Assembly: GCF_000420345.1 (NCBI RefSeq)
Contig: NZ_ATUT01000005.1
Span: 1-64,000, forward strand
Source: Faecalicoccus pleomorphus DSM 20574
Lineage (GTDB): Bacteria; Bacillota_I; Bacilli_A; Erysipelotrichales; Erysipelotrichaceae
Length of the DNA: 64,000 nucleotides
Reading direction: 5' to 3'
Position 1 is the first letter of the stretch; the number at the start of each line of letters is the position of its first letter. The position numbers were made by a program, and so were the translations under genes. The notes under the pieces were generated by a model. That model did not search any database. It was not told the DNA's origin and was given only the letters and a program-made list of their open reading frames with translations. Of the stretch, positions 1 to 64,000 are shown one piece after another.

Positions 1-473
1 CTTTACATGGGCGAATCAAAATGGGAACATCGTAAAACCTTGTATGAGTGCATACATAAAAGCGACTGGAACAAAGATGAAACCTTGATTATGAGATGAA
101 GTTGTTTGATATCAATAGTGATCTTATTGATTTCATGTGTCTTTATTTACAGAAGTTCTTTCGTATCATACAATATGCCGATCAGGAAAGATGGGACAAT
201 CTGTATAAGGATGCATTACTGCAAGAGATTGAAGAAGATATACTTCATCATGCCAATGTATTTGTGAATTTAAATCAAAAGTTTATACAAACACACAGTC
301 AGAAAAGAAGAGTCAATATGTGCAAAGCTGTAGAAAAACTTAAACAGGAATGTATTACAAAAAGTAAAACAGAAATCGCATTAAACATGTTATCTGAAGG
401 TTTACATCATAATCTTATTGCCGATATCACAAGGCTTAGCTTAGATGATGTTTTAAAACTATCTACACACTAA
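1..473 (+). pseudogene. Rpn-family recombination-promoting nuclease, 3' part, frameshifted
   Basis: The window opens inside a reading frame that encodes LYMGESKWEHRKTLYE and stops with TGA at 97-99. A second frame starts with ATG at 96, overlapping that stop (ATGA), and runs 125 residues to 473. Together they resemble the middle and C-terminal parts of the Rpn/PD-(D/E)XK transposase-like nucleases: the LYMGE..W motif, a helical stretch, and a C-terminal tail ending in a small predicted helix-turn-helix (MLSEGLHHNLIADITRLSLDDV). Family members are normally one continuous protein, so the frame change at about 96 most likely marks a frameshift. Translational coupling through the ATGA overlap is less likely because the second frame has no good ribosome site. 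The catalytic N-terminus lies outside the window. Confidence 0.6.
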
Positions 474-494
474 AAAGGCACGATGTGCCTTTTT
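472..494 (+). terminator. Intrinsic terminator after the Rpn fragment
   Basis: A ten-base stem (AAAAAGGCAC at 472-481 with GTGCCTTTTT at 485-494) closes a three-base loop. The U-rich 3' arm follows the stop codon directly. The A-rich 5' arm means it can also end minus-strand transcripts arriving from the lipoprotein gene. Confidence 0.75.
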
Positions 495-531
495 AGGTTA
501 TATAATGTTAGTTTTCTTATTATGAAAATTA

Positions 532-1533
532 TCATTCTTTATAACTTTCATTTTCCGTTGATAAAACGAGCACTGCCTGACTGCCACCTTGCGCAAGATC
601 CTGCACCATGTTTTCCACAGTAAATGATGTATCATATAAATAAGCCTGCGTTTCATCAATATATGCGATATATGAAAAATCTGAATCAAAAGGAAATATA
701 AGTGCATAACAGTTTTCCTGAGATTGTTTTTCTAAAGAAATATTGTATGAAAACTCATCACTTTGTCTTTCCACATTAAACTCTGAAAATATGGCACTAC
801 TAGGATTTGTTTTATTAATTTCAAGACATGTCACCAAAGAAAAGCCTTTGGCATTGATATCTGGCTTGCTGAAATAAGCAATATTATCGGCCGTTTCCTC
901 TGGAATTTCTTCTGTTTCTGGAATATTTGTTTTCTGTGCTAAAGCCGGTACATTGACGAAGGAGGTTTTTGTATAATCGATATCAAATGTCTTTTCTATA
1001 TTATCAATCATAACATTTAAGTTTTCCATAGACTCCTTTAACAAAGAAATAGAATCAAACCGCAAGGTCTGATCTTCCTGTACCTGTAATATCCCACTGG
1101 CAGTATTCTGTGAAATAAAATTACCATCTTCTAAAATCGTTTCTGTATATTTCATATCATACTTTGTAAATCCGGCATCCGTTGATGTTAACTCTAGTGA
1201 TTTTTGCTTAGTTCTTCCTAATGCGGCTTCCGTTTCCATCGTATATTGATATGCGATATACGGCTTATTTTTTGCATCCATTTGAAAGCTTAAAACACAT
1301 TCCTGCTGATCTCCGTATTGATGAATCGTCAATTCCGGATAATCCTTATCAACTGCCAAATCTTTTCCTTGTAGCCCGATGTACCAATCATCGCTCAGGT
1401 TACCGTTTTCATTCAAATAGCTCTCGATTTGATCGTATGTAATCGTCCAAAAGTCTAAAGAAGTTGATGGACTACAACCAATACCACCTAGACACAGAAG
1501 AAGACAAAAGCACACTTTTTTTATTGTTTTCAT
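532..1533 (-). CDS. Putative secreted lipoprotein, function unknown
   Basis: The protein has 333 residues when started at the ATG at 1531-1533, which sits behind an AGAAAGGA ribosome site; the frame extends further upstream but without one. The N-terminus is a lipoprotein signal: KK charges, a hydrophobic core and the lipobox LGGIGC, so it should be lipidated on Cys and held on the outer face of the membrane. The mature part is rich in Thr, Glu and Asp and looks like a soluble beta-rich extracellular domain. I do not recognise a family. It lies downstream of gpmI on the same strand but is separated by a strong terminator, so it is probably transcribed alone. Confidence 0.7.
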   Translation of the reverse strand: MKTIKKVCFCLLLCLGGIGCSPSTSLDFWTITYDQIESYLNENGNLSDDWYIGLQGKDLAVDKDYPELTIHQYGDQQECVLSFQMDAKNKPYIAYQYTMETEAALGRTKQKSLELTSTDAGFTKYDMKYTETILEDGNFISQNTASGILQVQEDQTLRFDSISLLKESMENLNVMIDNIEKTFDIDYTKTSFVNVPALAQKTNIPETEEIPEETADNIAYFSKPDINAKGFSLVTCLEINKTNPSSAIFSEFNVERQSDEFSYNISLEKQSQENCYALIFPFDSDFSYIAYIDETQAYLYDTSFTVENMVQDLAQGGSQAVLVLSTENESYKE

Positions 1534-1571
1534 ACCTATCCTTTCTATAAGCTGCCATTTTTTCTTCGCAA

Positions 1572-1605
1572 GCAAAAAAAGGATCAAAGCTTTCCTTCGA
1601 TCCTT
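1572..1605 (-). terminator. Terminator of gpmI
   Basis: On the minus strand AAGGATC (1605-1599) pairs with GATCCTT (1585-1579), followed by a run of seven T. It lies just past the gpmI stop and upstream of the lipoprotein start. Confidence 0.75.
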
Positions 1606-1619
1606 CCTAATTGTTTGTT

Positions 1620-3197
1620 TTACTTTTTCAACAAAGATTCATTCCAGTGTTCGTTTGGTTCTACACCTAAGAAATCAGCTACCGTGCTGGCGATATTTGA
1701 CAATCCTAAAGAATCATCCTGTTTTAATTCAACATTGGCTCCATATACAATGAATGGTACACGATTCAATGTATGTGAAGTTTTAGCCTTGATTGGCGCT
1801 CCTTCTTTTTTCGGTTTGTCATACATTTCATCGGCATTTCCGTGATCGGCTGTCACTAACAAGATACCGTTAACTTTATCAACCGCTTTGATCAATCTAG
1901 CCAAAGCCAAATCGACAGATTCTACACCAATGATCGTAGCCGGAAGACTTCCTGTATGTCCAACCATATCTCCATTTGGATAGTTGGTACGTAAGAAATC
2001 ATACTGTTGGCTTTCAATGGCTTCAATCAGCTGGTCAGTAATTTCGGCTGATTTCATCCAAGGGCGTTGTTCAAATGGAATGACATCACTAGGAATTTCC
2101 ACATAGGTCTCCAAAGCTTCATCGAATTTTTCAGAACGGTTTCCATTCCAGAAGTAAGTTACATGTCCATATTTCTGTGTTTCGGAAATCGCATATTCTT
2201 TGATCCCGTGTTTACACAATTCTTCTGTCAAAGTGTATTTGATTTTTGGTGGTTCTGTCAGATATTTGTGTGGAATATCCAGATCGGCATCATATTGCAG
2301 CATACCGGCATACATCACATTCGGCTTGCGTACACGATCGAATTTATCGAAGCTTTCATCCGTATCAAATGCTAAAGAAATCTCCTGAGCACGGTCACCA
2401 CGGAAGTTAAACAAAATTACACTATCGCCATCTTCGATGGTTCCAACCGGTTTACCGTCTTTGGCAATGACAAAGCCCGGCAGATCCTGGTCAATCACAC
2501 CTAATTCTTCACGATATGTTTCAATGGCTTGTGTAGCACTTTCAAACTGACGACCATCACCTAATACGTGGATGTGCCATCCTTTTTCAACCATACCCCA
2601 GTTAGCTTCGTAACGATCCATCGTGATCTGCATACGTCCACCACCACTGGCAATGCAGGCGTGGAATGTATCATCGTTTAATCCATTCATGAAGTTTTCA
2701 ATATCGTCCACATACGTCAATGCGCTGGTTTCCGGAACATCACGTCCATCTAATAATGCATGTACTCGAACTTCATGAATTCCTTCTTTTTTGGCCTGTT
2801 CGATCAAAGCCTTTAAGTGATTGATATGAGAATGTACGTTTCCATCACTCAAAAGACCCATGAAATGCATCGTGTGGCCTTTGGCATTTTCTACTAATTC
2901 TTTCCATGTTTTAGATTCAAACATTTCTTTTGTATCGATATTTTCATTGACAAGCTTGGCGCCCTGAGAATAGATTTGTCCACATCCGATCGCATTGTGA
3001 CCAACTTCAGAGTTTCCCATATCTCCATCACTTGGCAAACCAACAGCCAAACCATGAGCGCGCAGCTGCGTATGAGGGCATTCTTTCCATAATTTGTCTA
3101 AAGTAGGTTTATTGGCTAAGGCAACGGCATTTCCAAATTCACTGGCATTGATTCCGACACCGTCCATAACCACTAAGATTACAGGTCTTTTGTTCAT
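1620..3197 (-). CDS. gpmI: 2,3-bisphosphoglycerate-independent phosphoglycerate mutase
   Basis: Interconverts 3- and 2-phosphoglycerate in glycolysis using Mn2+ and a phosphoserine intermediate, in the cytoplasm. The 525-residue length fits the iPGM family. The alkaline-phosphatase-like metal site starts at VVMDGVG (Asp12) and the phosphorylated serine lies in DMGNSEVGHN (Ser63). HTGSLPA and TADHGNADEM, the C-terminal metal-binding segments, are present. The start codon has a GGAGG ribosome site about 8 bases upstream. It has its own promoter and terminator and is not in the usual gap-pgk-tpi-gpmI-eno cluster within this window. Confidence 0.97.
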   Translation of the reverse strand: MNKRPVILVVMDGVGINASEFGNAVALANKPTLDKLWKECPHTQLRAHGLAVGLPSDGDMGNSEVGHNAIGCGQIYSQGAKLVNENIDTKEMFESKTWKELVENAKGHTMHFMGLLSDGNVHSHINHLKALIEQAKKEGIHEVRVHALLDGRDVPETSALTYVDDIENFMNGLNDDTFHACIASGGGRMQITMDRYEANWGMVEKGWHIHVLGDGRQFESATQAIETYREELGVIDQDLPGFVIAKDGKPVGTIEDGDSVILFNFRGDRAQEISLAFDTDESFDKFDRVRKPNVMYAGMLQYDADLDIPHKYLTEPPKIKYTLTEELCKHGIKEYAISETQKYGHVTYFWNGNRSEKFDEALETYVEIPSDVIPFEQRPWMKSAEITDQLIEAIESQQYDFLRTNYPNGDMVGHTGSLPATIIGVESVDLALARLIKAVDKVNGILLVTADHGNADEMYDKPKKEGAPIKAKTSHTLNRVPFIVYGANVELKQDDSLGLSNIASTVADFLGVEPNEHWNESLLKK

Positions 3198-3223
3198 ATT
3201 TGTTCCTCCATTTTATCGACATA

Positions 3224-3252
3224 AATATACCACTAACCATCACTAAATTCAA
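3224..3252 (-). promoter_or_regulatory. Predicted gpmI promoter
   Basis: On the minus strand TTGAAT (3252-3247) and TATATT (3229-3224) are separated by exactly 17 bases, about 27 bases upstream of the gpmI start. Confidence 0.55.
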
Positions 3253-3267
3253 TGTAATATGCCTGGA

Positions 3268-4023
3268 CTAACCGGCAATCCACCCACCATCGACAACTAA
3301 GGTATCCCCATTGATATACTGTGATTCATCGCTGGCCAAAAAGAGTGCAGCAGCCGCAATATCTTCCGGCGCTCCAGGCTGTGGTGCTGCGGCCAAAACC
3401 TTTTGTACTCGTGCATACCCATTTGGATTAGGCATTCCCATGGAATTGGCAATTTCCGTTTGAATACCGCCAGGTGCAATCGCATTGCATCGAATATGAT
3501 CCGGAATATACATGAATGCGGTATTTCTGGTCATCGCCAACAAAGCCGCCTTACTGGCACAATAAATAGCACCGGCGGCCGTTCTCATACCGCCGACACT
3601 GGCGACATTGATGATATTGCCATGACCTTGTTCCTTAAAAACAGAAACCGCTTTTCGCATGGCACACATCGGTCCATATACATTAACCTTCATCACTTGT
3701 TCATACTTTTCATCTGTGGCATCTCCTATACCGGACATATCATCCATGATGCCGGCATTGTTGACCAAAACATCCAGCTTTCCAAAATGTTGAACGGCCA
3801 GTTCGATCATCTTTTCATTATCTTCTTTTTTGGATACATCGCCCTGGAAAACCAGCACCTGCCCCTTTTCCTGCGCCAGACTTTCCTTTAAAGCATCCAA
3901 TCTTTCCTTCCTTCGAGCGACAGCCACAACCAAAGCTCCTTCTTTGACAAAGCGCTCCACAATGGCTTTTCCCATACCGGAACTGGCTCCTGTTACTACG
4001 ATTGATTTCTCTTTTAGACGCAT
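3268..4023 (-). CDS. SDR-family NAD(P)-dependent oxidoreductase
   Basis: A classical short-chain dehydrogenase of 251 residues with a Rossmann fold. The cofactor loop is TGASSGMG (residues 11-18), NNAG lies at 88-91, and the catalytic set is Ser142, Tyr154 and Lys158 (YCASK). The C-terminal SQYINGDTLVVDGGW is typical of the FabG/3-oxoacyl reductase-like branch. Gut relatives of this shape include sugar, hydroxysteroid and 3-oxoacyl reductases, and the sequence alone does not separate them. The arginines in AVARRK after beta-2 suggest an NADP(H) preference. The start has a strong AAGGAGG site. It lies between nhaC and gpmI on the same strand with a terminator before it, so it is probably monocistronic. 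Confidence 0.85.
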   Translation of the reverse strand: MRLKEKSIVVTGASSGMGKAIVERFVKEGALVVAVARRKERLDALKESLAQEKGQVLVFQGDVSKKEDNEKMIELAVQHFGKLDVLVNNAGIMDDMSGIGDATDEKYEQVMKVNVYGPMCAMRKAVSVFKEQGHGNIINVASVGGMRTAAGAIYCASKAALLAMTRNTAFMYIPDHIRCNAIAPGGIQTEIANSMGMPNPNGYARVQKVLAAAPQPGAPEDIAAAALFLASDESQYINGDTLVVDGGWIAG

Positions 4024-4065
4024 TTTTCATACCTCCTTCTACTTTTTATTATATCGTAAATCCCA

Positions 4066-4089
4066 CAAAAAAAGCGCCCTAAGACGCTT
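4066..4089 (-). terminator. Terminator of nhaC
   Basis: On the minus strand AAGCG (4089-4085) pairs with CGCTT (4076-4072), extended by a G-U and a G-C pair, and runs into seven T. It overlaps the nhaC stop codon. A TATAAT (4053-4048, minus) just downstream may be the -10 of the SDR gene. Confidence 0.65.
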
Positions 4090-5518
4090 ATTTGACAAGA
4101 GGTGTGGCACCGGCTTTTTGGCGGCCCCACATCTTTTCTCCCTTCGTATTCCACATACCGATTCCGGTAACAGAACATAGAATGGAAAAGACAGGTACCA
4201 GGAATATAAACCAACAATAGGGAATGTAAGAAGCGTCCACATTGAGCACGCTCATAACATAAATAGTCGCAACGCCCCAGGGAACGATTGGTGCACTTAA
4301 AGTACCGGCATCTTCCAACGTTCTTGATAAGACCTTACGATGGATTCCCATGCGATCAAAAGCTTCTTCAAACGTTTGTTCGGTAACGATGATCGACACA
4401 ATTTGTCCACCGGCAGCCAAGAAATTCACCACGTAACAGTAAATCAATGTCGTAAACACTAAAACAACGCGGTTTTTGATAAACTTCAATAATACATTAC
4501 GCGCAATGACATCCAGGATACCGGTCGAAGTGATGACCGCACCCATGACAGAAGCCATCATAAAGATACCCAACAATTCCATCATGCTGGTGACACCGCC
4601 ACGATTTAACATCGGATCGACAATCGCAACCCCAGTTTCAATACTAAAACCATTAAACGCATAATTCATCAAATCGACAAAGCCTACGCCTTGAAAAACC
4701 ATGGCAAAAATAGCACTGATAATAACGGTCAAGCCCATCCCCAAAATTGCCGGCATCTTAAATACAGAAACCAGTAAAACTAGAATGGCCGGAAGAATCA
4801 AGATCAATGACATATTAAAATGCTCTTCCAATGTGGACATGATCAGCTGCGACTGACTGGCATCCATAGATCCGGCGCCAAAGGCAAATCCGGCAATCGC
4901 AAATAAAACGATCGCAATCAAGGCCGCCGGCAGTGTTGTGTACATCATTGATCCGATATGATCATATAACGGAACCTTACTGACACCACTTGCCATATTG
5001 GTCGTATCCGATAATGGTGACATTTTATCACCTAACCAGGCCCCGGATACGATAGCACCTACTACAAGTGGAATCGATATATCGGTTGTCATGGCAATAC
5101 CGACCATCGCCAATCCCATCGTGGCCACCGAACCAAAAGAGGTCCCAGTAAAAATTGAAGTGACACTGCTCAAAATAAAAGCAAGCGGCACCAGGATCGT
5201 CGGTGAAATCAGCTCCATACCATAATACATTAAAGCCGGAACTGTTCCCGAAGCCATCCATATCCCCACTAACATACCTACCATTAAGACAATTAAGAAA
5301 GTTGGCGTACTGTCCGCAATTACATTTTTGATCGTTTTTTCAATTTCATCCCATGAAATTCCCAAAGCCAGGGCAATGCCTACCGCAACGACTGCGCCTA
5401 AAAAAATGGAAATCGTCGTGTTTACCCCCAGGTTGATCAAAACCACCAAGACCGCAATGATCAACAAAAATGATGTTAACGCAAATAACGTCGTTGGCTC
5501 TTTTCTTACTCTTTTCAT
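4088..5518 (-). CDS. nhaC: Na+/H+ antiporter, NhaC family
   Basis: Integral membrane exchanger that expels Na+ for H+. About a dozen hydrophobic segments run the full length, with the family-typical GTSFGSVATMG and SGAWLGDKMSPLSDTTN stretches (conserved polar and Asp residues in membrane helices). The ATG at 5516-5518 (476 residues) is chosen because an AAGAAGGG site lies about 9 bases upstream; an in-frame ATG three codons earlier (5525-5527) overlaps the stop of the upstream hydrolase (ATGA) and would also allow coupled translation. Either way it is cotranscribed with the hydrolase. Confidence 0.9.
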   Translation of the reverse strand: MKRVRKEPTTLFALTSFLLIIAVLVVLINLGVNTTISIFLGAVVAVGIALALGISWDEIEKTIKNVIADSTPTFLIVLMVGMLVGIWMASGTVPALMYYGMELISPTILVPLAFILSSVTSIFTGTSFGSVATMGLAMVGIAMTTDISIPLVVGAIVSGAWLGDKMSPLSDTTNMASGVSKVPLYDHIGSMMYTTLPAALIAIVLFAIAGFAFGAGSMDASQSQLIMSTLEEHFNMSLILILPAILVLLVSVFKMPAILGMGLTVIISAIFAMVFQGVGFVDLMNYAFNGFSIETGVAIVDPMLNRGGVTSMMELLGIFMMASVMGAVITSTGILDVIARNVLLKFIKNRVVLVFTTLIYCYVVNFLAAGGQIVSIIVTEQTFEEAFDRMGIHRKVLSRTLEDAGTLSAPIVPWGVATIYVMSVLNVDASYIPYCWFIFLVPVFSILCSVTGIGMWNTKGEKMWGRQKAGATPLVK

Positions 5519-5523
5519 ACCTC

Positions 5524-6303
5524 TCATCCCTTCTTTAATTCATTACACAAAAATCGCAAGGCACTCTCCATTCGTGCTTTTCGATATGGCACCGAAGTGA
5601 AACGATGCTCAGCCCCTGAAACGATCAACAAATCCGCTCGATCACCATACATGTCTTTGAGCTTTCGTGAAACATCACATGAAGCTGTGATATCCTGATC
5701 GCCATGAACCAGATTGACCCGCTTATCAAATTGTGAAGCAATCGCATACGGATCGATACCCAGACAATCTTTATAAAAATCAAGGGATAAACGAAGTCCT
5801 TCCACATCCGCATAGCCTTTTTCTTCGATATCCGATACATCTTGTCCACAAAGATTTTTTTCACGCATGTTATAGACAAGATCCAGCGCCGGACACCATA
5901 GGCTTAACGCCTTGACCTTTTCTTTTCTTAATCCGGCTACCATGCCGGCAACACAACCACCCAAGGATAAACCATGCAGAGCAATTCGTGATGAGTCCAC
6001 AAAAGGTAATGCATCTACATAGTCCAGGATATCTAATCCATTCTGTACCTCACGGGATACCGTAATATCTTCAAAGCAACCATCGCTTTCTCCGCTACCT
6101 AAAAAGTCAAACCGCACTGAGCCGATTCCTCTTTCACACAACCGCCTGGAAAGTTCCGTATGCACAAAGTTGATCTCATTTCGATCGTCTTGAAAGCCAT
6201 GAAACAAGATCACAAACGGAATCTTTTCATTCCTGTTTTCGGGTATATGCATCATACCGCGCAAGGTATAGCCCATGCTGTTGATTTCTACATATTTTTC
6301 CAT
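5524..6303 (-). CDS. Alpha/beta hydrolase, serine esterase type
   Basis: A soluble 259-residue hydrolase of the fold used by acyl and cinnamoyl esterases. The oxyanion region is LFHGFQDD, the nucleophile elbow is GLSLGG (Ser113), the acid is likely the Asp in HGDQD, and the base the His in GAEHRF, which completes the triad. No signal peptide is visible, so it acts inside the cell. The ATG at 6301-6303 is preferred over an upstream in-frame start because of an AGGAAGGG ribosome site. It is the first gene of a two-gene unit with nhaC, its stop overlapping the possible upstream start of that gene. The substrate cannot be told from sequence. Confidence 0.85.
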   Translation of the reverse strand: MEKYVEINSMGYTLRGMMHIPENRNEKIPFVILFHGFQDDRNEINFVHTELSRRLCERGIGSVRFDFLGSGESDGCFEDITVSREVQNGLDILDYVDALPFVDSSRIALHGLSLGGCVAGMVAGLRKEKVKALSLWCPALDLVYNMREKNLCGQDVSDIEEKGYADVEGLRLSLDFYKDCLGIDPYAIASQFDKRVNLVHGDQDITASCDVSRKLKDMYGDRADLLIVSGAEHRFTSVPYRKARMESALRFLCNELKKG

Positions 6304-6482
6304 ACCGTTTCCCTTCCTAAAATCTTCCTTATTTTGCACCTAAATATCATTTTTGTCAATATTTCATGAATATATGTTCTCATTTTATGAACATTTTTAT
6401 ATTCTCCTTCTTTTTCAGTTTGCACTTTTTAAGAAGTAAAGTTTTTTTGTATAAACTCCCTTTATCTAAAGGAGGTGTCCAA

Positions 6483-6511
6483 AAAGGTCTCGATTTTGAC
6501 CTTGTTTTTTT
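6483..6511 (+). promoter_or_regulatory. Terminator-like hairpin upstream of nrdD
   Basis: AAAGGTC and GACCTT around an eight-base loop are followed by a long T run (6504-6511). No plus-strand gene precedes it, so it either ends stray antisense transcripts or forms part of an nrdD leader. Confidence 0.4.
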
Positions 6512-6529
6512 ATCTAAAATCGATATACT
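6502..6529 (+). promoter_or_regulatory. Predicted nrdD promoter
   Basis: TTGTTT (6502-6507) and TATACT (6524-6529) are separated by 16 bases. The start would fall near 6536, just before the palindrome at 6546-6571. Confidence 0.45.
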
Positions 6530-6545
6530 AGAAGTACAGTTAACA

Positions 6546-6571
6546 AAAATAGTTGAACGTTCAACTATTTT
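6546..6571 (+). promoter_or_regulatory. 26-bp perfect palindrome in the nrdD 5' region
   Basis: The two 13-base halves are exact reverse complements, centred on the C/G at 6558/6559 with the core TTGAACGTTCAA. The position, just downstream of the predicted start site and 25 bases before the nrdD ATG, suits an operator. It could also fold into an RNA hairpin with a T-rich 3' side. It does not match the NrdR box that I would expect at an nrd gene. Confidence 0.5.
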
Positions 6572-6596
6572 TTAAATAGATAAAGGAGAATGCATC

Positions 6597-8771
6597 ATGA
6601 AAGTCATCAAACGAAGCGGTGAAGAAGTCATTTTTGATGTTCAAAAGATTGAAAATGCCATCCGAAAAGCCAACAAAGCAACCTCTCATTCCCAGATGAG
6701 TGAGGCAACCATTTTAAAGATTTCAAAACAGGTAGAGGCCCAGTGCAAGGCCATGAAACGAAGCCCCAGTGTAGAAGAAATTCAGGATATGGTAGAAACC
6801 GCCATTATGAAAGAACAATATTATTCGGTGGCACACAACTATATTACCTATCGTTACGAAAGAGCCTTGGTTCGTAAAGCCAACTCAACTGACCAGCAAA
6901 TTTTAAGCTTGTTAGAAAGAAACAATGAAGAAGTAAAACAGGAAAACTCTAACAAAAACCCTTTGGTCAACAGTGTACAACGTGATTACATGGCCGGCGA
7001 AGTTTCTAAAGATATCACAAAGCGTTTCTTATTACCACAGGATATCATTGAAGCTCATGAGCAGGGATTGATTCACTTTCATGATTCGGACTACTTTGCC
7101 CAGCACATGCATAACTGTTGCTTAGTTAACCTGGAAGATATGTTACAAAATGGAACTGTAATTTCGGAAACCATGATTGAAAAACCACACAGCTTTTCAA
7201 CCGCCTGTAACATCGCAACCCAGATTATCGCACAGGTGGCAAGCTCGCAATACGGAGGACAAAGTATCACCTTGTCTCATTTAGCTCCTTTTGTACAAAT
7301 CAGCCGTGAAAAGGCTCGTAAAGAAGTCAAAGATGAGTTTGAAGCCATGAACATGGATGTCATCGAAGAAAAAATCAATCAGATTGCCGAAATGCGTGTA
7401 CTTCGTGAAATCGAAAAAGGAGTACAGATGATCCAGTACCAGGTCATCACTTTAATGACAACCAACGGACAAGCCCCATTCGTAACCGTATTCATGTACC
7501 TGGATGAAGTCGAAGAAGGACAGACTCGCGATGACTTGGCTTTGATTATCGAAGAAGTTCTAAAACAAAGAATGCAGGGTGTAAAAAACGAAAAAGGCGT
7601 TTGGATCACTCCGGCCTTCCCAAAACTGATCTATGTTTTAGAAGAAGACAACATTCATAAAACAAGTAAATACTATTATTTGACAGAATTAGCTGCCAAG
7701 TGTACTGCCAAACGTATGGTTCCGGATTACATTTCCGAAAAGATGATGAAGCAGCTTAAAGTTGATCAAAACGGAAACGGACAATGTTATCCATGTATGG
7801 GATGCCGTTCTTTCTTAACACCATATGTGGATGAAAATGGAAAGCCAAAATATTACGGACGCTTTAACCAGGGCGTTGTTACAATCAACCTTGTTGATGT
7901 AGCCTGCTCTTCCAAGGGCGATGAAAAACGCTTCTGGAAGATCATGGATGAAAGACTGGATCTTTGTTACAGAGCATTGATGTGTCGTCACAACCGATTA
8001 AAGGGCACTCCAAGTGATGTAGCACCTATCTTATGGCAAAATGGTGCCTTAGCTCGACTGGAAAAAGGCGAAACGATCGATAAGTTATTATATGGTGGAT
8101 ACTCTACAATCTCCTTAGGCTATGCCGGACTTTGTGAGTGTGTACAATATATGACCGGTGTTCCTCACACAGAAGAGCCGGGTACTAGCTTTGGATTAAA
8201 AGTAATGCAGTATTTAAACGATGCCTGCGCCAAATGGAAAAAAGAAAACAACATGGATTTCTCTTTATATGGAACACCAATGGAATCAACAACCTATAAG
8301 TTTGCCAAAAAACTGCAGGATCGCTTTGGCGTTATTCCAAAAGTAACCGATAAAAACTACATCACAAACAGCTATCATGTACACGTAACTGAGGAAATCA
8401 ACGCCTTTGATAAACTAACTTTTGAAGCACAGTTCCAGAAGTTATCACCAGGCGGCGCCATCAGCTATGTAGAAGTACCAAATATGGAAAATAACATTCC
8501 AGCTGTATTGTCAGTAATCGAACATATCTATAATCACATCATGTATGCCGAATTGAATACGAAGAGCGATTATTGCCAAGTCTGCGGCTATACCGGTGAA
8601 ATCCAGATCGTAGAAGACGAAAATCACAAACTGGTATGGGAATGCCCGAACTGCGGAAACCGCGATCAGGAAAAAATGAATGTAGCCCGTCGTACCTGCG
8701 GTTATATCGGAACGCAGTTCTGGAATCAGGGACGTACACAGGAAATCAAAGAACGCGTACTACATTTGTAA
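6597..8771 (+). CDS. nrdD: Anaerobic ribonucleoside-triphosphate reductase (class III)
   Basis: Reduces ribonucleoside triphosphates to deoxyribonucleotides without oxygen, using a glycyl radical made by NrdG and, in this family, formate as reductant. An ATP-cone allosteric domain covers about residues 1-90 (VIKRSGEEV start). The catalytic barrel follows. Near the C-terminus two CxxC pairs (CQVC, CPNC) form the zinc site, and the radical glycine is Gly702 in RRTCGYIG. Length (724) is typical. The ATG follows AAAGGAG. A strong hairpin separates it from nrdG, but the two lie close together and work as a pair. Confidence 0.97.
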   Translation: MKVIKRSGEEVIFDVQKIENAIRKANKATSHSQMSEATILKISKQVEAQCKAMKRSPSVEEIQDMVETAIMKEQYYSVAHNYITYRYERALVRKANSTDQQILSLLERNNEEVKQENSNKNPLVNSVQRDYMAGEVSKDITKRFLLPQDIIEAHEQGLIHFHDSDYFAQHMHNCCLVNLEDMLQNGTVISETMIEKPHSFSTACNIATQIIAQVASSQYGGQSITLSHLAPFVQISREKARKEVKDEFEAMNMDVIEEKINQIAEMRVLREIEKGVQMIQYQVITLMTTNGQAPFVTVFMYLDEVEEGQTRDDLALIIEEVLKQRMQGVKNEKGVWITPAFPKLIYVLEEDNIHKTSKYYYLTELAAKCTAKRMVPDYISEKMMKQLKVDQNGNGQCYPCMGCRSFLTPYVDENGKPKYYGRFNQGVVTINLVDVACSSKGDEKRFWKIMDERLDLCYRALMCRHNRLKGTPSDVAPILWQNGALARLEKGETIDKLLYGGYSTISLGYAGLCECVQYMTGVPHTEEPGTSFGLKVMQYLNDACAKWKKENNMDFSLYGTPMESTTYKFAKKLQDRFGVIPKVTDKNYITNSYHVHVTEEINAFDKLTFEAQFQKLSPGGAISYVEVPNMENNIPAVLSVIEHIYNHIMYAELNTKSDYCQVCGYTGEIQIVEDENHKLVWECPNCGNRDQEKMNVARRTCGYIGTQFWNQGRTQEIKERVLHL

Positions 8772-8797
8772 AAAAGAGAGATTTTCTCTCTTTTTTT
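8771..8797 (+). terminator. Terminator-like hairpin between nrdD and nrdG
   Basis: An 11-bp perfect stem (8771-8781 with 8785-8795) with a three-base loop runs into T. A TATAAT about 15 bases later may allow separate expression of nrdG, so this hairpin probably sets the NrdD:NrdG ratio. Confidence 0.6.
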
Positions 8798-8837
8798 ATC
8801 CATTTCCCTATATAATAAAAACAGAAGAGGTTAAAAC

Positions 8838-9359
8838 ATGAACTACGGAAATATAAAACATTATGACATTGCCGATGGTGAAGGTGTTCGCGTCACCTTA
8901 TTTGTATCCGGCTGCACGAATTGTTGTCCTGGCTGCTTTCAGCCCGAAACATGGGATTTTAACTATGGAAAACCTTACACAAAAGAAACAGAACAGGAAA
9001 TTCTGGAAGCTTTAAAGCCCGGCTATATTCAAGGATTAACTTTATTAGGAGGAGAGCCCTTTGAGCCTGAAAATCAAAGAGAGCTGGTTCATCTTTTAAA
9101 AAAAGTAAAAGAAACCTATCCTGATAAAGATATCTGGTCTTATACCGGCTTTATCCTGGATCAAGATTTATTAGAAGGTGGAAGAAGGTATTGTGAAGTA
9201 ACCGATGAAATGCTTTCGTATATTGATGTATTGGTGGATGGTCCTTTTAAACAGGAACAAAAAAATATTGCTTTAGCTTTTCGTGGCAGCGAAAACCAAA
9301 GAGTCATTGATTTAAAAAAGAGCTTACAAGAAAAAGAAGTTATCCTATATTTAGAATAA
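8838..9359 (+). CDS. nrdG: Anaerobic ribonucleotide reductase activating protein
   Basis: Radical SAM enzyme that abstracts a hydrogen from the NrdD glycine. The 173-residue size is usual. The [4Fe-4S] motif is Cys26-x3-Cys30-x2-Cys33, followed by GCFQPETWDF, and the SAM-binding GGEPF is present at about residue 75. The ribosome site is AGAAGAGG. Its last codons and stop form one arm of the terminator at 9332-9370. Confidence 0.96.
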   Translation: MNYGNIKHYDIADGEGVRVTLFVSGCTNCCPGCFQPETWDFNYGKPYTKETEQEILEALKPGYIQGLTLLGGEPFEPENQRELVHLLKKVKETYPDKDIWSYTGFILDQDLLEGGRRYCEVTDEMLSYIDVLVDGPFKQEQKNIALAFRGSENQRVIDLKKSLQEKEVILYLE

Positions 9360-9370
9360 CTTCTTTTTTT
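9332..9370 (+). terminator. Bidirectional terminator between nrdG and the alcohol dehydrogenase gene
   Basis: A 12-bp stem (AAAAGAAGTTAT at 9332-9343 with ATAACTTCTTTT at 9356-9367) includes the nrdG stop codon and continues into T; its A-rich left side can serve the convergent minus-strand gene. Confidence 0.75.
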
Positions 9371-10535
9371 ATAAACTATTTTTAAAGATCTGTAAGACAT
9401 CCTCTTTATATAAAGTTTTAAATCCCTTAATTTTTCCACCTTTATCTCTTATGCAACTATCTGCCATTTCATCTAATTTCGAATCATCAATTCCAACCTC
9501 TTGTAAAGTAGAAGGCAACCCCAATGTCTTGTACAAAAAGTTTTCCGTTTTTTCTATCGCCTTATTCGCAATCCAAAATTCATCTTTGGAAGCATCCAAG
9601 CCCCAAACTTCAACTCCGTACTTTTTAAAGCGAGACACTGTTGTCTCATCTAATACATAACGCATCCAACGTGGTGTTAAAATAGCTAAGCCCACACCAT
9701 GCGTAATATCATAATAAGCACTTAACACATGTTCCATTCCATGACAAGACCAAGTCATGGAATAGCCCGTCTTCAACAAACCATTTAAAGCCATAGGAGC
9801 TGCCCACATCAAGTTCGCCCTAGCGCTATAATTGGTTGGTTCATGGATGGCAATCGGACCATAATGAATACAGGCTTTCATAGCACCGATGGCTAAACCA
9901 TCCTGGACATAAGCATCCTCTACATTCGTAAAGAATTGTTCCCACAAATGCGAAAGGATATCCGCTGTACCGGCTGCTGTTTGCATCGGTGGTACACTAT
10001 ATAGATTTTCTGGATCCAAAATAGAAAGCACTGGACATAAAAGATCATCATGCAAACCAATTTTTTGATGCGTTTTCATATTGGAAATCACAGCAACATT
10101 GTTCATTTCTGAGCCGGTAGCACTCATCGTCACGACACAAACGACCGGTAAAGCTTTCGTCACCTTTGCTTGTCCAATCACTAAATCCCACGCATCGCCT
10201 TCATAAAACGTTGCGGCAGCGATAGCTTTAGCACAATCAAATGAGCTACCGCCACCAATGGCCATCACCACTTCAACTTGATGTTTTCGACACAGCTTTA
10301 CTCCCTGCTTAACGGATTCAATTTTCGGATTTGGCTCTACACCAGATAATTCGACTACCTTGCAGTCCGATAGCTCTCGCATCACCGTATCATAAATACC
10401 ATTGTGTTTGATACTCCCTTTGCCGTACACTAATAAAACTCGTTTACCTATTTTTGGTACATGTTCATGAATCTTGTTCATGCTTCCTTTACCAAAAAGA
10501 ATACGTGTCGGAGAATAAAATTCAAAATTATTCAT
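9369..10535 (-). CDS. Iron-containing (NADPH-type) alcohol dehydrogenase, BdhA/YqhD-like
   Basis: Cytoplasmic reductase of aldehydes to alcohols in the iron-type (group III) dehydrogenase family, 388 residues. The nucleotide-binding GGGSSFDCAKAIA and the MSATGSEMN segments are present. The metal ligands are the Asp of AGTADILSHLWEQ and the histidines of SCHGMEHVLSAYYDITHG. The overall pattern (YSPTRILFGKG at the start, WEQFFT) matches the butanol dehydrogenase/YqhD branch, which favours NADPH. The ATG has a GGAGC site. It may serve fermentative NAD(P)H disposal or detoxify short aldehydes. It follows gldA on the same strand, with a strong terminator between them. Confidence 0.9.
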   Translation of the reverse strand: MNNFEFYSPTRILFGKGSMNKIHEHVPKIGKRVLLVYGKGSIKHNGIYDTVMRELSDCKVVELSGVEPNPKIESVKQGVKLCRKHQVEVVMAIGGGSSFDCAKAIAAATFYEGDAWDLVIGQAKVTKALPVVCVVTMSATGSEMNNVAVISNMKTHQKIGLHDDLLCPVLSILDPENLYSVPPMQTAAGTADILSHLWEQFFTNVEDAYVQDGLAIGAMKACIHYGPIAIHEPTNYSARANLMWAAPMALNGLLKTGYSMTWSCHGMEHVLSAYYDITHGVGLAILTPRWMRYVLDETTVSRFKKYGVEVWGLDASKDEFWIANKAIEKTENFLYKTLGLPSTLQEVGIDDSKLDEMADSCIRDKGGKIKGFKTLYKEDVLQIFKNSL

Positions 10536-10565
10536 TATAAAGCTCCTTTTTCCTTATTGTATCAC

Positions 10566-10601
10566 AGAAAAAAGTAGGATATGCAAACTTGCATATCCTA
10601 C
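10566..10601 (-). terminator. Terminator of gldA
   Basis: A 13-bp perfect stem (GTAGGATATGCAA at 10574-10586 and its complement at 10589-10601) with a two-base loop; on the minus strand it runs into TTTTTT. Confidence 0.85.
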
Positions 10602-10613
10602 ATATTCATGTTC

Positions 10614-11711
10614 TTACTTTCCTAAATACTGATGTCCATAGGCATTAGCTGCCAAGATCGCATTATATGTAGATTCTTCCGTAACCTCAAATGGCATATT
10701 ATGAAGCGTATCTGTTTCAGCTGCCGCTGCTTTGGCAACTGCACGAATCTTTTCTTCGGTGATTTCCGTTACACCTAATTGTTCTAATGTAACTGGCAAT
10801 CCTACACAAATACAGAATTCAATGATATCTTCCAGCTCCTCTAAAGGCACATTTTCCAGTACGAGTTGTACGATCGTACCAAATGCCACTTTTTCTCCAT
10901 GATACAGCGAGTGACATTCTTCTAACACAGTCAATCCATTATGGATCGCATGGGCTCCGGCAAGACCACAAGATTCAAAGCCGATTCCTGACAACAAAGT
11001 ATTTGCCTCTACGATCTTTTCCACAGCCGGCGTAAGAGCTCCGGCTTCCAAAGCCACTTTTGCCTTATAACCTTCTTCCATCAATGTATCAAAACATAGT
11101 TTTGCCAAGGCATAAGCAGCACTCGTTGCTTTTCCATTTGCACAAGTCGTAGCTTCACTTTCCACACAGGCTCTAGCTTCAAAATAAGTCGCTAATGCAT
11201 CACCAATTCCGGCCATCGTCAAACGAACCGGCGACTTGGCAATGATCTCTGTATCCAAAAGAACAATATTTGGATTGCTCGGCAAGAATAGATATTCCTC
11301 AAATACACCTTCATCTGTATAAATAACCGATAAAGCACTGCATGGTGCATCTGTACTGGCAATAGTCGGACAGATCATAACCGGTGTCTTTTCATAATAA
11401 GCAACTGCCTTGGCTGTATCAAAGATCTTTCCACCACCAACACCAATGATCAAATCACATTGTTTCTCTTCTACAAGAGCACTGATTCTTTTAATTTCAT
11501 TATATGAACATTCACCATTAAACATCTCAAATTCACATGTGCAATCTTCGGTTTCAAAACCATCCAGAATATCCTGTCCATTTCTTCTAAACCCACCAGC
11601 GCTGATTAGAATCAAAGCCTTCTTTCCCAGACCTGCAGCATATTTACCAACATTGTTGATTTCTCCCGGACCTTGAATATATTTTCCGGGACTAAATAAG
11701 ATTTTTGTCAT
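10614..11711 (-). CDS. gldA: Glycerol dehydrogenase
   Basis: Oxidises glycerol to dihydroxyacetone with NAD+ (or the reverse during fermentation). The 365-residue length, the GGGKIFDTAKAVA nucleotide loop, PTIASTDAPCSALSV, the Asp metal ligand in MAGIGDALATYFEA and the histidines in GLAGAHAIHNGL and HGEKVAFG all match GldA. The start follows an AGGAGG site. It appears monocistronic, with a perfect cre-type sequence 44-57 bases upstream of the start. No dihydroxyacetone kinase lies nearby. Confidence 0.93.
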   Translation of the reverse strand: MTKILFSPGKYIQGPGEINNVGKYAAGLGKKALILISAGGFRRNGQDILDGFETEDCTCEFEMFNGECSYNEIKRISALVEEKQCDLIIGVGGGKIFDTAKAVAYYEKTPVMICPTIASTDAPCSALSVIYTDEGVFEEYLFLPSNPNIVLLDTEIIAKSPVRLTMAGIGDALATYFEARACVESEATTCANGKATSAAYALAKLCFDTLMEEGYKAKVALEAGALTPAVEKIVEANTLLSGIGFESCGLAGAHAIHNGLTVLEECHSLYHGEKVAFGTIVQLVLENVPLEELEDIIEFCICVGLPVTLEQLGVTEITEEKIRAVAKAAAAETDTLHNMPFEVTEESTYNAILAANAYGHQYLGK

Positions 11712-11754
11712 CGTATAGACCTCCTGACTTTATTTTATCAGATTTAACAATATT

Positions 11755-11768
11755 TGAAAGCGGTATCA
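11755..11768. promoter_or_regulatory. cre-type catabolite site upstream of gldA
   Basis: TGAAAGCGGTATCA matches the CcpA consensus TGWAANCGNTNWCA at every defined position. It sits just upstream of a weak TAAAAT -10-like sequence for gldA, so CcpA-P-Ser-HPr repression of glycerol use is expected. Confidence 0.6.
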
Positions 11769-11859
11769 GTAAGAAACGTGTGGTTTCCAGATAATTCAAT
11801 CTTTGATAATCCAACTTTAGTTCAGTATAAATATAAATAGATGATTCGGATTGTTGTTA

Positions 11860-13017
11860 TTAGTATCCACCACCAGAAATCCCCAGATATTCCTCCAGAG
11901 TTAATCCAGAAGCATAAATTGCTGAAGCTTGATCGCCTACATACCTTAAATGCCACGGCTCTGGCATATATCCTGTGACCGATTCTTTTCCGGAAGGATA
12001 ACGAACTATAAAACCGTATTCATGCGCATGTGCTGCAATCCAATTGACTTCCGGCGTAGTCTCTACCAGAGTTCCATTACTATGCTTTAAATCAAATGCC
12101 AGACCTGTCTGATGTTCCGAATAACCTGGTCTTGCGGAAAAACGATCGGCTTGTGCCTGCCCATAACTGTTCACGTAATTATTATATAAAGAAGATTGAT
12201 AACTGTAACTCCTATATCCACTATACGAACTACTAATCGCATAGCCTTGACTTTGCATATCCGCAATCAACTGTCGAATCTTTGCACCTGCCTCTGCATT
12301 TTTTTGCGGTGCATAATTAGCCGGTAAACCATGTTTTTTATTCACGACCATGATTCCCTGAACATAATACGGATCTGATGAAACAACCGATTGATCTTCT
12401 TCATTTTCGGCAGATTTATTTGGTGATGAATTTGTCTGCTCTGTTGATGAAGTTTCTTTCTCATACTGAACTCTGACAATACATTCTTTTTCAATACTGT
12501 TACCATAAGTATCCGATGCAATGATCATCATTCTATAATCTCCCGGATTCAAAAAATCAACTTCCTCTGTTTTGTATTGGATCGATGTTTCGCTTAGATC
12601 TTCTGCCAAAAAGTAGCTTGAAAAATCATAATTCTGATCAGAGCCTAAAGGAATTTCTACAACATCTGAAAATTTTGAAAACTTTGGTTTTGTTGTATCT
12701 TCCACTTGAATTTGGATGGAACTTGTATGTGGTATAAACCATTTGGAATATGTCACTTTACATTCATAGTTTCCCACTTCCGGATATTCTTTATCCTTCT
12801 CATTTTTGATATCTGACAAGTCAATTTTAAGATCCTTTATACGCTTCAAATCTTCCTGAGAAAAAATATCTTCCTTTGTGATCGAAATTGGTTTTCCATA
12901 TTCAAAATTAAAATCATGATAGATTAAACAAGGTTGATTTAAATACCAAGTACCTGCACTGACAGTAAGTACTAACATCGAAGATACAGCACCAATTATT
13001 ATTCTTTTCTTTTTCAT
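11860..13017 (-). CDS. Membrane-anchored D,D-carboxypeptidase, VanY/LdcB-like
   Basis: Trims the terminal D-Ala from peptidoglycan stem peptides outside the membrane. Residues 1-30 hold a positively charged start and one hydrophobic anchor; about 90-200 form an Ig-like linker region (VGNYECKV and PGDYRMMI patterns); a Ser/Asn/Glu-rich linker follows; the last 160 residues are the M15B peptidase. Zinc and catalytic residues are visible in SGYRSY, ARPGYSEHQTGLAFDL and PEPWHLRYVG. The ATG at 13015-13017 is preferred to a TTG two codons earlier and has an AAGGAAG site. It is transcribed alone, with a dyad directly upstream. Confidence 0.9.
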   Translation of the reverse strand: MKKKRIIIGAVSSMLVLTVSAGTWYLNQPCLIYHDFNFEYGKPISITKEDIFSQEDLKRIKDLKIDLSDIKNEKDKEYPEVGNYECKVTYSKWFIPHTSSIQIQVEDTTKPKFSKFSDVVEIPLGSDQNYDFSSYFLAEDLSETSIQYKTEEVDFLNPGDYRMMIIASDTYGNSIEKECIVRVQYEKETSSTEQTNSSPNKSAENEEDQSVVSSDPYYVQGIMVVNKKHGLPANYAPQKNAEAGAKIRQLIADMQSQGYAISSSYSGYRSYSYQSSLYNNYVNSYGQAQADRFSARPGYSEHQTGLAFDLKHSNGTLVETTPEVNWIAAHAHEYGFIVRYPSGKESVTGYMPEPWHLRYVGDQASAIYASGLTLEEYLGISGGGY

Positions 13018-13350
13018 GGCCAATCTTCCTTCGACCTCATTATATCATGACTGATGTGAATTGGTCATGATAGTCTGATTTCCTGCATCTTATTCTCGTC
13101 GATAAGATTTTCATTCATTCGATGACAAAATTACACATATGAATTCATATTTCTATTATTCTTTAGCAATAATAATTTTTGAAGTTTAAAGTTGTTATAC
13201 CCTATATAAGCATAACTGATATCATTTCTCTACACAAAAATCTATACTATTTAATTCTTTAATATCATCTTACAGCTTTTTGCTCTGGTCATTCATTTAT
13301 CCAAACAACAGCTTAGTTTCTATCTACAAAGTATCTCTCTTTATGATATT
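13018..13350. other. Non-coding 333-bp gap upstream of the carboxypeptidase gene
   Basis: AT-rich, with no plausible gene. It carries the carboxypeptidase promoter (a TATAAT on the minus strand at about 13039-13044) and a perfect dyad, TCATGAC at 13045-13051 and GTCATGA at 13064-13070, with 12 bases between, directly upstream of that -10. No clear terminator is seen for the MATE gene that ends at 13351. Confidence 0.5.
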
Positions 13351-14718
13351 TCATTCCTTATTCCTTTTCACATCCAGTTTACAATAGACCGTTACCAACA
13401 TTGTGATAAAACAAATCAATCCGCCAACAAAGTTGGAAATTGGTTCTGCCATAAAGACACCCATAGCTTTAAAGCCAAGATGTGGCAAGATAAACGTCAA
13501 AGGCACTACGATCACAACTTTTCTTAAAAGTGAAAAGAAAATCGCCTGTTTCTTTTTATTCAATGATTTAAAAACAGTTTGTCCGCAATATTGAAAAGCC
13601 TGAAATACAAACGCAAAGAAATAAACATGCATGGCCGGTACGGCAATTTGTAAAAGATCTGGTTCACTATTAAAGATATGAATAAAAAACTGTGGAAATA
13701 GGATGATAAACATCCATGCGACCAGTGTATAAACAACACCGGCAAATGTAATGATTCGGATTGCTTTTTTAACACCTTTACCAATTCCGGCACCGTAATT
13801 GTAACTAAGAATAGGACTGGAGCCATCCCCTATGGCCAGCACCGGAACTTCCAAGATCTGACGAACCGAATTAATCACGGTCATACAGGAAATATAAAGA
13901 TCGGACCCCACCTGTGACAGCATGCTGTTGCAGGCAATTTGCACCAGGCTGTTTGTACACTGCATCACAAAGCTGGAAGAGCCTAAGCTGATCACATCTT
14001 GGATTTCTTTTCCTCGAAATTCTACATTCTTAAAATGCTGCAGCTTTAATTCCGAAGATTTACCTGTCAAAAACCGAAATACAAAAATGGCAGAAAGAAT
14101 CTGGGAAATGACCGTTGCGATGGCAGCGCCTTGTACACCCATGTCCAAGCCAAAAATAAAGATCGGATCCAGAATGATATTGGCAATGGCCCCGATAAAA
14201 ATTGTCATCATCCCGGTGCTCGCAAAACCTTGTGCATTGATAAAAGGATTCATACCTAAGGCAATCATAGAAAAAAGCGTACCTACAAAATAAATTCGCA
14301 TATAGGGTAAAGCATATTGAATCGTAGTATCGCTGGCACCAAATATATACAACAATGGCTCAGAAACCAAGATTCCAACAATCGTTAATACAATCGCTGT
14401 TAGAATCAACATATAAAAAGATATATTCATGATTCGTTGGGCTTTTTCTATATTTCTTTTTCCTCGTTCAATCGAACATAAAGGTGCACCACCAGCACCA
14501 AACAAATTCGTAAAGGCCGTAATCAATGAAATGATGGGAAAACAAAGTCCTACACCACCTAAAGCTACGACACCAATTCCTTCAATCTTACCTATGTAGA
14601 TACGATCCACGATGTTATACATCAAATTTAAAAGTTGCGCTACCAACATAGGTGCCGCACACATTACGATATTTTCCAAAATTCTTCCATTCGAGAAATC
14701 GACTTGTCTGTTTTTCAT
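13351..14718 (-). CDS. MATE-family efflux transporter
   Basis: Cation-coupled drug/metabolite exporter of the MATE (NorM/DinF-like) family with 12 predicted membrane segments in 455 residues. The start pattern FSNGRILENIVMCAAPML..LLNLMYNIVDRIYIG and the internal pseudo-repeat are typical. The ATG at 14716-14718 fits the family N-terminus but has no near ribosome site. A TATAAT lies only 7 bases upstream, so the message may be leaderless. It lies just after the terminator of the glycyl radical operon. Substrate unknown. Confidence 0.9.
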   Translation of the reverse strand: MKNRQVDFSNGRILENIVMCAAPMLVAQLLNLMYNIVDRIYIGKIEGIGVVALGGVGLCFPIISLITAFTNLFGAGGAPLCSIERGKRNIEKAQRIMNISFYMLILTAIVLTIVGILVSEPLLYIFGASDTTIQYALPYMRIYFVGTLFSMIALGMNPFINAQGFASTGMMTIFIGAIANIILDPIFIFGLDMGVQGAAIATVISQILSAIFVFRFLTGKSSELKLQHFKNVEFRGKEIQDVISLGSSSFVMQCTNSLVQIACNSMLSQVGSDLYISCMTVINSVRQILEVPVLAIGDGSSPILSYNYGAGIGKGVKKAIRIITFAGVVYTLVAWMFIILFPQFFIHIFNSEPDLLQIAVPAMHVYFFAFVFQAFQYCGQTVFKSLNKKKQAIFFSLLRKVVIVVPLTFILPHLGFKAMGVFMAEPISNFVGGLICFITMLVTVYCKLDVKRNKE

Positions 14719-14725
14719 AGTTTAA

Positions 14726-14731
14726 ATTATA
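14726..14731 (-). promoter_or_regulatory. -10 element close to the MATE start
   Basis: TATAAT on the minus strand ends 7 bases before the ATG; the -35 region would fall in the upstream terminator and is weak. If used, transcription begins at or next to the start codon. Confidence 0.35.
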
Positions 14732-14740
14732 CACCTGAAA

Positions 14741-14780
14741 AATAGAAAGACTGTATAGATTTTAAATGCTCTATACAGTC
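14741..14780 (-). terminator. Terminator of the glycyl radical enzyme operon
   Basis: GACTGTATAGA (14749-14759) and TCTATACAGTC (14770-14780) form an 11-bp perfect stem with a 10-base loop; the minus strand continues TTTCTATTTTT. It follows the nanE-like gene by 6 bases. Confidence 0.8.
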
Positions 14781-14786
14781 CATTCT

Positions 14787-15554
14787 TTATTTCAATTCAT
14801 TGGTATGGTGTGCTTTTTCCGCAAGGCGCCAATCGTCTTGATATTTACTTAAACAATCTACAAAACGTTTGGCAACATAATGTGGTCTGGTAATGGCAGA
14901 CCCAACTACTACCGCATGACAGCCAATAAAAATACATTTCATCGCATCTTCTGGTGTATATAAATGTCCTTCCATAATGACTTTGGCATCATCTCCAACA
15001 GCTCGACACATATCCGCAACCATGCGATAATTGGCCCCTTCAATATTTTCTGTGTTTTTTGTATAACCGTATAAAGTAGGAGCTACGATTTCAGCACCAT
15101 TTTGAGAAGCATGTATAGCTTCTTCGATATTGGAACAATCCGCAAAGATCAAATGATTTGGATATTTCTCTCGAACTTGTGGTAATAAATCCCAAGCGAT
15201 AGTTTTTTCGTGCGTGATTTGTGATGTGCAATCCAATGCGATAATATCAGCACCAGCTTCAACGATCGCATCCACCTCTTTCATGGTCGGTGTAATAAAT
15301 ACATCCGTATCATCATGCCAGACTTTATATAAGCCGATGATCGGCAAGCCAAGATCAGCTTCTTTGACTTGTCGTATTTGTTCCGGTGAATTTAAGCGTA
15401 AACCAACGGCACCTGCCCATTTAGCACATTCAGCCATTTTCACTACCATATCCGGTGTATAGATTGGCTCATCCTTTTGAGTTTGACAAGATACGATCAA
15501 GCCACCTTTTAAGCAATCTAATATCTCGATTTTTTTAGGATCTGTAGTTTTCAT
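14787..15554 (-). CDS. Divergent N-acetylmannosamine-6-phosphate 2-epimerase (NanE-like)
   Basis: TIM-barrel epimerase of the NanE family, which normally turns ManNAc-6-P into GlcNAc-6-P. Shared features: GAVGLRLNS (Arg53), a Lys in the active-site strand (Lys77), VFITPTMKEVDAI, IIALDCT, a Glu in the late strand (Glu185) and the phosphate-binding VVVGSAITRP. Two places differ from the pattern I know for NanE: the strand after Lys reads GLYKVWH rather than GIIKRDY, and the Glu is followed by GH where NanE usually has GR or GK. The protein may therefore act on another sugar phosphate. It is the last gene of the operon, its start overlapping the HAD stop by 4 bases. No other nan gene is present. 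Confidence 0.8.
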   Translation of the reverse strand: MKTTDPKKIEILDCLKGGLIVSCQTQKDEPIYTPDMVVKMAECAKWAGAVGLRLNSPEQIRQVKEADLGLPIIGLYKVWHDDTDVFITPTMKEVDAIVEAGADIIALDCTSQITHEKTIAWDLLPQVREKYPNHLIFADCSNIEEAIHASQNGAEIVAPTLYGYTKNTENIEGANYRMVADMCRAVGDDAKVIMEGHLYTPEDAMKCIFIGCHAVVVGSAITRPHYVAKRFVDCLSKYQDDWRLAEKAHHTNELK

Positions 15555-16336
15555 TTGTCATCCTCCTCAATCAATTTAAAATGTTTTAATGCATAAACTA
15601 CACCATCTTCTTCGACAGATTTTGTAATATAGTCACTACAATCTTTTACTTCCTGTAAAGCATTCCCCATGGCAACGCTGCATCCTACCGCTTGTAACAT
15701 GTCGATATCATTACCGCCATCGCCAAAAGCCATAGCTTCCTCTTTCTTTAGCCCATATGCTTTTAAAATTCCTTCTACAGCTTTTCCTTTGCCACCTTCT
15801 TTAGGTATCATGTCACAGGCATAAGGCCACCATCGTACAATTTGAATATGTTTGGTGCCTTGAAGAAGACTTTCTTCCTGTGTTTCTGGTATAGCAGCCA
15901 TCATTTGATAGATCGATGATTGCAGATACGTTTTAAAATCATCTATTTTATGAATACTTTGCGAAGCAATCTTAAAATATTCATCTAACATTTCTTCATG
16001 TTCATTACAATACATCGAATCTTGATGACAGGCGACTAATGCTTTTTTCATATTTTGCGCATTTTCAAAAATTTGATTCACATCTTTAGGATCTAAAGGA
16101 TTTTCATACAACACCCTTTCCTTGTCATAACAATACTGTCCATTAAACGTTAACGCCCCATCAAATGTAACTCCTTCAAAATGAGGAAGTACAAATTTTG
16201 GCCGTCCTGAAGCTAAAAATAAGCGAATTCCTTTTTTTTGAAGTCTCTGTAAAGCTTTTGTCAACGATGGTGTCAAAGTTTTGGTTCGTAACGGAAGCAA
16301 AGTTCCATCAATATCAAAAAATATGATCTTAATCAT
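15551..16336 (-). CDS. HAD-superfamily (Cof-type) sugar-phosphatase-like protein
   Basis: Cytoplasmic Mg2+-dependent phosphatase of the Cof/YbiV type, 261 residues. Motif I is FFDIDGTLLP (Asp nucleophile), motif II ASGRP, motif III a Lys (GGKGKAVEG) and motif IV FGDGGNDIDML; a type IIB cap lies between. Such enzymes remove phosphate from sugar phosphates and are often broad. It overlaps the DeoR gene by 8 bases and the nanE-like gene by 4, so it is made with the glycyl radical system and probably acts on a substrate or by-product of that pathway. Confidence 0.87.
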   Translation of the reverse strand: MIKIIFFDIDGTLLPLRTKTLTPSLTKALQRLQKKGIRLFLASGRPKFVLPHFEGVTFDGALTFNGQYCYDKERVLYENPLDPKDVNQIFENAQNMKKALVACHQDSMYCNEHEEMLDEYFKIASQSIHKIDDFKTYLQSSIYQMMAAIPETQEESLLQGTKHIQIVRWWPYACDMIPKEGGKGKAVEGILKAYGLKKEEAMAFGDGGNDIDMLQAVGCSVAMGNALQEVKDCSDYITKSVEEDGVVYALKHFKLIEEDDK

Positions 16337-17105
16337 TTTCTATCTCCTTACAAATTTTAAAGTTTTCCGGAATTCTTTTGTTCTTTGGATATATATCCAT
16401 ATATACTTTTGAAAAAGATGATAAATTAGACCAGGTATAAAAAGCTCTTGTCTTTAATTTGGTATGATCTATCAACAAGATACTTTTTCGACTGCGCATC
16501 TGTACTTCTTTTTTGATCGTGCCTATATGCATATCAAATACATACGCTTCATCTTCTTGTACACTGATACCATTGGCCGTTAAAAAACAAAGATCAAAAC
16601 GAAACTGTTTCAATAACTGTGTAGTCATTGATCCAAATGAAGAATCATACTTTTTAGAAAACTCGCCACCTAGTAAATACACATGTCCTTTAAAATCCAA
16701 CGGCAATCTTTCTAACAGATAGGTGTTTGTCGTAACCAGCTCTACATCTTTATGTTTTAAGCCTTCCAATAAATAAACTGGTGTAGTTCCCGCGTCAATA
16801 AAAATACAATCCCCATCATGTACTTCTTCTATTGCCTTATGACAAATTATTTTTTTCGCATCTTTTTGTGTATCTTCTTTAAACTGCACAGCCGGTTCAT
16901 TATATCGTGACAACAAGACATCTGTATCTACAAGGCTGGCACCGCCTCGCACACGTAAAACGCGCCCTTGTTCTTCTAACTCTTGTAAATCACGCATAAT
17001 AGATGAACGAGATACTTGAAAACGTTTCATTAAATCTTGAATCGACACAAATGAGTTTTTATGAAGCAGATCCATGATTCGAACCATTCTTTCTTCTGTT
17101 AACAT
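16329..17105 (-). CDS. DeoR-family transcriptional regulator
   Basis: A 258-residue repressor. Residues 1-60 form the DeoR winged helix (LTEERMVRIMDLLHKNSFVSIQDL start, RVRGGASL at the wing end), and the rest is the sugar-phosphate-sensing domain with the family motifs FIDAGTTPVYLLEGL, TTNTYLLERL and LLGGE. Regulators of this family usually sense a phosphorylated sugar and control their own operon. Here it sits inside the glycyl radical operon, 1 base after the activase, and a 10-base direct repeat of the kind bound by this family lies at the operon promoter. Confidence 0.9.
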   Translation of the reverse strand: MLTEERMVRIMDLLHKNSFVSIQDLMKRFQVSRSSIMRDLQELEEQGRVLRVRGGASLVDTDVLLSRYNEPAVQFKEDTQKDAKKIICHKAIEEVHDGDCIFIDAGTTPVYLLEGLKHKDVELVTTNTYLLERLPLDFKGHVYLLGGEFSKKYDSSFGSMTTQLLKQFRFDLCFLTANGISVQEDEAYVFDMHIGTIKKEVQMRSRKSILLIDHTKLKTRAFYTWSNLSSFSKVYMDIYPKNKRIPENFKICKEIEND

Positions 17106-17106
17106 C

Positions 17107-17997
17107 TTATCCTCCTATTTTGACGTATATGTTCTTTGTCTTTCCATACGCAACAAAAGCATTTAAAGTCTCTTTTTTCATCATGGGATAGGATGCATAT
17201 GGATATACTTTATTTAAATTTTCCCATTTGTTTTTTCCTAAAGAATGAAAAGGTAAAAGATCCACTTCTGAAAATCCCAAACGAGATGCCTGATCGATCG
17301 TTTTTTCAATCTGATCTTCATTAAAATTCCAAATTACCGGCATACGAACAATGACTTTTTCAGGACAATGTTGCGAAAGATAGGTAAAGCTATCCTGTAC
17401 AAACTTTGGATTGGCACCGGTTATTTTTTGAAGTTTTTCTGGTTCCAAGTGTTTACAATCCATCAAAAACAAATCAATATAAGGTTCCACTTTTTTTAAA
17501 TGTTCCAAAGGATAATTACCTGTCGTTTCTAAAGCTAAATGATAGCCTCTTTCATGAAGTGTACAAATCAACAAAAAAACTTCATCAAACTGAAACAAAG
17601 GTTCTCCTCCGGAAAGTGTCACACCACCATTGGATTTTTGATAATATCGATCATCTTTTTGTACTTCTTCTACAATTTCCTCTATGTCCATCCACTTACC
17701 CGATATTTCTAATGCTTCTAAAAGACACGCATCCACGCAAAGAGCGCACCCATCACATACATTACGATTTAGTGTAAACTCCGGTTGAAAAGAGATTGCC
17801 TGTTTTGTACAAGCTTTTAAACACGAATGACATCGTACACACTTATTTTCTTTATGCATCAAAACAGGATGTACATCCCAAGTTTCAGGATTGGCACACC
17901 ATGGACAATGTAAGCTACACCCTTTTAAGAAAATCGTAGTACGAATTCCCGGTCCATCATGCGTCGCAAAACGTTCGATATTTGATATGCTAATCAT
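17107..17997 (-). CDS. Glycyl radical enzyme activating protein
   Basis: Radical SAM activase of 296 residues that installs the glycyl radical on the enzyme encoded just upstream (overlap 8 bases). The SAM cluster is Cys27-x3-Cys31-x2-Cys34. Two ferredoxin-type clusters follow (Cys53/56/59/63 and Cys81/84/87/91), which marks the longer activases of dehydratase/lyase-type enzymes rather than the short pyruvate formate-lyase activase. The SAM-binding GGVTLSGGEP and the LMDCKHLEPEKLQKITG stretch are typical. The start opens HDGPGIRTTIFLKGC in the standard place. Confidence 0.94.
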   Translation of the reverse strand: MISISNIERFATHDGPGIRTTIFLKGCSLHCPWCANPETWDVHPVLMHKENKCVRCHSCLKACTKQAISFQPEFTLNRNVCDGCALCVDACLLEALEISGKWMDIEEIVEEVQKDDRYYQKSNGGVTLSGGEPLFQFDEVFLLICTLHERGYHLALETTGNYPLEHLKKVEPYIDLFLMDCKHLEPEKLQKITGANPKFVQDSFTYLSQHCPEKVIVRMPVIWNFNEDQIEKTIDQASRLGFSEVDLLPFHSLGKNKWENLNKVYPYASYPMMKKETLNAFVAYGKTKNIYVKIGG

Positions 17998-20260
17998 ATA
18001 AAGTCCTACTTAATAACTCATCTTGTATATCTTTGGTCAGATTGACAAACACGGCCGAATAACCGGCAACTCTAACAATCAGATCCGGGTATTTCTCTGG
18101 ATGTTTTTGTGCATCTTCCAACTGGCCATGATCAACAACCGTAACCATTAACTGGCAGCCACCATTTTCAAAATACGTTTCGAATAAAGCTTTGACCTTC
18201 TCTTTATCTTCATGCATCATACGTGGTGTAAATTTGATATTTTGCACACTGCCACCATGATATTTCGCATCAAAATGCACTAATGAATTCAAAACAGCGG
18301 TTGGTCCGAATTTGGCAGCACCACCTTGCGGGTTATTAGCCGGATTCATATACACACCTTTGTTTCTTCCATCCAGACTGGCATCTGTCTGATGGCCCCA
18401 GTCTGTATTGGTTTGATTGTTGGAAATGACGATCAGATAATAACCCATTCCGGCATCTATGCCTCGTTGACGTATGCCTTTGGCCACATATTCATAACAG
18501 CGATTGGCCAACTCATCACACTCTTTTTTATCATTTCCATATTTATCTTGTTTCAATAAATCTTTCTGAATTCGTTCATAGCCTTTAAAATCATGCAAAG
18601 CTGCTTCATTTAACTGCTCCAACGTATATTTTTTCTGATCAAACACCAGCTTCTTGATCGCATATAAGGCATCACTGGCATTGATATTTCCATATGTTTC
18701 ATTGGTACCGCCTAAAATTTCAACTCCACCATCCAACAAAGCTTTTTCACGATGAATACAATCATCCATCAAAATCGAAGTAAATAAGAAGCTAACTTCT
18801 TGATTCATGATTTCATACGAATGTTTTTGTGCATAAATACTTAAATCAAAATAATAATCCTGCACTCTTTGATATTGATCCATCAAATCTTCAAATGTCT
18901 TTAGTTCACTTAATGGTTTACACTGTACCGGACCTGCCTTATAAATTTTATCCATAGGATCAAATCCTTCATTCATGGAAATCTGTAACAACTTTAACAT
19001 ATTCAATAATGTATTTGGCGTTCCTACACTTTTTCCCTGGATCACATATTCTCCACAACCAAAAGGAACATATTGTTCGGCAATCTTTTCCGGTACACGC
19101 ATCGCATATTGTACAGCCGGTATATTGACATCATCATTGTATAAAGTCGGATAGGTAGCTCCTGAAGCGATACATTCATATGCCATATCCAAAATATCTT
19201 CTGGTGTATTATGATCAAAGCGAAGCGTAAACTGTGGTTCTACATATCGCACTTTTTTACAGACCTTTAAACACAATCGAGTGAACAAGTCACAAGCTTC
19301 TACATTTTCTCTTCCTCGTCCACCGACGATAATACGACCATTTACCGTAGTTCTGCGATTTTCGATCATTTTCCACAAAGAAGCAATATATTCCAGCGCC
19401 TTTTCTTCGGTCAATCTTCCTGCATCCATATCTTTTTTCAAATAAGGACCTAAAACCATATCCATACGTCCATAATTAATACAACCGGCACATAACGCAT
19501 ACAACCAGAATAACTGCAACGCCTGATGGAAAGTAACCGGTTTATGCTCCTTGATCCAGATTAAATCTTCTTCCATCACATCCAAATCCTGTTTCCAATC
19601 AAGACTTGCTTCTTTTTTAGCTTCTTTAACCAAATCTATCTGGTAGGAAATGACTGTTTGAAAGAGCTTCATTGCCTCCAACGAAGCTTGGATAAATGGC
19701 TTGGTAAGATCTTGTCTTTGAATCTCTTCTATCAATCCATTCACTCCCAAACGCATCAGCTTTTGATAATCTAACATCATACCAGACAATCTTGCCGTAG
19801 CCATAAATGGATATTTACAATCGATAAAACGGCCTGTGGTATCTTCAGTCAGCACATCCTGACAATAGATAGATTTCACATCATGATATTGCCAATAATC
19901 ATATAAGGCATCCACTCGTGCCTTTTCTTCCTCCGTCTTTAACAAGGATTTAAAGGCTCGTAATTTATGAAACACACAATAATGCCCTACGCCACCAATG
20001 GAAGTGACACTGCCAAAGCCAATCGGCAAAAAATCTAATCGTCCGGCAATTTGATCACCGGGTTCCAAAGTCCGAAATAAACGCGGAAATAAAACCTTTA
20101 AACAATGAATTTCTTGAAAAGCTTTATCTAAATTTGTCCCATTTTTATGGGCACAGGTATAAGCTTCCATGATTTCCAGCTGTTCCTGTGGGCTTTTCTG
20201 ACTGGGAATCGGTTTGGATACTTCTACATTTTGTGCTCCATCAATATTGATATGTGCCAT
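17990..20260 (-). CDS. Glycyl radical enzyme of unknown substrate (PFL/dehydratase-like superfamily)
   Basis: A 756-residue oxygen-sensitive radical enzyme. The thiyl cysteine is Cys402 with Glu404 two residues on (VPFGCGEYV), the C-x-E arrangement of the dehydratase/lyase branch (glycerol, choline, hydroxyproline types) rather than the Cys-Cys of pyruvate formate-lyase. The radical glycine is Gly733 in VRVAGYSAVF. Conserved framework pieces include GGVEILGGTNETYG and FGPTAVLNSL. The Cys loop (GCGEY) and the loop DGRNKGVYMNPANNPQGG differ from the forms I know for characterised enzymes, so I do not name a substrate. The ATG has an AGGAGG site; it leads a five-gene operon with activase, DeoR, HAD and a NanE-like epimerase, which points to a sugar or sugar-derived substrate. 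No microcompartment genes are present. Confidence 0.93.
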   Translation of the reverse strand: MAHINIDGAQNVEVSKPIPSQKSPQEQLEIMEAYTCAHKNGTNLDKAFQEIHCLKVLFPRLFRTLEPGDQIAGRLDFLPIGFGSVTSIGGVGHYCVFHKLRAFKSLLKTEEEKARVDALYDYWQYHDVKSIYCQDVLTEDTTGRFIDCKYPFMATARLSGMMLDYQKLMRLGVNGLIEEIQRQDLTKPFIQASLEAMKLFQTVISYQIDLVKEAKKEASLDWKQDLDVMEEDLIWIKEHKPVTFHQALQLFWLYALCAGCINYGRMDMVLGPYLKKDMDAGRLTEEKALEYIASLWKMIENRRTTVNGRIIVGGRGRENVEACDLFTRLCLKVCKKVRYVEPQFTLRFDHNTPEDILDMAYECIASGATYPTLYNDDVNIPAVQYAMRVPEKIAEQYVPFGCGEYVIQGKSVGTPNTLLNMLKLLQISMNEGFDPMDKIYKAGPVQCKPLSELKTFEDLMDQYQRVQDYYFDLSIYAQKHSYEIMNQEVSFLFTSILMDDCIHREKALLDGGVEILGGTNETYGNINASDALYAIKKLVFDQKKYTLEQLNEAALHDFKGYERIQKDLLKQDKYGNDKKECDELANRCYEYVAKGIRQRGIDAGMGYYLIVISNNQTNTDWGHQTDASLDGRNKGVYMNPANNPQGGAAKFGPTAVLNSLVHFDAKYHGGSVQNIKFTPRMMHEDKEKVKALFETYFENGGCQLMVTVVDHGQLEDAQKHPEKYPDLIVRVAGYSAVFVNLTKDIQDELLSRTLYD

Positions 20261-20284
20261 ACTGCAGACCTCCTATTCAGTTTC

Positions 20285-20313
20285 AATATAGCACCTCGCC
20301 TTTTTACAATCAA
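20285..20313 (-). promoter_or_regulatory. Promoter of the glycyl radical operon
   Basis: On the minus strand TTGATT (20313-20308) and TATATT (20290-20285) are separated by 17 bases, about 25 bases before the start codon. Confidence 0.6.
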
Positions 20314-20315
20314 TC

Positions 20316-20335
20316 ATTTTTGTTCTTTTTTGTTC
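20316..20335 (-). promoter_or_regulatory. Direct-repeat operator candidate for DeoR
   Basis: On the minus strand two GAACAAAAA copies lie in tandem at a 10-base period, immediately upstream of the -35. DeoR-type repressors often bind A/T-rich repeats spaced about one helical turn apart, so control by the operon's own regulator is plausible. Confidence 0.5.
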
Positions 20336-20356
20336 AAATTTATTCATAGTGCTTAT

Positions 20357-20384
20357 AAAAAAAGGAGCTTTATTCAGTCGCTCC
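20357..20384 (-). terminator. Terminator of pyrE
   Basis: On the minus strand GGAGC (20384-20380) pairs with GCTCC (20368-20364) and runs into seven T; the stop codon of pyrE lies inside the loop. Confidence 0.7.
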
Positions 20385-21035
20385 ATATTCTGCATAATAA
20401 GCATCGATTCGATTTTTAAGGTCTGCATCCAATGCGTTTTTACTTTCGAGATATTCTACAACCTCTGGCATAGATACGATGGCTGCAGTTGGAAAGCCAT
20501 ATAACTCACTAACTTCCTTCAAAGCGGTTTTATTGCCTTTTCCTTTTTCGTTACGATTTAAGGAAACCATCAAACCTACGATTTCCACATTGGCTGCCCC
20601 TCTTACTTTCGGTACCGTTTCTTCCATAGATTTACCGGATGTAGTCACATCTTCAATCATAACGACACGATCTCCATCCTGAAGCTTTGTTCCTAAAAAG
20701 CTTCCTTTATCCGCTCCATGATCTTTTTCTTCCTTACGATCCGAACAATAACGAACTTCCATTCCATAAAGTTCATCCAAGGCGATCGTTGTAGCAACAG
20801 CCAATGGAATACCTTTATAGGCCGGCCCAAATAAAACATCGAAATCTTTTCCATAAGTCTCTACAATGGCCTTGGCATAATATTCGCCCAGTTTCTTTAA
20901 TTGATAGCCTGTTACATAGCCACCGGCATTCATAAAAAACGGACTTTTTCTTCCAGATTTTAGTGTAAAATCCCCAAATTTAAGAACTTTGCTTTCTAAC
21001 ATAAAGTCGATAAATTCCTGCTTGTACTGTTCCAT
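20370..21035 (-). CDS. pyrE: Orotate phosphoribosyltransferase
   Basis: Joins orotate to PRPP to give orotidine 5'-phosphate in pyrimidine synthesis. The 221-residue protein has FTLKSGRKSPFF at the orotate end, RKEEKDHG in the flexible catalytic loop, and the PRPP motif VVMIEDVTTSGKS. The start has a GAAGGAG site. It is separate from any other pyr gene in the window. Two TATAAT elements are seen in the 127-bp upstream region, and no PyrR-type leader is recognisable. Confidence 0.95.
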   Translation of the reverse strand: MEQYKQEFIDFMLESKVLKFGDFTLKSGRKSPFFMNAGGYVTGYQLKKLGEYYAKAIVETYGKDFDVLFGPAYKGIPLAVATTIALDELYGMEVRYCSDRKEEKDHGADKGSFLGTKLQDGDRVVMIEDVTTSGKSMEETVPKVRGAANVEIVGLMVSLNRNEKGKGNKTALKEVSELYGFPTAAIVSMPEVVEYLESKNALDADLKNRIDAYYAEYGATE

Positions 21036-21162
21036 ACTTTCCTACTCCTTCAATATTTACTACATCAATTATAATGTATTTCACAAAGTAATTATAGCCT
21101 ATTTAACAATTTATAATTGTGACTTCTTTGCTATAACACAATGCAAATTATATGATCCATCA

Positions 21163-21612
21163 TTACAATTTATCCGCATGTGCATTTTCATAACATTGTA
21201 CAATGTCTGCAGGCATATCCTCTTCCATATGTTGTGGCATATTCACTTCCGTTCCCTCTTTACAGGCTGTTTCATAGTACCAGCACTTGAATTTGACCAT
21301 GTCCAATGTTCTCTGCAACTCTTCCATCTGTTTTTCAATTTCCTGACGACGTGCATAAAACATTTCTTTTCGTTTTTCTAAAGTACGATCGCCCTGGCTG
21401 CACCAGTTCATAAATTCACGAATCTCTTTGATCTGCATCCCGGATTTCTTTAAACATTCAATGACACGTAAAGCTTCAATCGATTTTTCATTAAATTTAC
21501 GAATACCGGATGGTTCTCTTTCTAAGTCTTGGAATAAGCCTTCTTTATCATAATATCGTAAGGTTGGAATCGGTAAATCAAACATTTTTGAAACTTGTCC
21601 TATCGAATACAT
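21163..21612 (-). CDS. MerR-family transcriptional regulator
   Basis: A 149-residue regulator with the N-terminal winged helix (MYSIGQVSKMFDLPIPTLRYYDKEGL), a helical dimer arm at about residues 75-115 and a short C-terminal part holding Cys in KFKCWYYETACKEG. The ATG at 21610-21612 is chosen because AGGAGG lies 6 bases upstream; longer frames lack a site. The branch resembles small regulators that answer to aldehydes, thiols or drugs. It is divergent from the hydrolase gene, and the promoter of that gene has the overlong spacer such activators need. Confidence 0.9.
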   Translation of the reverse strand: MYSIGQVSKMFDLPIPTLRYYDKEGLFQDLEREPSGIRKFNEKSIEALRVIECLKKSGMQIKEIREFMNWCSQGDRTLEKRKEMFYARRQEIEKQMEELQRTLDMVKFKCWYYETACKEGTEVNMPQHMEEDMPADIVQCYENAHADKL

Positions 21613-21644
21613 ACACATCCTCCTAAAAAATTTATATTTTTCTC

Positions 21645-21675
21645 TTGACCTAAAGTTAGCTTTAGGATTTACAGT
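21645..21675 (+). promoter_or_regulatory. MerR-type promoter with 19-bp spacer
   Basis: TTGACC (21645-21650) and TACAGT (21670-21675) are 19 bases apart. Within lies the dyad CCTAAAG-TTAG-CTTTAGG (21649-21666). This is the classical layout in which a MerR protein untwists an overlong promoter. Confidence 0.75.
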
Positions 21676-21718
21676 AAACTTAATCCAACAGGATAGTATT
21701 GTCAAGGAGGAAGTTACA

Positions 21719-22708
21719 ATGAATGAAACTTTACATTTATGCCAAGAATGGGACAAGGTTTTTCCATTAAGTGAGGAAGTACGCCATCATAAAACAACCT
21801 TTACCAATCGTTATGGAATCACATTGGCAGCCGATGTTTATGAGCCAAAGAAAGCAAGTGGAAAGCTGCCGGCTATTGCCCTCAGTGGGCCTTTTGGAGC
21901 TGTTAAGGAACAAGCATCCGGCTTATACGCACACCAATTGGCAAAAAGAGGCTTTTTCACGATAGCCTTTGATCCATCCTATACCGGTGAAAGCGGTGGA
22001 TTTCCCCGCAATGTCGCCTCCCCGGATATCAACACCGAAGATTTTATGGCGGCTGTTGATTTTCTGTCTGTACAGGAAAATGTCGATCCCGATAAGATTG
22101 GAATCTTAGGTATCTGCGGTTTTGGTGGCATGGCTTTAAATGCTGCTGCATTGGATACACGTATCAAGGCCACTGTCACATCAACGATGTACGATATGAC
22201 CCGAGTGAATGCCAATGGTTATTTTGATGAAGAAGATAGCGAAGAACTTCGTTTTCAGAAAAAAGAAGCACTGTCCAAACAAAGAACGATTGATTTTAAG
22301 AATGGAAACTATGCTTCTGCCGGTGCCTTACCGGATGAAATTCCAGATGGTGCACCTCAATATGTAGCCGATTATATTTTGTATTATCGTCGAAAACGTG
22401 GTTATCATCCTCGATCTCAGGGAGAAGGAAAAGGATGGAATGTGACCGGATGCCAGTCTTTTCTAAACATGCCGATTCTGCAGTATTCCAATGAGATTCG
22501 CAGTACCGTCTTGATGATTCACGGCGAAAAAGCACATTCTTGTTATTTCAGTAAAGATGCGTATCAAAAGATGATGGATGGAAATCCCGTACCGGACAAT
22601 AAAGAATTGTTGATCATTCCAGGAGCTGTGCATACCGATTTATATGATCAAATGGATATTATTCCATTTGATAAGATCACCGATTTCTATCAGACCTATC
22701 TTAAATAA
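21719..22708 (+). CDS. Alpha/beta hydrolase with Cys nucleophile elbow
   Basis: A 329-residue cytoplasmic hydrolase resembling the YcjY/dienelactone-hydrolase-like group. The strand-5 elbow reads LGICGFGGMA, so the nucleophile position appears to be Cys rather than Ser, as in that group. ALSGPFGAVKEQ is the oxyanion region, and a late His in PGAVHTDLYD completes the set. It starts after AAGGAGG and is followed by its own terminator. The divergent MerR gene and the 19-bp-spacer promoter suggest that it is induced by the MerR ligand, perhaps a reactive small molecule. Confidence 0.85.
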   Translation: MNETLHLCQEWDKVFPLSEEVRHHKTTFTNRYGITLAADVYEPKKASGKLPAIALSGPFGAVKEQASGLYAHQLAKRGFFTIAFDPSYTGESGGFPRNVASPDINTEDFMAAVDFLSVQENVDPDKIGILGICGFGGMALNAAALDTRIKATVTSTMYDMTRVNANGYFDEEDSEELRFQKKEALSKQRTIDFKNGNYASAGALPDEIPDGAPQYVADYILYYRRKRGYHPRSQGEGKGWNVTGCQSFLNMPILQYSNEIRSTVLMIHGEKAHSCYFSKDAYQKMMDGNPVPDNKELLIIPGAVHTDLYDQMDIIPFDKITDFYQTYLK

Positions 22709-22715
22709 GAAACCC

Positions 22716-22741
22716 AAGAGTCACTAGTCATGACTCTTTTT
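22716..22741 (+). terminator. Terminator of the MerR-controlled hydrolase
   Basis: AAGAGTCA (22716-22723) and TGACTCTT (22731-22738) form a stem followed by TTTT. Confidence 0.7.
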
Positions 22742-22831
22742 ATCATCCTATTTTTAATGCTCTATCCTTTTCATTCTGTTTTTCGTGCATTAAAATAGAA
22801 GTAAGAAGAAAACCATACAGGAGGCCTTATT

Positions 22832-23443
22832 ATGAAACACACGATCATTACCATTGGCCGACAATTTGGAAGTCATGGCCGAAGCATCGCCAAACAATTG
22901 GCAAAAAAATTGGGATATGCGTATTATGACAAGGAGCTATTAGTCAAAGCTTCCCAGGAAAGCGGTTTAGCCACCAGCTTTTTAGAAAGTATGGACGAAA
23001 GACAAGCCAGTCCTTTCTTTTATTCCCTATTAGCCGGACCGACACAATTTATGTGGAACGATCAATTCATTTCCACAGAAGCTATGGCCTATCAGGCACA
23101 ACATGATACGATCCTAAAAGTCGCACAGGAGGGAAATTGTGTAATCGTAGGTCGCTGTGCCGATTACATTCTCAAAGATCAAGAACGACTGGTGCGTGTT
23201 TTTATCAGTGCCGATTTAAAAGATCGAATTGCCCATGTCATGGAACGTGATCAAATCACTGAAAAAGAAGCACGAAAGAAAATAAAAGAAATGGATAAAT
23301 CTCGTGCTGCCTATTATAACTTTAATACCGATCAAAAATGGTCTGATGCGGCAAATTATGATTTATGCATTAACACCTCTCGTCTTACGGAAGAAAAAAC
23401 AGTAGAAACCATACTGCATTTTATTCATAATTTACTAGATTGA
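22832..23443 (+). CDS. Cytidylate-kinase-like family protein
   Basis: A 203-residue P-loop-like protein of the group annotated as cytidylate kinase-like. The start is IITIGRQFGSHGRSIAKQLAKKLG, in which GSHGRS occupies the P-loop position, followed by YYDKELLVKAS; a central VIVGRCADYIL matches the group. The true cytidylate kinase of such genomes is usually a separate, longer protein, and the nucleotide substrate of this group is not settled. The ribosome site is AGGAGG. It is flanked by terminators on both sides. Confidence 0.85.
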   Translation: MKHTIITIGRQFGSHGRSIAKQLAKKLGYAYYDKELLVKASQESGLATSFLESMDERQASPFFYSLLAGPTQFMWNDQFISTEAMAYQAQHDTILKVAQEGNCVIVGRCADYILKDQERLVRVFISADLKDRIAHVMERDQITEKEARKKIKEMDKSRAAYYNFNTDQKWSDAANYDLCINTSRLTEEKTVETILHFIHNLLD

Positions 23444-23465
23444 TCCCGTCATGGGATCTTTTTTT
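23442..23465 (+). terminator. Terminator after the cytidylate-kinase-like gene
   Basis: GATCCC (23442-23447), a five-base loop and GGGATC (23453-23458), then seven T. Confidence 0.75.
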
Positions 23466-23525
23466 CAAAAGAAATCTTATTTTATGCTATAATCAGATGG
23501 CTGTAACTTCAGAAAGGAAGATTCC

Positions 23526-24743
23526 ATGACCGATTATCAAAACAACAATACCTTTTCCTTTGAAATTGAAAAAAGACTGGAAGGAAAACTAGGCCGTGCC
23601 GGTATCATCCATACTCCACATGGCGATATCAAGACACCGGCTTTTATGTGTGTAGGAACACGAGGCAGTGTCAACTTTTTATCGATGGAGGATTTAAAAG
23701 CCATTCAGGCACAGGCCATGTTGTCCAATGGATATCATTTGCGAAATGCCTCCTTTGAGATCGCCCAAAATGGTGGGCTGGCCGCCTGGTCAAAGTGGAA
23801 TGGACCTACCTTAACCGATTCCGGTGGCTTTCAGGTCATGTCTTTAGGCTCCGGCAGCGGAAAAGTCGTCAGCATGAAGGTCGGTCATGATTTAAAAAAC
23901 ACCGAACCAGAACATCGCTTTGCCAAAGTAACCGAAGATGGGGTTGCGTTTACCGATCCTAACAGCGGGCAGGATGACTTTATCGGTCCGGAAGAATCTA
24001 TGCAGATTCAATGTCGTATTGGAGCCGATATCCACATGGCCTTTGATGAACTGACTTCCTTAGCCGATGATTATGATTATAATGTAGAAGCTTTGGCAAG
24101 AACCGAACGCTGGGCACTACGAAGCATAGAAGAACATCGAAAGCATCAGTACGATCTAGGTTATTATCAAGCTTTATATGGTGTCATCCAAGGTGGCCGA
24201 TGGGAAGACTTACGCCGATCCACTTCGAAAAAATTTGCCAAGATGGATTTTGATGGCTATGGCTTAGGCGGTGCCTTCTTAAAAGAAAATCTGGGAGATA
24301 TTTTACGCTGGTGTTGTGAAGAGCTGCCGGAAAACAAGCCACGACATCTTTTAGGGCTGTCCCATCCAGACGATATCTTGATTGGAATTGAAATGGGAGC
24401 GGATACCTTTGACTGCGTGGCACCTACAAGAGAGGCACGTCACGGAAAGATCTATACACGATATGGCAATATCAATCTTGCCAATTCTCGTTTTAAAGAC
24501 AGTTTGGAACCACTTGATGATGACTGTGACTGCCCTGTTTGTAAAGCCGGATGGACCAAAGGACAACTTCGTGAATTGTTAAAGTCGCAAGACAAAGAAA
24601 AACGTCACTTGTATTTTAACTTATCTTCGCAACACAATCTTCGCTTTATTCTTCGATTGACCGAAGAAGCCAGACAAGCCTTGATAGATGATACTTTCTA
24701 TGAATATCGAAGTCAATTTTTAAAAGATTATTATCATAAATAA
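23526..24743 (+). CDS. tgt: tRNA-guanine transglycosylase
   Basis: Replaces guanine-34 of His, Asn, Asp and Tyr tRNAs with a queuosine precursor. At 405 residues it is slightly longer than many bacterial forms. Catalytic signatures are LTDSGGFQVMSL, YGVIQGG, GYGLGG and the nucleophile region GADTFDCVAPTREARHG. The zinc site is CDCPVC followed by a later His (SSQHNL). The start follows AGAAAGGAAG. No queA neighbour is seen. It ends at a strong bidirectional terminator. Confidence 0.95.
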   Translation: MTDYQNNNTFSFEIEKRLEGKLGRAGIIHTPHGDIKTPAFMCVGTRGSVNFLSMEDLKAIQAQAMLSNGYHLRNASFEIAQNGGLAAWSKWNGPTLTDSGGFQVMSLGSGSGKVVSMKVGHDLKNTEPEHRFAKVTEDGVAFTDPNSGQDDFIGPEESMQIQCRIGADIHMAFDELTSLADDYDYNVEALARTERWALRSIEEHRKHQYDLGYYQALYGVIQGGRWEDLRRSTSKKFAKMDFDGYGLGGAFLKENLGDILRWCCEELPENKPRHLLGLSHPDDILIGIEMGADTFDCVAPTREARHGKIYTRYGNINLANSRFKDSLEPLDDDCDCPVCKAGWTKGQLRELLKSQDKEKRHLYFNLSSQHNLRFILRLTEEARQALIDDTFYEYRSQFLKDYYHK

Positions 24744-24746
24744 ACA

Positions 24747-24796
24747 AATAGAACCTCAAGATCATAAACATTGATCATAATGAGGTTCTATTTTTT
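24747..24796. terminator. Bidirectional terminator after tgt
   Basis: AATAGAACCTCA (24747-24758) pairs with TGAGGTTCTATT (24781-24792), with an inner ATGATC-like stem and T-rich flank. It faces both tgt and the convergent surface-protein gene. Confidence 0.8.
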
Positions 24797-24808
24797 GAGC
24801 ATAGAAAA

Positions 24809-24830
24809 ACTAGGAAGATTGCTTCCTAGT
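24809..24830 (-). terminator. Terminator of the surface-protein gene
   Basis: ACTAGGAAG and CTTCCTAGT around a four-base loop; the minus strand then reads TTTTTCT. It lies 11 bases after the stop codon. Confidence 0.7.
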
Positions 24831-24841
24831 CATTCTACTAA

Positions 24842-25843
24842 CTATTTACGCTTTTTAAGCAAGACAATCATACCAACAAGGGCAACGCTCATAGAGCCAA
24901 GTGCTCCAACAATGGATAAATTTGCCGATGTATTTGTTCCATCTGCTTTCTTTGTTTCTTCTTTTGATTGTTCAGTCTGCGCTGGTGTTGTAGGTTCCTG
25001 CGGTTTGTCCTCTACCGGTTTTTCCGGACTCTTTTCTTTTTCGATTTCTACTTCCACAACACTACTTGTACCATATGCAACTGTTGTATGGATGGTATCG
25101 ATTCCAGTTACAGAAACATATCCTTCCGGTATTTCTAGTGAAATGTCAAAAGCAGCTTCCTGACCAGGTATGCCTGCTTCAGAAGTATAAGTTTTTGTCG
25201 TGACAACTTCTTCACCATTTACATAATTTACTGTTAAAGATGCCGTTTTTAATTCCGCAAAATTAGCTGTATATGTATTGGAAAAACGACTTTGAGGAAC
25301 AAAGCCAGGATCTGTACTTACCACTTCTCTATTAGCATCTGTCCAATTCACAAAATAATATCCTTCATTTGGAGTTGCGATAGAACCTGTAGGATTTTGA
25401 TCCATAGATGTCAATGTTTCAGATGGCACAGATACGCTACCACCTTGCGTTGCGACATAATTGATTTGGTTAGCATTTACAGTAACATCAATACTACCTA
25501 CGGTAATTCCACCAAATATTCCCTCAGTACAGCGAATCGTCATAGAACCTGCGTTACTTGCAACCGTAGAAAATTTGCTATTATAATTGTTCATACTTTG
25601 GTCACCGATAAAACAATGATGATTTATGCCATCCCAATGCCACGGATAATTACATGTTACTGTAATGGTTTCTCCTACTTCATAGGTTGTTTTGTCTGAG
25701 GTAACATAATTTCCATAGCTGTAAGCTTCAGGAGCAGCAGTTACTGTTGTTTCCTCTTGCGCCAAAATTGTTGTCGTTGCACCCATGGTTAGAGTTACAC
25801 CTAACGCCATAGATGCAGCCAAAGCTTTTTTCGTTCTTTTCAT
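24842..25843 (-). CDS. Cell-surface protein with InlB-type repeat and C-terminal membrane anchor
   Basis: A 333-residue exported protein. Residues 1-29 are a Sec signal ending TTILAQ. A beta-rich domain with paired Cys (TCNYPWHWDG..HHCF) follows, then a stretch like the Listeria-type B-repeat (GGSVSVPSETL..PNEGYYFVNWTDANREV..YTANF), a MucBP-like region, and a Pro/Glu/Lys-rich wall-spanning segment. The end is TNTSANLSIVGALG, a hydrophobic helix, then KKRK. This is the layout of a sortase signal, but LPxTG is absent and TNTSAN stands in its place. It is transcribed alone. Confidence 0.75.
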   Translation of the reverse strand: MKRTKKALAASMALGVTLTMGATTTILAQEETTVTAAPEAYSYGNYVTSDKTTYEVGETITVTCNYPWHWDGINHHCFIGDQSMNNYNSKFSTVASNAGSMTIRCTEGIFGGITVGSIDVTVNANQINYVATQGGSVSVPSETLTSMDQNPTGSIATPNEGYYFVNWTDANREVVSTDPGFVPQSRFSNTYTANFAELKTASLTVNYVNGEEVVTTKTYTSEAGIPGQEAAFDISLEIPEGYVSVTGIDTIHTTVAYGTSSVVEVEIEKEKSPEKPVEDKPQEPTTPAQTEQSKEETKKADGTNTSANLSIVGALGSMSVALVGMIVLLKKRK

Positions 25844-26470
25844 GATTCTCCTCTCCTAAATCTTTTTATACTTCAATCACATCTTAACCCTCCCCTTAAT
25901 AAAACGTCAATATATTTGTTGTTATTTTGCTTTATTTTAGTTATTTTTTTATAAATTAAATAACCTTTACACAAAAAAAAACGAATAAGGTTTATACTTC
26001 ATTCGTTTTCACATTTTCTTATTTATTCTATTTCTTATTTCGAATATCAATGATAATCATCACAATAGACCGAAACACAGACAACAATACACAATGACTT
26101 CTTTGTTTCTGCAGCAGTTTATGTACTACATGGGTTTGAGAAATTTCTTTTTACAAATTTTTTTCTCCTTCTGTAGTTTATCTGAATCTGGTGACTCACC
26201 CCAATTGGTCAACCAATGTTTGCGCCATATTTGAAGTCGAGACTATTCTTGATGGTTTCGAAGCCAAGTAGTTATCAATACAGCTGTCCTTGTCTTTTTA
26301 AATCATACCTTATTTACGCCATTACTATCCTTAAGGTTTTCATACCTTGCTCCATGCATTTTTTGGTTTGATTGACAAAAGGTCCTCCGTCTGAATCGCT
26401 ACATCATGATCACTAGACTGAAAACTTCTATCCGTTTACTACTGATTCTGTCATATTCAGTTTTCACCTT
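25844..26470. other. 627-bp region without a convincing gene
   Basis: The right part (about 26100-26460) has near-coding composition, but every frame on both strands is broken within about 60 codons, and I cannot assign the fragments to a family. At 25977-26009 AAAACGAAT and ATTCGTTTT form a hairpin. The promoter of the surface protein should lie at about 25845-25930. The downstream end of the DUF4430 operon lies at 26470 without a clear terminator. A decayed gene or insertion remnant is possible. Confidence 0.35.
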
Positions 26471-26890
26471 TTATTCAAAGCTGGAAATCAATTTAAAAGT
26501 AAAGGCATCTCCATCTTCAATCACCACTTCATCCATAGCCGGACACATACCTGCCTCTTTACAAACGGTATTGTTTTCGGATTCAAAAACAAGCCATGGG
26601 CCTTGATCCATATCTTGTTTCAAACCACAGATTTCATTCAATAAGGAACCATATTCACCTTGTTCGATATTCACATCCAGTTCTTCTGTTTCTTCTAAAA
26701 ACTCTGTCAATGTTTTGGCATCTGTATAAAATGTTTTCTGTAAAACTTCTTTATCTTTTGTCGCATCAAAAACCTGAATTTCTATTTCTTTTTCACCTTC
26801 ATGTGCCTTTGGGGCCAAGTATTGTGATCCAATCACCACACAAACAATCACAACAACAGCCGCCAGGGCCCATCCTAATTTTTTCTTCAT
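26471..26890 (-). CDS. DUF4430 membrane-anchored protein, probable cobalamin capture
   Basis: A 139-residue protein with one N-terminal hydrophobic anchor (about 7-27) and an extracellular DUF4430 domain, the fold that resembles the C-terminal domain of transcobalamin (EIEIQVFDATKDKEVLQKTFYTDAKTLTEFLEE, then QGPWLVFESENN and DGDAFTFKL). DUF4430 proteins are often linked to ECF S components and corrinoid uptake. The ATG at 26888-26890 follows GAGGAG; a TTG two codons earlier is less likely. It is the last gene of the metF-metH operon and lies 18 bases after the S component. Confidence 0.8.
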   Translation of the reverse strand: MKKKLGWALAAVVVIVCVVIGSQYLAPKAHEGEKEIEIQVFDATKDKEVLQKTFYTDAKTLTEFLEETEELDVNIEQGEYGSLLNEICGLKQDMDQGPWLVFESENNTVCKEAGMCPAMDEVVIEDGDAFTFKLISSFE

Positions 26891-26908
26891 TTTCAAAACT
26901 CCTCTTTT

Positions 26909-27409
26909 CTACTTAATTCTTTCCTGTTGTATTCTTTCCAGCACATGTATAACCGGCTCCCATAAAAAGAGTGTTACGATAAACGTTAGACATCCTTGAA
27001 TGAGCGACGTTTTTAACCCCATCACCAGATAAAGCATCGTGATCGTCTTACTGAATAATAAAAAGGGAAGATCCACCAGCTGGCCTGTCAAGAAGGAAAA
27101 AAAGCCGGCCAATAGAGCATTGGCCCACAGACGTTTTTTCAGAAAATCTCTGCTTTTGGAAAAAATCCAGCCATATAGTGGAAAAATCAGTAAATATGCG
27201 ACATTCCAAAGAGTCAATCCGTTTAATAAAATTTGAATACATGCAAATAAGATACAGGAAATGACCACTTCTTTTCTTGTGAAGGCATGCGCAAAACATA
27301 GAATCGTAAAAGTGATCATTTCCAAATATAAAATATTGGAAAAGGCTTGAAACACCGCATATAGTATGGCTCCCATCAATGCGATGTGTGCCATTTGTCT
27401 AACGTTCAC
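26909..27409 (-). CDS. ECF transporter S component, probable cobalamin type
   Basis: A 166-residue membrane protein with about six hydrophobic helices and a short N-terminal lead (VNVRQMAHIALMGAILYAVFQ) typical of substrate-binding S components. The GTG at 27407-27409 is preferred because AAAGGAAA lies upstream; an ATG five codons later has no site and an earlier in-frame ATG lies deep within ygiQ. The gene overlaps the ygiQ end by 11 bases. Its position behind metH and before DUF4430 suggests vitamin B12 as ligand. The shared EcfA/EcfA'/EcfT energy unit is not in the window. Confidence 0.75.
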   Translation of the reverse strand: MNVRQMAHIALMGAILYAVFQAFSNILYLEMITFTILCFAHAFTRKEVVISCILFACIQILLNGLTLWNVAYLLIFPLYGWIFSKSRDFLKKRLWANALLAGFFSFLTGQLVDLPFLLFSKTITMLYLVMGLKTSLIQGCLTFIVTLFLWEPVIHVLERIQQERIK

Positions 27410-29231
27410 GAACCCGTTTCCTTTGCTTGTGTGCATAGACTTCTTTTGGTCGCTTAGCAGGAATTAAACATTTCGGACCGGAACCGATCAAATCTTCTCG
27501 ATGGGCCTTCTTTAAAGCACGATAGACAATATCATAATTCTTCGGATATCGATACTGCATCAAAGCTCTTTGTTCCAGCTTTTCTTCATATGTCTTCGCC
27601 ACATAGACCGGTTTCATGGTTCTTGGATCTAAACCAGTATAATACATACAAGTGGCCAGTGTCCCCGGGGTCGGATAGAAATCTTGCACTTGTTTTGGCG
27701 TATGATGAATTTTCTTTAAATAACAAGCCAGTTCAATCGCATCATTGAGATCACAACCTGGATGCGAGCTCATTAAATAAGGCACAAGATATTGATTTTT
27801 GCCAAATTCTTTATTCTTTTCATAATACTTATCTACAAATTTCAGATACAACTCTTTTCTTGGTTTTCCCATTTTATCTAAAACTTTAGCACTGACATGT
27901 TCCGGTGCTACTTTTAACTGGCCGCTGATATGGTATTGCACTAAACGATCAAAAAAAGTCTCATCTTTATCGTACATCAAATAATCGTAGCGAATCCCCG
28001 ATCGAATAAAGACTTTTTTAACCTTGGGCAACTGTCTTACCGCATCTAACATTTCGACATAATGAGAATGATCCACCTTTAAATTCGGACACGGTTTTGG
28101 CCATAAGCACTGTTTTGTCTTACAGGCTCCATATTCCTTTTGTTTATCACAAGCCGGGCGGGAGAAATTGGCACTGGGGCCACCGATATCATGAATATAC
28201 CCTTTAAAATTAGGCATATCGATGATCTTTTTGGCTTCCTCTACCACACTTTCGGTACTTCTTGTGGAAATCACCCGTCCCTGATGCGAGGTAATGGCAC
28301 AAAAAGCACAAGATCCAAAGCAGCCTCGGTTACTGGTGATGGAAAACTGCACCTCTTCAATAGCCGGAACATAGGTATATTTGGAATGGAAAGTTCTTTC
28401 ATACGGCAAAGAATAAGTAAAATCCATCTGTTCCTGTGTCAAAGGAAGCGGTGGTTGATTACATACGACATACCAGCCATCATAAGGCTCAATCAACATT
28501 TTAGACTGAATCGCATCCTGGTTCTGATATTGAATCAAAAAGCTTTTCGCATAAGCCTTTTTATCGTTTTTAACCGTATTAAAATCCGGTAAAAGAATAT
28601 AATCATCCACGATCGTATCAATGGATTTTGTCTTCCAGACCGTTCCACGTATATAACACAGATCCTGTACCTGTAATCCACTGTTTAAGGCGTCCGCTAC
28701 TTCGATGATCGTATTTTCACCCATGCCAAACATTAAAAGATCAGCCTGTGAATCCATTAAGATCGAACGTCTGACTTTATCATCCCAATAATCATAATGG
28801 GCCAAACGGCGAAGACTGGCTTCAATCCCCCCAATCAAAACGGGAACATGAGGAAACAGTCGTTTTAAGATTTGCGTATAAACAATCGTAGCTCGATCCG
28901 GTCTTTTGCCCATGATACCCTGATCGGTATAAGAATCCTTATCTCTTCTTCTTTTATTGACTGAATAATGATTGACCATAGAATCAATATTTCCGGCAGA
29001 AACTAAAAATCCCAGCCGCGGTGTTCCAAATTGTAAGAATTCTTCATCGTTATGCCAATCCGGCTGAGCCAAGATGGCACAGCTGTACCCAAAGACCTGC
29101 AAAGTTCTTGTGATGATGGCACAGCCAAAAGAAGGATGATCGACATAGGCATCGCCGCAGACATAGACAAAATCCACCTGTTCAAATCCTTGTTCTAACA
29201 TCTCCTGTCGTGTTGTTGGTAAAAAAGACAT
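27399..29231 (-). CDS. ygiQ: YgiQ-family radical SAM protein
   Basis: A 610-residue protein with an N-terminal corrinoid-like domain (SFGCAIITRTLQVFGYSCAI, AGNIDSMVNHY), the radical SAM cluster at Cys304-x3-Cys308-x2-Cys311, the long family insert with CDKQKEYGACKTKQCLWPKPC, and a basic tail. The function of YgiQ is not established. Its place between metH and a probable B12 transporter hints at a cobalamin link. The start has an AGGAGG site and lies 9 bases after metH. Confidence 0.93.
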   Translation of the reverse strand: MSFLPTTRQEMLEQGFEQVDFVYVCGDAYVDHPSFGCAIITRTLQVFGYSCAILAQPDWHNDEEFLQFGTPRLGFLVSAGNIDSMVNHYSVNKRRRDKDSYTDQGIMGKRPDRATIVYTQILKRLFPHVPVLIGGIEASLRRLAHYDYWDDKVRRSILMDSQADLLMFGMGENTIIEVADALNSGLQVQDLCYIRGTVWKTKSIDTIVDDYILLPDFNTVKNDKKAYAKSFLIQYQNQDAIQSKMLIEPYDGWYVVCNQPPLPLTQEQMDFTYSLPYERTFHSKYTYVPAIEEVQFSITSNRGCFGSCAFCAITSHQGRVISTRSTESVVEEAKKIIDMPNFKGYIHDIGGPSANFSRPACDKQKEYGACKTKQCLWPKPCPNLKVDHSHYVEMLDAVRQLPKVKKVFIRSGIRYDYLMYDKDETFFDRLVQYHISGQLKVAPEHVSAKVLDKMGKPRKELYLKFVDKYYEKNKEFGKNQYLVPYLMSSHPGCDLNDAIELACYLKKIHHTPKQVQDFYPTPGTLATCMYYTGLDPRTMKPVYVAKTYEEKLEQRALMQYRYPKNYDIVYRALKKAHREDLIGSGPKCLIPAKRPKEVYAHKQRKRVRER

Positions 29232-29240
29232 AACATCCTC

Positions 29241-31598
29241 CTACTGTTTGAGTATTTGCTCGGCATAACGAACCGTTGCCATCGCATCTTTGGCGTAATG
29301 ATCGGCATGAATCTGATCGGCATATTCCTGATTTAAGACTGCACCCCCGACCACCACAAAGGTATCCGGTTTTTCTTTATGAAGCAGTTCAATGGTTTCC
29401 TCCATACTTTTGACGGTTGTGGTCATCAAGGCACTTAATCCAACCAGCTTTACTTCTTCTGAAATAGCCGTTTGAACAATCACTTCCGGGGCTACATCTT
29501 TGCCCAGATCCAATACCTCATACCCATAGTTTTCCAATAAAACCTTCACAATATTTTTCCCAATATCATGAATATCTCCCTGTACGGTGGCAAGGATAAT
29601 TTTGCCTTTGGATAAAGACTGATTTTGTGCCATTTTTTCTTTTAAGACTTCGAAGCTGGCCTTGGCTGATTCTGCACTCATCAAAAGCTGCGGTAAAAAT
29701 ACCGTGCCTTGTTCAAAGCCTTTTCCCACAAGGTCCAAAGCCGGAATCAATTCTTCATCAATGATCTCTAAAGGCGCTTTTGTTTCTAAAAGCGAAGTCG
29801 TAATTTCCTTTACACGATCCTGCATACCTTTCTGGATCGCAAACGATAAAGAAACTTCCGGATTTTCACTTTTCTTTTCTTCCACCTGCTTACTGTAGTT
29901 GGAAATATAATGCATGCATTGTGCATCTTGATTCATCAAGGCCATTGATGCATCAAATGCTTTTTTCATCATTTCATTATTCGGGTTGATCATGGCACAC
30001 GATAGTCCGCTTTGTAAGGCCATGCTTAAAAAATAAGAATTGATGATCTCTCGTTGCGGTAATCCAAACGAAATGTTGGAAACACCCAGTATCGTAGAAA
30101 CATTCAGTTCTTCTTTAACCTTTTGTAGTGTATCCAGCGTAACCAAAGCACCATCCGGCTGCGAAGAAATTGTCATCGCAAGGCCATCGATCACGATATC
30201 CTTTTTTTGAATACCGTATTCCTGTGCCTTTTGCACGATCTTTTGGGCAATGGCCAGACGCTTTTTAGATGTAGAAGGAATGCCACTTTCATCTAAACAT
30301 AGCCCAACGACCACCGCTCCATATTTTTGAATCAAAGGAAATACAGATTCCATAGAATCCAGTTTCCCATTCACCGAGTTAACCATCGGTTTTCCATTAT
30401 AAAGACGTAAGGCGTTTTCTAAAGCTTCTAAATTTCCGGTATCAATCTGTAATGGCAGGGCACAGACATTTTGAAGGCGCACAACCGTTTCTTTCATCAT
30501 CTCGGCTTCATCAACATCCGGTAATCCCACATTCACATCTAAGATCTGGGCACCGGCTTCTTCCTGCTCCAACGCCTGCGAAAGAATATAATCAAACTCT
30601 TTGTTTCGTAAAGCTTGTTGAAAGCGTTTCTTTCCCGTAGGATTGATTCTTTCCCCAATCACAACCGCTTTTTTTCCGATCTGCACCGCCGATGCATAAG
30701 AAGTTACCCACGTTTGTTCTTTCATCGTATTCGGTTGGCAGGGAATATCCTTTACAGCTTCTATCATTTTTTGTATGTATTCCGGAGTAGTTCCACAACA
30801 ACCCCCTAATCCCTGTACACCGATCTGTGCAATCTTGACCATCGCCTGGGCAAAATCATCGGCTTTTAAATCATAGACAGTCTTTCCATTCAACTGGACA
30901 GGGAGTCCGGCATTGGGATTGACGATGATGGGCAGAGAAGAAACTTCCCGAATCCTTTTGACAACCGGAAGCATCTGTTCGGGACCTAAGCCACAGTTGA
31001 TTCCCAAGGCATCAACACGTAATCCCTCCAACATTGCTACAGCGGATTCTACACTGCCACCGGTCAATAATCGCTGGTTTTCATCAAAGATCATCGTTAC
31101 GATCACCGGAAGACTGCTGTTTTCTTTCGCGGCCAAAACCGCCGCTTTGGCCTCATACGTATCCGACATCGTTTCAATCAAGATAAGATCTGCGCCGGCC
31201 TTTACACCGGCTTTGACCATTTGGGAAAAATACGATACAGCCTTTTCAAAAGGAAGATCCCCCATAGGCTCCAATAACTTCCCGGTCGGGCCGATATCCA
31301 GAGCAACATAGGCATCCATGCACCCTGCTTGTTTTTTAGCTTCTTTTGCCAGTTGAATCCCGGCTGTAATGATTTCTTCCACATTATCAAACTTGAGACC
31401 ATTGGCCCCAAACGTATTGGCGTTGATCACATGACAACCGGCTTCCAGGTAAGCCTTGTGTATCGCAATCAATTCTTCGGGATGGGTAAGATTCCAGGTT
31501 TCGGGATATTCGCCGCCCGGTAATCCTCTTTCCTGCAACATGGTTCCTAAACCACCATCAAAATAGATCCACTCTTTTCCTAAACGATCTGTGATCAT
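29241..31598 (-). CDS. metH: Cobalamin-dependent methionine synthase, lacking the activation domain
   Basis: Transfers a methyl group from 5-methyl-THF via cobalamin to homocysteine. The 785-residue form has the homocysteine domain (1-290; Zn ligands Cys202, Cys267, Cys268), the pterin domain (about 310-560; GERINPTGKKRF, ILDVNVGLPDVD), the helical cap and the cobalamin domain with DIHDIG (His677 as the lower ligand). The fourth, reactivation domain is absent and is supplied by the gene directly upstream. The ATG at 31596-31598 follows AAGGGGTGAAGG; an earlier in-frame ATG lies within the neighbour. Confidence 0.95.
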   Translation of the reverse strand: MITDRLGKEWIYFDGGLGTMLQERGLPGGEYPETWNLTHPEELIAIHKAYLEAGCHVINANTFGANGLKFDNVEEIITAGIQLAKEAKKQAGCMDAYVALDIGPTGKLLEPMGDLPFEKAVSYFSQMVKAGVKAGADLILIETMSDTYEAKAAVLAAKENSSLPVIVTMIFDENQRLLTGGSVESAVAMLEGLRVDALGINCGLGPEQMLPVVKRIREVSSLPIIVNPNAGLPVQLNGKTVYDLKADDFAQAMVKIAQIGVQGLGGCCGTTPEYIQKMIEAVKDIPCQPNTMKEQTWVTSYASAVQIGKKAVVIGERINPTGKKRFQQALRNKEFDYILSQALEQEEAGAQILDVNVGLPDVDEAEMMKETVVRLQNVCALPLQIDTGNLEALENALRLYNGKPMVNSVNGKLDSMESVFPLIQKYGAVVVGLCLDESGIPSTSKKRLAIAQKIVQKAQEYGIQKKDIVIDGLAMTISSQPDGALVTLDTLQKVKEELNVSTILGVSNISFGLPQREIINSYFLSMALQSGLSCAMINPNNEMMKKAFDASMALMNQDAQCMHYISNYSKQVEEKKSENPEVSLSFAIQKGMQDRVKEITTSLLETKAPLEIIDEELIPALDLVGKGFEQGTVFLPQLLMSAESAKASFEVLKEKMAQNQSLSKGKIILATVQGDIHDIGKNIVKVLLENYGYEVLDLGKDVAPEVIVQTAISEEVKLVGLSALMTTTVKSMEETIELLHKEKPDTFVVVGGAVLNQEYADQIHADHYAKDAMATVRYAEQILKQ

Positions 31599-31602
31599 AC
31601 CT

Positions 31603-32244
31603 TCACCCCTTTCGATACATACAATCTGTCTTTTCACATTGTTGACAAGAACCAGCCAAATCTTGATTAGCTTCTCTGGTCAGTCCGATCATGGCCGTAA
31701 CGGATTTATACGGCACCATCAAATCACCCTGCGTCAAGGTCACACCGATCGTCTTTGGCATATCCAAGATTCGAATAAAATCTCTTTGGTGTGCCAAGGC
31801 ACAATCCCCATAGCCACATGAATACCGGGGACGGCAGCAATAGCCTCTTTGTCGGGCATCTATTTTGATCTGCTCATTGATTTGATCCGTATAAGCTTCA
31901 ATCATGGCACAGCCTAAAGCCTGTAAGATCACACTTTGCGCTTTATTTTGTATATTCGCTCTGGCGATCAATCGATCCGGCACAATACCTAATGTCGTTG
32001 CCAGACATACGATTTTTTCACAACCTTTTAAATTTTTGGATAAATCCTTTGAATGAATATGGACCGATGAAAAATAAAGATCTTCACCGCATTGTTTCAA
32101 ATCAAATTCTTTCATCACAAATTTAGGTGTACACTGCTGCATCTGTTCCATACAGCTTTGAATCTGTTCTAATATCGATGCATCCGGAGTCTGGTTGCGA
32201 TAGCCCAAATAGCGGTACACTTCTTTTTCGTTGACCTGTATCAT
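31603..32244 (-). CDS. Methionine synthase activation-domain protein
   Basis: A 213-residue stand-alone relative of the C-terminal MetH domain, which binds SAM and remethylates oxidised cobalamin. CRPRYSCGYGDCALAHQRD contains the family SAM-binding pattern (RxxxGYGD-like), and LATTLG, MIEAYTDQI and MIGLT match. A C-terminal CQQCEKTDCMYR cluster could bind metal. It overlaps metF by 4 bases and is followed almost without gap by metH, so the split synthase is made as a unit. Confidence 0.9.
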   Translation of the reverse strand: MIQVNEKEVYRYLGYRNQTPDASILEQIQSCMEQMQQCTPKFVMKEFDLKQCGEDLYFSSVHIHSKDLSKNLKGCEKIVCLATTLGIVPDRLIARANIQNKAQSVILQALGCAMIEAYTDQINEQIKIDARQRGYCCRPRYSCGYGDCALAHQRDFIRILDMPKTIGVTLTQGDLMVPYKSVTAMIGLTREANQDLAGSCQQCEKTDCMYRKG

Positions 32245-33101
32245 TTGATCATTTCCGACAGATTAGCCTGAATGCGTGCTGCCACATCCGGCTTATTCAT
32301 CGAGTACACATGGATATGTCGAATTCCATTGGCAATCAGATCAATGATCTGTTCACTGGCATAAACGATACCCGCCTGTTCCATGGCTTTAGGATCATCT
32401 CCAAAATGATCGACAATTGCCTTAAAGCGCTCCGGCACCTGTGTACCCGACATCTGCACACTTCGAGCCAACTGCTTTTTATTTGTAATCGGCATAATTC
32501 CCGCTAATACCGGTACTTGAATACCGGCTTCACGAATCCGATAAAGAAAATTATAGAAGATATTATTGTCAAAAAACATCTGCGTGGTCAAAAAATCACA
32601 ACCGGCATCAACCTTTTCCTTTAAATGAAGAATATCTTCTTTTTTATGCTCACATTCAATATGGCCTTCCGGATAACAGGCTCCGCCAATACAAAAATCA
32701 CCCTGTGCTTTGATGTCTTGAATCAACTGACTGGCATATTGATAATCGTGTGCGATCAAACCATCTTTAGGAATGTCCCCACGTAAAGCCATGATGTTTT
32801 CTATACCGGCATCCTTGCACTTTTGAATCATATCCAACACATGTTCTCTGGTACTGGAGACACAAGTTAAATGTGCAATGACCTGCGTTCCATATTTCTG
32901 ATATAAATCTCTTGCGAGATCAACCGTATATTGACTGGTACCTCCACCGGCTCCATAGGTGATCGACATAAAATCCGGATGTAAAGACGCAATCTTTTTT
33001 GCGGCCGCTTCTACCTTGGAATAATCATCGATCTTTTTTGGCGGAAACACCTCAAAGGATAATGTCACTTTATCTTGTTTTAATATTTCCGAAATTTTCA
33101 T
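32241..33101 (-). CDS. metF: 5,10-methylenetetrahydrofolate reductase
   Basis: Makes 5-methyl-THF, the methyl donor for the synthase encoded downstream. A TIM-barrel flavoprotein of 286 residues: SFEVFPPKK at the start, FMSITYGAGG, ALRGDIP, GGACYPEGH and FLTTQMFFDN are the FAD/folate motifs. The start has an AGGGG site. It leads the six-gene operon; a TATAAT (33143-33138, minus) lies about 37 bases upstream with a weak -35. Confidence 0.95.
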   Translation of the reverse strand: MKISEILKQDKVTLSFEVFPPKKIDDYSKVEAAAKKIASLHPDFMSITYGAGGGTSQYTVDLARDLYQKYGTQVIAHLTCVSSTREHVLDMIQKCKDAGIENIMALRGDIPKDGLIAHDYQYASQLIQDIKAQGDFCIGGACYPEGHIECEHKKEDILHLKEKVDAGCDFLTTQMFFDNNIFYNFLYRIREAGIQVPVLAGIMPITNKKQLARSVQMSGTQVPERFKAIVDHFGDDPKAMEQAGIVYASEQIIDLIANGIRHIHVYSMNKPDVAARIQANLSEMIK

Positions 33102-33170
33102 CGAATACCACCCCTTTTTTAAATATGTGATATTAAGATTATACTAAAAATCACTTCGTTTTAACATATG

Positions 33171-33193
33171 AAAAAGAAGTCCCGCAGGACTTC
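33171..33193 (-). terminator. Terminator of the T-box-controlled metY
   Basis: GAAGTCC (33193-33187, minus) pairs with GGACTTC (33182-33176) over a four-base loop, followed by five T. Confidence 0.8.
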
Positions 33194-33198
33194 CGATA

Positions 33199-34488
33199 TC
33201 ATACGCCATGAAAGGCATTTTCTAAATCAAATAAGATATCTTCAATATTTTCAATTCCGATCGATAAACGAATCGTATTATCATAGATTTCTCTTTCCTC
33301 TAATTCTTCTTTTGTACATTGTGAATGCGTTGTAGTAGCCGGATGAATCACCAGACTTTTGACATCGGCTACATTGGCCAATAAAGAGAATAACTGTAAA
33401 TGGTCAATAAACGCAAACGCCTCTTTTTGTCCTCCTTTGATATTAAAAGTAAAGATGCTGCCGCCACCTCGCTTAAAGTAGCGAACATAGGCCTCATGAT
33501 CCGGATGCTCTTTTAATAAAGGATGATTGACACGTTCTACCTTTGGATGTTTTTGTAAGTATTCTACAACCTTTTTTGTGTTCTCAAAATGACGTTCCAA
33601 TCGCAATGATAGTGTTTCCGTTCCCTGTAATAGTAAGAAGGCATTAAACGGAGAAATGGCAGCACCGGTATCACGAAGCAAGATGGCACGTATATAGGTT
33701 ACAAATGCAGCCGGTCCGGCCGCCTCAGTAAAACGGACACCATGATAGCTTGGATTGGGTTGGGATATGTTCGGGAATTTCTGACTTTTTGCCCAGTCAA
33801 AACTTCCTCCATCAACGATCACGCCACCCAGGCTCGTTCCATGACCTCCAATAAATTTAGTGGCCGAATGCACAACAATATCTGCTCCATGCTCTAATGG
33901 TCGAAACCAGAAAGCCGCTCCAAAGGTATTATCCACAACGACCGGAATGTTTCGTTCATGCGCCAATTTGGCAATGGCTTCAAAATCCGGAATATCACTG
34001 TGCGGATTGCCGAAAGTTTCCAGATAGATGGCTTTCGTGTTTTCCTGAATTGCTTCTTTGACTTCCTGTAAATCATGAATGTTGACCAATGTCGCATCGA
34101 TACCAAAACGCTTATACGTATGCTCTAATAAGTTGGAAGTACCGCCATAAATCGTTTTCTGCGCCACAATATGTTCTCCCTGTGCCGCCAATGCCTGAAT
34201 CACATACGATACAGCCGCCGCCCCAGAAGCAACAGCCAGTCCGGCAACACCACCTTCTAAAGCCGCAATACGCTCTTCAAATACACCTTGTGTCGAATTG
34301 GTCAATCGACCATAGATATTCCCCGCATCGCGTAACCCAAAACGATCAGCTGCATGTTGTGAGTTGTCAAACACATACGAAGTTGTCTGATAGATCGGTA
34401 CGGCTCTGGATCCTGTAGCTGGATCTGGTTGTTCCTGCCCTACGTGCAGCTGCAATGTTTCAAACTGTAATTTTCTTTCTGTACTCAT
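33199..34488 (-). CDS. metY: O-acetylhomoserine sulfhydrylase, T-box-controlled copy
   Basis: PLP enzyme that makes homocysteine from O-acetylhomoserine and sulfide. The 429-residue length exceeds that of the cystathionine gamma-synthase group and fits MetY. The PLP lysine is in HSATKFIGGHGTSLGG; TNSTQGVFEERIAALEGGVAGLAVASGAAA and the C-terminal SLVIHPATTTHSQ are typical. It stands alone between a methionine T-box leader and a terminator, so it is induced when uncharged tRNA-Met accumulates. A second copy (58286-59566) is only broadly similar. Confidence 0.93.
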   Translation of the reverse strand: MSTERKLQFETLQLHVGQEQPDPATGSRAVPIYQTTSYVFDNSQHAADRFGLRDAGNIYGRLTNSTQGVFEERIAALEGGVAGLAVASGAAAVSYVIQALAAQGEHIVAQKTIYGGTSNLLEHTYKRFGIDATLVNIHDLQEVKEAIQENTKAIYLETFGNPHSDIPDFEAIAKLAHERNIPVVVDNTFGAAFWFRPLEHGADIVVHSATKFIGGHGTSLGGVIVDGGSFDWAKSQKFPNISQPNPSYHGVRFTEAAGPAAFVTYIRAILLRDTGAAISPFNAFLLLQGTETLSLRLERHFENTKKVVEYLQKHPKVERVNHPLLKEHPDHEAYVRYFKRGGGSIFTFNIKGGQKEAFAFIDHLQLFSLLANVADVKSLVIHPATTTHSQCTKEELEEREIYDNTIRLSIGIENIEDILFDLENAFHGV

Positions 34489-34533
34489 GTCTATTTACCT
34501 TCTCTTTCTTTTTGGATGGTTTTTGTGAGTGTA

Positions 34534-34775
34534 TAAAAAAAGACCCATCCCTTAGGACGAGTCTATTGATTCGTGTTACCACCTAATTTTATCATCACCT
34601 TACGATAATGACCTCACCAAGCACCATCATGCTCTGTTGCGATAACGGGCAATCCCGTGATGACCTCATCGATCATCCGACTCCAAGACCATGTTCATCC
34701 TGCCTTCTGCACTTCTTTTCACCAACCAGAAGCTCTCTACGCCATCCAACAAAACTACTCTTCTCTTCTTTGTCT
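34534..34775 (-). promoter_or_regulatory. T-box riboswitch, methionine type, upstream of metY
   Basis: Read on the minus strand, the leader contains a stem I region with GGTTGGTGAAAAG in its distal part, a specifier region GAACATGG in which ATG (34692-34690) is the likely codon, the conserved T-box AGGTGGTAACACG (34584-34572), and a terminator whose AGACTCGTCC and GGATGGGTCT arms run into eight T (34564-34531). The ATG specifier predicts sensing of tRNA-Met. Limits at the 5' end are approximate. Confidence 0.9.
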
Positions 34776-34793
34776 TTTCTTATGGATGAATAC

Positions 34794-34822
34794 ATATTAT
34801 ATAACTAGGCATTAAATGTCAA
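34794..34822 (-). promoter_or_regulatory. Promoter of the metY T-box transcript
   Basis: On the minus strand a perfect TTGACA (34822-34817) is followed after 17 bases by TAATAT (34799-34794); an overlapping TATAAT gives a 15-base spacer. Confidence 0.65.
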
Positions 34823-34920
34823 GCGTTATTTTCATTTTCTTTCATGTTTTTTGAAAATTATTATCAAATTCTTTTTTAATACCACCTATTCTTAAATTCC
34901 TACCATCTATCTTTGTTTTA

Positions 34921-34949
34921 TTGTATCTATGGACTTGCCTTATTATAAT
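34921..34949 (+). promoter_or_regulatory. Promoter of the LytTR-DUF3021 pair
   Basis: TTGTAT (34921-34926) and TATAAT (34944-34949) with a 17-base spacer, about 20 bases before the start codon. Confidence 0.6.
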
Positions 34950-34970
34950 GACTTCAGAAAGGAAAAGTTC

Positions 34971-35423
34971 ATGAAAGTACAAATTCAAATTGAAAAAGAC
35001 TGTACGGAAACACAAGTGATCATCATCACAAAAGCTTTGAGTGCATCCATTCAAGAACTGGCATCTCGTATAGAAAAAGAGCCATTATCCGTATTAACAG
35101 GTATGCAGGATGAAAAACATGTTCTCATCAAGCCGGAAGAAATCTTTCGTATTTATGCCGACCATGGAAAAGTTTGAATTCAAACCAAAAAAGGTCTTTT
35201 TCAGATACGAAAAACGCTTTACCAGATAGAAGCGTTGTTAGATGAAAAACAATTTGTTCGTATTTCGCATTCAGAAATCATTTCTTTATCAAAAATTATG
35301 AATTTTGATCTAAGCTTCAACGGTACTATCTGCGTAAACTGTATCGATGGTTCAAAAAGCTATGTATCTCGTCGATATGTATCAAAAATCAAAAAAAATA
35401 TTAGGAGTGTGAAGATCGTATGA
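34971..35423 (+). pseudogene. LytTR-domain regulator with an in-frame TGA
   Basis: The ATG at 34971 follows AGAAAGGA. The frame reads through a short N-terminal sheet region into the LytTR DNA-binding domain (KPEEIFRIYADHGKV, stop, IQTKKGLFQIRKTLYQIEALL, FVRISHSEIISL, YVSRRYV) and ends at 35423. The only break is the TGA at 35175-35177; the frame does not change. The stop falls in the early strand of LytTR, so the front product could not bind DNA. The family is usually paired with a DUF3021 membrane protein, as here (4-base overlap). The break is a recent nonsense mutation or a sequence error; tryptophan readthrough is unlikely since TGA ends several genes here. Confidence 0.7.
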
Positions 35424-35905
35424 AAAAAGAAATAGTAAAACGTAGTTTGTTGGGAATACCTTTAGGAATCACAATATCCTATTTGTTGTCGATCATAATC
35501 TCTTATTTAGCAAAAAGTGAAGATTATATCCCCTGTGCTCCGGCTTTTCTGGCATTATTTGAATCTTCACTGCAAGCGGTTTGTGTACAAACTCTATTTT
35601 CGGCATTGATTGGTGCTATTTTCAGTGCAGCCAGCCTAATATGGGAAATCGAATCTTGGAGCCTTTTGAAACAAAGCTTTATACACTTTTTATGTGTGAG
35701 TATCACTATGTTTCCCATCGCATGGTTCATGCACTGGATGTCTCATACCGTGTTCGGTGTTTTAACATATAGTGTTTTATTCTTTATCCTTTATCTTTGT
35801 ATATGGCTTATTTTATATCAAATCCAAAAAAAAGAAATTCAGCGTATGAACCAACATCTTAAAAAAAGGAATGAAAAAAGGGCTGAGCAAACTTCTAATC
35901 TTTGA
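35420..35905 (+). CDS. DUF3021 membrane protein
   Basis: A 161-residue protein with four hydrophobic segments (about 8-30, 40-70, 85-105, 115-140) and a basic, charged C-terminal tail of about 25 residues. It is the usual partner of small LytTR regulators and probably holds the regulator inactive at the membrane; this role is inferred from family context. The start overlaps the end of the LytTR frame by 4 bases, so expression would be coupled to it. Confidence 0.8.
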   Translation: MKKEIVKRSLLGIPLGITISYLLSIIISYLAKSEDYIPCAPAFLALFESSLQAVCVQTLFSALIGAIFSAASLIWEIESWSLLKQSFIHFLCVSITMFPIAWFMHWMSHTVFGVLTYSVLFFILYLCIWLILYQIQKKEIQRMNQHLKKRNEKRAEQTSNL

Positions 35906-35930
35906 TCAGAGTTTGTAACAGTCCCTTTTA
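35876..35930. terminator. Bidirectional terminator between DUF3021 and cutC
   Basis: AAAAGGG...CTG (35876-35885) pairs with CAGTCCCTTTT (35919-35929) with a one-base bulge; inside, CAAACT pairs with AGTTTG. It lies between two convergent genes. Confidence 0.7.
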
Positions 35931-35932
35931 TC

Positions 35933-36676
35933 TTATCGCATGACAACATCAACCAGTTGTTTAACCAAAGTGGCATCCACTTGATCATAATCCGATTCAT
36001 GAGGTGCATCCATATAGGCATAAGTCACATATTGTGATACTGTTGTTGGATCTTGTGCATAAATTTTACAGGAAGAATGAATCTGGTGCACTTGTGCCTT
36101 TTCTAACATTTCTTTCGCATTTTGTGCATTCATTCCGCTACCTGGTAAAATTTGAATCTTGTCTCCATATGTTTTTTGGATATGCGCAATACATTCGATA
36201 CCTTCCATCGCTTTTGCCCTTTGTCCGCTGGTCAAAATACGATCCACACCACAGCGAATCAAGCATTGCATCGCTTCATCAATATCAATCGTTACATCAA
36301 TAGCACGATGAAAAACCGCTTCTTTTTGATACGACTTGATCAGCTTGACCATATCTTGTGTCTTTTCTTCATCGATCGTTTTATCTTCTTTTAAGAAACC
36401 AAATACGATTCCATCAGCACCTTGCTCCAATAACATTTTGGCTTCTTCCATCATGATGGCTGTATCCGTTTTGTCATAACAGAAACCACCGGCACGAGGA
36501 CGTACCATACACATGATTTTTAGATCCGTCTCTTTTTTCAAGCGTTTTAGTGCAACTACACTCGGTGTTAATCCACCTACACTTAAAGCGCTGTTAAGTT
36601 CGATGCGTTTGGCTCCGCCTTTATAGGCGGCAATTCCATCTTGATAACTTCCACAACAAATTTCTACCTGATTCAT
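35933..36676 (-). CDS. cutC: CutC-family protein
   Basis: A 247-residue TIM barrel of the CutC family, linked to copper homeostasis in some bacteria, though its reaction is not firmly known. Motifs: VEICCGSYQDGIAAYKGGAKRIELN, MVRPRAGGFCY, GADGIVFGFL, FHRAIDV, RILTSGQ and ILPGSGMN. The ATG at 36674-36676 gives the typical N-terminus; an ATG four codons earlier overlaps the M20 gene end. It is the last gene of the glycosylasparaginase-dipeptidase operon. Confidence 0.92.
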   Translation of the reverse strand: MNQVEICCGSYQDGIAAYKGGAKRIELNSALSVGGLTPSVVALKRLKKETDLKIMCMVRPRAGGFCYDKTDTAIMMEEAKMLLEQGADGIVFGFLKEDKTIDEEKTQDMVKLIKSYQKEAVFHRAIDVTIDIDEAMQCLIRCGVDRILTSGQRAKAMEGIECIAHIQKTYGDKIQILPGSGMNAQNAKEMLEKAQVHQIHSSCKIYAQDPTTVSQYVTYAYMDAPHESDYDQVDATLVKQLVDVVMR

Positions 36677-36677
36677 C

Positions 36678-37793
36678 TTATTCACCATCGGCTACCCGTA
36701 AAATACTTAAGGCATAGATTTTTGCGTTTTTGATCAAATCACTTCGATCCATCCATTCATTCGGGTTATGACCGATTCCTTTCTGTCCGGGAAAGCTAGG
36801 TCCAAAAGGTACGATATTAAGCATGATCTTGGCATACGTACCTCCGGTTGTCGTTACCGGTGTTCCGTCCATCCCGGTTACTTTTTCATACGTTTCTTTC
36901 AAAGTTTGGCATAAAAAACAGTCTTTTTCAAAGCGTACCGGATCATAATTGCTGGTACAAATCAACTCCAGATGATCCGATAACTTTGACTGAATTTGTT
37001 TTAAAATTTCTTCATTAGTGATTACAGCCGGATAGCTTAAGGAAAATTCAAACACCAGTTTTCCTTCTTCATCGACCAGTTTCTTGTTTCTTAACTGCAT
37101 GATACCAAACTCTTCATCTTGAATCGCAAGCCCCAGCTTATTGGCATGATCATCACTGGATAACAGGTATTCATTGACAAAGGCATTGAATTCCTTTTGA
37201 TGATTCATATCGGCTTTGATCTGATAGACACCTCGTCCACGCTCGGCATAGACAACCGGATACTTACAGTCAGGTGTCCACCCCATGATCGGCGGCTTTT
37301 TTACTTTTAAATAGTGTTCTAAATCATGAAATCCAGTTTCTTCATTGGTTCCAAATAAGACCCATACTGGATGTTTTAGCTGAATCTGCAATTCCTTAAT
37401 GGCATATAACGCATAGAGATTGGCTAAGATCGGCCCTTTATTATCCAAAATACCACGAGAATAGATTCTTCCGTTTTCATCTTCATAGGCTGAGAATGGT
37501 GGCTTCTTCCATCCATCGCCCACCGGTACAACATCTAAATGCCCCATGATACCAATGTAATCATCACCGGATCCATATTTGGCAATACCGACCATATGAT
37601 CGACATTTTCTGTTTCAAAACCTAATTCATGAGCCAGCTTTAAGGTTTCCTCCAAGGCATCATTGACACCTTTTCCAAAAGGCATATCTTCGCATGGTGT
37701 GCCTTCCACACTATCGATACGAACGATTCGTTTGATACCTTCGATCATCTGATCACTGATTTCATCAATTTTTTCTAATAGTTTTTCTTCCAT
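36678..37793 (-). CDS. M20-family dipeptidase (PepV-like)
   Basis: A cytoplasmic dinuclear zinc peptidase that splits dipeptides. GHLDVVPVGDGW holds the first metal His and Asp, RGILDNKGP the bridging Asp, and GTNEETGF the general-base Glu and metal Glu. GHNPNEWM near the end is the last metal His. At 371 residues it is shorter than the usual PepV (about 460), mainly in the lid domain. It lies 7 bases after the glycosylasparaginase gene, which fits joint use of glycopeptide remains. Confidence 0.9.
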   Translation of the reverse strand: MEEKLLEKIDEISDQMIEGIKRIVRIDSVEGTPCEDMPFGKGVNDALEETLKLAHELGFETENVDHMVGIAKYGSGDDYIGIMGHLDVVPVGDGWKKPPFSAYEDENGRIYSRGILDNKGPILANLYALYAIKELQIQLKHPVWVLFGTNEETGFHDLEHYLKVKKPPIMGWTPDCKYPVVYAERGRGVYQIKADMNHQKEFNAFVNEYLLSSDDHANKLGLAIQDEEFGIMQLRNKKLVDEEGKLVFEFSLSYPAVITNEEILKQIQSKLSDHLELICTSNYDPVRFEKDCFLCQTLKETYEKVTGMDGTPVTTTGGTYAKIMLNIVPFGPSFPGQKGIGHNPNEWMDRSDLIKNAKIYALSILRVADGE

Positions 37794-37800
37794 GATAAGC

Positions 37801-38763
37801 CTACTTACGAACTAAGGGAGCGATTCGTGTCTTCATATAATTATCCATCCATTCCTGGCTGGCTTCTTCAAAATATTGTTTTCCGTTTTCATCAAACTTT
37901 ACTAAGTAAACAGTTGGTTTTAAATCTCTTGTGGCCACAGCAAAAGAGAACCCTTCAATATTGGTAGCACAGCCCCATTCCCCTTTATTATTCATGGCGA
38001 TCAAAGACATATCTCCGGCTTTTCCTCGTCTTTCTTTCAACTCTTGATCAAAAGACTGTACCGCAATCTCACATGCTTCCTGCGGTGTCTTTCCTTCCTT
38101 CATCAACCGCACGATTTCATACGATACACAGCCTTTCATCACATCTTCGCCTAAACCGGTCGCACTGGCTCCACCGACCTTGGAATCGACATAGAAACCG
38201 GAACCGGATACCGGGGAGTCCCCTACACGTCCGGCATGCTTCATAAATAAACCGCTGGTGCTGGTTGCACTGGTCATATGCGCATCGGCATCCACACAAA
38301 CCATACCTACCGTATCGTGTCCGGAATAAGGTTTCAATTCACTGTCGGCACTTGTTTCTTTAACGCGGTTATGATAATGAATCTTGGCTCTTTCCGTTAA
38401 CATATTTTTGCGCTCAAACCCATGACGATGGGCATATTTTTCCGCACCGGCTCCGACCAGAAAGTTATTGACCGGCTCTTTGGATAGAGCTCTTGCGATA
38501 CTGACCGGATTGGCAAAATCCTTGATAGCACCCACACATCCAACATCTAATGTATCGCCATCCATAAAGGCTGCATCCAGTTCAACTTCCATCTCTTCAT
38601 TAGGAAGCCCACCATAGCCTACACTTTTATAGAATTCAAAATCTTCCACATCTCGAATAGCAGTTTCAATAGCATCCTTGGCATTGCTTCCTTCTTTTAA
38701 CATCGCATCAGCTTTTGTGATCCCTTCCAAAGCCATGCGCCATGTTGCGATAATTCCGTACAT
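37801..38763 (-). CDS. N4-(beta-N-acetylglucosaminyl)-L-asparaginase
   Basis: An Ntn hydrolase that cleaves the GlcNAc-Asn bond of glycoasparagines, releasing aspartate and the amino sugar. The nucleophile after self-cleavage is the Thr of SGHDTVGMV; GRVGDSPVSGSGFYVD and GGASATGLGED line the active site. At 320 residues it is typical, and no signal peptide is visible, so it works on imported glycoasparagine. The start follows AAAGGAGG. Its neighbours (an M20 peptidase and a broken TIM-barrel-like gene) suggest salvage of host N-glycoprotein fragments. Confidence 0.92.
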   Translation of the reverse strand: MYGIIATWRMALEGITKADAMLKEGSNAKDAIETAIRDVEDFEFYKSVGYGGLPNEEMEVELDAAFMDGDTLDVGCVGAIKDFANPVSIARALSKEPVNNFLVGAGAEKYAHRHGFERKNMLTERAKIHYHNRVKETSADSELKPYSGHDTVGMVCVDADAHMTSATSTSGLFMKHAGRVGDSPVSGSGFYVDSKVGGASATGLGEDVMKGCVSYEIVRLMKEGKTPQEACEIAVQSFDQELKERRGKAGDMSLIAMNNKGEWGCATNIEGFSFAVATRDLKPTVYLVKFDENGKQYFEEASQEWMDNYMKTRIAPLVRK

Positions 38764-38777
38764 ATGTGTTCCTCCTT

Positions 38778-39688
38778 TTAACGATTGACTGAACGGGCCA
38801 TTCTTAAATATGTATGTCGCTTTCCACGAATGACCTTACTATAGGCCATAATGCTTTCAGGGACCATGCCCCCAAGCCCGGCATCTCCAATATGATGAAT
38901 ATCCGTTCCCGTCATTTTACACATCAATGCAATTTGTTCAATAGTTCTTTCTTCTGCACTTTCCTGAGAAGTTCCGATAGCGGTCATTGTCATTTTACCG
39001 TGTTCATGGACAAAGGTAACCATACCATGCACATATTCCTGTGTAATACCCGGTACAGTACCCGGAGCCGGAATTAAAATGATATCGGCACCGGCCTGGA
39101 TAAAACGTTCTACCCATTCTTTTGTCAAGATGTTTTCCCCGGCTTCTGTCTTAGATCCGGCAGCATGCATTTTACCGGCTACGATGATCATATCTTCCAT
39201 ATCCTGATGGATCTCCCGAATCGATCTCTCGATCGCATCATTATCTACACCAGACCCCGGATTCCCTGTTAATACGATATAATCGATCCCCAGATCTTTA
39301 GCTTTTCTGGCATTATCCAACGTGGCAATACGCCCTTGGGACAAAGGGATAAAGTCTGAAATCATCTGTGAGTTTCCTAATGGCTCCAAATTGATTCCCA
39401 CAAGTCGTCCAATATATTTTTTTAATACATGCACTACCTCTTGTGTGGGTGCATCAATACCGGTAATCACCGTTTTTTCACAATCAAAGGCATTCAGCAA
39501 GATCAAATCAGCGCCAAAAGCGCAGGCCACTTCGGCATCACTGATCGGCTCCAACAACTGTCGATCCGTATGAAAAAAGATATTTCCTGTACGATCACTC
39601 GTCCTTCACTGGCTTGTAAGGTCTGCAGGATCTGTTCTTTATTCATTTGTCTAAGATCGGACGTATCACAATCCAATAATCGTTTCAT
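38778..39688 (-). pseudogene. Frameshifted TIM-barrel-like protein (DUF7916-like), unknown function
   Basis: A strong start exists at 39688 (AGGAGG site, MKRLLDCDTSDLRQM), but this frame runs out after about 60 codons. The frame from 39557 down continues the protein (LLEPISDAEVACAFGADLILLN, VLTGNPGSGVDN, ILIPAPGTVPG, HIGDAGLGGM). The two join exactly if one T is added to the six-T run (six A on the plus strand, 39573-39578): the product would read EISFFHTDRQLLEPISDAE. The whole would be about 303 residues. Homologues are often mislabelled as haloacid dehalogenases; a phosphoenolpyruvate-mutase-like barrel is a guess. Slippage at the run could restore some full product. Confidence 0.7.
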
Positions 39689-39698
39689 GACTCCTCCT

Positions 39699-39730
39699 AA
39701 AAAAGAATGAAAGGGTTTCCCCTTTCATTC
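39699..39730 (-). terminator. Terminator between the HAD gene and the frameshifted gene
   Basis: GAATGAAAGGG and CCCTTTCATTC (39705-39715 and 39720-39730) form an 11-bp stem with a four-base loop; the minus strand continues TTTTTT. It overlaps the HAD stop codon. Confidence 0.85.
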
Positions 39731-40507
39731 TTCAATCAAATTCAATTTTCGTAACGCCCAGCTGATTCCTTCTTCTTTGGCAGACGGAGCTTTTAGATCG
39801 GCTAACTCTTGTAAATGCGGGGCATGCTTTCCAATTAAAACACTGCAGTTTGCTTCCTTTAACATCTCCATGTCATTATCACTATCACCAAAGGCAATGC
39901 TTGTAGAACATGGAAGTGATAATTCTTTCAATAACATGCGCATACCACTGGCTTTCGAGTGCCCTTTTAAAACAGCCTCCGCTTTAAGATTTGGGAAGTT
40001 GATGAAGTCAAAATCTTCCTTTAATAGATTTTCAAATTCATCTTTTTGTTTTTGATCTGTATAATAGAGACTCATCTTAGAAAACGCAAAAGAAGGATCC
40101 TCTGTAGACAACATATTTACATTCATTCGTTTAAAAAAGGAAATCACCTGGTTCAGCTGATCTGAATACGTCTGATCGACAAACAGGCCACCATGACCTT
40201 CTAAAAACGCATCGAGCCGACATGTGCGTAAAGCCTTGAGCACACGCTCTTTTTGAATCGATGTAGCTTGTACTTCATATAATATCTGTCCTCGATATCG
40301 AATATAAGTACCACATCCACAAATAACACCATCTAGCGGTAAATCTTTGGCCTGTCCTTCTAAAGAAGAAAAACAACGTCCAGTATTAATAAAGATCAAA
40401 TTCCCTTCTTTTCGCAAAGTTCTTAAATTCTGTATTGTTTCTTTTGAAACTTCATTGGTTTCTGGTACACGTAAAGTACCATCAAAATCAAAAAATAATG
40501 TATGCAT
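39725..40507 (-). CDS. HAD-superfamily Cof-type phosphatase
   Basis: A 260-residue haloacid-dehalogenase phosphatase: motif I FFDFDGTLR, motif II INTGR, motif III Lys in LKGHSKASG, motif IV FGDSDNDMEML, with a large C2 cap. It probably acts on sugar or nucleotide phosphates. The start follows GAAAGGAA. It is separated from the downstream operon by a strong terminator, so it is likely transcribed alone. Confidence 0.87.
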   Translation of the reverse strand: MHTLFFDFDGTLRVPETNEVSKETIQNLRTLRKEGNLIFINTGRCFSSLEGQAKDLPLDGVICGCGTYIRYRGQILYEVQATSIQKERVLKALRTCRLDAFLEGHGGLFVDQTYSDQLNQVISFFKRMNVNMLSTEDPSFAFSKMSLYYTDQKQKDEFENLLKEDFDFINFPNLKAEAVLKGHSKASGMRMLLKELSLPCSTSIAFGDSDNDMEMLKEANCSVLIGKHAPHLQELADLKAPSAKEEGISWALRKLNLIEE

Positions 40508-40571
40508 AAAGATTCCTTTCCAGACAACTTATATATTATAGGCTATTTTTCTAAAATCAAAAAATAAGATT

Positions 40572-40589
40572 TTTCCTAACCATAGGAAA
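40572..40589. promoter_or_regulatory. Perfect dyad upstream of the ABC exporter genes
   Basis: TTTCCTA-ACCA-TAGGAAA lies about 65 bases before the first ABC start and about 40 bases before a TATAAT (40626-40631). It could be an operator; no candidate regulator gene is adjacent. Confidence 0.35.
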
Positions 40590-40652
40590 TATGCACGGAT
40601 TCGACCCAGGTTAAAATTTAGGTGTATAATATTGAAAACGAAAGGATTCCAT

Positions 40653-42380
40653 ATGTCATCTTTAAAAGTATTATTTGCCTATACAAAAGGTATTCGACGA
40701 TATTTTGTTTTTTCTATTTTATGTGTTGCGATTGAAACTTCATTTGAAGTTTTTATCCCACTGTTGATGTCAGAGATCATCGATGTGGGGATTGCACAAA
40801 AAGACCCTTCTGTTTTTATGGAACAGGGGCTTGAAATGATTGGCTGTGCCATCTTATCTTTAATTTTTGGTTTACTGTATGCTCGGTATGCCGCTAAGGC
40901 CATTACCTTATTTGGTCAAAGGCTTCGATCTGTACAATATCAGAAAATTCAAAGTTATTCTTTTGCCAATTTAGATCACTTTGAAACCAGTTCTTTGATC
41001 ACACGTTTGACAAGCGACGTGACAGTGATTCAGAATTCACTGGTCAATGGGATTCGTCCTTTTGCCCGTGGCCCGATTATATTAATTTTAGGTCTTGTGA
41101 TGTCTTTTCTGATCAATAAAGAACTTTCTGTGATTTTCTTGTTTACCACCCCGATCCTGGCTGTCATTCTCTTTTTTGTGGTCAGAAAGGTAGCCCCAAT
41201 GTATTCTGTACTACAAAAAGTCATTGATTCCGTCAATCGTTTGATTCAGGAAAATCTAACGGCGATTCGAGCTATTAAAGCCTTTGTGCGCGACGAATAT
41301 GAAGAAGAACAATTTGAGAAAGTGAACCAGGACCTTGCCAAAATTTCTCAAGATACTTTCCATATTGCCTCTTTAAATACCCCGGCTTTTCAAATGACCA
41401 TGTACATGGCCATCGTTGGTTTAATGACCTTAGGTATTCATTTAATTGTACAAAATCAAATGCAGGTGGGAGAATTAACCGGTGTTTTAAGCTACGTGCT
41501 TCAGATCATGAATTCTTTGATGATGATCTCCAATGTCTTTTTATTGATTACTCGTTCTTTGGCTTCCTGTAACCGTATTGCTCAAGTTGTGGAAGAAAAA
41601 GTCACTTTGATCTCCGGTGCCCTTCCATTGACGCCAAAGGACAGTTCCATCGATTTTCATCACGTGTATTTTAAATATGCACAAAACGCCAAAGAATACG
41701 TGCTTAATGATATTGATTGGCATATTCCGGCTGGTTCCACAGTAGGGATCATGGGAGCAACCGGCAGTGCCAAATCCAGTTTGGTACAATTGATTGCCCG
41801 GTTATACGATGTCAGTGAAGGCTCCATCAAAATTGGTCAGGTCGATGTTCGCGATATGAATTTGGAAGATCTTAGAAACAGAGTGGGAATGGTCTTACAA
41901 AAGAATACCTTATTCTCAGGTACGATTAAAGAAAATATGCGTTGGGGCGATTCAAACGCAAGCGATGAAGAAATTCAAGAGGCTTGTAAAATCGCATGTG
42001 CTGATGAATTCATTCAAAAGATGCCGGATCAATACGATACATACATCGAACAAGGTGGAAATAACGTATCCGGTGGTCAGAAACAACGTTTATGTATTGC
42101 CAGAGCATTATTGAAGAAACCAAAGATCTTAATTTTAGATGATTCAACGAGTGCGGTTGATACTAATACCGATCACGCAATTCGAAATTCACTTTCAAAA
42201 ATTCATGGATTGACACAGATCATCATTGCCCAGCGTGTCAGCTCTGTCAGTCATTGTGATCAAATTTTGATCTTGGAAGACGGAAAGATTGCTGCGAAAG
42301 GATCTCATGAAGAACTCCTGCAAACAAGTGATTTCTACCGCGGTTTATATGAATCACAACAGAAAGGAGCCAGTCTATGA
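40653..42380 (+). CDS. ABC exporter subunit with degenerate catalytic site
   Basis: A 575-residue half-transporter: six membrane helices in the first 310 residues, then an ATPase domain. The Walker A reads GATGSAKSS, with Ala where Gly is usual; the signature NVSGGQKQR is intact; Walker B is followed by Asp (LILDDSTSA) and the switch position is Gln (IIAQRVSS) rather than His. This pattern marks the non-catalytic half of heterodimeric drug or lipid exporters. The ATG at 40653 follows AAAGGA; a TTG seven codons earlier is unlikely. It overlaps the next gene by 4 bases. Confidence 0.92.
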   Translation: MSSLKVLFAYTKGIRRYFVFSILCVAIETSFEVFIPLLMSEIIDVGIAQKDPSVFMEQGLEMIGCAILSLIFGLLYARYAAKAITLFGQRLRSVQYQKIQSYSFANLDHFETSSLITRLTSDVTVIQNSLVNGIRPFARGPIILILGLVMSFLINKELSVIFLFTTPILAVILFFVVRKVAPMYSVLQKVIDSVNRLIQENLTAIRAIKAFVRDEYEEEQFEKVNQDLAKISQDTFHIASLNTPAFQMTMYMAIVGLMTLGIHLIVQNQMQVGELTGVLSYVLQIMNSLMMISNVFLLITRSLASCNRIAQVVEEKVTLISGALPLTPKDSSIDFHHVYFKYAQNAKEYVLNDIDWHIPAGSTVGIMGATGSAKSSLVQLIARLYDVSEGSIKIGQVDVRDMNLEDLRNRVGMVLQKNTLFSGTIKENMRWGDSNASDEEIQEACKIACADEFIQKMPDQYDTYIEQGGNNVSGGQKQRLCIARALLKKPKILILDDSTSAVDTNTDHAIRNSLSKIHGLTQIIIAQRVSSVSHCDQILILEDGKIAAKGSHEELLQTSDFYRGLYESQQKGASL

Positions 42381-44206
42381 AACCACAAAACATCACCCAA
42401 ACCATTCGTAAACTGATGCATTATATGGGAAATCATGCGCTTTTATTTGTGTTAGTCGGCATTCTGGTTGCCCTTTCCGCATTAGGAAATCTTCTAGGTA
42501 CATATATGATTCGTCCTGTGGTCAACGAAGTACTGAACACCGGGTTAGATAAAGCTTTCCTTCAAATCCTGCTCATGGCATTTATCTTTTTGATTGGTGT
42601 TTTATCCGCTTTAGGCTATACACAGATCATGGCAGTCGCCGCCCAAAAAGTGGTCAAAGATATTCGACAAGATTTATTTCATGTACTGCAAAAACTGCCA
42701 TTGTCCTTCTTTGACACTCACTCACACGGTGAACTAATGTCACGCTTTACCAACGATGTAGATACGGTATCGGATGCGTTAAACAACTCTTTTGCGATGA
42801 TGATTCAAAGCTTTATCCAGGTAGTTGGTACTTTGATTCTGCTCTTTGTATTAAGCTGGCGATTGTCTTTAATCGTCGTACTTTTTTACATCATCATGTT
42901 TATCTATATTCAATTTTCCAGTAAAAAAAGCAAATCTTATTTCTCTTTACAACAAAAAAACATCGGAGATATCAATGGTTTTACTGAAGAGATGATTTCC
43001 GGCCAAAAAGTCGTCAAAGTTTTTAATCATGAAAAAGCAAACCAAAAAGTTTTTGAAAAGTTAAATAAAAATCTGCAGCGCAGCAGTGCCAAAGCACAAG
43101 GCTATGCCCAAACAATCGTTCCGATGGTCGTATCCTTGTCCTATGTCAATTATGCGATTGTATCCGTACTAGGTGGGTACATGGTTTTAAAAGGACAAAT
43201 GGATGTCGGTTCTTTGGCCAGCTATTTAATTTTCGTGCGGCAGGCGGCTATGCCAATCAACCAGTTTACGATGCAGATGAACTTATTGTTGACATCGCTT
43301 TCCGGTGCCGAACGCATCTTTGAATTGATGGATATGGATCCGGAAGTTGACCAGGGAAAAGTAACCCTTGTCAGCATTCGTAAAGAAAACGACCAAATCA
43401 TCGAAACCAAGGAAAATACCGGACAATGGGCATGGCGACACCCCAGAGAACAAGGAATTGAATACGTTTTACTGCAGGGAGATGTTCGTTTTCACGATGT
43501 CAGCTTTGGTTACACGACAAAGAAAACGATTCTGCATGATATTTCCCTATATGCCAAACCTGGACAAAAAGTTGCGTTTGTCGGTGCAACCGGTGCAGGT
43601 AAAACAACCATCACCAATTTGATCAACCGCTTCTATGACATTCAAAATGGTTCGATTACTTATGATGGCATCGATATCAAGCTCATCAAGAAAGCCGATC
43701 TAAGACGCTCTTTAGGTATCGTACTGCAGGATACGCATTTGTTCACCGGTACAATCTTAGATAATATTCGTTTTGGGAATCTGGAAGCCACAGACGATGA
43801 ATGCGTTCGCGCAGCCAAATTAGCCAATGCGGATTCCTTTATTCGCCGATTACCGCAAGGCTATCAAACTATGATTCATAACGATGGCAGCAATCTTTCC
43901 ACCGGACAAAGACAGTTATTAGCCATTGCCCGTGCTGCCGTGGCCGATCCTCCGGTATTGATTTTAGATGAAGCTACTTCTTCCATCGATACACGAACAG
44001 AACAGTTGATTGAAAAAGGAATGGATCAACTAATGGAAGGACGAACTGTTTTTGTGATTGCCCATCGTTTATCCACAGTCCGTAATGCGGATGTCATTAT
44101 TGTATTAGATCATGGTCAAATCATTGAACGAGGAAATCACGAACAGCTGATTGAGCAGCACGGTATGTATTATCAGCTTTATACCGGTATGTTTGAATTG
44201 TCGTAA
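42377..44206 (+). CDS. ABC exporter subunit, catalytic partner
   Basis: A 609-residue half-transporter with six helices and an ATPase. Walker A GATGAGKTT, catalytic Glu (LILDEATSS) and switch His (VIAHRLST) are intact, but the signature reads LSTGQ instead of LSGGQ. Together with the first subunit this gives one competent and one degenerate ATP site, as in TM287/288- or LmrCD-like exporters. A linker of about 40 residues before the ATPase is charged and longer than normal. Substrate unknown; possibilities include drugs and lipids. Confidence 0.92.
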   Translation: MKPQNITQTIRKLMHYMGNHALLFVLVGILVALSALGNLLGTYMIRPVVNEVLNTGLDKAFLQILLMAFIFLIGVLSALGYTQIMAVAAQKVVKDIRQDLFHVLQKLPLSFFDTHSHGELMSRFTNDVDTVSDALNNSFAMMIQSFIQVVGTLILLFVLSWRLSLIVVLFYIIMFIYIQFSSKKSKSYFSLQQKNIGDINGFTEEMISGQKVVKVFNHEKANQKVFEKLNKNLQRSSAKAQGYAQTIVPMVVSLSYVNYAIVSVLGGYMVLKGQMDVGSLASYLIFVRQAAMPINQFTMQMNLLLTSLSGAERIFELMDMDPEVDQGKVTLVSIRKENDQIIETKENTGQWAWRHPREQGIEYVLLQGDVRFHDVSFGYTTKKTILHDISLYAKPGQKVAFVGATGAGKTTITNLINRFYDIQNGSITYDGIDIKLIKKADLRRSLGIVLQDTHLFTGTILDNIRFGNLEATDDECVRAAKLANADSFIRRLPQGYQTMIHNDGSNLSTGQRQLLAIARAAVADPPVLILDEATSSIDTRTEQLIEKGMDQLMEGRTVFVIAHRLSTVRNADVIIVLDHGQIIERGNHEQLIEQHGMYYQLYTGMFELS

Positions 44207-44279
44207 GTAAATTATTGCCATTTATTTTATAATCTTATAGAAAAAGATTATATGTTTGATTATAATAATATACATGATA

Positions 44280-44290
44280 GATTATATATT
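44280..44290 (+). promoter_or_regulatory. GntR operator candidate in its own leader
   Basis: GATTATATATT lies 12 bases before the GntR start; 10 of 11 bases match GATTATATATC at 49280-49290 in the promoter region of the PTS operon. Confidence 0.35.
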
Positions 44291-44301
44291 AGGTGATATT
44301 T

Positions 44302-45054
44302 ATGAATTTAGAAAGTAACAAACCATTATACTTACAAGTAGAAGCTGATATTCGTAATTCGATTCTTCAAAAGAAATTTCGTTCCGGTCAAAAGCTACCT
44401 ACTGAAAATGAACTTAGCCAACAATACAATGTCAGTAAAATAACAATTCGCAAAGCTATGTCCAATCTGGCAAAAGAGGGAATGATTCAAAAAGTACAGG
44501 GTAAAGGAACTTTTATCAGTTATAAAAAGGACAAATTATTATTGAATAAAGCCAGAGGTTTCCAAGATTCTCTAAGCAATTTTGGACATTCTTCCAAACA
44601 TAAAATACTAAATGTATCGATTATAAAGGCGGATTCTGATATTTCACAAAAATTAAATATAGCTCCAGATACTACCATATTTTTTCTTGAACGACTCATT
44701 TGGGAAGATGCGGCACCTATCGCTATAGACAGAATTTATCTTCCTGAAGAAAACTTCCCAAATTTTATGAAAAATATAGCTGAAGATAAATCTTTCTATC
44801 AGATTCTACAAGATAACTATGGTATAGTTTTAAATAAATCTATTCTGGAAATCAATGGTGTAATTGCGACAAAAGAATATGCCGAGCTTCTTCAGTGTAA
44901 TATTGGTGATCCTTTATTCCACATTGAAAAAATCGGTTATGAAAAAAATGATTGTCCCATCCATTATTCTATCTCCATCGTTCGCTGTGATAGAGTCAGC
45001 TATGTTGTTTCAACGGATAATTCGACCGTCATGGATGAAAAGATCATAAGATAA
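44302..45054 (+). CDS. GntR-family (HutC/UTRA) transcriptional regulator
   Basis: A 250-residue repressor with the winged helix at 1-70 (NKPLYLQVEADIRNSI, LPTENELSQQYNVSKITIRKAMSNLAKEGMIQKVQGKGTF) and a UTRA ligand domain (about 85-240). Relatives of this type control sugar and Amadori-compound PTS operons (FrlR, GmuR and others). It is convergent with the PTS-deglycase operon, and a motif in its leader recurs at that promoter. The ATG at 44302 has AGGTGA at the proper distance; a GTG three codons earlier is rejected. Confidence 0.9.
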   Translation: MNLESNKPLYLQVEADIRNSILQKKFRSGQKLPTENELSQQYNVSKITIRKAMSNLAKEGMIQKVQGKGTFISYKKDKLLLNKARGFQDSLSNFGHSSKHKILNVSIIKADSDISQKLNIAPDTTIFFLERLIWEDAAPIAIDRIYLPEENFPNFMKNIAEDKSFYQILQDNYGIVLNKSILEINGVIATKEYAELLQCNIGDPLFHIEKIGYEKNDCPIHYSISIVRCDRVSYVVSTDNSTVMDEKIIR

Positions 45055-45085
45055 AAACAAGGCCCCGCTTTTGCGAGGCCTGTTT
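45053..45085. terminator. Bidirectional terminator between gntR and the PTS operon
   Basis: GGCC-CGC and GCG-GGCC (45061-45080) fold around TTTT with one mismatch. On the minus strand it is followed by TTGTTTTT, which suits the end of the PTS operon. Confidence 0.7.
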
Positions 45086-45098
45086 ACTTGGGGGCTAT

Positions 45099-45923
45099 TT
45101 AAAGGATACCAATAGCACTAAATACTAGTCCAAATACAATAATTCCCAACAAGAGAACATTTGTATTTACTTTCTTTTGAATCAACCAATATATACCTAA
45201 TGTAAATACTAGAGGTAATAATTTAGGGAAAATCTGATCGATCATATCTTGAAGGACAAGTTCTGTTCCACCGGTATTAAATTGCAAAGGTGTTGTAATC
45301 GCAACCATGCTGGCGACCATTCCACCAATGACTGCTAGACCGACAACGGAAGCAAAATGCATGACACGATCCATCAAGCCTTCCTGATATAGTTTTGCGA
45401 GATATTTATTCCCTGAACGATACCCTAAGAAAGTTCCATGATATGCTGCAAGTAAAGAAGGAATTGCGAATAAAACAACGGCGAGAATTGGCCCTAAAAT
45501 ACTTCCTTGTTGTGCAAAAGACAAACCAATACCGAAAGTAATGATACGCAGAGTTCCCTGGAAGAAACTGTCTCCAATACCTGCAAATGGTCCCATCAAA
45601 CTGGTCTTGATCATGGAAATTGATTCAGGTTGGAATTCTCCTTCCTTGGATTTTGCGTTTTGTTCTTCCATAGAAGCTGCAAGTCCCATGATAAAAGAGG
45701 TCATTTGTGGTGTACAGTTAAAGAACTCCATATGTCGCTGATACGCTTCTTTTTTTCTTTTTTCATCATTTTTATATAATTTATCAATAATAGGAGCCAT
45801 CCCAAACATGAATCCCATATGCATCTGTCGCTCATAGTTCCAAGAACACATAATCGTCAAAGAATTCAGAAACACACGGCGTAAATCTCGTTTTGTGATC
45901 ACACTATTTTGTTTTTCTTCCAT
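45099..45923 (-). CDS. PTS mannose-family IID component
   Basis: Membrane subunit of 274 residues working with IIC. SWNYERQMHMGFMFGMAPII, the FNCTPQMTSFIMGL segment and SLMGPFAGIGDSFFQGTLR are IID hallmarks; a long hydrophobic C-terminus follows. The ATG at 45921-45923 follows AAGGAGG; the longer frame upstream lies in the IIC gene. It is the last gene of the operon before the terminator. Confidence 0.94.
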   Translation of the reverse strand: MEEKQNSVITKRDLRRVFLNSLTIMCSWNYERQMHMGFMFGMAPIIDKLYKNDEKRKKEAYQRHMEFFNCTPQMTSFIMGLAASMEEQNAKSKEGEFQPESISMIKTSLMGPFAGIGDSFFQGTLRIITFGIGLSFAQQGSILGPILAVVLFAIPSLLAAYHGTFLGYRSGNKYLAKLYQEGLMDRVMHFASVVGLAVIGGMVASMVAITTPLQFNTGGTELVLQDMIDQIFPKLLPLVFTLGIYWLIQKKVNTNVLLLGIIVFGLVFSAIGIL

Positions 45924-45927
45924 CAGA

Positions 45928-46668
45928 CTAAGCCTCCTTCTTAGCATACAATACTCTATCAAGCACAAATGCCAAAATACCTGCATACATTGTTAATCCA
46001 ATTAAATCCAGTCCGGAATATGCTACTGTTAAAAAACCAAGTAAGAAATATGGAAACATCTTTTTAGACAGCATTGTACTCAACAACATGGCAAATCCCA
46101 GTGCAGATAATAAGTTTCCGGCTACTGTTAAACCATTAGTAATCACATCCGGAATAGCCTGCACAAGTTCAGCAACCAAATCAGCACCATAATAAATGGT
46201 TAAAAAGATTGGTATGAAATATACAAAGGCATTAAATATAAATGACCACCATAAATGAATATGAATTGCTTTTTTATATTTACCATTCTCAATAGCACGA
46301 TCTGCCACATGAGAAAATTGTGCAATAACCATTCGCATAATGATACTTAAGAATTCACCTGCAACCGCAACTGGAATCGCAATGGTCAATGCTTCTTCGG
46401 TCGAAGCTCCAGAAAGAATCGCAAATGCAGTTGCGATAATACTACCAAACTGCATATTTGGCGGACCAGCTGCACCAATCGAAACAAATCCCATAGATAT
46501 CAATTCTAAAGATGCACCTAGGGTGATACCTTGTGTTATATCACCTAATACAAAGCCGGCCAACGTACTTAAAATCAAAGGTCTTCCGATATTTTGGCGT
46601 CCTATTAATCGAGAGTCAATAACACCAACGACACCGACCAGACCTAGAAGTATGGCCTTCATTAACAT
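45928..46668 (-). CDS. PTS mannose-family IIC component
   Basis: Sugar-translocating membrane subunit, 246 residues, about eight helices. GRPLILSTLAGFVLGDITQGITLGASLELISMGFVSIGAAGPPN is the family signature. The start has a GGAGGGG site 5-6 bases upstream. It sits 4 bases before IID. Confidence 0.94.
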   Translation of the reverse strand: MLMKAILLGLVGVVGVIDSRLIGRQNIGRPLILSTLAGFVLGDITQGITLGASLELISMGFVSIGAAGPPNMQFGSIIATAFAILSGASTEEALTIAIPVAVAGEFLSIIMRMVIAQFSHVADRAIENGKYKKAIHIHLWWSFIFNAFVYFIPIFLTIYYGADLVAELVQAIPDVITNGLTVAGNLLSALGFAMLLSTMLSKKMFPYFLLGFLTVAYSGLDLIGLTMYAGILAFVLDRVLYAKKEA

Positions 46669-46701
46669 AATACCCCTCCCTTTCTACTTTCCTGAGATAT
46701 T

Positions 46702-47166
46702 TTATTTACTGAAATCTGCACTTTCTACTTGAGAAGTTGGCACCATTTGGATATAAACCTTTTTACCTAAAGCAATCAAATCCTGGGTAGCCTTTAATTC
46801 CTGAGAATTCAGGAAGACAGCTTTTCCGTATTGTTTGGAATCTGACTTTTTGGCAACTCCTCCAAAGTTGATCTCAGTTACTTCTGGTAATTGTTCTACC
46901 AGTTTTAAGGCTTCTTCAGGGCCTTTTACAAGAATCATGATATTTTTGTTTTTCTTTTCTTCTACTAAGCTTTTTAATTGTGAAAATGGAATAATGCTTA
47001 ATTCACAATCCGTAGGTTTAGCTATACTTAAAGCCATTACACTGATAGGGTCATTAGGAACTTTATCATCTACTATGATGATATAATTAACAGACATTTG
47101 TTTCGTCCAAGAAAAAATAACCTGACCATGTAATAAACGATGATCTACTCGTACTAGTTTAATCAT
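46702..47166 (-). CDS. PTS mannose-family IIB component
   Basis: Cytoplasmic phosphocarrier of 154 residues. The phosphorylated histidine is in RVDHRLLHGQV (His13). It accepts phosphate from IIA and passes it to the incoming sugar. It overlaps the IIA gene by 4 bases. Confidence 0.94.
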   Translation of the reverse strand: MIKLVRVDHRLLHGQVIFSWTKQMSVNYIIIVDDKVPNDPISVMALSIAKPTDCELSIIPFSQLKSLVEEKKNKNIMILVKGPEEALKLVEQLPEVTEINFGGVAKKSDSKQYGKAVFLNSQELKATQDLIALGKKVYIQMVPTSQVESADFSK

Positions 47167-47588
47167 TTTTTATCCTCCGTTTTTAACAATTTATTATAGA
47201 ATATTATACTTGTTCTCGCGTTCTCAATTATAGTCTCTAAATCAAGTTCTTCCCAAGAAACTCCATTCTTTTTGGCAATCATCAATTCCAAAACTAACGG
47301 AAGATTGATACCGGCTATCAACTTTCTGGAATCCGATAAAAATGGGAGTGCCATATTCGCCGGTGTTCCTCCTGGTAAATCCAATAAGATGACCATATTT
47401 TTATCTTTATATTTATTTTCTACAACATCTGAGATTTTATTCGAAAAAGTATCCAATGCTTCTCCAGTCTCAAAAGACAACACATCCATATCATTTTGAT
47501 CAATATCTAATATGAGCTGCAAAGCACTAAAATATCCTTTTGACAATGCAGCATGTGTCACCACCAACACTTCAAAAGCATCACCCAT
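47163..47588 (-). CDS. PTS mannose-family IIA component
   Basis: Cytoplasmic phosphocarrier of 141 residues that takes phosphate from HPr on the His in VVTHAALSKG. VILLDLPGGTPANMA is the second family motif. The ATG at 47586-47588 has AAGGGTG upstream; a GTG three codons earlier is possible but less likely. It lies 15 bases after the HAD gene. Confidence 0.92.
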   Translation of the reverse strand: MGDAFEVLVVTHAALSKGYFSALQLILDIDQNDMDVLSFETGEALDTFSNKISDVVENKYKDKNMVILLDLPGGTPANMALPFLSDSRKLIAGINLPLVLELMIAKKNGVSWEELDLETIIENARTSIIFYNKLLKTEDKK

Positions 47589-47603
47589 AATCGTCACCCT
47601 TTT

Positions 47604-48266
47604 CTATGCTTCAATCATCTTTTCCAGTACATGTATTGCTTGTTTTAAGTTTGGCAATATCTGTTGTGTCATTTCCACTTGATCAGGTTCAGGAACTTCC
47701 AAATCTGGAACCATAATGCAAGGAATATGCGCACGATACGCAGCAGTAACCCCTACTTTTGAATCTTCAAATACCAGAGCATCATGACTATTTACATCCA
47801 TCTTTCTTAAAACTTTCAAATATATGTCGGGAGAAGGTTTCTTATTCGAAACTTCATCTCCACAACATATGTAATCGAATTTGTGGTACAAATTGACTCT
47901 TTTTAATCTTTCTTCCGTCAAACAGCGGGAAGTAGAGGTTGCAACTGCCATAGGAATCTTCTTTTTTGTTAAATACGATATGACTTCATAAACACCCGGT
48001 TGCACCCTCAGTTGCGTTTTTAATCGCTTTAATCCCTCTGCTCGAGCTGTTTCTAAAAATTCATCCGGTGTACAATGTCCCTGTAAATCTCGTTCAAGAA
48101 TTTCTTTCACAGTATCTCCACTATGTCCAACAACCTTCATGAATAAAGAATTTCCTATGTCATCTAGTGAATATGCCTTGGCAACATCACTCCAAACTTC
48201 CTGCCAAACTCTCTCTGTATCCAATATAAGGCCATCTACATCGAAAATAACTAATTCCAGTGGCAT
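47604..48266 (-). CDS. HAD phosphatase/beta-phosphoglucomutase-like protein
   Basis: A 220-residue subfamily-I HAD enzyme: FDVDGLILDTERVW (nucleophile Asp and acid Asp), a helical cap, TSTSR, KKPSPDIYL and FEDSKVGVTAA. It resembles both beta-phosphoglucomutases and sugar-phosphate phosphatases. It lies between the deglycase and PTS genes, so it probably acts on a phosphorylated sugar made or imported by this pathway. Such a gene is not part of the minimal Amadori operons I know. Confidence 0.85.
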   Translation of the reverse strand: MPLELVIFDVDGLILDTERVWQEVWSDVAKAYSLDDIGNSLFMKVVGHSGDTVKEILERDLQGHCTPDEFLETARAEGLKRLKTQLRVQPGVYEVISYLTKKKIPMAVATSTSRCLTEERLKRVNLYHKFDYICCGDEVSNKKPSPDIYLKVLRKMDVNSHDALVFEDSKVGVTAAYRAHIPCIMVPDLEVPEPDQVEMTQQILPNLKQAIHVLEKMIEA

Positions 48267-48281
48267 GTACAAGTCTCCGTT

Positions 48282-49259
48282 TTAGTATTCCATCTGCCAC
48301 ATATAGCGACGAACATCCAAAGAATGTCCACGTTCAAACGCAATTGCTTCGATAAACAAACGAATCACTACTCCCGAAAGAATGGCGGCAATATATTGTT
48401 TAGCTTCTGGAGCTACTGTATCCAAATGCAAATCTTTCTGATCTAAAACTAACAGCTTATCTGTGAACTTTGTTGCGAAATCTTCGACACGCTGATCCAA
48501 ATGACGCGTATTTCCAATACTCTTTACCAACATGAATGGTACATCATAATCGGTAATTTCGAATGGTCCGTGGAAATACTCTCCAGAATGAATGCATCCA
48601 GAATTGATCCATTGCATTTCCATAAACCAGCACATAGCTGTAGAATAAGCTTCACCGTAGTTGATACCACTTCCGATTGTATAAATAATTGGATCACGTT
48701 TCTGTGCCTTTGCCCAATCTTTAGCCTGTTCGGCATACTGTGCTTTGGCTTCTTCACTCAATTCTGTTAATTTTTCCAATTCTTGTAAACATACATCCCA
48801 TTTCTCATTTGGTGCTAATACTTTTAACAAATTGAAAATCAAACCATAAAGAATACCTTTGTTCTTATCGGAATCACTCACATCTTTTCCCCAATCATAA
48901 TGAACAGGATATTCAGCAGCTTCCCAAAGCTCCGATCCAACTAAATTGGAAAGGGCAACTGTCATAGCCCCTTTTTCTCTTGCCAATTTAGTCGCGGCAA
49001 TAGTTTCCGGAGTATTTCCAGAATGTGAACAGGAAATCACCAGTGAATCTGCACAAAGATTTTTCGGTGTGTCATATACAAATTCATTTGCCGTATATAC
49101 ATGACTAGGTACATTAGATTCGCGGTCAAATATGTATTGACCTGCCATTAAAACTGCTTGAGAACCACCACAAGCTACAAAGTAAACTTCATTCACTTCT
49201 CCTTTGGCTTTCAAAGCCTGCATTACATTTTTAATTTGTTCTGCATGTTCTTGTCTCAT
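48282..49259 (-). CDS. SIS-domain deglycase for phosphorylated Amadori compounds (FrlB/GfrF-like)
   Basis: A 325-residue double-SIS protein. N-terminal VYFVACGGSQAVLMAGQYIFDR and SCSHSGNTPETIAATKLAREKGA form the sugar-phosphate sites; the second SIS has IYTIGSGINYGEAYSTAMCWFMEMQW, and the active-site segment HSGEYFHGPFEI matches the ESGEFRHGPLEI pattern of E. coli FrlB. The end RRYMWQMEY also resembles FrlB. The reaction would split fructoselysine 6-phosphate (or glucoselysine, or a fructosyl amino acid) to glucose 6-phosphate and amino acid. It is the first gene of a PTS operon, the arrangement seen in PTS-type fructoselysine/glucoselysine clusters; exact substrate uncertain. Confidence 0.85.
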   Translation of the reverse strand: MRQEHAEQIKNVMQALKAKGEVNEVYFVACGGSQAVLMAGQYIFDRESNVPSHVYTANEFVYDTPKNLCADSLVISCSHSGNTPETIAATKLAREKGAMTVALSNLVGSELWEAAEYPVHYDWGKDVSDSDKNKGILYGLIFNLLKVLAPNEKWDVCLQELEKLTELSEEAKAQYAEQAKDWAKAQKRDPIIYTIGSGINYGEAYSTAMCWFMEMQWINSGCIHSGEYFHGPFEITDYDVPFMLVKSIGNTRHLDQRVEDFATKFTDKLLVLDQKDLHLDTVAPEAKQYIAAILSGVVIRLFIEAIAFERGHSLDVRRYMWQMEY

Positions 49260-49279
49260 AATTTTCTCCCTTTCTTAAT

Positions 49280-49300
49280 GATTATATATCATTATATATC
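49280..49300 (-). promoter_or_regulatory. Tandem 10-bp repeat in the PTS operon leader
   Basis: ATTATATATC occurs twice in tandem (49281-49290, 49291-49300), preceded by G. The same word, one base changed, lies in the GntR leader, so this is a candidate GntR site just downstream of the promoter. Confidence 0.4.
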
Positions 49301-49312
49301 TTTACATAACCT

Positions 49313-49340
49313 ATTATACATATAACAGATAAATATGCAA
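49313..49340 (-). promoter_or_regulatory. Promoter of the Amadori PTS operon
   Basis: On the minus strand TTGCAT (49340-49335), 16 bases, and a perfect TATAAT (49318-49313). Confidence 0.65.
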
Positions 49341-49349
49341 TCGTTTTCA
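49336..49349. promoter_or_regulatory. cre-like site over the -35 of the Amadori PTS operon
   Basis: TGCAATCGTTTTCA matches the CcpA consensus TGWAANCGNTNWCA except for the third base. It overlaps the -35, so carbon catabolite repression is likely. Confidence 0.5.
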
Positions 49350-49379
49350 TTCTTTTTTTTACCAGTTTCCCCGCTCAAC

Positions 49380-49420
49380 AAAAAAAAGAGATATTTACAC
49401 AAAAACGTATAAATATCTCT
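49380..49420 (-). terminator. Terminator of the YitT gene
   Basis: AGAGATATTTA and TAAATATCTCT (49387-49397 and 49410-49420) form an 11-bp stem, followed on the minus strand by eight or more T. Confidence 0.8.
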
Positions 49421-49453
49421 ATCTTAATATGAAAATATAAACCATTTACTTTT

Positions 49454-50341
49454 TTACCATACATTACGATTGATTGTTCCATCCTCAAAAGTAAAACCAG
49501 AACCATGAATTTCATTGACATCACTGACAACCATAAAAGCAGCTGGATCAATCCGGTTGATTTCTTGTTCCACCAAAGGATATTCTTTTCGAGAAATCAC
49601 ACACATTACAACAGGACGTTCCTGTTGTGTATAACCACCTTTTCCAGAGAGAATCGTTACTCCACGGCTCATCGTATTCATTAAATAATCACGAACTTCA
49701 TCCCACTTTGATGAAATGATCATAACGTTCTTGGCACTCTGTGAACCTAACAGAACTGTTTTATTAATAACCTGACCAGAAATAAACACAGTAATGATTC
49801 CAACCAGTGCCTTTTGAAGACCATAGGTTATCACACCAAATAAAATCGTTAAAATATCCACGATCATGACAGAATTTCCAGAGGATAACCGGGCATACTT
49901 ATGTATAATCAAGGCCGGAATATCCATTCCTCCTGTACTGGCACCGGCTCGAAACGCCAATCCCAGGCCAAACCCTGCCAACACACCGGCATAAATTGCC
50001 GCCAAATAATCAGGCATAACAAATGTATCTGCAGGGAATTGTTCTACCACTGCCGATAAAAGCGTAACTAGCACTGGATAGGCAATAGCTGATACCACTG
50101 TCTTCAAAGCAAATTCTTTTCCTAAAAAAATAAATCCTAAAATAAAGAGTCCCACAGTCAAAATATTGATCATCCAAACTGGACCTACTGGAACTAATGG
50201 TTGTAAAGCCACAGATAAACCGGCAATTCCTCCATCTAGTAAATGATTCGGCAATACAATGAACGCAACTTCGCAAGCAATGATCAAGTTGCCTAATACT
50301 ACAAAAATTAAATCTTTCCACCAATTCTTATTTTTCCCCAT
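49454..50341 (-). CDS. YitT-family membrane protein
   Basis: A 295-residue protein with five to six N-terminal helices (DUF161-like: AFIVLPNHLLDGGIAGLSVAL, AFRAGASTGGMDIPALII) and a C-terminal cytoplasmic DUF2179 domain (SRGVTILSGKGGYTQQERPVVMCVISRKEYPLV, IDPAAFMVVSDVNEIHGSGF). The transported substrate of the family is unknown. The ATG at 50339-50341 follows GGGAGG. It is transcribed away from the frl-type operon with its own terminator. Confidence 0.92.
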   Translation of the reverse strand: MGKNKNWWKDLIFVVLGNLIIACEVAFIVLPNHLLDGGIAGLSVALQPLVPVGPVWMINILTVGLFILGFIFLGKEFALKTVVSAIAYPVLVTLLSAVVEQFPADTFVMPDYLAAIYAGVLAGFGLGLAFRAGASTGGMDIPALIIHKYARLSSGNSVMIVDILTILFGVITYGLQKALVGIITVFISGQVINKTVLLGSQSAKNVMIISSKWDEVRDYLMNTMSRGVTILSGKGGYTQQERPVVMCVISRKEYPLVEQEINRIDPAAFMVVSDVNEIHGSGFTFEDGTINRNVW

Positions 50342-50437
50342 AACAACCTCCCATATGCACCTTGTCATTATAACATTGAAACACTATGCAAATAAGAGAT
50401 TTTAAGGTATCTATGCAAATTCTCACATAAAACCTGC

Positions 50438-50890
50438 TTATAAAATGATTTTTTCCATCCAATAATTTTCCATCGCCACACCTCGTACATACACTATTTG
50501 TTTTTGTATACATCGATAGCCTCTATGCGCAAAAAAAGGCTTTGCCGTTATAGAAGCTTGTGTGATAACTCTTTTCGTTGCCAAAGCTTCCAAGACATCA
50601 CATAACATAGTGCCAATTCCTTCATTTTGATGATCTTTATGTACGAACAATCGATCCAGATACCCTTGTGCATCTATATCCCCAAAGCCAACGATCTGAC
50701 CATCGTTTTCAACAACAAACGTAGTGTGATCTAAAAAACGCTGATTCCACGCATTACGATCGTATTCTACAGGTGCCCACGCATCCAATTGTATCCTGGT
50801 ATAATCGACTGCATTCACCGTATGCACTGTATTCCAAAATAAGTCGCGTAAAATTGGCGCATCTTCTTCCTTATAAGAACGAATGTACAT
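50438..50890 (-). CDS. GNAT-family N-acetyltransferase
   Basis: A 150-residue acetyl-CoA-dependent acetyltransferase. IVGFGDIDAQGYLDRLFVHKDHQNEGIGTML holds the beta-4 strand and the pyrophosphate-binding loop (Q/RxxGxG/A type), and FFAHRGYRCIQKQ the C-terminal part. It resembles the YafP/ElaA-like small GNATs. Substrate unknown. It begins 1 base after the HAD gene, which suggests one transcript. Confidence 0.87.
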   Translation of the reverse strand: MYIRSYKEEDAPILRDLFWNTVHTVNAVDYTRIQLDAWAPVEYDRNAWNQRFLDHTTFVVENDGQIVGFGDIDAQGYLDRLFVHKDHQNEGIGTMLCDVLEALATKRVITQASITAKPFFAHRGYRCIQKQIVYVRGVAMENYWMEKIIL

Positions 50891-50891
50891 T

Positions 50892-51701
50892 TTACAAGTT
50901 CTCCAACATATGTGATATTACAGAGTATTCATCATATGGACCAATTTGATAGCTTGCTGCTTCTTTAGCCTGCACAGTACCTGTAGATGGACAATAGGAA
51001 TGTTCAAAACGCTTTAACATCGATAGATCATTTAACCCATCTCCATACACATACACATCTTCATCACGAATATGAAGAAAATCTGCAAGTTCTTTGACCG
51101 CATTTCCTTTTGTCACACCAAAACCTGTTATTTCAGCTAAACTAGTCACACTCGGAGCATTGACAATTTTATCCGCATAGTGTTTTGATAATTCTTCAAT
51201 TTCTTGATACATGTCTTCATGCGTACAATGCAGATTCACTTTATAAATGTCTTTCGATAAAATATCAAAAGGATCACATTGAAAATGATATTTTCTCAAG
51301 TTTTTTGCCATATTTTTTTGAACTTCCCGATTTCTCATTCTTTGATTTTGCATATATATCTTCGTGAAAGTTTCCTCATCCCCTGTCGTATAAATTTCAT
51401 CGAATGTCTGGTATTCAAATTTATACGGCGTTTCAAATAAGAGAAGCCGGATAGTTTCTTTATCCATTGGATGTGAAGAAATGATATGTCCCGCTTTATC
51501 TAAAATACAAGCGCCGTTCATACCAATCAAAAAGGTATCTACCAAACCCGCAGAACGGGTTAACGATAAGTTTCTACCGGTACACACAGTAAAAATATGT
51601 CCCGCTTCAAATATTTTTTCAATACCTTCATTGATTCGATGATCCGATTGATGATTTCTATTCAGTAAAGTTCCGTCTAAATCCGAAGCAAACAATTTCA
51701 T
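50892..51701 (-). CDS. HAD-superfamily Cof-type phosphatase
   Basis: A 269-residue haloacid-dehalogenase phosphatase: motif I FASDLDGTLLN, motif II VCTGRN, Lys in VTKGNAVKELA, motif IV YGDGLNDLSML, with a C2 cap. The ATG at 51699-51701 follows AAAGGAG. A TATAAT (minus, about 51724-51729) between it and the sortase gene may be its own promoter. Substrate unknown; sugar phosphate or FMN-type substrates are common in the family. Confidence 0.87.
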   Translation of the reverse strand: MKLFASDLDGTLLNRNHQSDHRINEGIEKIFEAGHIFTVCTGRNLSLTRSAGLVDTFLIGMNGACILDKAGHIISSHPMDKETIRLLLFETPYKFEYQTFDEIYTTGDEETFTKIYMQNQRMRNREVQKNMAKNLRKYHFQCDPFDILSKDIYKVNLHCTHEDMYQEIEELSKHYADKIVNAPSVTSLAEITGFGVTKGNAVKELADFLHIRDEDVYVYGDGLNDLSMLKRFEHSYCPSTGTVQAKEAASYQIGPYDEYSVISHMLENL

Positions 51702-51734
51702 AGGCAATCTCCTTTGTCCCTATTATACATGGTT

Positions 51735-52526
51735 TCACTTTCTTCGACATCCTATTTTCCGACACAATATCCAACCTGCCACCAATAAAGCTCCAATACT
51801 TGCCAATACTATCCAATGTATAGACAAGGGCCTCTGTATATCTACATTTGCATTCTCTTCTACTCTTGTACCAGTCACTAATAATCGGTGTGAATTGATC
51901 ATATAAGGGGTACACGTCACAAGGGTGGCTAAATCCTGGTTCGCGTCCAAAGGTTCCATTTGAAACGCATCCGGCAAAATGGTATCTATAGAAATCACTT
52001 TATATGTATGAAGTCCTTTGACTGTATAAATAGAAAATGTATCTCCAATTTCCAACTCGTTCAATCTAGAAAACAATGCAGCACCTGGTAGTCCTCTATG
52101 GCCTGCCAACATAGTGTGTGTACCTATACCACCAGATGGAAACGATGTACCACTCAAATGGCCAATCCCCTTTTGTAAGGTGGTATCCGATGTTCCTTCG
52201 TAAATAGGTTCTTTAACTTGAATTTTTGGTATTATGATTTCTCCAATTACATCATGAGCGGCCAGCCGATCATTGATCTTGTATACCTCCTGACCGGAAG
52301 AATATGGGTCACTCACACTTTGATTTAAAGTCGATTGGTTATATTTTTCTATTTCCTTTGCCAGCTGTTCTCGATCTTTATCTTGTATGGATTGAACATA
52401 TTCTTGAAAATCATTAGTACTTTGCATACTACTTTGCTCATGTTCAAAATGATGTACTATTGGATAAAGTACTAAAAGAACACCCAAAACAATCAATGTT
52501 ATATAAATATATTTTTTAAATTTCAT
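51735..52526 (-). CDS. Class C sortase
   Basis: A membrane transpeptidase of 263 residues. One N-terminal helix (about 7-24) and one C-terminal helix (about 236-254) flank the catalytic domain. The triad is His143 (LAGHRG), Cys205 (TLVTCTPY) and Arg214 (NSHRLLVTGTR). The His-Cys spacing (62) and Cys-Arg spacing (9) are those of pilus-type SrtC enzymes, and SDPYSS at 72-77 resembles their DP(F/W/Y) lid. It should link or anchor LPxTG proteins, most simply the LPSTG adhesin encoded upstream. A terminator separates the two genes. Confidence 0.93.
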   Translation of the reverse strand: MKFKKYIYITLIVLGVLLVLYPIVHHFEHEQSSMQSTNDFQEYVQSIQDKDREQLAKEIEKYNQSTLNQSVSDPYSSGQEVYKINDRLAAHDVIGEIIIPKIQVKEPIYEGTSDTTLQKGIGHLSGTSFPSGGIGTHTMLAGHRGLPGAALFSRLNELEIGDTFSIYTVKGLHTYKVISIDTILPDAFQMEPLDANQDLATLVTCTPYMINSHRLLVTGTRVEENANVDIQRPLSIHWIVLASIGALLVAGWILCRKIGCRRK

Positions 52527-52536
52527 ATTCTTTTCT

Positions 52537-52562
52537 AAAAAGACAGGCTATTTTGCCTGTCT
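52537..52562 (-). terminator. Internal terminator between adhesin and sortase genes
   Basis: AGACAGGC and GCCTGTCT (52541-52548 and 52555-52562) with a six-base loop, then TTTTT on the minus strand. It overlaps the adhesin stop and lies 11 bases before the sortase start, so sortase is made by readthrough at a lower level. Confidence 0.75.
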
Positions 52563-55500
52563 TATTTCTTTTTATTCTTTCGGAATCCCTTCCAACCGAT
52601 TCCTGTCAATATAAGACCTGATATCGTATAGAATAGAGAACCTATTCCTCCCGTAGAAGGAAGAATGATTCGATTAGAAATTTCATAGACGATCTGGATC
52701 GTCTTGGTTTCCGTAGAGGGATCGACATTTTCTGCTTCCACTTTCTCCATGGAAGGTTTTTCATATCCCTGTGAACTCAAGTCTGGAGAGACAACCTCGC
52801 TCCATTCTCCATCTGTATGCATCCAAGCCTGATCTGGGTCTTCGGTATCTACTTGATTATCATCATTGGTATCATAGCCTAACACTTCACCTGTCACTTT
52901 ATCAATGATCACATGTCGTTCAAATTCAACTGTCTGCTCCACAGAATCCGCTACATTTTCTTTTGTCATTCCATCGATATATTCAATCGTTCGTGTAGTG
53001 GATTTTTGAAGATTTTCTTTGCCTGCTTCTTTAGACCAGACACTTTCACTGCCATCGATAGGATCTCCCGGTGTTTTCGCATTGTCAGGAGTGATTGTTT
53101 CATACGTATGTTCCAGATGAATGATTACAACCTGATCAGTGGATGGATCTATGTCAAAGTGTTCCGGCAGTGTATCCACTCTCACGATCGCATACCCTTT
53201 TGTACCATAGCCATCTGCAATCTTCTGCAAATCCTCCTGAGTCTTGTTCAAAGATGCTCCGGAAGGTCCGGTATCTAAAAGAACATTGTCTTCCAGTGTT
53301 TTCTTAGCCGTATCATCGATAATCGTATAAACCACCTTTTGTGTGGAACGATTATAGGTAACTGTAACGGTTTCATCACTTGTATTGGATGTCACAACCT
53401 TTTCATCGACTTTAGAAACATCAGGTGCTTCATATCCTTTCGAAGATAAATCCGGTGAGGTTACTTTAGCCCAGGTATTGGAGTTTGTCATCCAGGCTTT
53501 ATCTGCACTTGTAGTATCCACCGTGCCATCCCCATTGGTATCATAGCCTAGTACTTCACCAGTCACTTTATCCACAACCACATGACGAGTGAATGTAACA
53601 GTTTGTTCAACCGAATCGGCCACTTTTTCCTTGGTTAGACCATCTACATAATTAATCGTTCGTGTGATTGATTTTTGAAGAGAAACTTGATCCACTCCAT
53701 CCGGCCAATTTGACTCACTACCATCAATTGGATCTCCAGGGGTTTGTGGATTGTCTGGAGTCACCGTAACAGTCGCATGCTTTAGATGAACGACAATCTC
53801 TTGATCTTTTGAAGTATCGCTATCAAAGGTACCTGGTAGTTCATCTTGTGAAACCACTTCATAGCTTTTGTCCGTATAGGTTTTGATTATCACATCGAAA
53901 TCCTTTTGTGTTTTATGTAAGTTGGTTTCTGAAGCACCACTGTCGAATGCAACTTTATCTTCTAAAGTCTTCTTGGTACTGTCATCGATAATCGTATAAA
54001 CCACTTTTTGGGTATCCGCTTTGATATAGACATACGCATCCATTTCCCCTGTAAAGGTTCCCTGTGCAGCCGCATCATCTTGTTGGACAATTTGATACCC
54101 TGCTGGTGCCTGCACGTCATTTTGGTACGTTTCATTTTTGACACCGTTAAGTTCCCGTTTCAAGCTATCTACTTCAGTACCATCACTTGGTGTCCATGTG
54201 TCCTTAGGACTTGCCCCCGTTATGTCAATATAGTGTACCGTCACCTTGTATTCTTTTTGTTTATAAAGATAAACAACATCCTGTGCCTGATCATCTAGGG
54301 TACCTTTTTCTTTTCCTTGCGCCAATCCTATATAGGTATAATCATCCACGTCAACAGGTGATGTTGTAAAAGAATCATAAGAGGCTCCTGTACCATCTGT
54401 ATTTCGGCCCGTAATCACTTTCGGATCCGCAACATCCACATCTGTAGGAGTGGTCCCATCTTTGGTTTCTTTGTAGTAAGCATGGATTTGCGGCGTACCA
54501 TAAATCTTCGTTTCTAAATCTGTTCGATTGCTTAAAGTGCCCAATCCCTGATCATCGTTATGGGCATAACTATAAGTTGGTATAATAGCTGTTTGTCCGA
54601 TACTCTGATCATTGATATTTTCAACTTGAATTGGCAAATAGGCAACCATCTGTACTTTGGTTTGAATGGCAGAAGAGCTTAATGCCACACTTCGAATACT
54701 GGACCAATCTTTCACTTGATCCTCTGTCATCCAATCCTCAGAATTTAATTCGATCCTCACATTGGAATTTGCCTTTGGCAGGTCAAGCGATTTTGTAGAA
54801 TAGTACAATGTGCCAACAGTTTCTACTCTTCCTGGTCCTGTCAACATCAAAGAATACGAATCATTTCTAGGCAGTATCGCAATCGCCTGTCCATTGATAT
54901 AGTCATAGTTTGTACTATTTGTGATTGCTAAACGAAGAATTCCTTTTGATTTATCATCGCTAGTATCACTTTTAACACCTCGATCAAAGCCGGCTGCTCC
55001 TGCTCCTTGTCCATAATAGGCTGTAAGACTTGTTTTTTCACCAGACACCCCATTTTTAAAGCCTACAATGGTTGGAATCGTAATTTTCCATGCTTTCCCT
55101 TTGCCTCCATCGTATACTTTTCCGCCATATTTAGGATGCGTGGCAGGATCATTTTGATCAATCACACGAGTGACCCAGTCCGTTGTTCCTTGAGCCGATA
55201 CAGCCATGTCACTGACTTTAAATGGAATCTGATTTGGATAGAAAAACGAACCCATATTAGCATTTTTAGGCACGTTGACCTCATACATTGAAAAATCAAA
55301 TTGCGTCACATGTTCTCCACTTTCATCGATGCCTAAATCAGTAATCACTGGATAGTATTTTTTCTTACTTTCCGGATGTGTCCATCCATAATCCCCCAAT
55401 TTAGAATAATCTACATCAATGGCTTGATGGGCAATGCTTCGTACTTGAACGACAGGTAAGCGCACATAATGAGGACGGTCAATGGCCGATTCAGGCAATA

Positions 55501-57505
55501 TGATTTTATTTTCAGTATCCTCTGGTACAGCTGTTTCCATCCCCAAGCCAGACCAACCATATTTACCTGAAATCAGTTGGCCCTGGGTATAGGTTCCACT
55601 CATATCATAATTCATACTATTCGCAATACTATAAGCCGTGCCCGCAATCGTATAGTCATCAAAATATTTTAAATGCCCTACGACATCAATATCTGTATCC
55701 GATGTTACACTATGAACATGTATTTGAATGGGAACCTGCTGACCACTTTGGTACGTTCCATCTTCAATAACCGCATTTTTTAATCGTACAGAAATATTGT
55801 TGCCTGGTAAAATGTTGGCTTCTCCTTCAATGCTGACAATGTGGACTCCATTGGAAAGAGCAGCATCAATCTGGGCATTGCTTGATTTAATAGAATTCAC
55901 TTCAATGACTTCACCTGTATCCAAAGTAATTTGAAAAGGTCCATTGTCTCCTTCATTGTTCGATTGAGAAACACTTCCTCTTACTCCCGTGCTGATAATC
56001 ACATCCGTAATATTTCCACACCAATTTTTCGGAAGTGTGATTTTGTATGTACGCAAAGTATTGGTTTGGTTCGTTTTTTCATCTTCAAAATCCACACCAA
56101 TATACGGCATTTTCTCATTCACACCGGGTTTATCACTCTTCCCAGTCAAGAAACCTGTCACTTTATATTCATCGCTGATGGATTTCGCATAAAATCCTTC
56201 ATGTTCGAGATCCACATCATTTTTACTATAGCCTTCCAGAACAAAACCATATTTACCCGTCATAACACCAGGGTTGGCCTGACCAAGAATCACCGTCGAT
56301 AGATTTCGATTTTGAACCGGTACTGTCATTTCACCTCCACCTAAAAATTTAGGGGACAAGGTTAGTTCCGGTGTAAATTGATAGGTACCTTTCGGAGTAC
56401 CTTTTTCAAAATAACCATAAAAATAATGGTGAGATACGGGATAGTTGCTGTAACCTGCACCTTGTATATTAGTAATCACAATATCTCCGCCAGGTCCGTC
56501 CGGTTGAGATACCCCTGTTGGAATCCCCGGTACCTTTTTTTCATCCGAGTCAATATTGTTGGAATTGCCCCACCAATTATGCATCGAGGCCCCTTTTAAT
56601 ACAAATCCCTTTGGTACGTGAATCACACCATTCATCGTTGGGTTGTTGGCTACACCAAATCCCATGATAGGATCATTGCGTGCAGGATCATGTACGATAT
56701 CCATAGTAAAAGTGTAAATGGATTTGCCATCGGCTGTAAATGTATTATCCGGTCGGGCATTGTTTTTTACATCTGCCACAAAATCCATGGTTTCCGGGTT
56801 GTTGACATAAATGGTTCCTTCTAAATGTGCACTCGGTGCCTCTACAATCACTTTTAAATCCGTGTTTCCCGGGGCAAATTGATAGTTGTTATAATTGCCG
56901 TTAGAACCATATGGATACAATCCAAACTTATAAGACACATTAAAAGTAATCAAAGCATCATTGGGAGAACTGTTTGTATATGTCAAGAGGGTACCATTGT
57001 TTTGATCCATCGACTTTACAACCTTATAACCATCCGGTGTATCATGATTCACCTCCGATAGACCTGCCGGCAGATAAACCGTAAAAGACTCATATCCTTT
57101 GACCATCAATGAAACCTGAAATTGTGCCGCCTTATTATCAGCACTTGGCCAATTCAATCCCGCAGGATCCAATGTATAAGAAATCTCATGATCAATGGTG
57201 TTTGTCGTAGGTGTCATATCAATAGCATTCGCACTTCCAACCGCCTCTGTAGCCGGTGACTCTTCAACCGGTTGTACATCTTCTGCAGCCGGCAAAGTCT
57301 GCTCTTCTGGTTTTTTCTCTGTATTCAAATCCGGATTGGTTTCGACTTTCGATGAATCTTCCGATGGAAGAGAAGAAGTATTAGCTTCGTTGGCAGAAGA
57401 CGATTCCGTTTCCTGTGCCTGCACCCCCACTGTCTGTATCAACATCGTGGATGCGGTTAAAAATGATAAACCACTACTATATAGCTTTTTCTTTCTTTTC
57501 TTCAT
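52562..57505 (-). CDS. Large LPSTG-anchored mucin-binding-type adhesin
   Basis: A 1647-residue surface protein. Residues 1-31 are an export signal (KKRKKK then a hydrophobic core ending VGVQAQ); a Ser/Glu/Pro/Thr-rich spacer follows to about 90; then a 1000-residue beta-rich region with no family I recognise; a MucBP-like unit (YKVTVHYIDITG.., about 1145-1210); and two tandem repeats of 223 residues, each with a KVVYTIIDD MucBP-like part and a TRTINYVDGLTKE Mub-B2-like part. The C-terminus has LPSTG (1615-1619), a hydrophobic helix and KNKKK, the sortase signal. The ATG at 57503-57505 follows AAAGGGGAG and overlaps the upstream stop (ATGA). Expected role: adhesion to mucus or host glycans. 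Confidence 0.9.
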   Translation of the reverse strand: MKKRKKKLYSSGLSFLTASTMLIQTVGVQAQETESSSANEANTSSLPSEDSSKVETNPDLNTEKKPEEQTLPAAEDVQPVEESPATEAVGSANAIDMTPTTNTIDHEISYTLDPAGLNWPSADNKAAQFQVSLMVKGYESFTVYLPAGLSEVNHDTPDGYKVVKSMDQNNGTLLTYTNSSPNDALITFNVSYKFGLYPYGSNGNYNNYQFAPGNTDLKVIVEAPSAHLEGTIYVNNPETMDFVADVKNNARPDNTFTADGKSIYTFTMDIVHDPARNDPIMGFGVANNPTMNGVIHVPKGFVLKGASMHNWWGNSNNIDSDEKKVPGIPTGVSQPDGPGGDIVITNIQGAGYSNYPVSHHYFYGYFEKGTPKGTYQFTPELTLSPKFLGGGEMTVPVQNRNLSTVILGQANPGVMTGKYGFVLEGYSKNDVDLEHEGFYAKSISDEYKVTGFLTGKSDKPGVNEKMPYIGVDFEDEKTNQTNTLRTYKITLPKNWCGNITDVIISTGVRGSVSQSNNEGDNGPFQITLDTGEVIEVNSIKSSNAQIDAALSNGVHIVSIEGEANILPGNNISVRLKNAVIEDGTYQSGQQVPIQIHVHSVTSDTDIDVVGHLKYFDDYTIAGTAYSIANSMNYDMSGTYTQGQLISGKYGWSGLGMETAVPEDTENKIILPESAIDRPHYVRLPVVQVRSIAHQAIDVDYSKLGDYGWTHPESKKKYYPVITDLGIDESGEHVTQFDFSMYEVNVPKNANMGSFFYPNQIPFKVSDMAVSAQGTTDWVTRVIDQNDPATHPKYGGKVYDGGKGKAWKITIPTIVGFKNGVSGEKTSLTAYYGQGAGAAGFDRGVKSDTSDDKSKGILRLAITNSTNYDYINGQAIAILPRNDSYSLMLTGPGRVETVGTLYYSTKSLDLPKANSNVRIELNSEDWMTEDQVKDWSSIRSVALSSSAIQTKVQMVAYLPIQVENINDQSIGQTAIIPTYSYAHNDDQGLGTLSNRTDLETKIYGTPQIHAYYKETKDGTTPTDVDVADPKVITGRNTDGTGASYDSFTTSPVDVDDYTYIGLAQGKEKGTLDDQAQDVVYLYKQKEYKVTVHYIDITGASPKDTWTPSDGTEVDSLKRELNGVKNETYQNDVQAPAGYQIVQQDDAAAQGTFTGEMDAYVYIKADTQKVVYTIIDDSTKKTLEDKVAFDSGASETNLHKTQKDFDVIIKTYTDKSYEVVSQDELPGTFDSDTSKDQEIVVHLKHATVTVTPDNPQTPGDPIDGSESNWPDGVDQVSLQKSITRTINYVDGLTKEKVADSVEQTVTFTRHVVVDKVTGEVLGYDTNGDGTVDTTSADKAWMTNSNTWAKVTSPDLSSKGYEAPDVSKVDEKVVTSNTSDETVTVTYNRSTQKVVYTIIDDTAKKTLEDNVLLDTGPSGASLNKTQEDLQKIADGYGTKGYAIVRVDTLPEHFDIDPSTDQVVIIHLEHTYETITPDNAKTPGDPIDGSESVWSKEAGKENLQKSTTRTIEYIDGMTKENVADSVEQTVEFERHVIIDKVTGEVLGYDTNDDNQVDTEDPDQAWMHTDGEWSEVVSPDLSSQGYEKPSMEKVEAENVDPSTETKTIQIVYEISNRIILPSTGGIGSLFYTISGLILTGIGWKGFRKNKKK
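52690..54007 (-). repeat. Two tandem 669-bp repeats encoding mucin-binding-type units
   Basis: The start of the unit (encoding KVVYTIIDD) lies at 54007 and again at 53338, exactly 669 bases or 223 codons apart. The units are clearly diverged (for example TRTINYVDGLTKEKVADS against TRTIEYIDGMTKENVADS), so this is an old in-frame duplication and not an assembly artefact. Confidence 0.85.
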
Positions 57506-58119
57506 CTGCGACTCCCCTTTCTTCTCCAAATGATCCATACCACGATTCCTAAGGCGACTATACCCGACATCAACCATATTTTTTGATCCAGATTTGCACT
57601 TGTAGAGGCCCCTTTACTAGAAGCTTCTTGTTTAAAATCTGGCGCGGATGGATGAGATGCATCTGATGATACAATCACTTTTGGATGGATCACATTACTT
57701 GTTTGTGACAATGGACTGATAAACAAGACCGAGACTACTTGTAAAGTGTCTGTGGCATCCATTTGACGAACATAGTACACCCCTTTTTCCAATGAGCAGT
57801 GAAGGCTTCCATTTTCATCACTTTTAAAAGAAGCATTGATAAGTGTATAAGAGGAATCCAGTTCTTTTTGAGATTGTTGATCCAATTCTTTTAAGGTCTG
57901 ATTATATTGTTTCTGCCCTTTTGCATCTGTTTCTCGATTCAAAAAGATTGATTTCCATGAATCCGGAAGTTTCCATATCCCATACGTAATTTCTTGATGT
58001 ACATTATCGGGTTGGATATCAATATTCTGTGCTTCTGATTGTGCATAGACAGAACTGCCACCCAAACAAACGCAACATATAATACATATATATACAATAT
58101 ATATTTTCGCCCTTTTCAT
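57502..58119 (-). CDS. Small surface protein with pilin-like domain and C-terminal anchor
   Basis: A 205-residue exported protein: signal peptide (1-27, cleavage near SVYAQ), then a domain with ITYGIWKLPDSWK and GSLHCSLEKGVYYVRQMDA, which recalls the N-terminal domain of Gram-positive pilins (a LYKLP start and a G.YYV strand). The end is ASTSANLDQ, a hydrophobic helix, then WRRKGSRR. LPxTG is absent; TSANL stands in its place, as in the protein at 24842. The ATG follows AAGGAG. It is the first gene of the adhesin-sortase operon and overlaps the adhesin start by 4 bases. Minor pilin or adhesin partner is an inference. Confidence 0.7.
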   Translation of the reverse strand: MKRAKIYIVYICIICCVCLGGSSVYAQSEAQNIDIQPDNVHQEITYGIWKLPDSWKSIFLNRETDAKGQKQYNQTLKELDQQSQKELDSSYTLINASFKSDENGSLHCSLEKGVYYVRQMDATDTLQVVSVLFISPLSQTSNVIHPKVIVSSDASHPSAPDFKQEASSKGASTSANLDQKIWLMSGIVALGIVVWIIWRRKGSRR

Positions 58120-58161
58120 TGTCCTATTCTCCTTTTTGACCATTTTAGTATTGTGGTCATT

Positions 58162-58195
58162 TACAGTATTTTAACACATTCTTACTGTATTACAA
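58162..58195 (-). promoter_or_regulatory. Promoter with embedded dyad for the adhesin operon
   Basis: On the minus strand TTGTAA (58195-58190), 16 bases, TAAAAT (58173-58168). The dyad TACAGTA/TACTGTA (58162-58168 and 58183-58189) spans the spacer and -10, as an operator would. Confidence 0.5.
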
Positions 58196-58227
58196 TCCAT
58201 ACTCTCTTTTAGATCCGTGAATATATT

Positions 58228-58256
58228 TTGACAATCTAAACAAGGAAAATTAAAAT
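58228..58256 (+). promoter_or_regulatory. Promoter of the metY-metA operon
   Basis: A perfect TTGACA (58228-58233), 17 bases, TAAAAT (58251-58256), about 30 bases before the start codon. No T-box or SAM-type leader fits in between. Confidence 0.7.
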
Positions 58257-58285
58257 AAACCTATATATAGGAAAGAGGACTTTAT

Positions 58286-59566
58286 ATGAAACATCAAGGA
58301 ATTGGAACTCAATGTGTACAAGGCGGATATACGCCAGGTAATGGAGAACCTCGTCAGATTCCCATTGTACAAAGCACAACATTTAAATATGCTACCAGCG
58401 AGGATATGGGAAAATTATTTGATTTGGAAGCTAGCGGGTATTTCTACACTCGCCTTCAAAATCCCACAAATGATGCAGTAGCTGCTAAAATCGCCGAGTT
58501 AGAAGGTGGTACAGCCGCCATGTTGACAAGCAGTGGACAGGCAGCAAATCTATTTGCCATCTTCAACATTGCCGGAAACGGAGATCATATCGTCGCATCC
58601 AATAGTATTTATGGCGGAACTTATAACTTGTTTGCGGTTACTATGAAACGTATGGGCATCGATTTTACGTTTGTGGATCCAGATTGTTCTAGTGAAGAAC
58701 TGGATGCCGCTTTTCAAGAAAACACAAAGGCTGTATTTGGAGAAACCATCGCCAATCCGGCATTAACCGTCTTAGACATCGAAAAATTTGCACAGGCAGC
58801 CCATGCTCATGGAGTCCCTTTGATCGTGGACAATACGTTTGCAACCCCCATCCTTTGTCGTCCTTTTGAATGGGGAGCCGATATCATCACACATTCCACG
58901 ACTAAATATATGGACGGGCATGGAGTGGCCGTCGGTGGATGTATTGTGGATTCCGGAAAATTTGACTGGACCAAATACCCGGATAAATTCCCTGGATTGA
59001 CCACACCTGATGAAAGCTATCATGGCATTACGTATACCGAACGTTTTGGCTTGGAGGGAGCTTTTATCACAAAGGCAACCGCTCAGCTGATGCGCGACTT
59101 AGGCTGTATACAGTCTCCTCAAAATGCTTTTTATTTAAATCTGGGTCTGGAAAGCCTGCATGTTCGTATGCCTCGTCACAGTCAAAATGCATTGGCCGTG
59201 GCTCAATTCTTATCCAAACATCCAAAAATTCGTTCGGTTCAATACAGTGGATTAAAAGGGGATACCTACTACGATTTAGCACAAAAATATCTGCCTGACG
59301 GATCTTGTGGTGTCGTTAGCTTTGAAATCCAGGGTGGTAGAAGTGCAGCCGAAAAATTCATGAAACATTTAAAACTGGCGGCTATTGAAACCCATGTAGC
59401 GGATGCTCGTACGTGCTGCCTTCATCCTGCCAGCACGACCCACAGACAAATGAATGACGAAGAATTAAAAGCAGCCGGTATCAGTGCTGATATGGTTCGT
59501 TTCTCCTGTGGCTTGGAAGACGCACAAGATTTAATCGATGACATTGATCAAGCATTGAATGCTTAG
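58286..59566 (+). CDS. metY: O-acetylhomoserine sulfhydrylase, operon copy
   Basis: PLP enzyme forming homocysteine from O-acetylhomoserine and sulfide; 426 residues. RLQNPTNDAVAAKIAELEGG, the PLP-lysine region HSTTKYMDGHGVAVGG and the C-terminal CCLHPASTTHRQM define the family. The start follows GAAAGAGGA. It lies 9 bases before metA, which makes its substrate. It differs from the T-box-controlled copy at 33199 throughout, so the two are old paralogues or separately acquired genes. Confidence 0.93.
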   Translation: MKHQGIGTQCVQGGYTPGNGEPRQIPIVQSTTFKYATSEDMGKLFDLEASGYFYTRLQNPTNDAVAAKIAELEGGTAAMLTSSGQAANLFAIFNIAGNGDHIVASNSIYGGTYNLFAVTMKRMGIDFTFVDPDCSSEELDAAFQENTKAVFGETIANPALTVLDIEKFAQAAHAHGVPLIVDNTFATPILCRPFEWGADIITHSTTKYMDGHGVAVGGCIVDSGKFDWTKYPDKFPGLTTPDESYHGITYTERFGLEGAFITKATAQLMRDLGCIQSPQNAFYLNLGLESLHVRMPRHSQNALAVAQFLSKHPKIRSVQYSGLKGDTYYDLAQKYLPDGSCGVVSFEIQGGRSAAEKFMKHLKLAAIETHVADARTCCLHPASTTHRQMNDEELKAAGISADMVRFSCGLEDAQDLIDDIDQALNA

Positions 59567-59575
59567 GAGGCCATT

Positions 59576-60520
59576 ATGCCGATTAAGATTCCTAATGCAC
59601 TGCCAGCCACTCGAACACTGACCGACGAGAATATCTTTGTCATGGATGAAACCAGGGCTACAACCCAAGATATACGACCCCTTTATATCTTAGTTTTAAA
59701 TCTTATGCCCACAAAGATTGAAACCGAAACACAGCTTGCCCGTTTATTAGGAAATACGCCTATTCAGGTCGAGCTGGAACTCATGCAGATGAAAAATCAT
59801 AAATCAAAAAACGTATCACAAGAACATATGCTCAAATTCTATCAAACATTTGATGCCTTTAAAGATCGTTATTTTGATGGTATGGTCATCACCGGTGCAC
59901 CTTTAGAACACTTAGAGTTTGAGGAAGTCGACTATTGGGATGAGTTATGCGAAGTTATGGAATGGTCAAAAACACATGTGCATTCGACTTTTCACATCTG
60001 TTGGGGTGCACAGGCAGGTCTTTATTATCACTATGGAATTCCTAAAATACAACTTCCAAAAAAGCTGTTTGGTGTATTTCCACACCAGGTTGTTCGTAAA
60101 TCCTCTATCCTTTTTCGTGGATTTGACGATACCTTTATGGTTCCGCATTCGCGCCATACCGCCAATGCGACCCAGGCAATTGAAGACTGTCCCTATTTAA
60201 AAATCTTGGCCAGCAGCAAACAAGCCGGTGTATATGCCTGTGCTACTGAAGGGTGCCGTCAAATTTTCATCACCGGTCATTCTGAATACGATCGTCGAAC
60301 GTTAGAAAAAGAATATTTACGTGATAAAGAAAAAGGGCTTCCCATTCAAGTACCGGAAAACTATTATCCAGGCGATGATGATACACAAGATCCAATTGTC
60401 ACATGGAAAAGTGGAGCCAATTTACTGTACTCCAACTGGTTAAACTTCATCGTGTATCAAGATACACCGTACGACGTTAATTCCATTGAACCGTTTCATA
60501 AGACAAAAGTTCAAAAATAA
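59576..60520 (+). CDS. metA: Homoserine O-acetyltransferase
   Basis: Activates homoserine for methionine synthesis; 314 residues. The acyl-enzyme cysteine is Cys142 ([10 protein letters not shown]), and [14 protein letters not shown] holds the triad partners. Residue 111 is Glu ([15 protein letters not shown]). In this family Glu at 111 selects acetyl-CoA, while Gly at that place in E. coli MetA goes with succinyl-CoA, so acetyl transfer is predicted. That fits the adjacent O-acetylhomoserine sulfhydrylase. The ribosome site is AGGAGG. Confidence 0.95.
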
Positions 60521-60521
60521 T

Positions 60522-60550
60522 TTGACATTCAAATTTATTCATGATTCAAT
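60522..60550 (+). promoter_or_regulatory. Possible promoter of the MATE leader
   Basis: A perfect TTGACA (60522-60527) begins right after the metA stop; 17 bases on is TTCAAT (60545-60550). A TACAAT at 60550-60555 would leave a 22-base spacer. Confidence 0.4.
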
Positions 60551-60577
60551 ACAATCACTATTTACCGCCGGGTAATC

Positions 60578-60634
60578 AAGCATTGAAGTTCATATCGTAG
60601 GCCTTTGAAGATATGAACATCGATGCTTTTTTTT
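60578..60634 (+). terminator. Terminator/attenuator in front of the MATE gene
   Basis: AAGCAT pairs with ATGCTT at the base, and GTTCATATC with GATATGAAC inside; eight T follow. The T run abuts the GGGAGG ribosome site of the next gene. It ends metA transcripts and may also attenuate transcripts that start after metA. Confidence 0.75.
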
Positions 60635-60648
60635 GGGAGGATCAAACA

Positions 60649-61944
60649 ATGTTCAAAACATTTTGTAAATACGTATCACTCAATGTGCTGGGAATGATTG
60701 CGTTATCCTGTTATATACTGGCCGATACCTTCTTTGTATCCCAGGGATTAGGTACCAACGGACTGACCGCTCTAAATTTGGCAATCCCCATTTATAGTTT
60801 CATTCATGGAACCGGGCTCATGATTGGCATGGGAGCCAGTTCAAAATTTTCCATTCTAAAAGGGCAGAACGAGCATGATCGTGCTAACCAAGCATTTATG
60901 TATGCTTTGTATCTTGGCGCCTTTTTTGCAATCGTCTATGTTTTGATCGGTCTCTTTTTTTGCGAACCCCTATTGGCTTTATTTGGAGCCCAAGATGCCG
61001 TAATGGATCTATCCCTGGTGTATTTGCGAACCATCTTAAGCTTTTCCCCTTTCTTTATTTTAAATAATATTGTGCTTTGTTTTGTTCGCAATGACGGCTC
61101 CCCACAACTCTCCATGGCTGGTATGATCATTGGAAGTTTTTCCAATATTCTCTTGGACTGGGTTTTTATCTTTCCTTGTGGCTGGGGAATGTTTGGAGCT
61201 GCCTTTGCGACCGGTTTAGCACCGATCATCAGTTTATGCATCACTTCTATGCACTTTCTTCAAAAAAAGAATACCTTTCATGTTTCACGCTGTACTTTTT
61301 CCATGCCTCAAGCGCTACAAATCGTATCTATGGGTCTTCCTTCTCTTGTGACAGAGGCAGCTTCTGGCATCGTGATCATTTTGTTTAATATGCTTTTTAT
61401 GCATTTAGATGGCAATACGGCCGTAGCCGCTTATGGTATCGTCGCAAATATTTCTTTAGTGGTCTTATCTGTCTTTACCGGTATTGCCCAGGGAATCCAA
61501 CCCATCCTATCCAAAGCCTATGGCCAACAAAACCATAGAGCCTTACAAAAAACATATGGATATGCCATCAAAACCATGCTAATCTATGCTATATTTGTCT
61601 TTCTCTTTTTAGTGTGGAAATCCGATGGAATTACGACAATTTTCAATTCACAACAAAATGAACACTTACAAGTCTTAGCCAATCAGGGAATTGTTCTATA
61701 TTTCATTGCCTGTCCGTTTGCCGGTTTTAATATCATTACATCGATTACTTTTTCTTCTACACAGTTGACAGTGTATGGACAAATCCTCTCTCTGTTACGT
61801 AGTTTGATTTTGATTGTTCCGATGGCATTGCTTCTTACGTTTACCCTTGGCATTCCCGGTGTTTGGCTTTCTTTTCCCGTCACAGAAATTCTTGTCAGTT
61901 TGTATGGATTTACACTCATTAAAAAAAATCTCTACTCGTTGTAG
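60649..61944 (+). CDS. MATE-family efflux transporter
   Basis: A 431-residue multidrug/toxin exporter with 12 predicted helices. The N-terminus FKTFCKYVSLNVLGMIALSCYILADTFFVSQGLG and SPFFILNNIVLCFVRNDGSPQLSM are typical of MATE. The ATG at 60649 follows GGGAGG at 8 bases; an upstream in-frame ATG falls in the terminator hairpin and is rejected. It is only distantly similar to the MATE at 13351. Its stop lies within a bidirectional terminator. Confidence 0.9.
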   Translation: MFKTFCKYVSLNVLGMIALSCYILADTFFVSQGLGTNGLTALNLAIPIYSFIHGTGLMIGMGASSKFSILKGQNEHDRANQAFMYALYLGAFFAIVYVLIGLFFCEPLLALFGAQDAVMDLSLVYLRTILSFSPFFILNNIVLCFVRNDGSPQLSMAGMIIGSFSNILLDWVFIFPCGWGMFGAAFATGLAPIISLCITSMHFLQKKNTFHVSRCTFSMPQALQIVSMGLPSLVTEAASGIVIILFNMLFMHLDGNTAVAAYGIVANISLVVLSVFTGIAQGIQPILSKAYGQQNHRALQKTYGYAIKTMLIYAIFVFLFLVWKSDGITTIFNSQQNEHLQVLANQGIVLYFIACPFAGFNIITSITFSSTQLTVYGQILSLLRSLILIVPMALLLTFTLGIPGVWLSFPVTEILVSLYGFTLIKKNLYSL

Positions 61945-61953
61945 AGACTTTTT
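61922..61953. terminator. Bidirectional terminator at the MATE stop codon
   Basis: TCTCTAC (61928-61934) and GTAGAGA (61940-61946) with a five-base loop, A-run before and CTTTTT after; it contains the stop codons of both converging genes. Confidence 0.8.
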
Positions 61954-62772
61954 ATAATGTTGGAAGCATCAAGCGCCTGTATTTTTGATGCGTCTGAAAG
62001 TGTATCTGTATTCCATCGAAACTGATCGTAATTATGTAAATACGAAACATCGACAGTACAGACGGATACTTTTCAAACCATTTAGGATACTGTTCTGCCA
62101 TGGTTTGCTGTGCCAGCACGATTGCATCCGAGGTCCCTGTCTGATCCAAATCGGTTCCGCAAATTCGGACACCAGGAGGCGATGCGTGCACCAACAAAAC
62201 ACTTCCATCTTCACAAACGCCTAAAACAATATACACATGTTCTTCATTCGACATAATATCGCCAGGTTTAAAGTCGGAGACAGCATTTCTGGGCGTATAG
62301 GAACCCCACCAAAAGTCCGCAAATGCCTTCGCCATCTCACTAGATTTCATTACATATCCTTCTTGCCCCGATTCAGTCTGCATAAGATTATAGATAGCCC
62401 ATCCTACATAACCGGAACAATCCAATCCATCGTGAATCTGATACAAGGTATTTTGATAATCATACAATGCATCCTGTTCTTCAAAAAAAGAGGCCCAGTG
62501 ATCAAAAACACCAATCGTGACGGCTTCCACTCCGGCACCGGTATCCTCTTCGTTCCATCCTCCGCCCCAGACATACATCGTTTGTCCGACCGGTTCAATC
62601 GCAATCTCTAAAAAGCGTTCTAAAGACAAATTCGATTGTTTTGATGATGTACTCGGTTCTGAATGACTGGAAGGCGAAGCATTTCTATGCAGCATGGATA
62701 AGCACAATGTGATGATCAAACATATAGGAATGCATAATAAAAGTAAGTTTTATATTTAATTTTCGTTTCATA
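61931..62772 (-). pseudogene. NlpC/P60-type cell-wall hydrolase gene with two inferred frameshifts
   Basis: A good start (ATG at 62772-62770 behind GGAGGAG) reads MKRKLNIKL and then leaves the coding frame; the hydrophobic signal LLLLCIPICLIITLCLSM is in the next frame, reached by removing one base of the A run at about 62749-62752. The long central frame (to about 62080) has the catalytic Cys in GLDCSGYVGWAIY and the His in EEHVYIVLG, after a YVWGGGW substrate loop. The C-terminal family-like tail (SYLHNYDQFRW..TLSDASKIQ) lies in a third frame and would end at 61931. The intact protein would be a secreted peptidoglycan amidase/endopeptidase of about 280 residues. Confidence 0.65.
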
Positions 62773-62808
62773 TCTCCTCCGTATACAGTATAAAACAAAG
62801 AAAGAGAT

Positions 62809-63212
62809 CTATCCACCCGGATAGGCCTCTTCCTTTGCGTACTTATGAATGATTTTTTGAATAAGCATCAAGATTTCTTTTGCCTTTGTTTGATCTTCCC
62901 AATATTGATTCGTTCCAACCTGTGTTTTTCCTTGGAAATGTAAATAGCCAATATCGAATGGTCTGCCATCACAATTTTGATGCCAACATATAAAAAAGAA
63001 TACAATAAGACTCCCGGACGTCCAGGTCCCTTCGGAACCACAGACAAAAAAGGAGTAGATTTACCTCGATGATTAGCTCTTTCATTGAGAATGACAGCCC
63101 TTTTTATATAGCGATAATCATAAAAAACCAGAGATCCATCTAAAATATGCATCGTCTTATCTGTCGTATTAAATACTACAGAATCAAATAGAATTAACTT
63201 TGGATTCTGCAT
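62809..63212 (-). pseudogene. Small protein of unknown family, frameshifted paralogue of its neighbour
   Basis: The frame starting at ATG 63212 is a clear paralogue of the gene just upstream: shared words include DYRYIKRAVILNE, KGPG.P and YVGIKIVM. After KEK the alignment moves to the next frame, where VGTNQYWEDQTKAKE and IIHKYAKEE continue the match to a stop at 62809. Adding one base to the five-T run on the plus strand (62925-62929) restores the whole protein, about 135 residues. The function is unknown; no signal peptide or membrane segment is seen. Confidence 0.7.
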
Positions 63213-63217
63213 AGTAT

Positions 63218-63613
63218 TCAATCATTTGAATCGTTAGTATGATACTTATGAATAATCTTTAAAAGAAATTCTTCTATTTCTTTCGCACGTTTTCGATCTT
63301 CAATATATTGATTAGTACCCGTCTGCGTCTTTTCTTTGGAAGTATAAACACAAAGAATTGTTTCATCATCCATTACAATCTTGACACCAACGTAAACATA
63401 TGGATCTGTCAAGATTGCCGGAATGCCAGGACCATGCGGTAAAAGCTGAGTAAAAGGAGGCTGACTTCCTTTAAATTTAGCCTTTTCATTTAAAACCAAA
63501 GCTCTTTTAATCTTCCGATAATCGTATGTACCTTCTGTGCCATTTTCAATCATCATCGTTTTTTCCTTTGTATCAAATGAAACACCATCAAATTTTTTTA
63601 TAGTTTCTGACAT
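63218..63613 (-). CDS. Small conserved-looking protein of unknown function
   Basis: A 131-residue soluble protein: an N-terminal beta part (FDGVSFDTKEKTMMIENG), YDYRKIKRALVLNEKAKFKG, a Gly/Pro-rich turn (LPHGPGIPA), VYVGVKIVMDDETILCVYTSKEKTQTGTNQY and a C-terminal helix EDRKRAKEIEEFLLKIIHKYH. I do not recognise the family. The ATG at 63611-63613 follows GAGGTG. It is followed by a paralogue overlapping its end, so the pair comes from a tandem duplication. It lies close after the rRNA operon. Confidence 0.65.
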   Translation of the reverse strand: MSETIKKFDGVSFDTKEKTMMIENGTEGTYDYRKIKRALVLNEKAKFKGSQPPFTQLLPHGPGIPAILTDPYVYVGVKIVMDDETILCVYTSKEKTQTGTNQYIEDRKRAKEIEEFLLKIIHKYHTNDSND

Positions 63614-63701
63614 TTTGATCACCTCTTTAATATACTATAAGATTTTGTACATAAAAATACAATGGTATTAATAAAAACGGCTAAAAAGGACACTATATAA
63701 A

Positions 63702-63729
63702 CAAAAAAATCCAGTACCAATTACTGGAT
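63702..63729 (-). terminator. rRNA operon terminator
   Basis: ATCCAGTA and TACTGGAT (63709-63716 and 63722-63729) with a five-base loop; the minus strand then has seven T. It lies 8 bases beyond the 5S end. Confidence 0.85.
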
Positions 63730-63737
63730 AAAAAAAG

Positions 63738-63854
63738 GACCCGGCAACGTGCTATCTTGGCAGGGGCAGGCCCAACTATTGTCGCCGCTGAAGTGCTTAA
63801 CTTCTGAGTTCGGTATGAGTTCAGGTGGTTCCACTTCGCTATCGTCACCGGATC
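63738..63854 (-). rRNA. rrf: 5S ribosomal RNA
   Basis: The minus strand has the hallmark 5S sequences: GGTGACGATAGCGAAG near the 5' end, CCGAACTCAGAAGTTAAG in the middle and ACGTTGCCGGGTC at the 3' end. GATCCGG at the 5' end pairs with CCGGGTC at the 3' end (helix I), which sets the limits. Confidence 0.95.
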
Positions 63855-63909
63855 ATTCTTTTGAAGGATCGCTCCCTCAAAACTAAACAACATGCTCAAG
63901 ACATCTCTG

Positions 63910-64000
63910 ATTAAGTCCTCGACCGATTAGTACCGGTCAACTCCGTGTATCGCTACACTTCCATCTCCGGCCTATCTACCTTATCGTCTTTAAGGGGTCT
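63910..64000 (-). rRNA. rrl: 23S ribosomal RNA, 3' end (continues beyond the window)
   Basis: The minus strand from the window edge reads AGACCCCTTAAAGACGATAA and later ACTAATCGGTCGAGGACTT, the conserved 3' end of bacterial 23S RNA. The exact mature 3' end is approximate. It precedes the 5S gene by about 55 bases, as in a normal rrn operon. Confidence 0.9.

Follow-up and report, generated by a model that had tools for sequence, protein, structure and literature searches.

A compact three-gene cassette was located on the reverse strand of the window, that is, the whole 64,000-nucleotide stretch of Faecalicoccus pleomorphus DSM 20574 DNA analysed here (Table 1). The cassette opens with gene 1, whose stop overlaps the start of the second gene, encoding a giant adhesin, and closes with srtC. 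All three genes are present, so the compact sortase C locus described in an earlier note on this DNA is real. The best start of gene 1 is the one listed, with AGGAG recognised by eye as its ribosome-binding site.

Table 1. Positions of the genes and sequence features of the sortase cassette in the window.
Feature	Position	Strand	Basis or remark
Three-gene cassette	51735-58119	-	srtC + adhesin + gene 1; all ORFs intact
srtC, class C sortase, 263 aa	52526-51735	-	NF033745
Possible attenuator hairpin, adhesin-srtC junction	52540..52563	-	MFE -14.6
Adhesin, 1647 aa	57505-52562	-	signal peptide, orphan head, MucBP_2/Muc_B2 repeats, sorting signal
ATGA overlap, gene 1 stop / adhesin start	57502..57505	-	
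Gene 1, basal-pilin-like D1 protein, 205 aa	57502..58119	-	held-out profile, alignment A1
KGASTS, residues 169-174, before membrane segment; degenerate sorting-signal position	57598..57615	-	A1
HPK, residues 145-147, pilin-motif-like; Lys147, proposed acceptor	57679..57687	-	A1
Dyad TACAGTA-14-TACTGTA over promoter-like site	58162-58189		not above chance
Promoter-like site TTGTAA-16-TAAAAT, TG before -10, upstream of gene 1	58168..58195	-	9/12 consensus

The srtC product scored 225.5 bits against NCBIfam NF033745 (cut-off 160) and possesses the triad H143/C205/R214, a TLVTC motif and a DPY lid at residues 73-75, the triad aligning with that of solved class C sortases; a C-terminal membrane segment could also be read from its sequence. 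The score above the cut-off, together with the triad and the lid, bears out the assignment of a pilus-type (class C) sortase. The adhesin displays MucBP_2 in three stretches and Muc_B2 in two, in agreement with the mucin-binding-type domains predicted earlier; these repeats would serve attachment, mucin binding being suggested by the domain names. Its sorting signal is a single LPSTG within LPSTGGIGS, and gene 1 holds none, which leaves one LPxTG substrate at the locus, as had been noted. The tail pattern LPxTGGxG[TSN] was found in 38 of 65 large proteins encoded upstream of SrtC and in 0 of 41 small downstream ones. The head of about 1100 aa is an orphan, since a search of 315 genomes of the order returned its own copy only.

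Gene 1 encodes a signal peptide and a C-terminal membrane segment (residues 179-200). It matched none of the curated families, its trimmed core found no relative when used as a lone query, and a search of 195 genomes of the family returned its own copy only at E ≤ 1e-3. An initial iterative profile, in which signal peptides and membrane segments were kept, drifted into sortases and was dropped. The accepted profile comprises 51 pilin-D1-like cores seeded from three neighbours and never included gene 1. Gene 1 matched this held-out profile with E-values from 1.9e-5 to 1.4e-6, and it ranked top among the 172 ORFs of the window (E 7.4e-6), which bears out the pilin-like first gene of the earlier note. 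On this profile evidence, gene 1 is a member of the basal-pilin-like (pilin D1) proteins that, within its taxonomic family, accompany class C sortases; its identity to relatives is 12-22%. The hhalign comparison of alignment A1 with gene 1 is circular and was left out of the evidence. Both structure models of gene 1 were of low confidence, and Foldseek returned no match at E ≤ 0.001 for the gene 1 model; in a structural second look using this weak model, the top seven rows were all pilins, with a SpaB basal pilin first.

The earlier statement that no classical pilin motif could be seen proved only half right. What did not hold concerns the SNVIHPK stretch of gene 1, in which Lys147 lines up with the PK lysine of its relatives (K in 19/19 other rows of A1, a MAFFT alignment of chosen relatives), while hmmalign to the held-out profile left Lys147 in an insert and not on the conserved K. 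The spacing from G to K is 34 in gene 1, shorter than the usual 39-44. Within the family the PK lysine is among the most constant positions, with K in 86% of the 51 members at the profile column, and with the held-out profile PK falls opposite the YPK pilin motif of SpaD 4hss (E 2.8e-20). In A1, Lys169 of gene 1 occupies the position at which 18/19 relatives have the Thr of a TG-type signal. Many relatives lack LPxTG, and some have no clear signal of any kind.

The transcription signals were weighed against randomized sequence. The region shows no excess of promoter-like sites over shuffles (21 against an expected 24.5), and the site upstream of gene 1 matches the consensus at 9 of 12 positions. 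The dyad over this site, which had been taken as a sign of control, is no more than expected by chance, because at least one dyad of this kind occurs in 342 of 1000 first-order resamples of the region, and it was dropped as a control element. The internal terminator suggested to lie before srtC survives in part. The hairpin there is significant, its MFE being equalled by 0/500 mononucleotide shuffles; its tail on the transcribed strand is just TTTTTAG, and at this site a terminator is called by the consensus scan on the + strand only, so that an internal terminator is plausible but unproven. The strict terminator-hairpin test used on relatives returned none for the window. Among those relatives, a terminator-like hairpin precedes 3 of the 23 SrtC genes with an upstream gap of 15-300 nt, and therefore it is no general rule.

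The cassette is accessory within the genus: the genes flanking it are adjacent to each other in 3/3 congeners. Its GC content is ordinary (40.1% versus 39.0%). Plasmid searches with the locus DNA, with the adhesin head and with gene 1 yielded just a 67-base srtC-like match in three Lactococcus plasmids. The other sortases of the genome are of class B only, and a class A sortase is missing. Neither a shaft pilin nor a shaft remnant is present within the cassette, and no protein anywhere in the genome passes the NF033902 shaft-pilin cut-off. A scan of genome contigs with the sortase as query gave two weak loci. Contig C13 of the window's own genome holds a locus closer to the pilus type of C. 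perfringens VR-10B.

In related loci the usual gene order is tip adhesin (giant), shaft pilin, SrtC and base, and a shaft pilin is present in 44 of 60 related SrtC clusters, all 44 shafts being recognised by a D1 domain. One other locus (L064) combines a giant, a base and SrtC with the shaft absent. Where a base lies near SrtC (44 loci), it is mostly encoded directly downstream of SrtC, whereas gene 1 is instead the first gene of its cassette. An LPxTG-like motif on the base is associated with an adjacent second sortase gene (8/9 versus 1/22).

These data led us to the reading, which we place just on the favourable side of even, that the cassette specifies a pilus without a shaft, composed of a tip-type adhesin and a basal-pilin-like protein that the class C sortase joins together. 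Gene 1 and the adhesin would be co-produced by virtue of their ATGA overlap and exported, and the C-terminal segments would keep both in the membrane. SrtC would then cut the adhesin after the Thr of LPSTG and transfer it to Lys147 of gene 1, this lysine acting as acceptor in place of a shaft subunit. Because the shaft is absent, the reaction would end at a 1:1 adhesin-base product (a "mini-pilus") and yield no polymer. As gene 1 lacks LPxTG and carries a lysine in place of the signal Thr, the base, and with it the product, would most likely be held by the base's own membrane segment; a weaker option is that one of the genome's class B sortases might anchor the product to the wall via the KGASTS stretch.

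Assembly of the adhesin as a polymer, raised in the earlier note, would make SrtC join adhesin molecules through a lysine of their own, in ITLPKN or VNVPKN. A class C sortase and an LPSTG tail are at hand for such a fibre, and the adhesin head has two strand-PKN sites that could be acceptors, a number reached in 0/5000 shuffles. However, the VxLP strand pattern to which these sites belong recurs in the adhesin also without K, which makes them look structural, and the adhesin has no D1 pilin domain, whereas all related shafts were found by theirs. With the shaft missing here and present in most related clusters, polymerisation is not supported and we regard this fibre as quite improbable; the adhesin is more likely linked to the small base-like protein. 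We give very little probability to gene 1 being a non-covalent accessory that brings SrtC and the adhesin together in the membrane, since the constancy of the PK lysine across the family fits an acceptor better than a scaffold, even with gene 1 among the many members that lack LPxTG.

A decayed or simplified pilus locus, with its shaft gone, gene 1 no longer functional as a base and the adhesin attached to the wall as a monomer by SrtC or a class B sortase, is unlikely in our estimate. It would account for the absence of a shaft from both cassette and genome, for the divergence of gene 1 and loss of its sorting signal, and for the accessory status of the cassette; against it, all three reading frames are intact and their starts overlap, no shaft remnant is left in the cassette and the lysine of gene 1 is kept in alignment A1. 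A fuller version of the adhesin-base reading is put forward tentatively, at well short of even confidence: the locus may be a natural, dedicated two-subunit mini-pilus in which SrtC only welds the giant adhesin to a membrane-resident, non-cleavable base. The adhesin would then be tethered covalently to the membrane rather than the wall, and this in a genome that lacks class A sortases. The arrangement would represent one form within a broader basal-pilin family of the clade, in which the anchoring signal follows the available sortase: an LPxTG-type signal alongside a second dedicated sortase, a TG-type signal probably alongside class B, and none here.

Several known systems resemble the cassette in part. 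Like the SpaB-type basal pilins (L. rhamnosus SpaB, C. diphtheriae SpaB, E. faecalis EbpB, L. lactis YhhB; PMC8244301), gene 1 is small, D1/CnaB-like and beside SrtC and, by alignment A1, has a Lys in a PK motif; unlike them it has no LPxTG, carries Lys for the TG-type Thr and HPK in place of FPKN/YPKN, and comes first in its cassette. The L. lactis pil operon yhgD-yhgE-srtC-yhhB shares tip, SrtC and base with the window cassette, but it also includes a shaft and a class A sortase, and its base carries LPxTG (PMC3516528). The base of the C. perfringens VR-10B pilus bears a class B sorting signal, not one of class A type, and the window genome likewise relies on class B sortases, whereas in VR-10B a class B sortase assembles the pilus and a shaft is present (PMC8088525). 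The proposed product itself resembles the C. diphtheriae SpaB-SpaC heterodimer (Chang et al. 2011, as mentioned in PMC3708956), a tip adhesin and a base joined without shaft, though those subunits belong to a full pilus system and the window locus is entirely devoid of a shaft gene. In an E. faecalis shaft mutant the tip and/or base formed dimers or oligomers, which were likened to the minor-pilin heterodimers of C. diphtheriae (PMC3708956). MucBP_2, Muc_B2 and LPxTG are common to the window adhesin and the MucBP/Muc_B2 LPxTG adhesins, from which it differs by its orphan head and its dedicated class C sortase.

The three-gene shaft-less arrangement was not found in searches of open-licence papers. 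To our knowledge, adhesin-base dimers that lack a shaft have been described only for full pilus systems and for shaft mutants of these. A locus built as a mini-pilus, if this is true, would mean that class C sortases serve ends other than fibres, and it would provide a minimal three-gene system for how a class C sortase picks its Lys acceptor. The association between base motif and second sortase also makes the anchoring of LPxTG-less bases directly testable.

The three-gene sortase C locus proposed in the earlier note was confirmed, with all three genes intact at 58119-51735 of the minus strand. The sortase was also rightly called pilus-type, as a curated model assigned it to class C (225.5 bits, cut-off 160), and it possesses the catalytic triad, TLVTC, a DPY lid and a hydrophobic C-terminal segment. 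The end of gene 1 and the start of the adhesin gene overlap in ATGA, and an RBS-like GGGGAG was read by eye within gene 1, so translation of the two may be coupled. The adhesin-srtC gap contains a 9-bp hairpin (-14.6 kcal/mol; 0/500 mononucleotide shuffles as low), which could lower expression of srtC. As for the promoter dyad, previously suggested as a control element, it did not exceed chance expectation. The srtC stop lies ~8 bp from a -10-like TATAAT of the downstream same-strand HAD gene (window 51722-51737; read by eye), and with so short a distance transcription from the cassette may extend into the HAD gene as well.

Genes of the cassette and its flanks in the window
Feature	Position	Strand	Remark
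gene 1	58119-57502	minus	intact ORF
adhesin	57505-52562	minus	intact ORF
srtC	52526-51735	minus	intact ORF
HAD hydrolase, one flank of cassette	50892-51707	minus	Pfam Hydrolase_3
divergent gene, other flank of cassette	start at 58286

Gene 1 was named by none of the libraries searched, Pfam and NCBIfam included. Within the family, 41 of 195 genomes, the window's own counted, have an SrtC relative (E <= 1e-15), and stretches were fetched around 60 of the 84 listed places, the window's own not counted. With full-length gene 1 as query, phmmer matched three proteins in the first 20 stretches (E 1.4e-5, 2.1e-4 and 1.2e-3), all of them small, secreted, membrane-bound and adjoining SrtC; the membrane tail supplies part of this signal, and the trimmed core as sole query found no relative. 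A held-out profile was built from trimmed cores; it started from three neighbours and reached 51 members, gene 1 never included. The gene 1 core matched it in successive rounds with E 1e-3, 1.9e-5, 1.4e-6 and 1.3e-5, and gene 1 ranked first of 172 window ORFs (E 7.4e-6; runner-up 0.073). The profile matches solved pilins, best the putative fimbrial subunit 4hss (E 2.8e-20), which we take to be SpaD, with the profile PK falling on the YPK motif. When gene 1 was aligned with 19 members hand-picked for spread, Gly104, Gly113, Tyr115, Pro136 and Lys147 were invariant; GramPos_pilinD1 (Pfam) matches 11 and the NCBIfam SpaH/EbpB model 17 of these 20 rows, gene 1 itself being matched by neither. Placement of Lys147 in an insert by hmmalign to the held-out profile, because the strand before it is shorter, counts against its being the conserved lysine; the G-to-K spacing is 34 in gene 1 and mostly 39-44 in the members (range 27-53, measurable in 34 of 51). 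A single-sequence structure model of the core was poor (pLDDT 54), yet pilins took the top places in a structural search with it, led by SpaB basal pilin (Z 6.3) and 4oq1 ancillary pilin (6.1) and continuing with LrpA, SSA1632, GBS52, PilA and CppA, Z under 8 being a range that can reflect a common arrangement.

The fetched SrtC clusters recurrently show the order giant adhesin, shaft, SrtC, small base, the same as that of the L. lactis operon yhgD-yhgE-srtC-yhhB as described in PMC3516528. A shaft (defined here as a D1 protein of 400-800 aa) is present in 44/60 clusters, several of the other 16 being cut by stretch ends. Small D1 proteins within 200 nt of a SrtC number 45 over 44 loci. Some small proteins tallied as base bear LPxTG and lie upstream of SrtC. 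The window locus consists of giant, base and SrtC, nothing encoded in its genome scores above the cut-off for shaft pilins, and by the shaft criterion the cassette is not a canonical pilus. One fetched stretch, L064, resembles it in having a giant (1892 aa), a base (326 aa) and SrtC without a shaft; recombinase-like genes lie upstream of the giant there (L064/L132, contig C32 of genome G183).

Bases lying <=500 nt downstream of SrtC (n=40) have a C-terminal membrane segment in 33 cases, with an [LIVM]Px[TSP]G motif present in 9 of them and absent from 24. After the 7 bases without membrane segment and 2 too close to a contig end were dropped, a ~200-aa sortase-like gene directly followed the base in 8/9 with the motif versus 1/22 without (Fisher p 1e-5, not a true probability since the loci are related); five of these second sortases were scanned and none exceeded a class-specific cut-off. 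TG precedes the membrane segment in 14/24 bases without LPxTG (against a mean of 3.7 and a maximum of 10 in 2000 shuffles), although in one of the 14 (L048) it lies within the segment. Such a signal would suit class B sortases, which were found in 37/40 of these genomes at E <= 1e-20 and above cut-off in 27/40; for C. perfringens, a class B signal has been proposed on a base pilin (PMC8088525). Gene 1 has neither an LPxTG-like motif nor a TG signal, Lys169 standing opposite Thr of 18/19 aligned relatives, and by the LPxTG criterion it is not a canonical basal pilin. Its KGASTS faintly resembles tails that other surface proteins of the genome carry (KGVDTG, KGTNTA, KGADTA).

The 1647-aa adhesin bears MucBP_2 and Muc_B2 in its C-terminal third and ends in the sorting signal LPSTGGIGS; its head (~1100 residues) has no Pfam match and found only itself among 315 genomes of the order. 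LPxTGGxG[TSN] ends 38/65 large LPxTG proteins upstream of SrtC versus 0/41 small downstream ones; it is present in the adhesin and absent from nine further tails that were listed for this genome. That genome (given as 99.9% complete) yielded three PF04203 matches, SrtC and two class B sortases above the TIGR03064 cut-off, and no class A sortase. Surface proteins outside sortase loci (L006, L007, L011, L012, L109) end in GxDTG, GxNTA or GxDTA-like tails, not LPxTG, which would suit a class B housekeeping sortase. A second pilus-type locus of the same genome, on contig C13 (~7.8-11.7 kb; L003, L009, L113), comprises a class B sortase, a 402-aa LPPTG protein, a 209-aa protein with a streptococcal pilin isopeptide domain and signal peptidase I. 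Contig C19, also of this genome (L108, L112), encodes a 1025-aa repeat-bearing surface protein with an IPTG tail and weak matches to pilin models; the gene stands alone, with no sortase found nearby.

In 3/3 congeners the cassette-flanking genes are direct neighbours ~130 bp apart, the ends of this gap align with window sequence outside the cassette, and no SrtC relative was found at E <= 1e-15, so the cassette was either gained in the window's genome or lost in the congeners as one unit.

SpaB, the base in C. diphtheriae, is described as presenting a Lys for the pilus sortase and as terminating the chain when it enters (PMC3297441, PMC11389406), and L. rhamnosus SpaB is given as one CnaB domain with FPKN (PMC8244301). 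In an E. faecalis shaft mutant, tip and/or base reportedly occur as dimers or oligomers, which the same source likens to C. diphtheriae heterodimers (PMC3708956). By analogy, SrtC would link the adhesin to gene 1, elongation would then be impossible, and the product would remain membrane-held; we infer every covalent step of this joining. The overall interpretation of the earlier note stands in part: in function the cassette probably corresponds to the tip-base end of a sortase pilus, but the shaft of a canonical pilus was not found.
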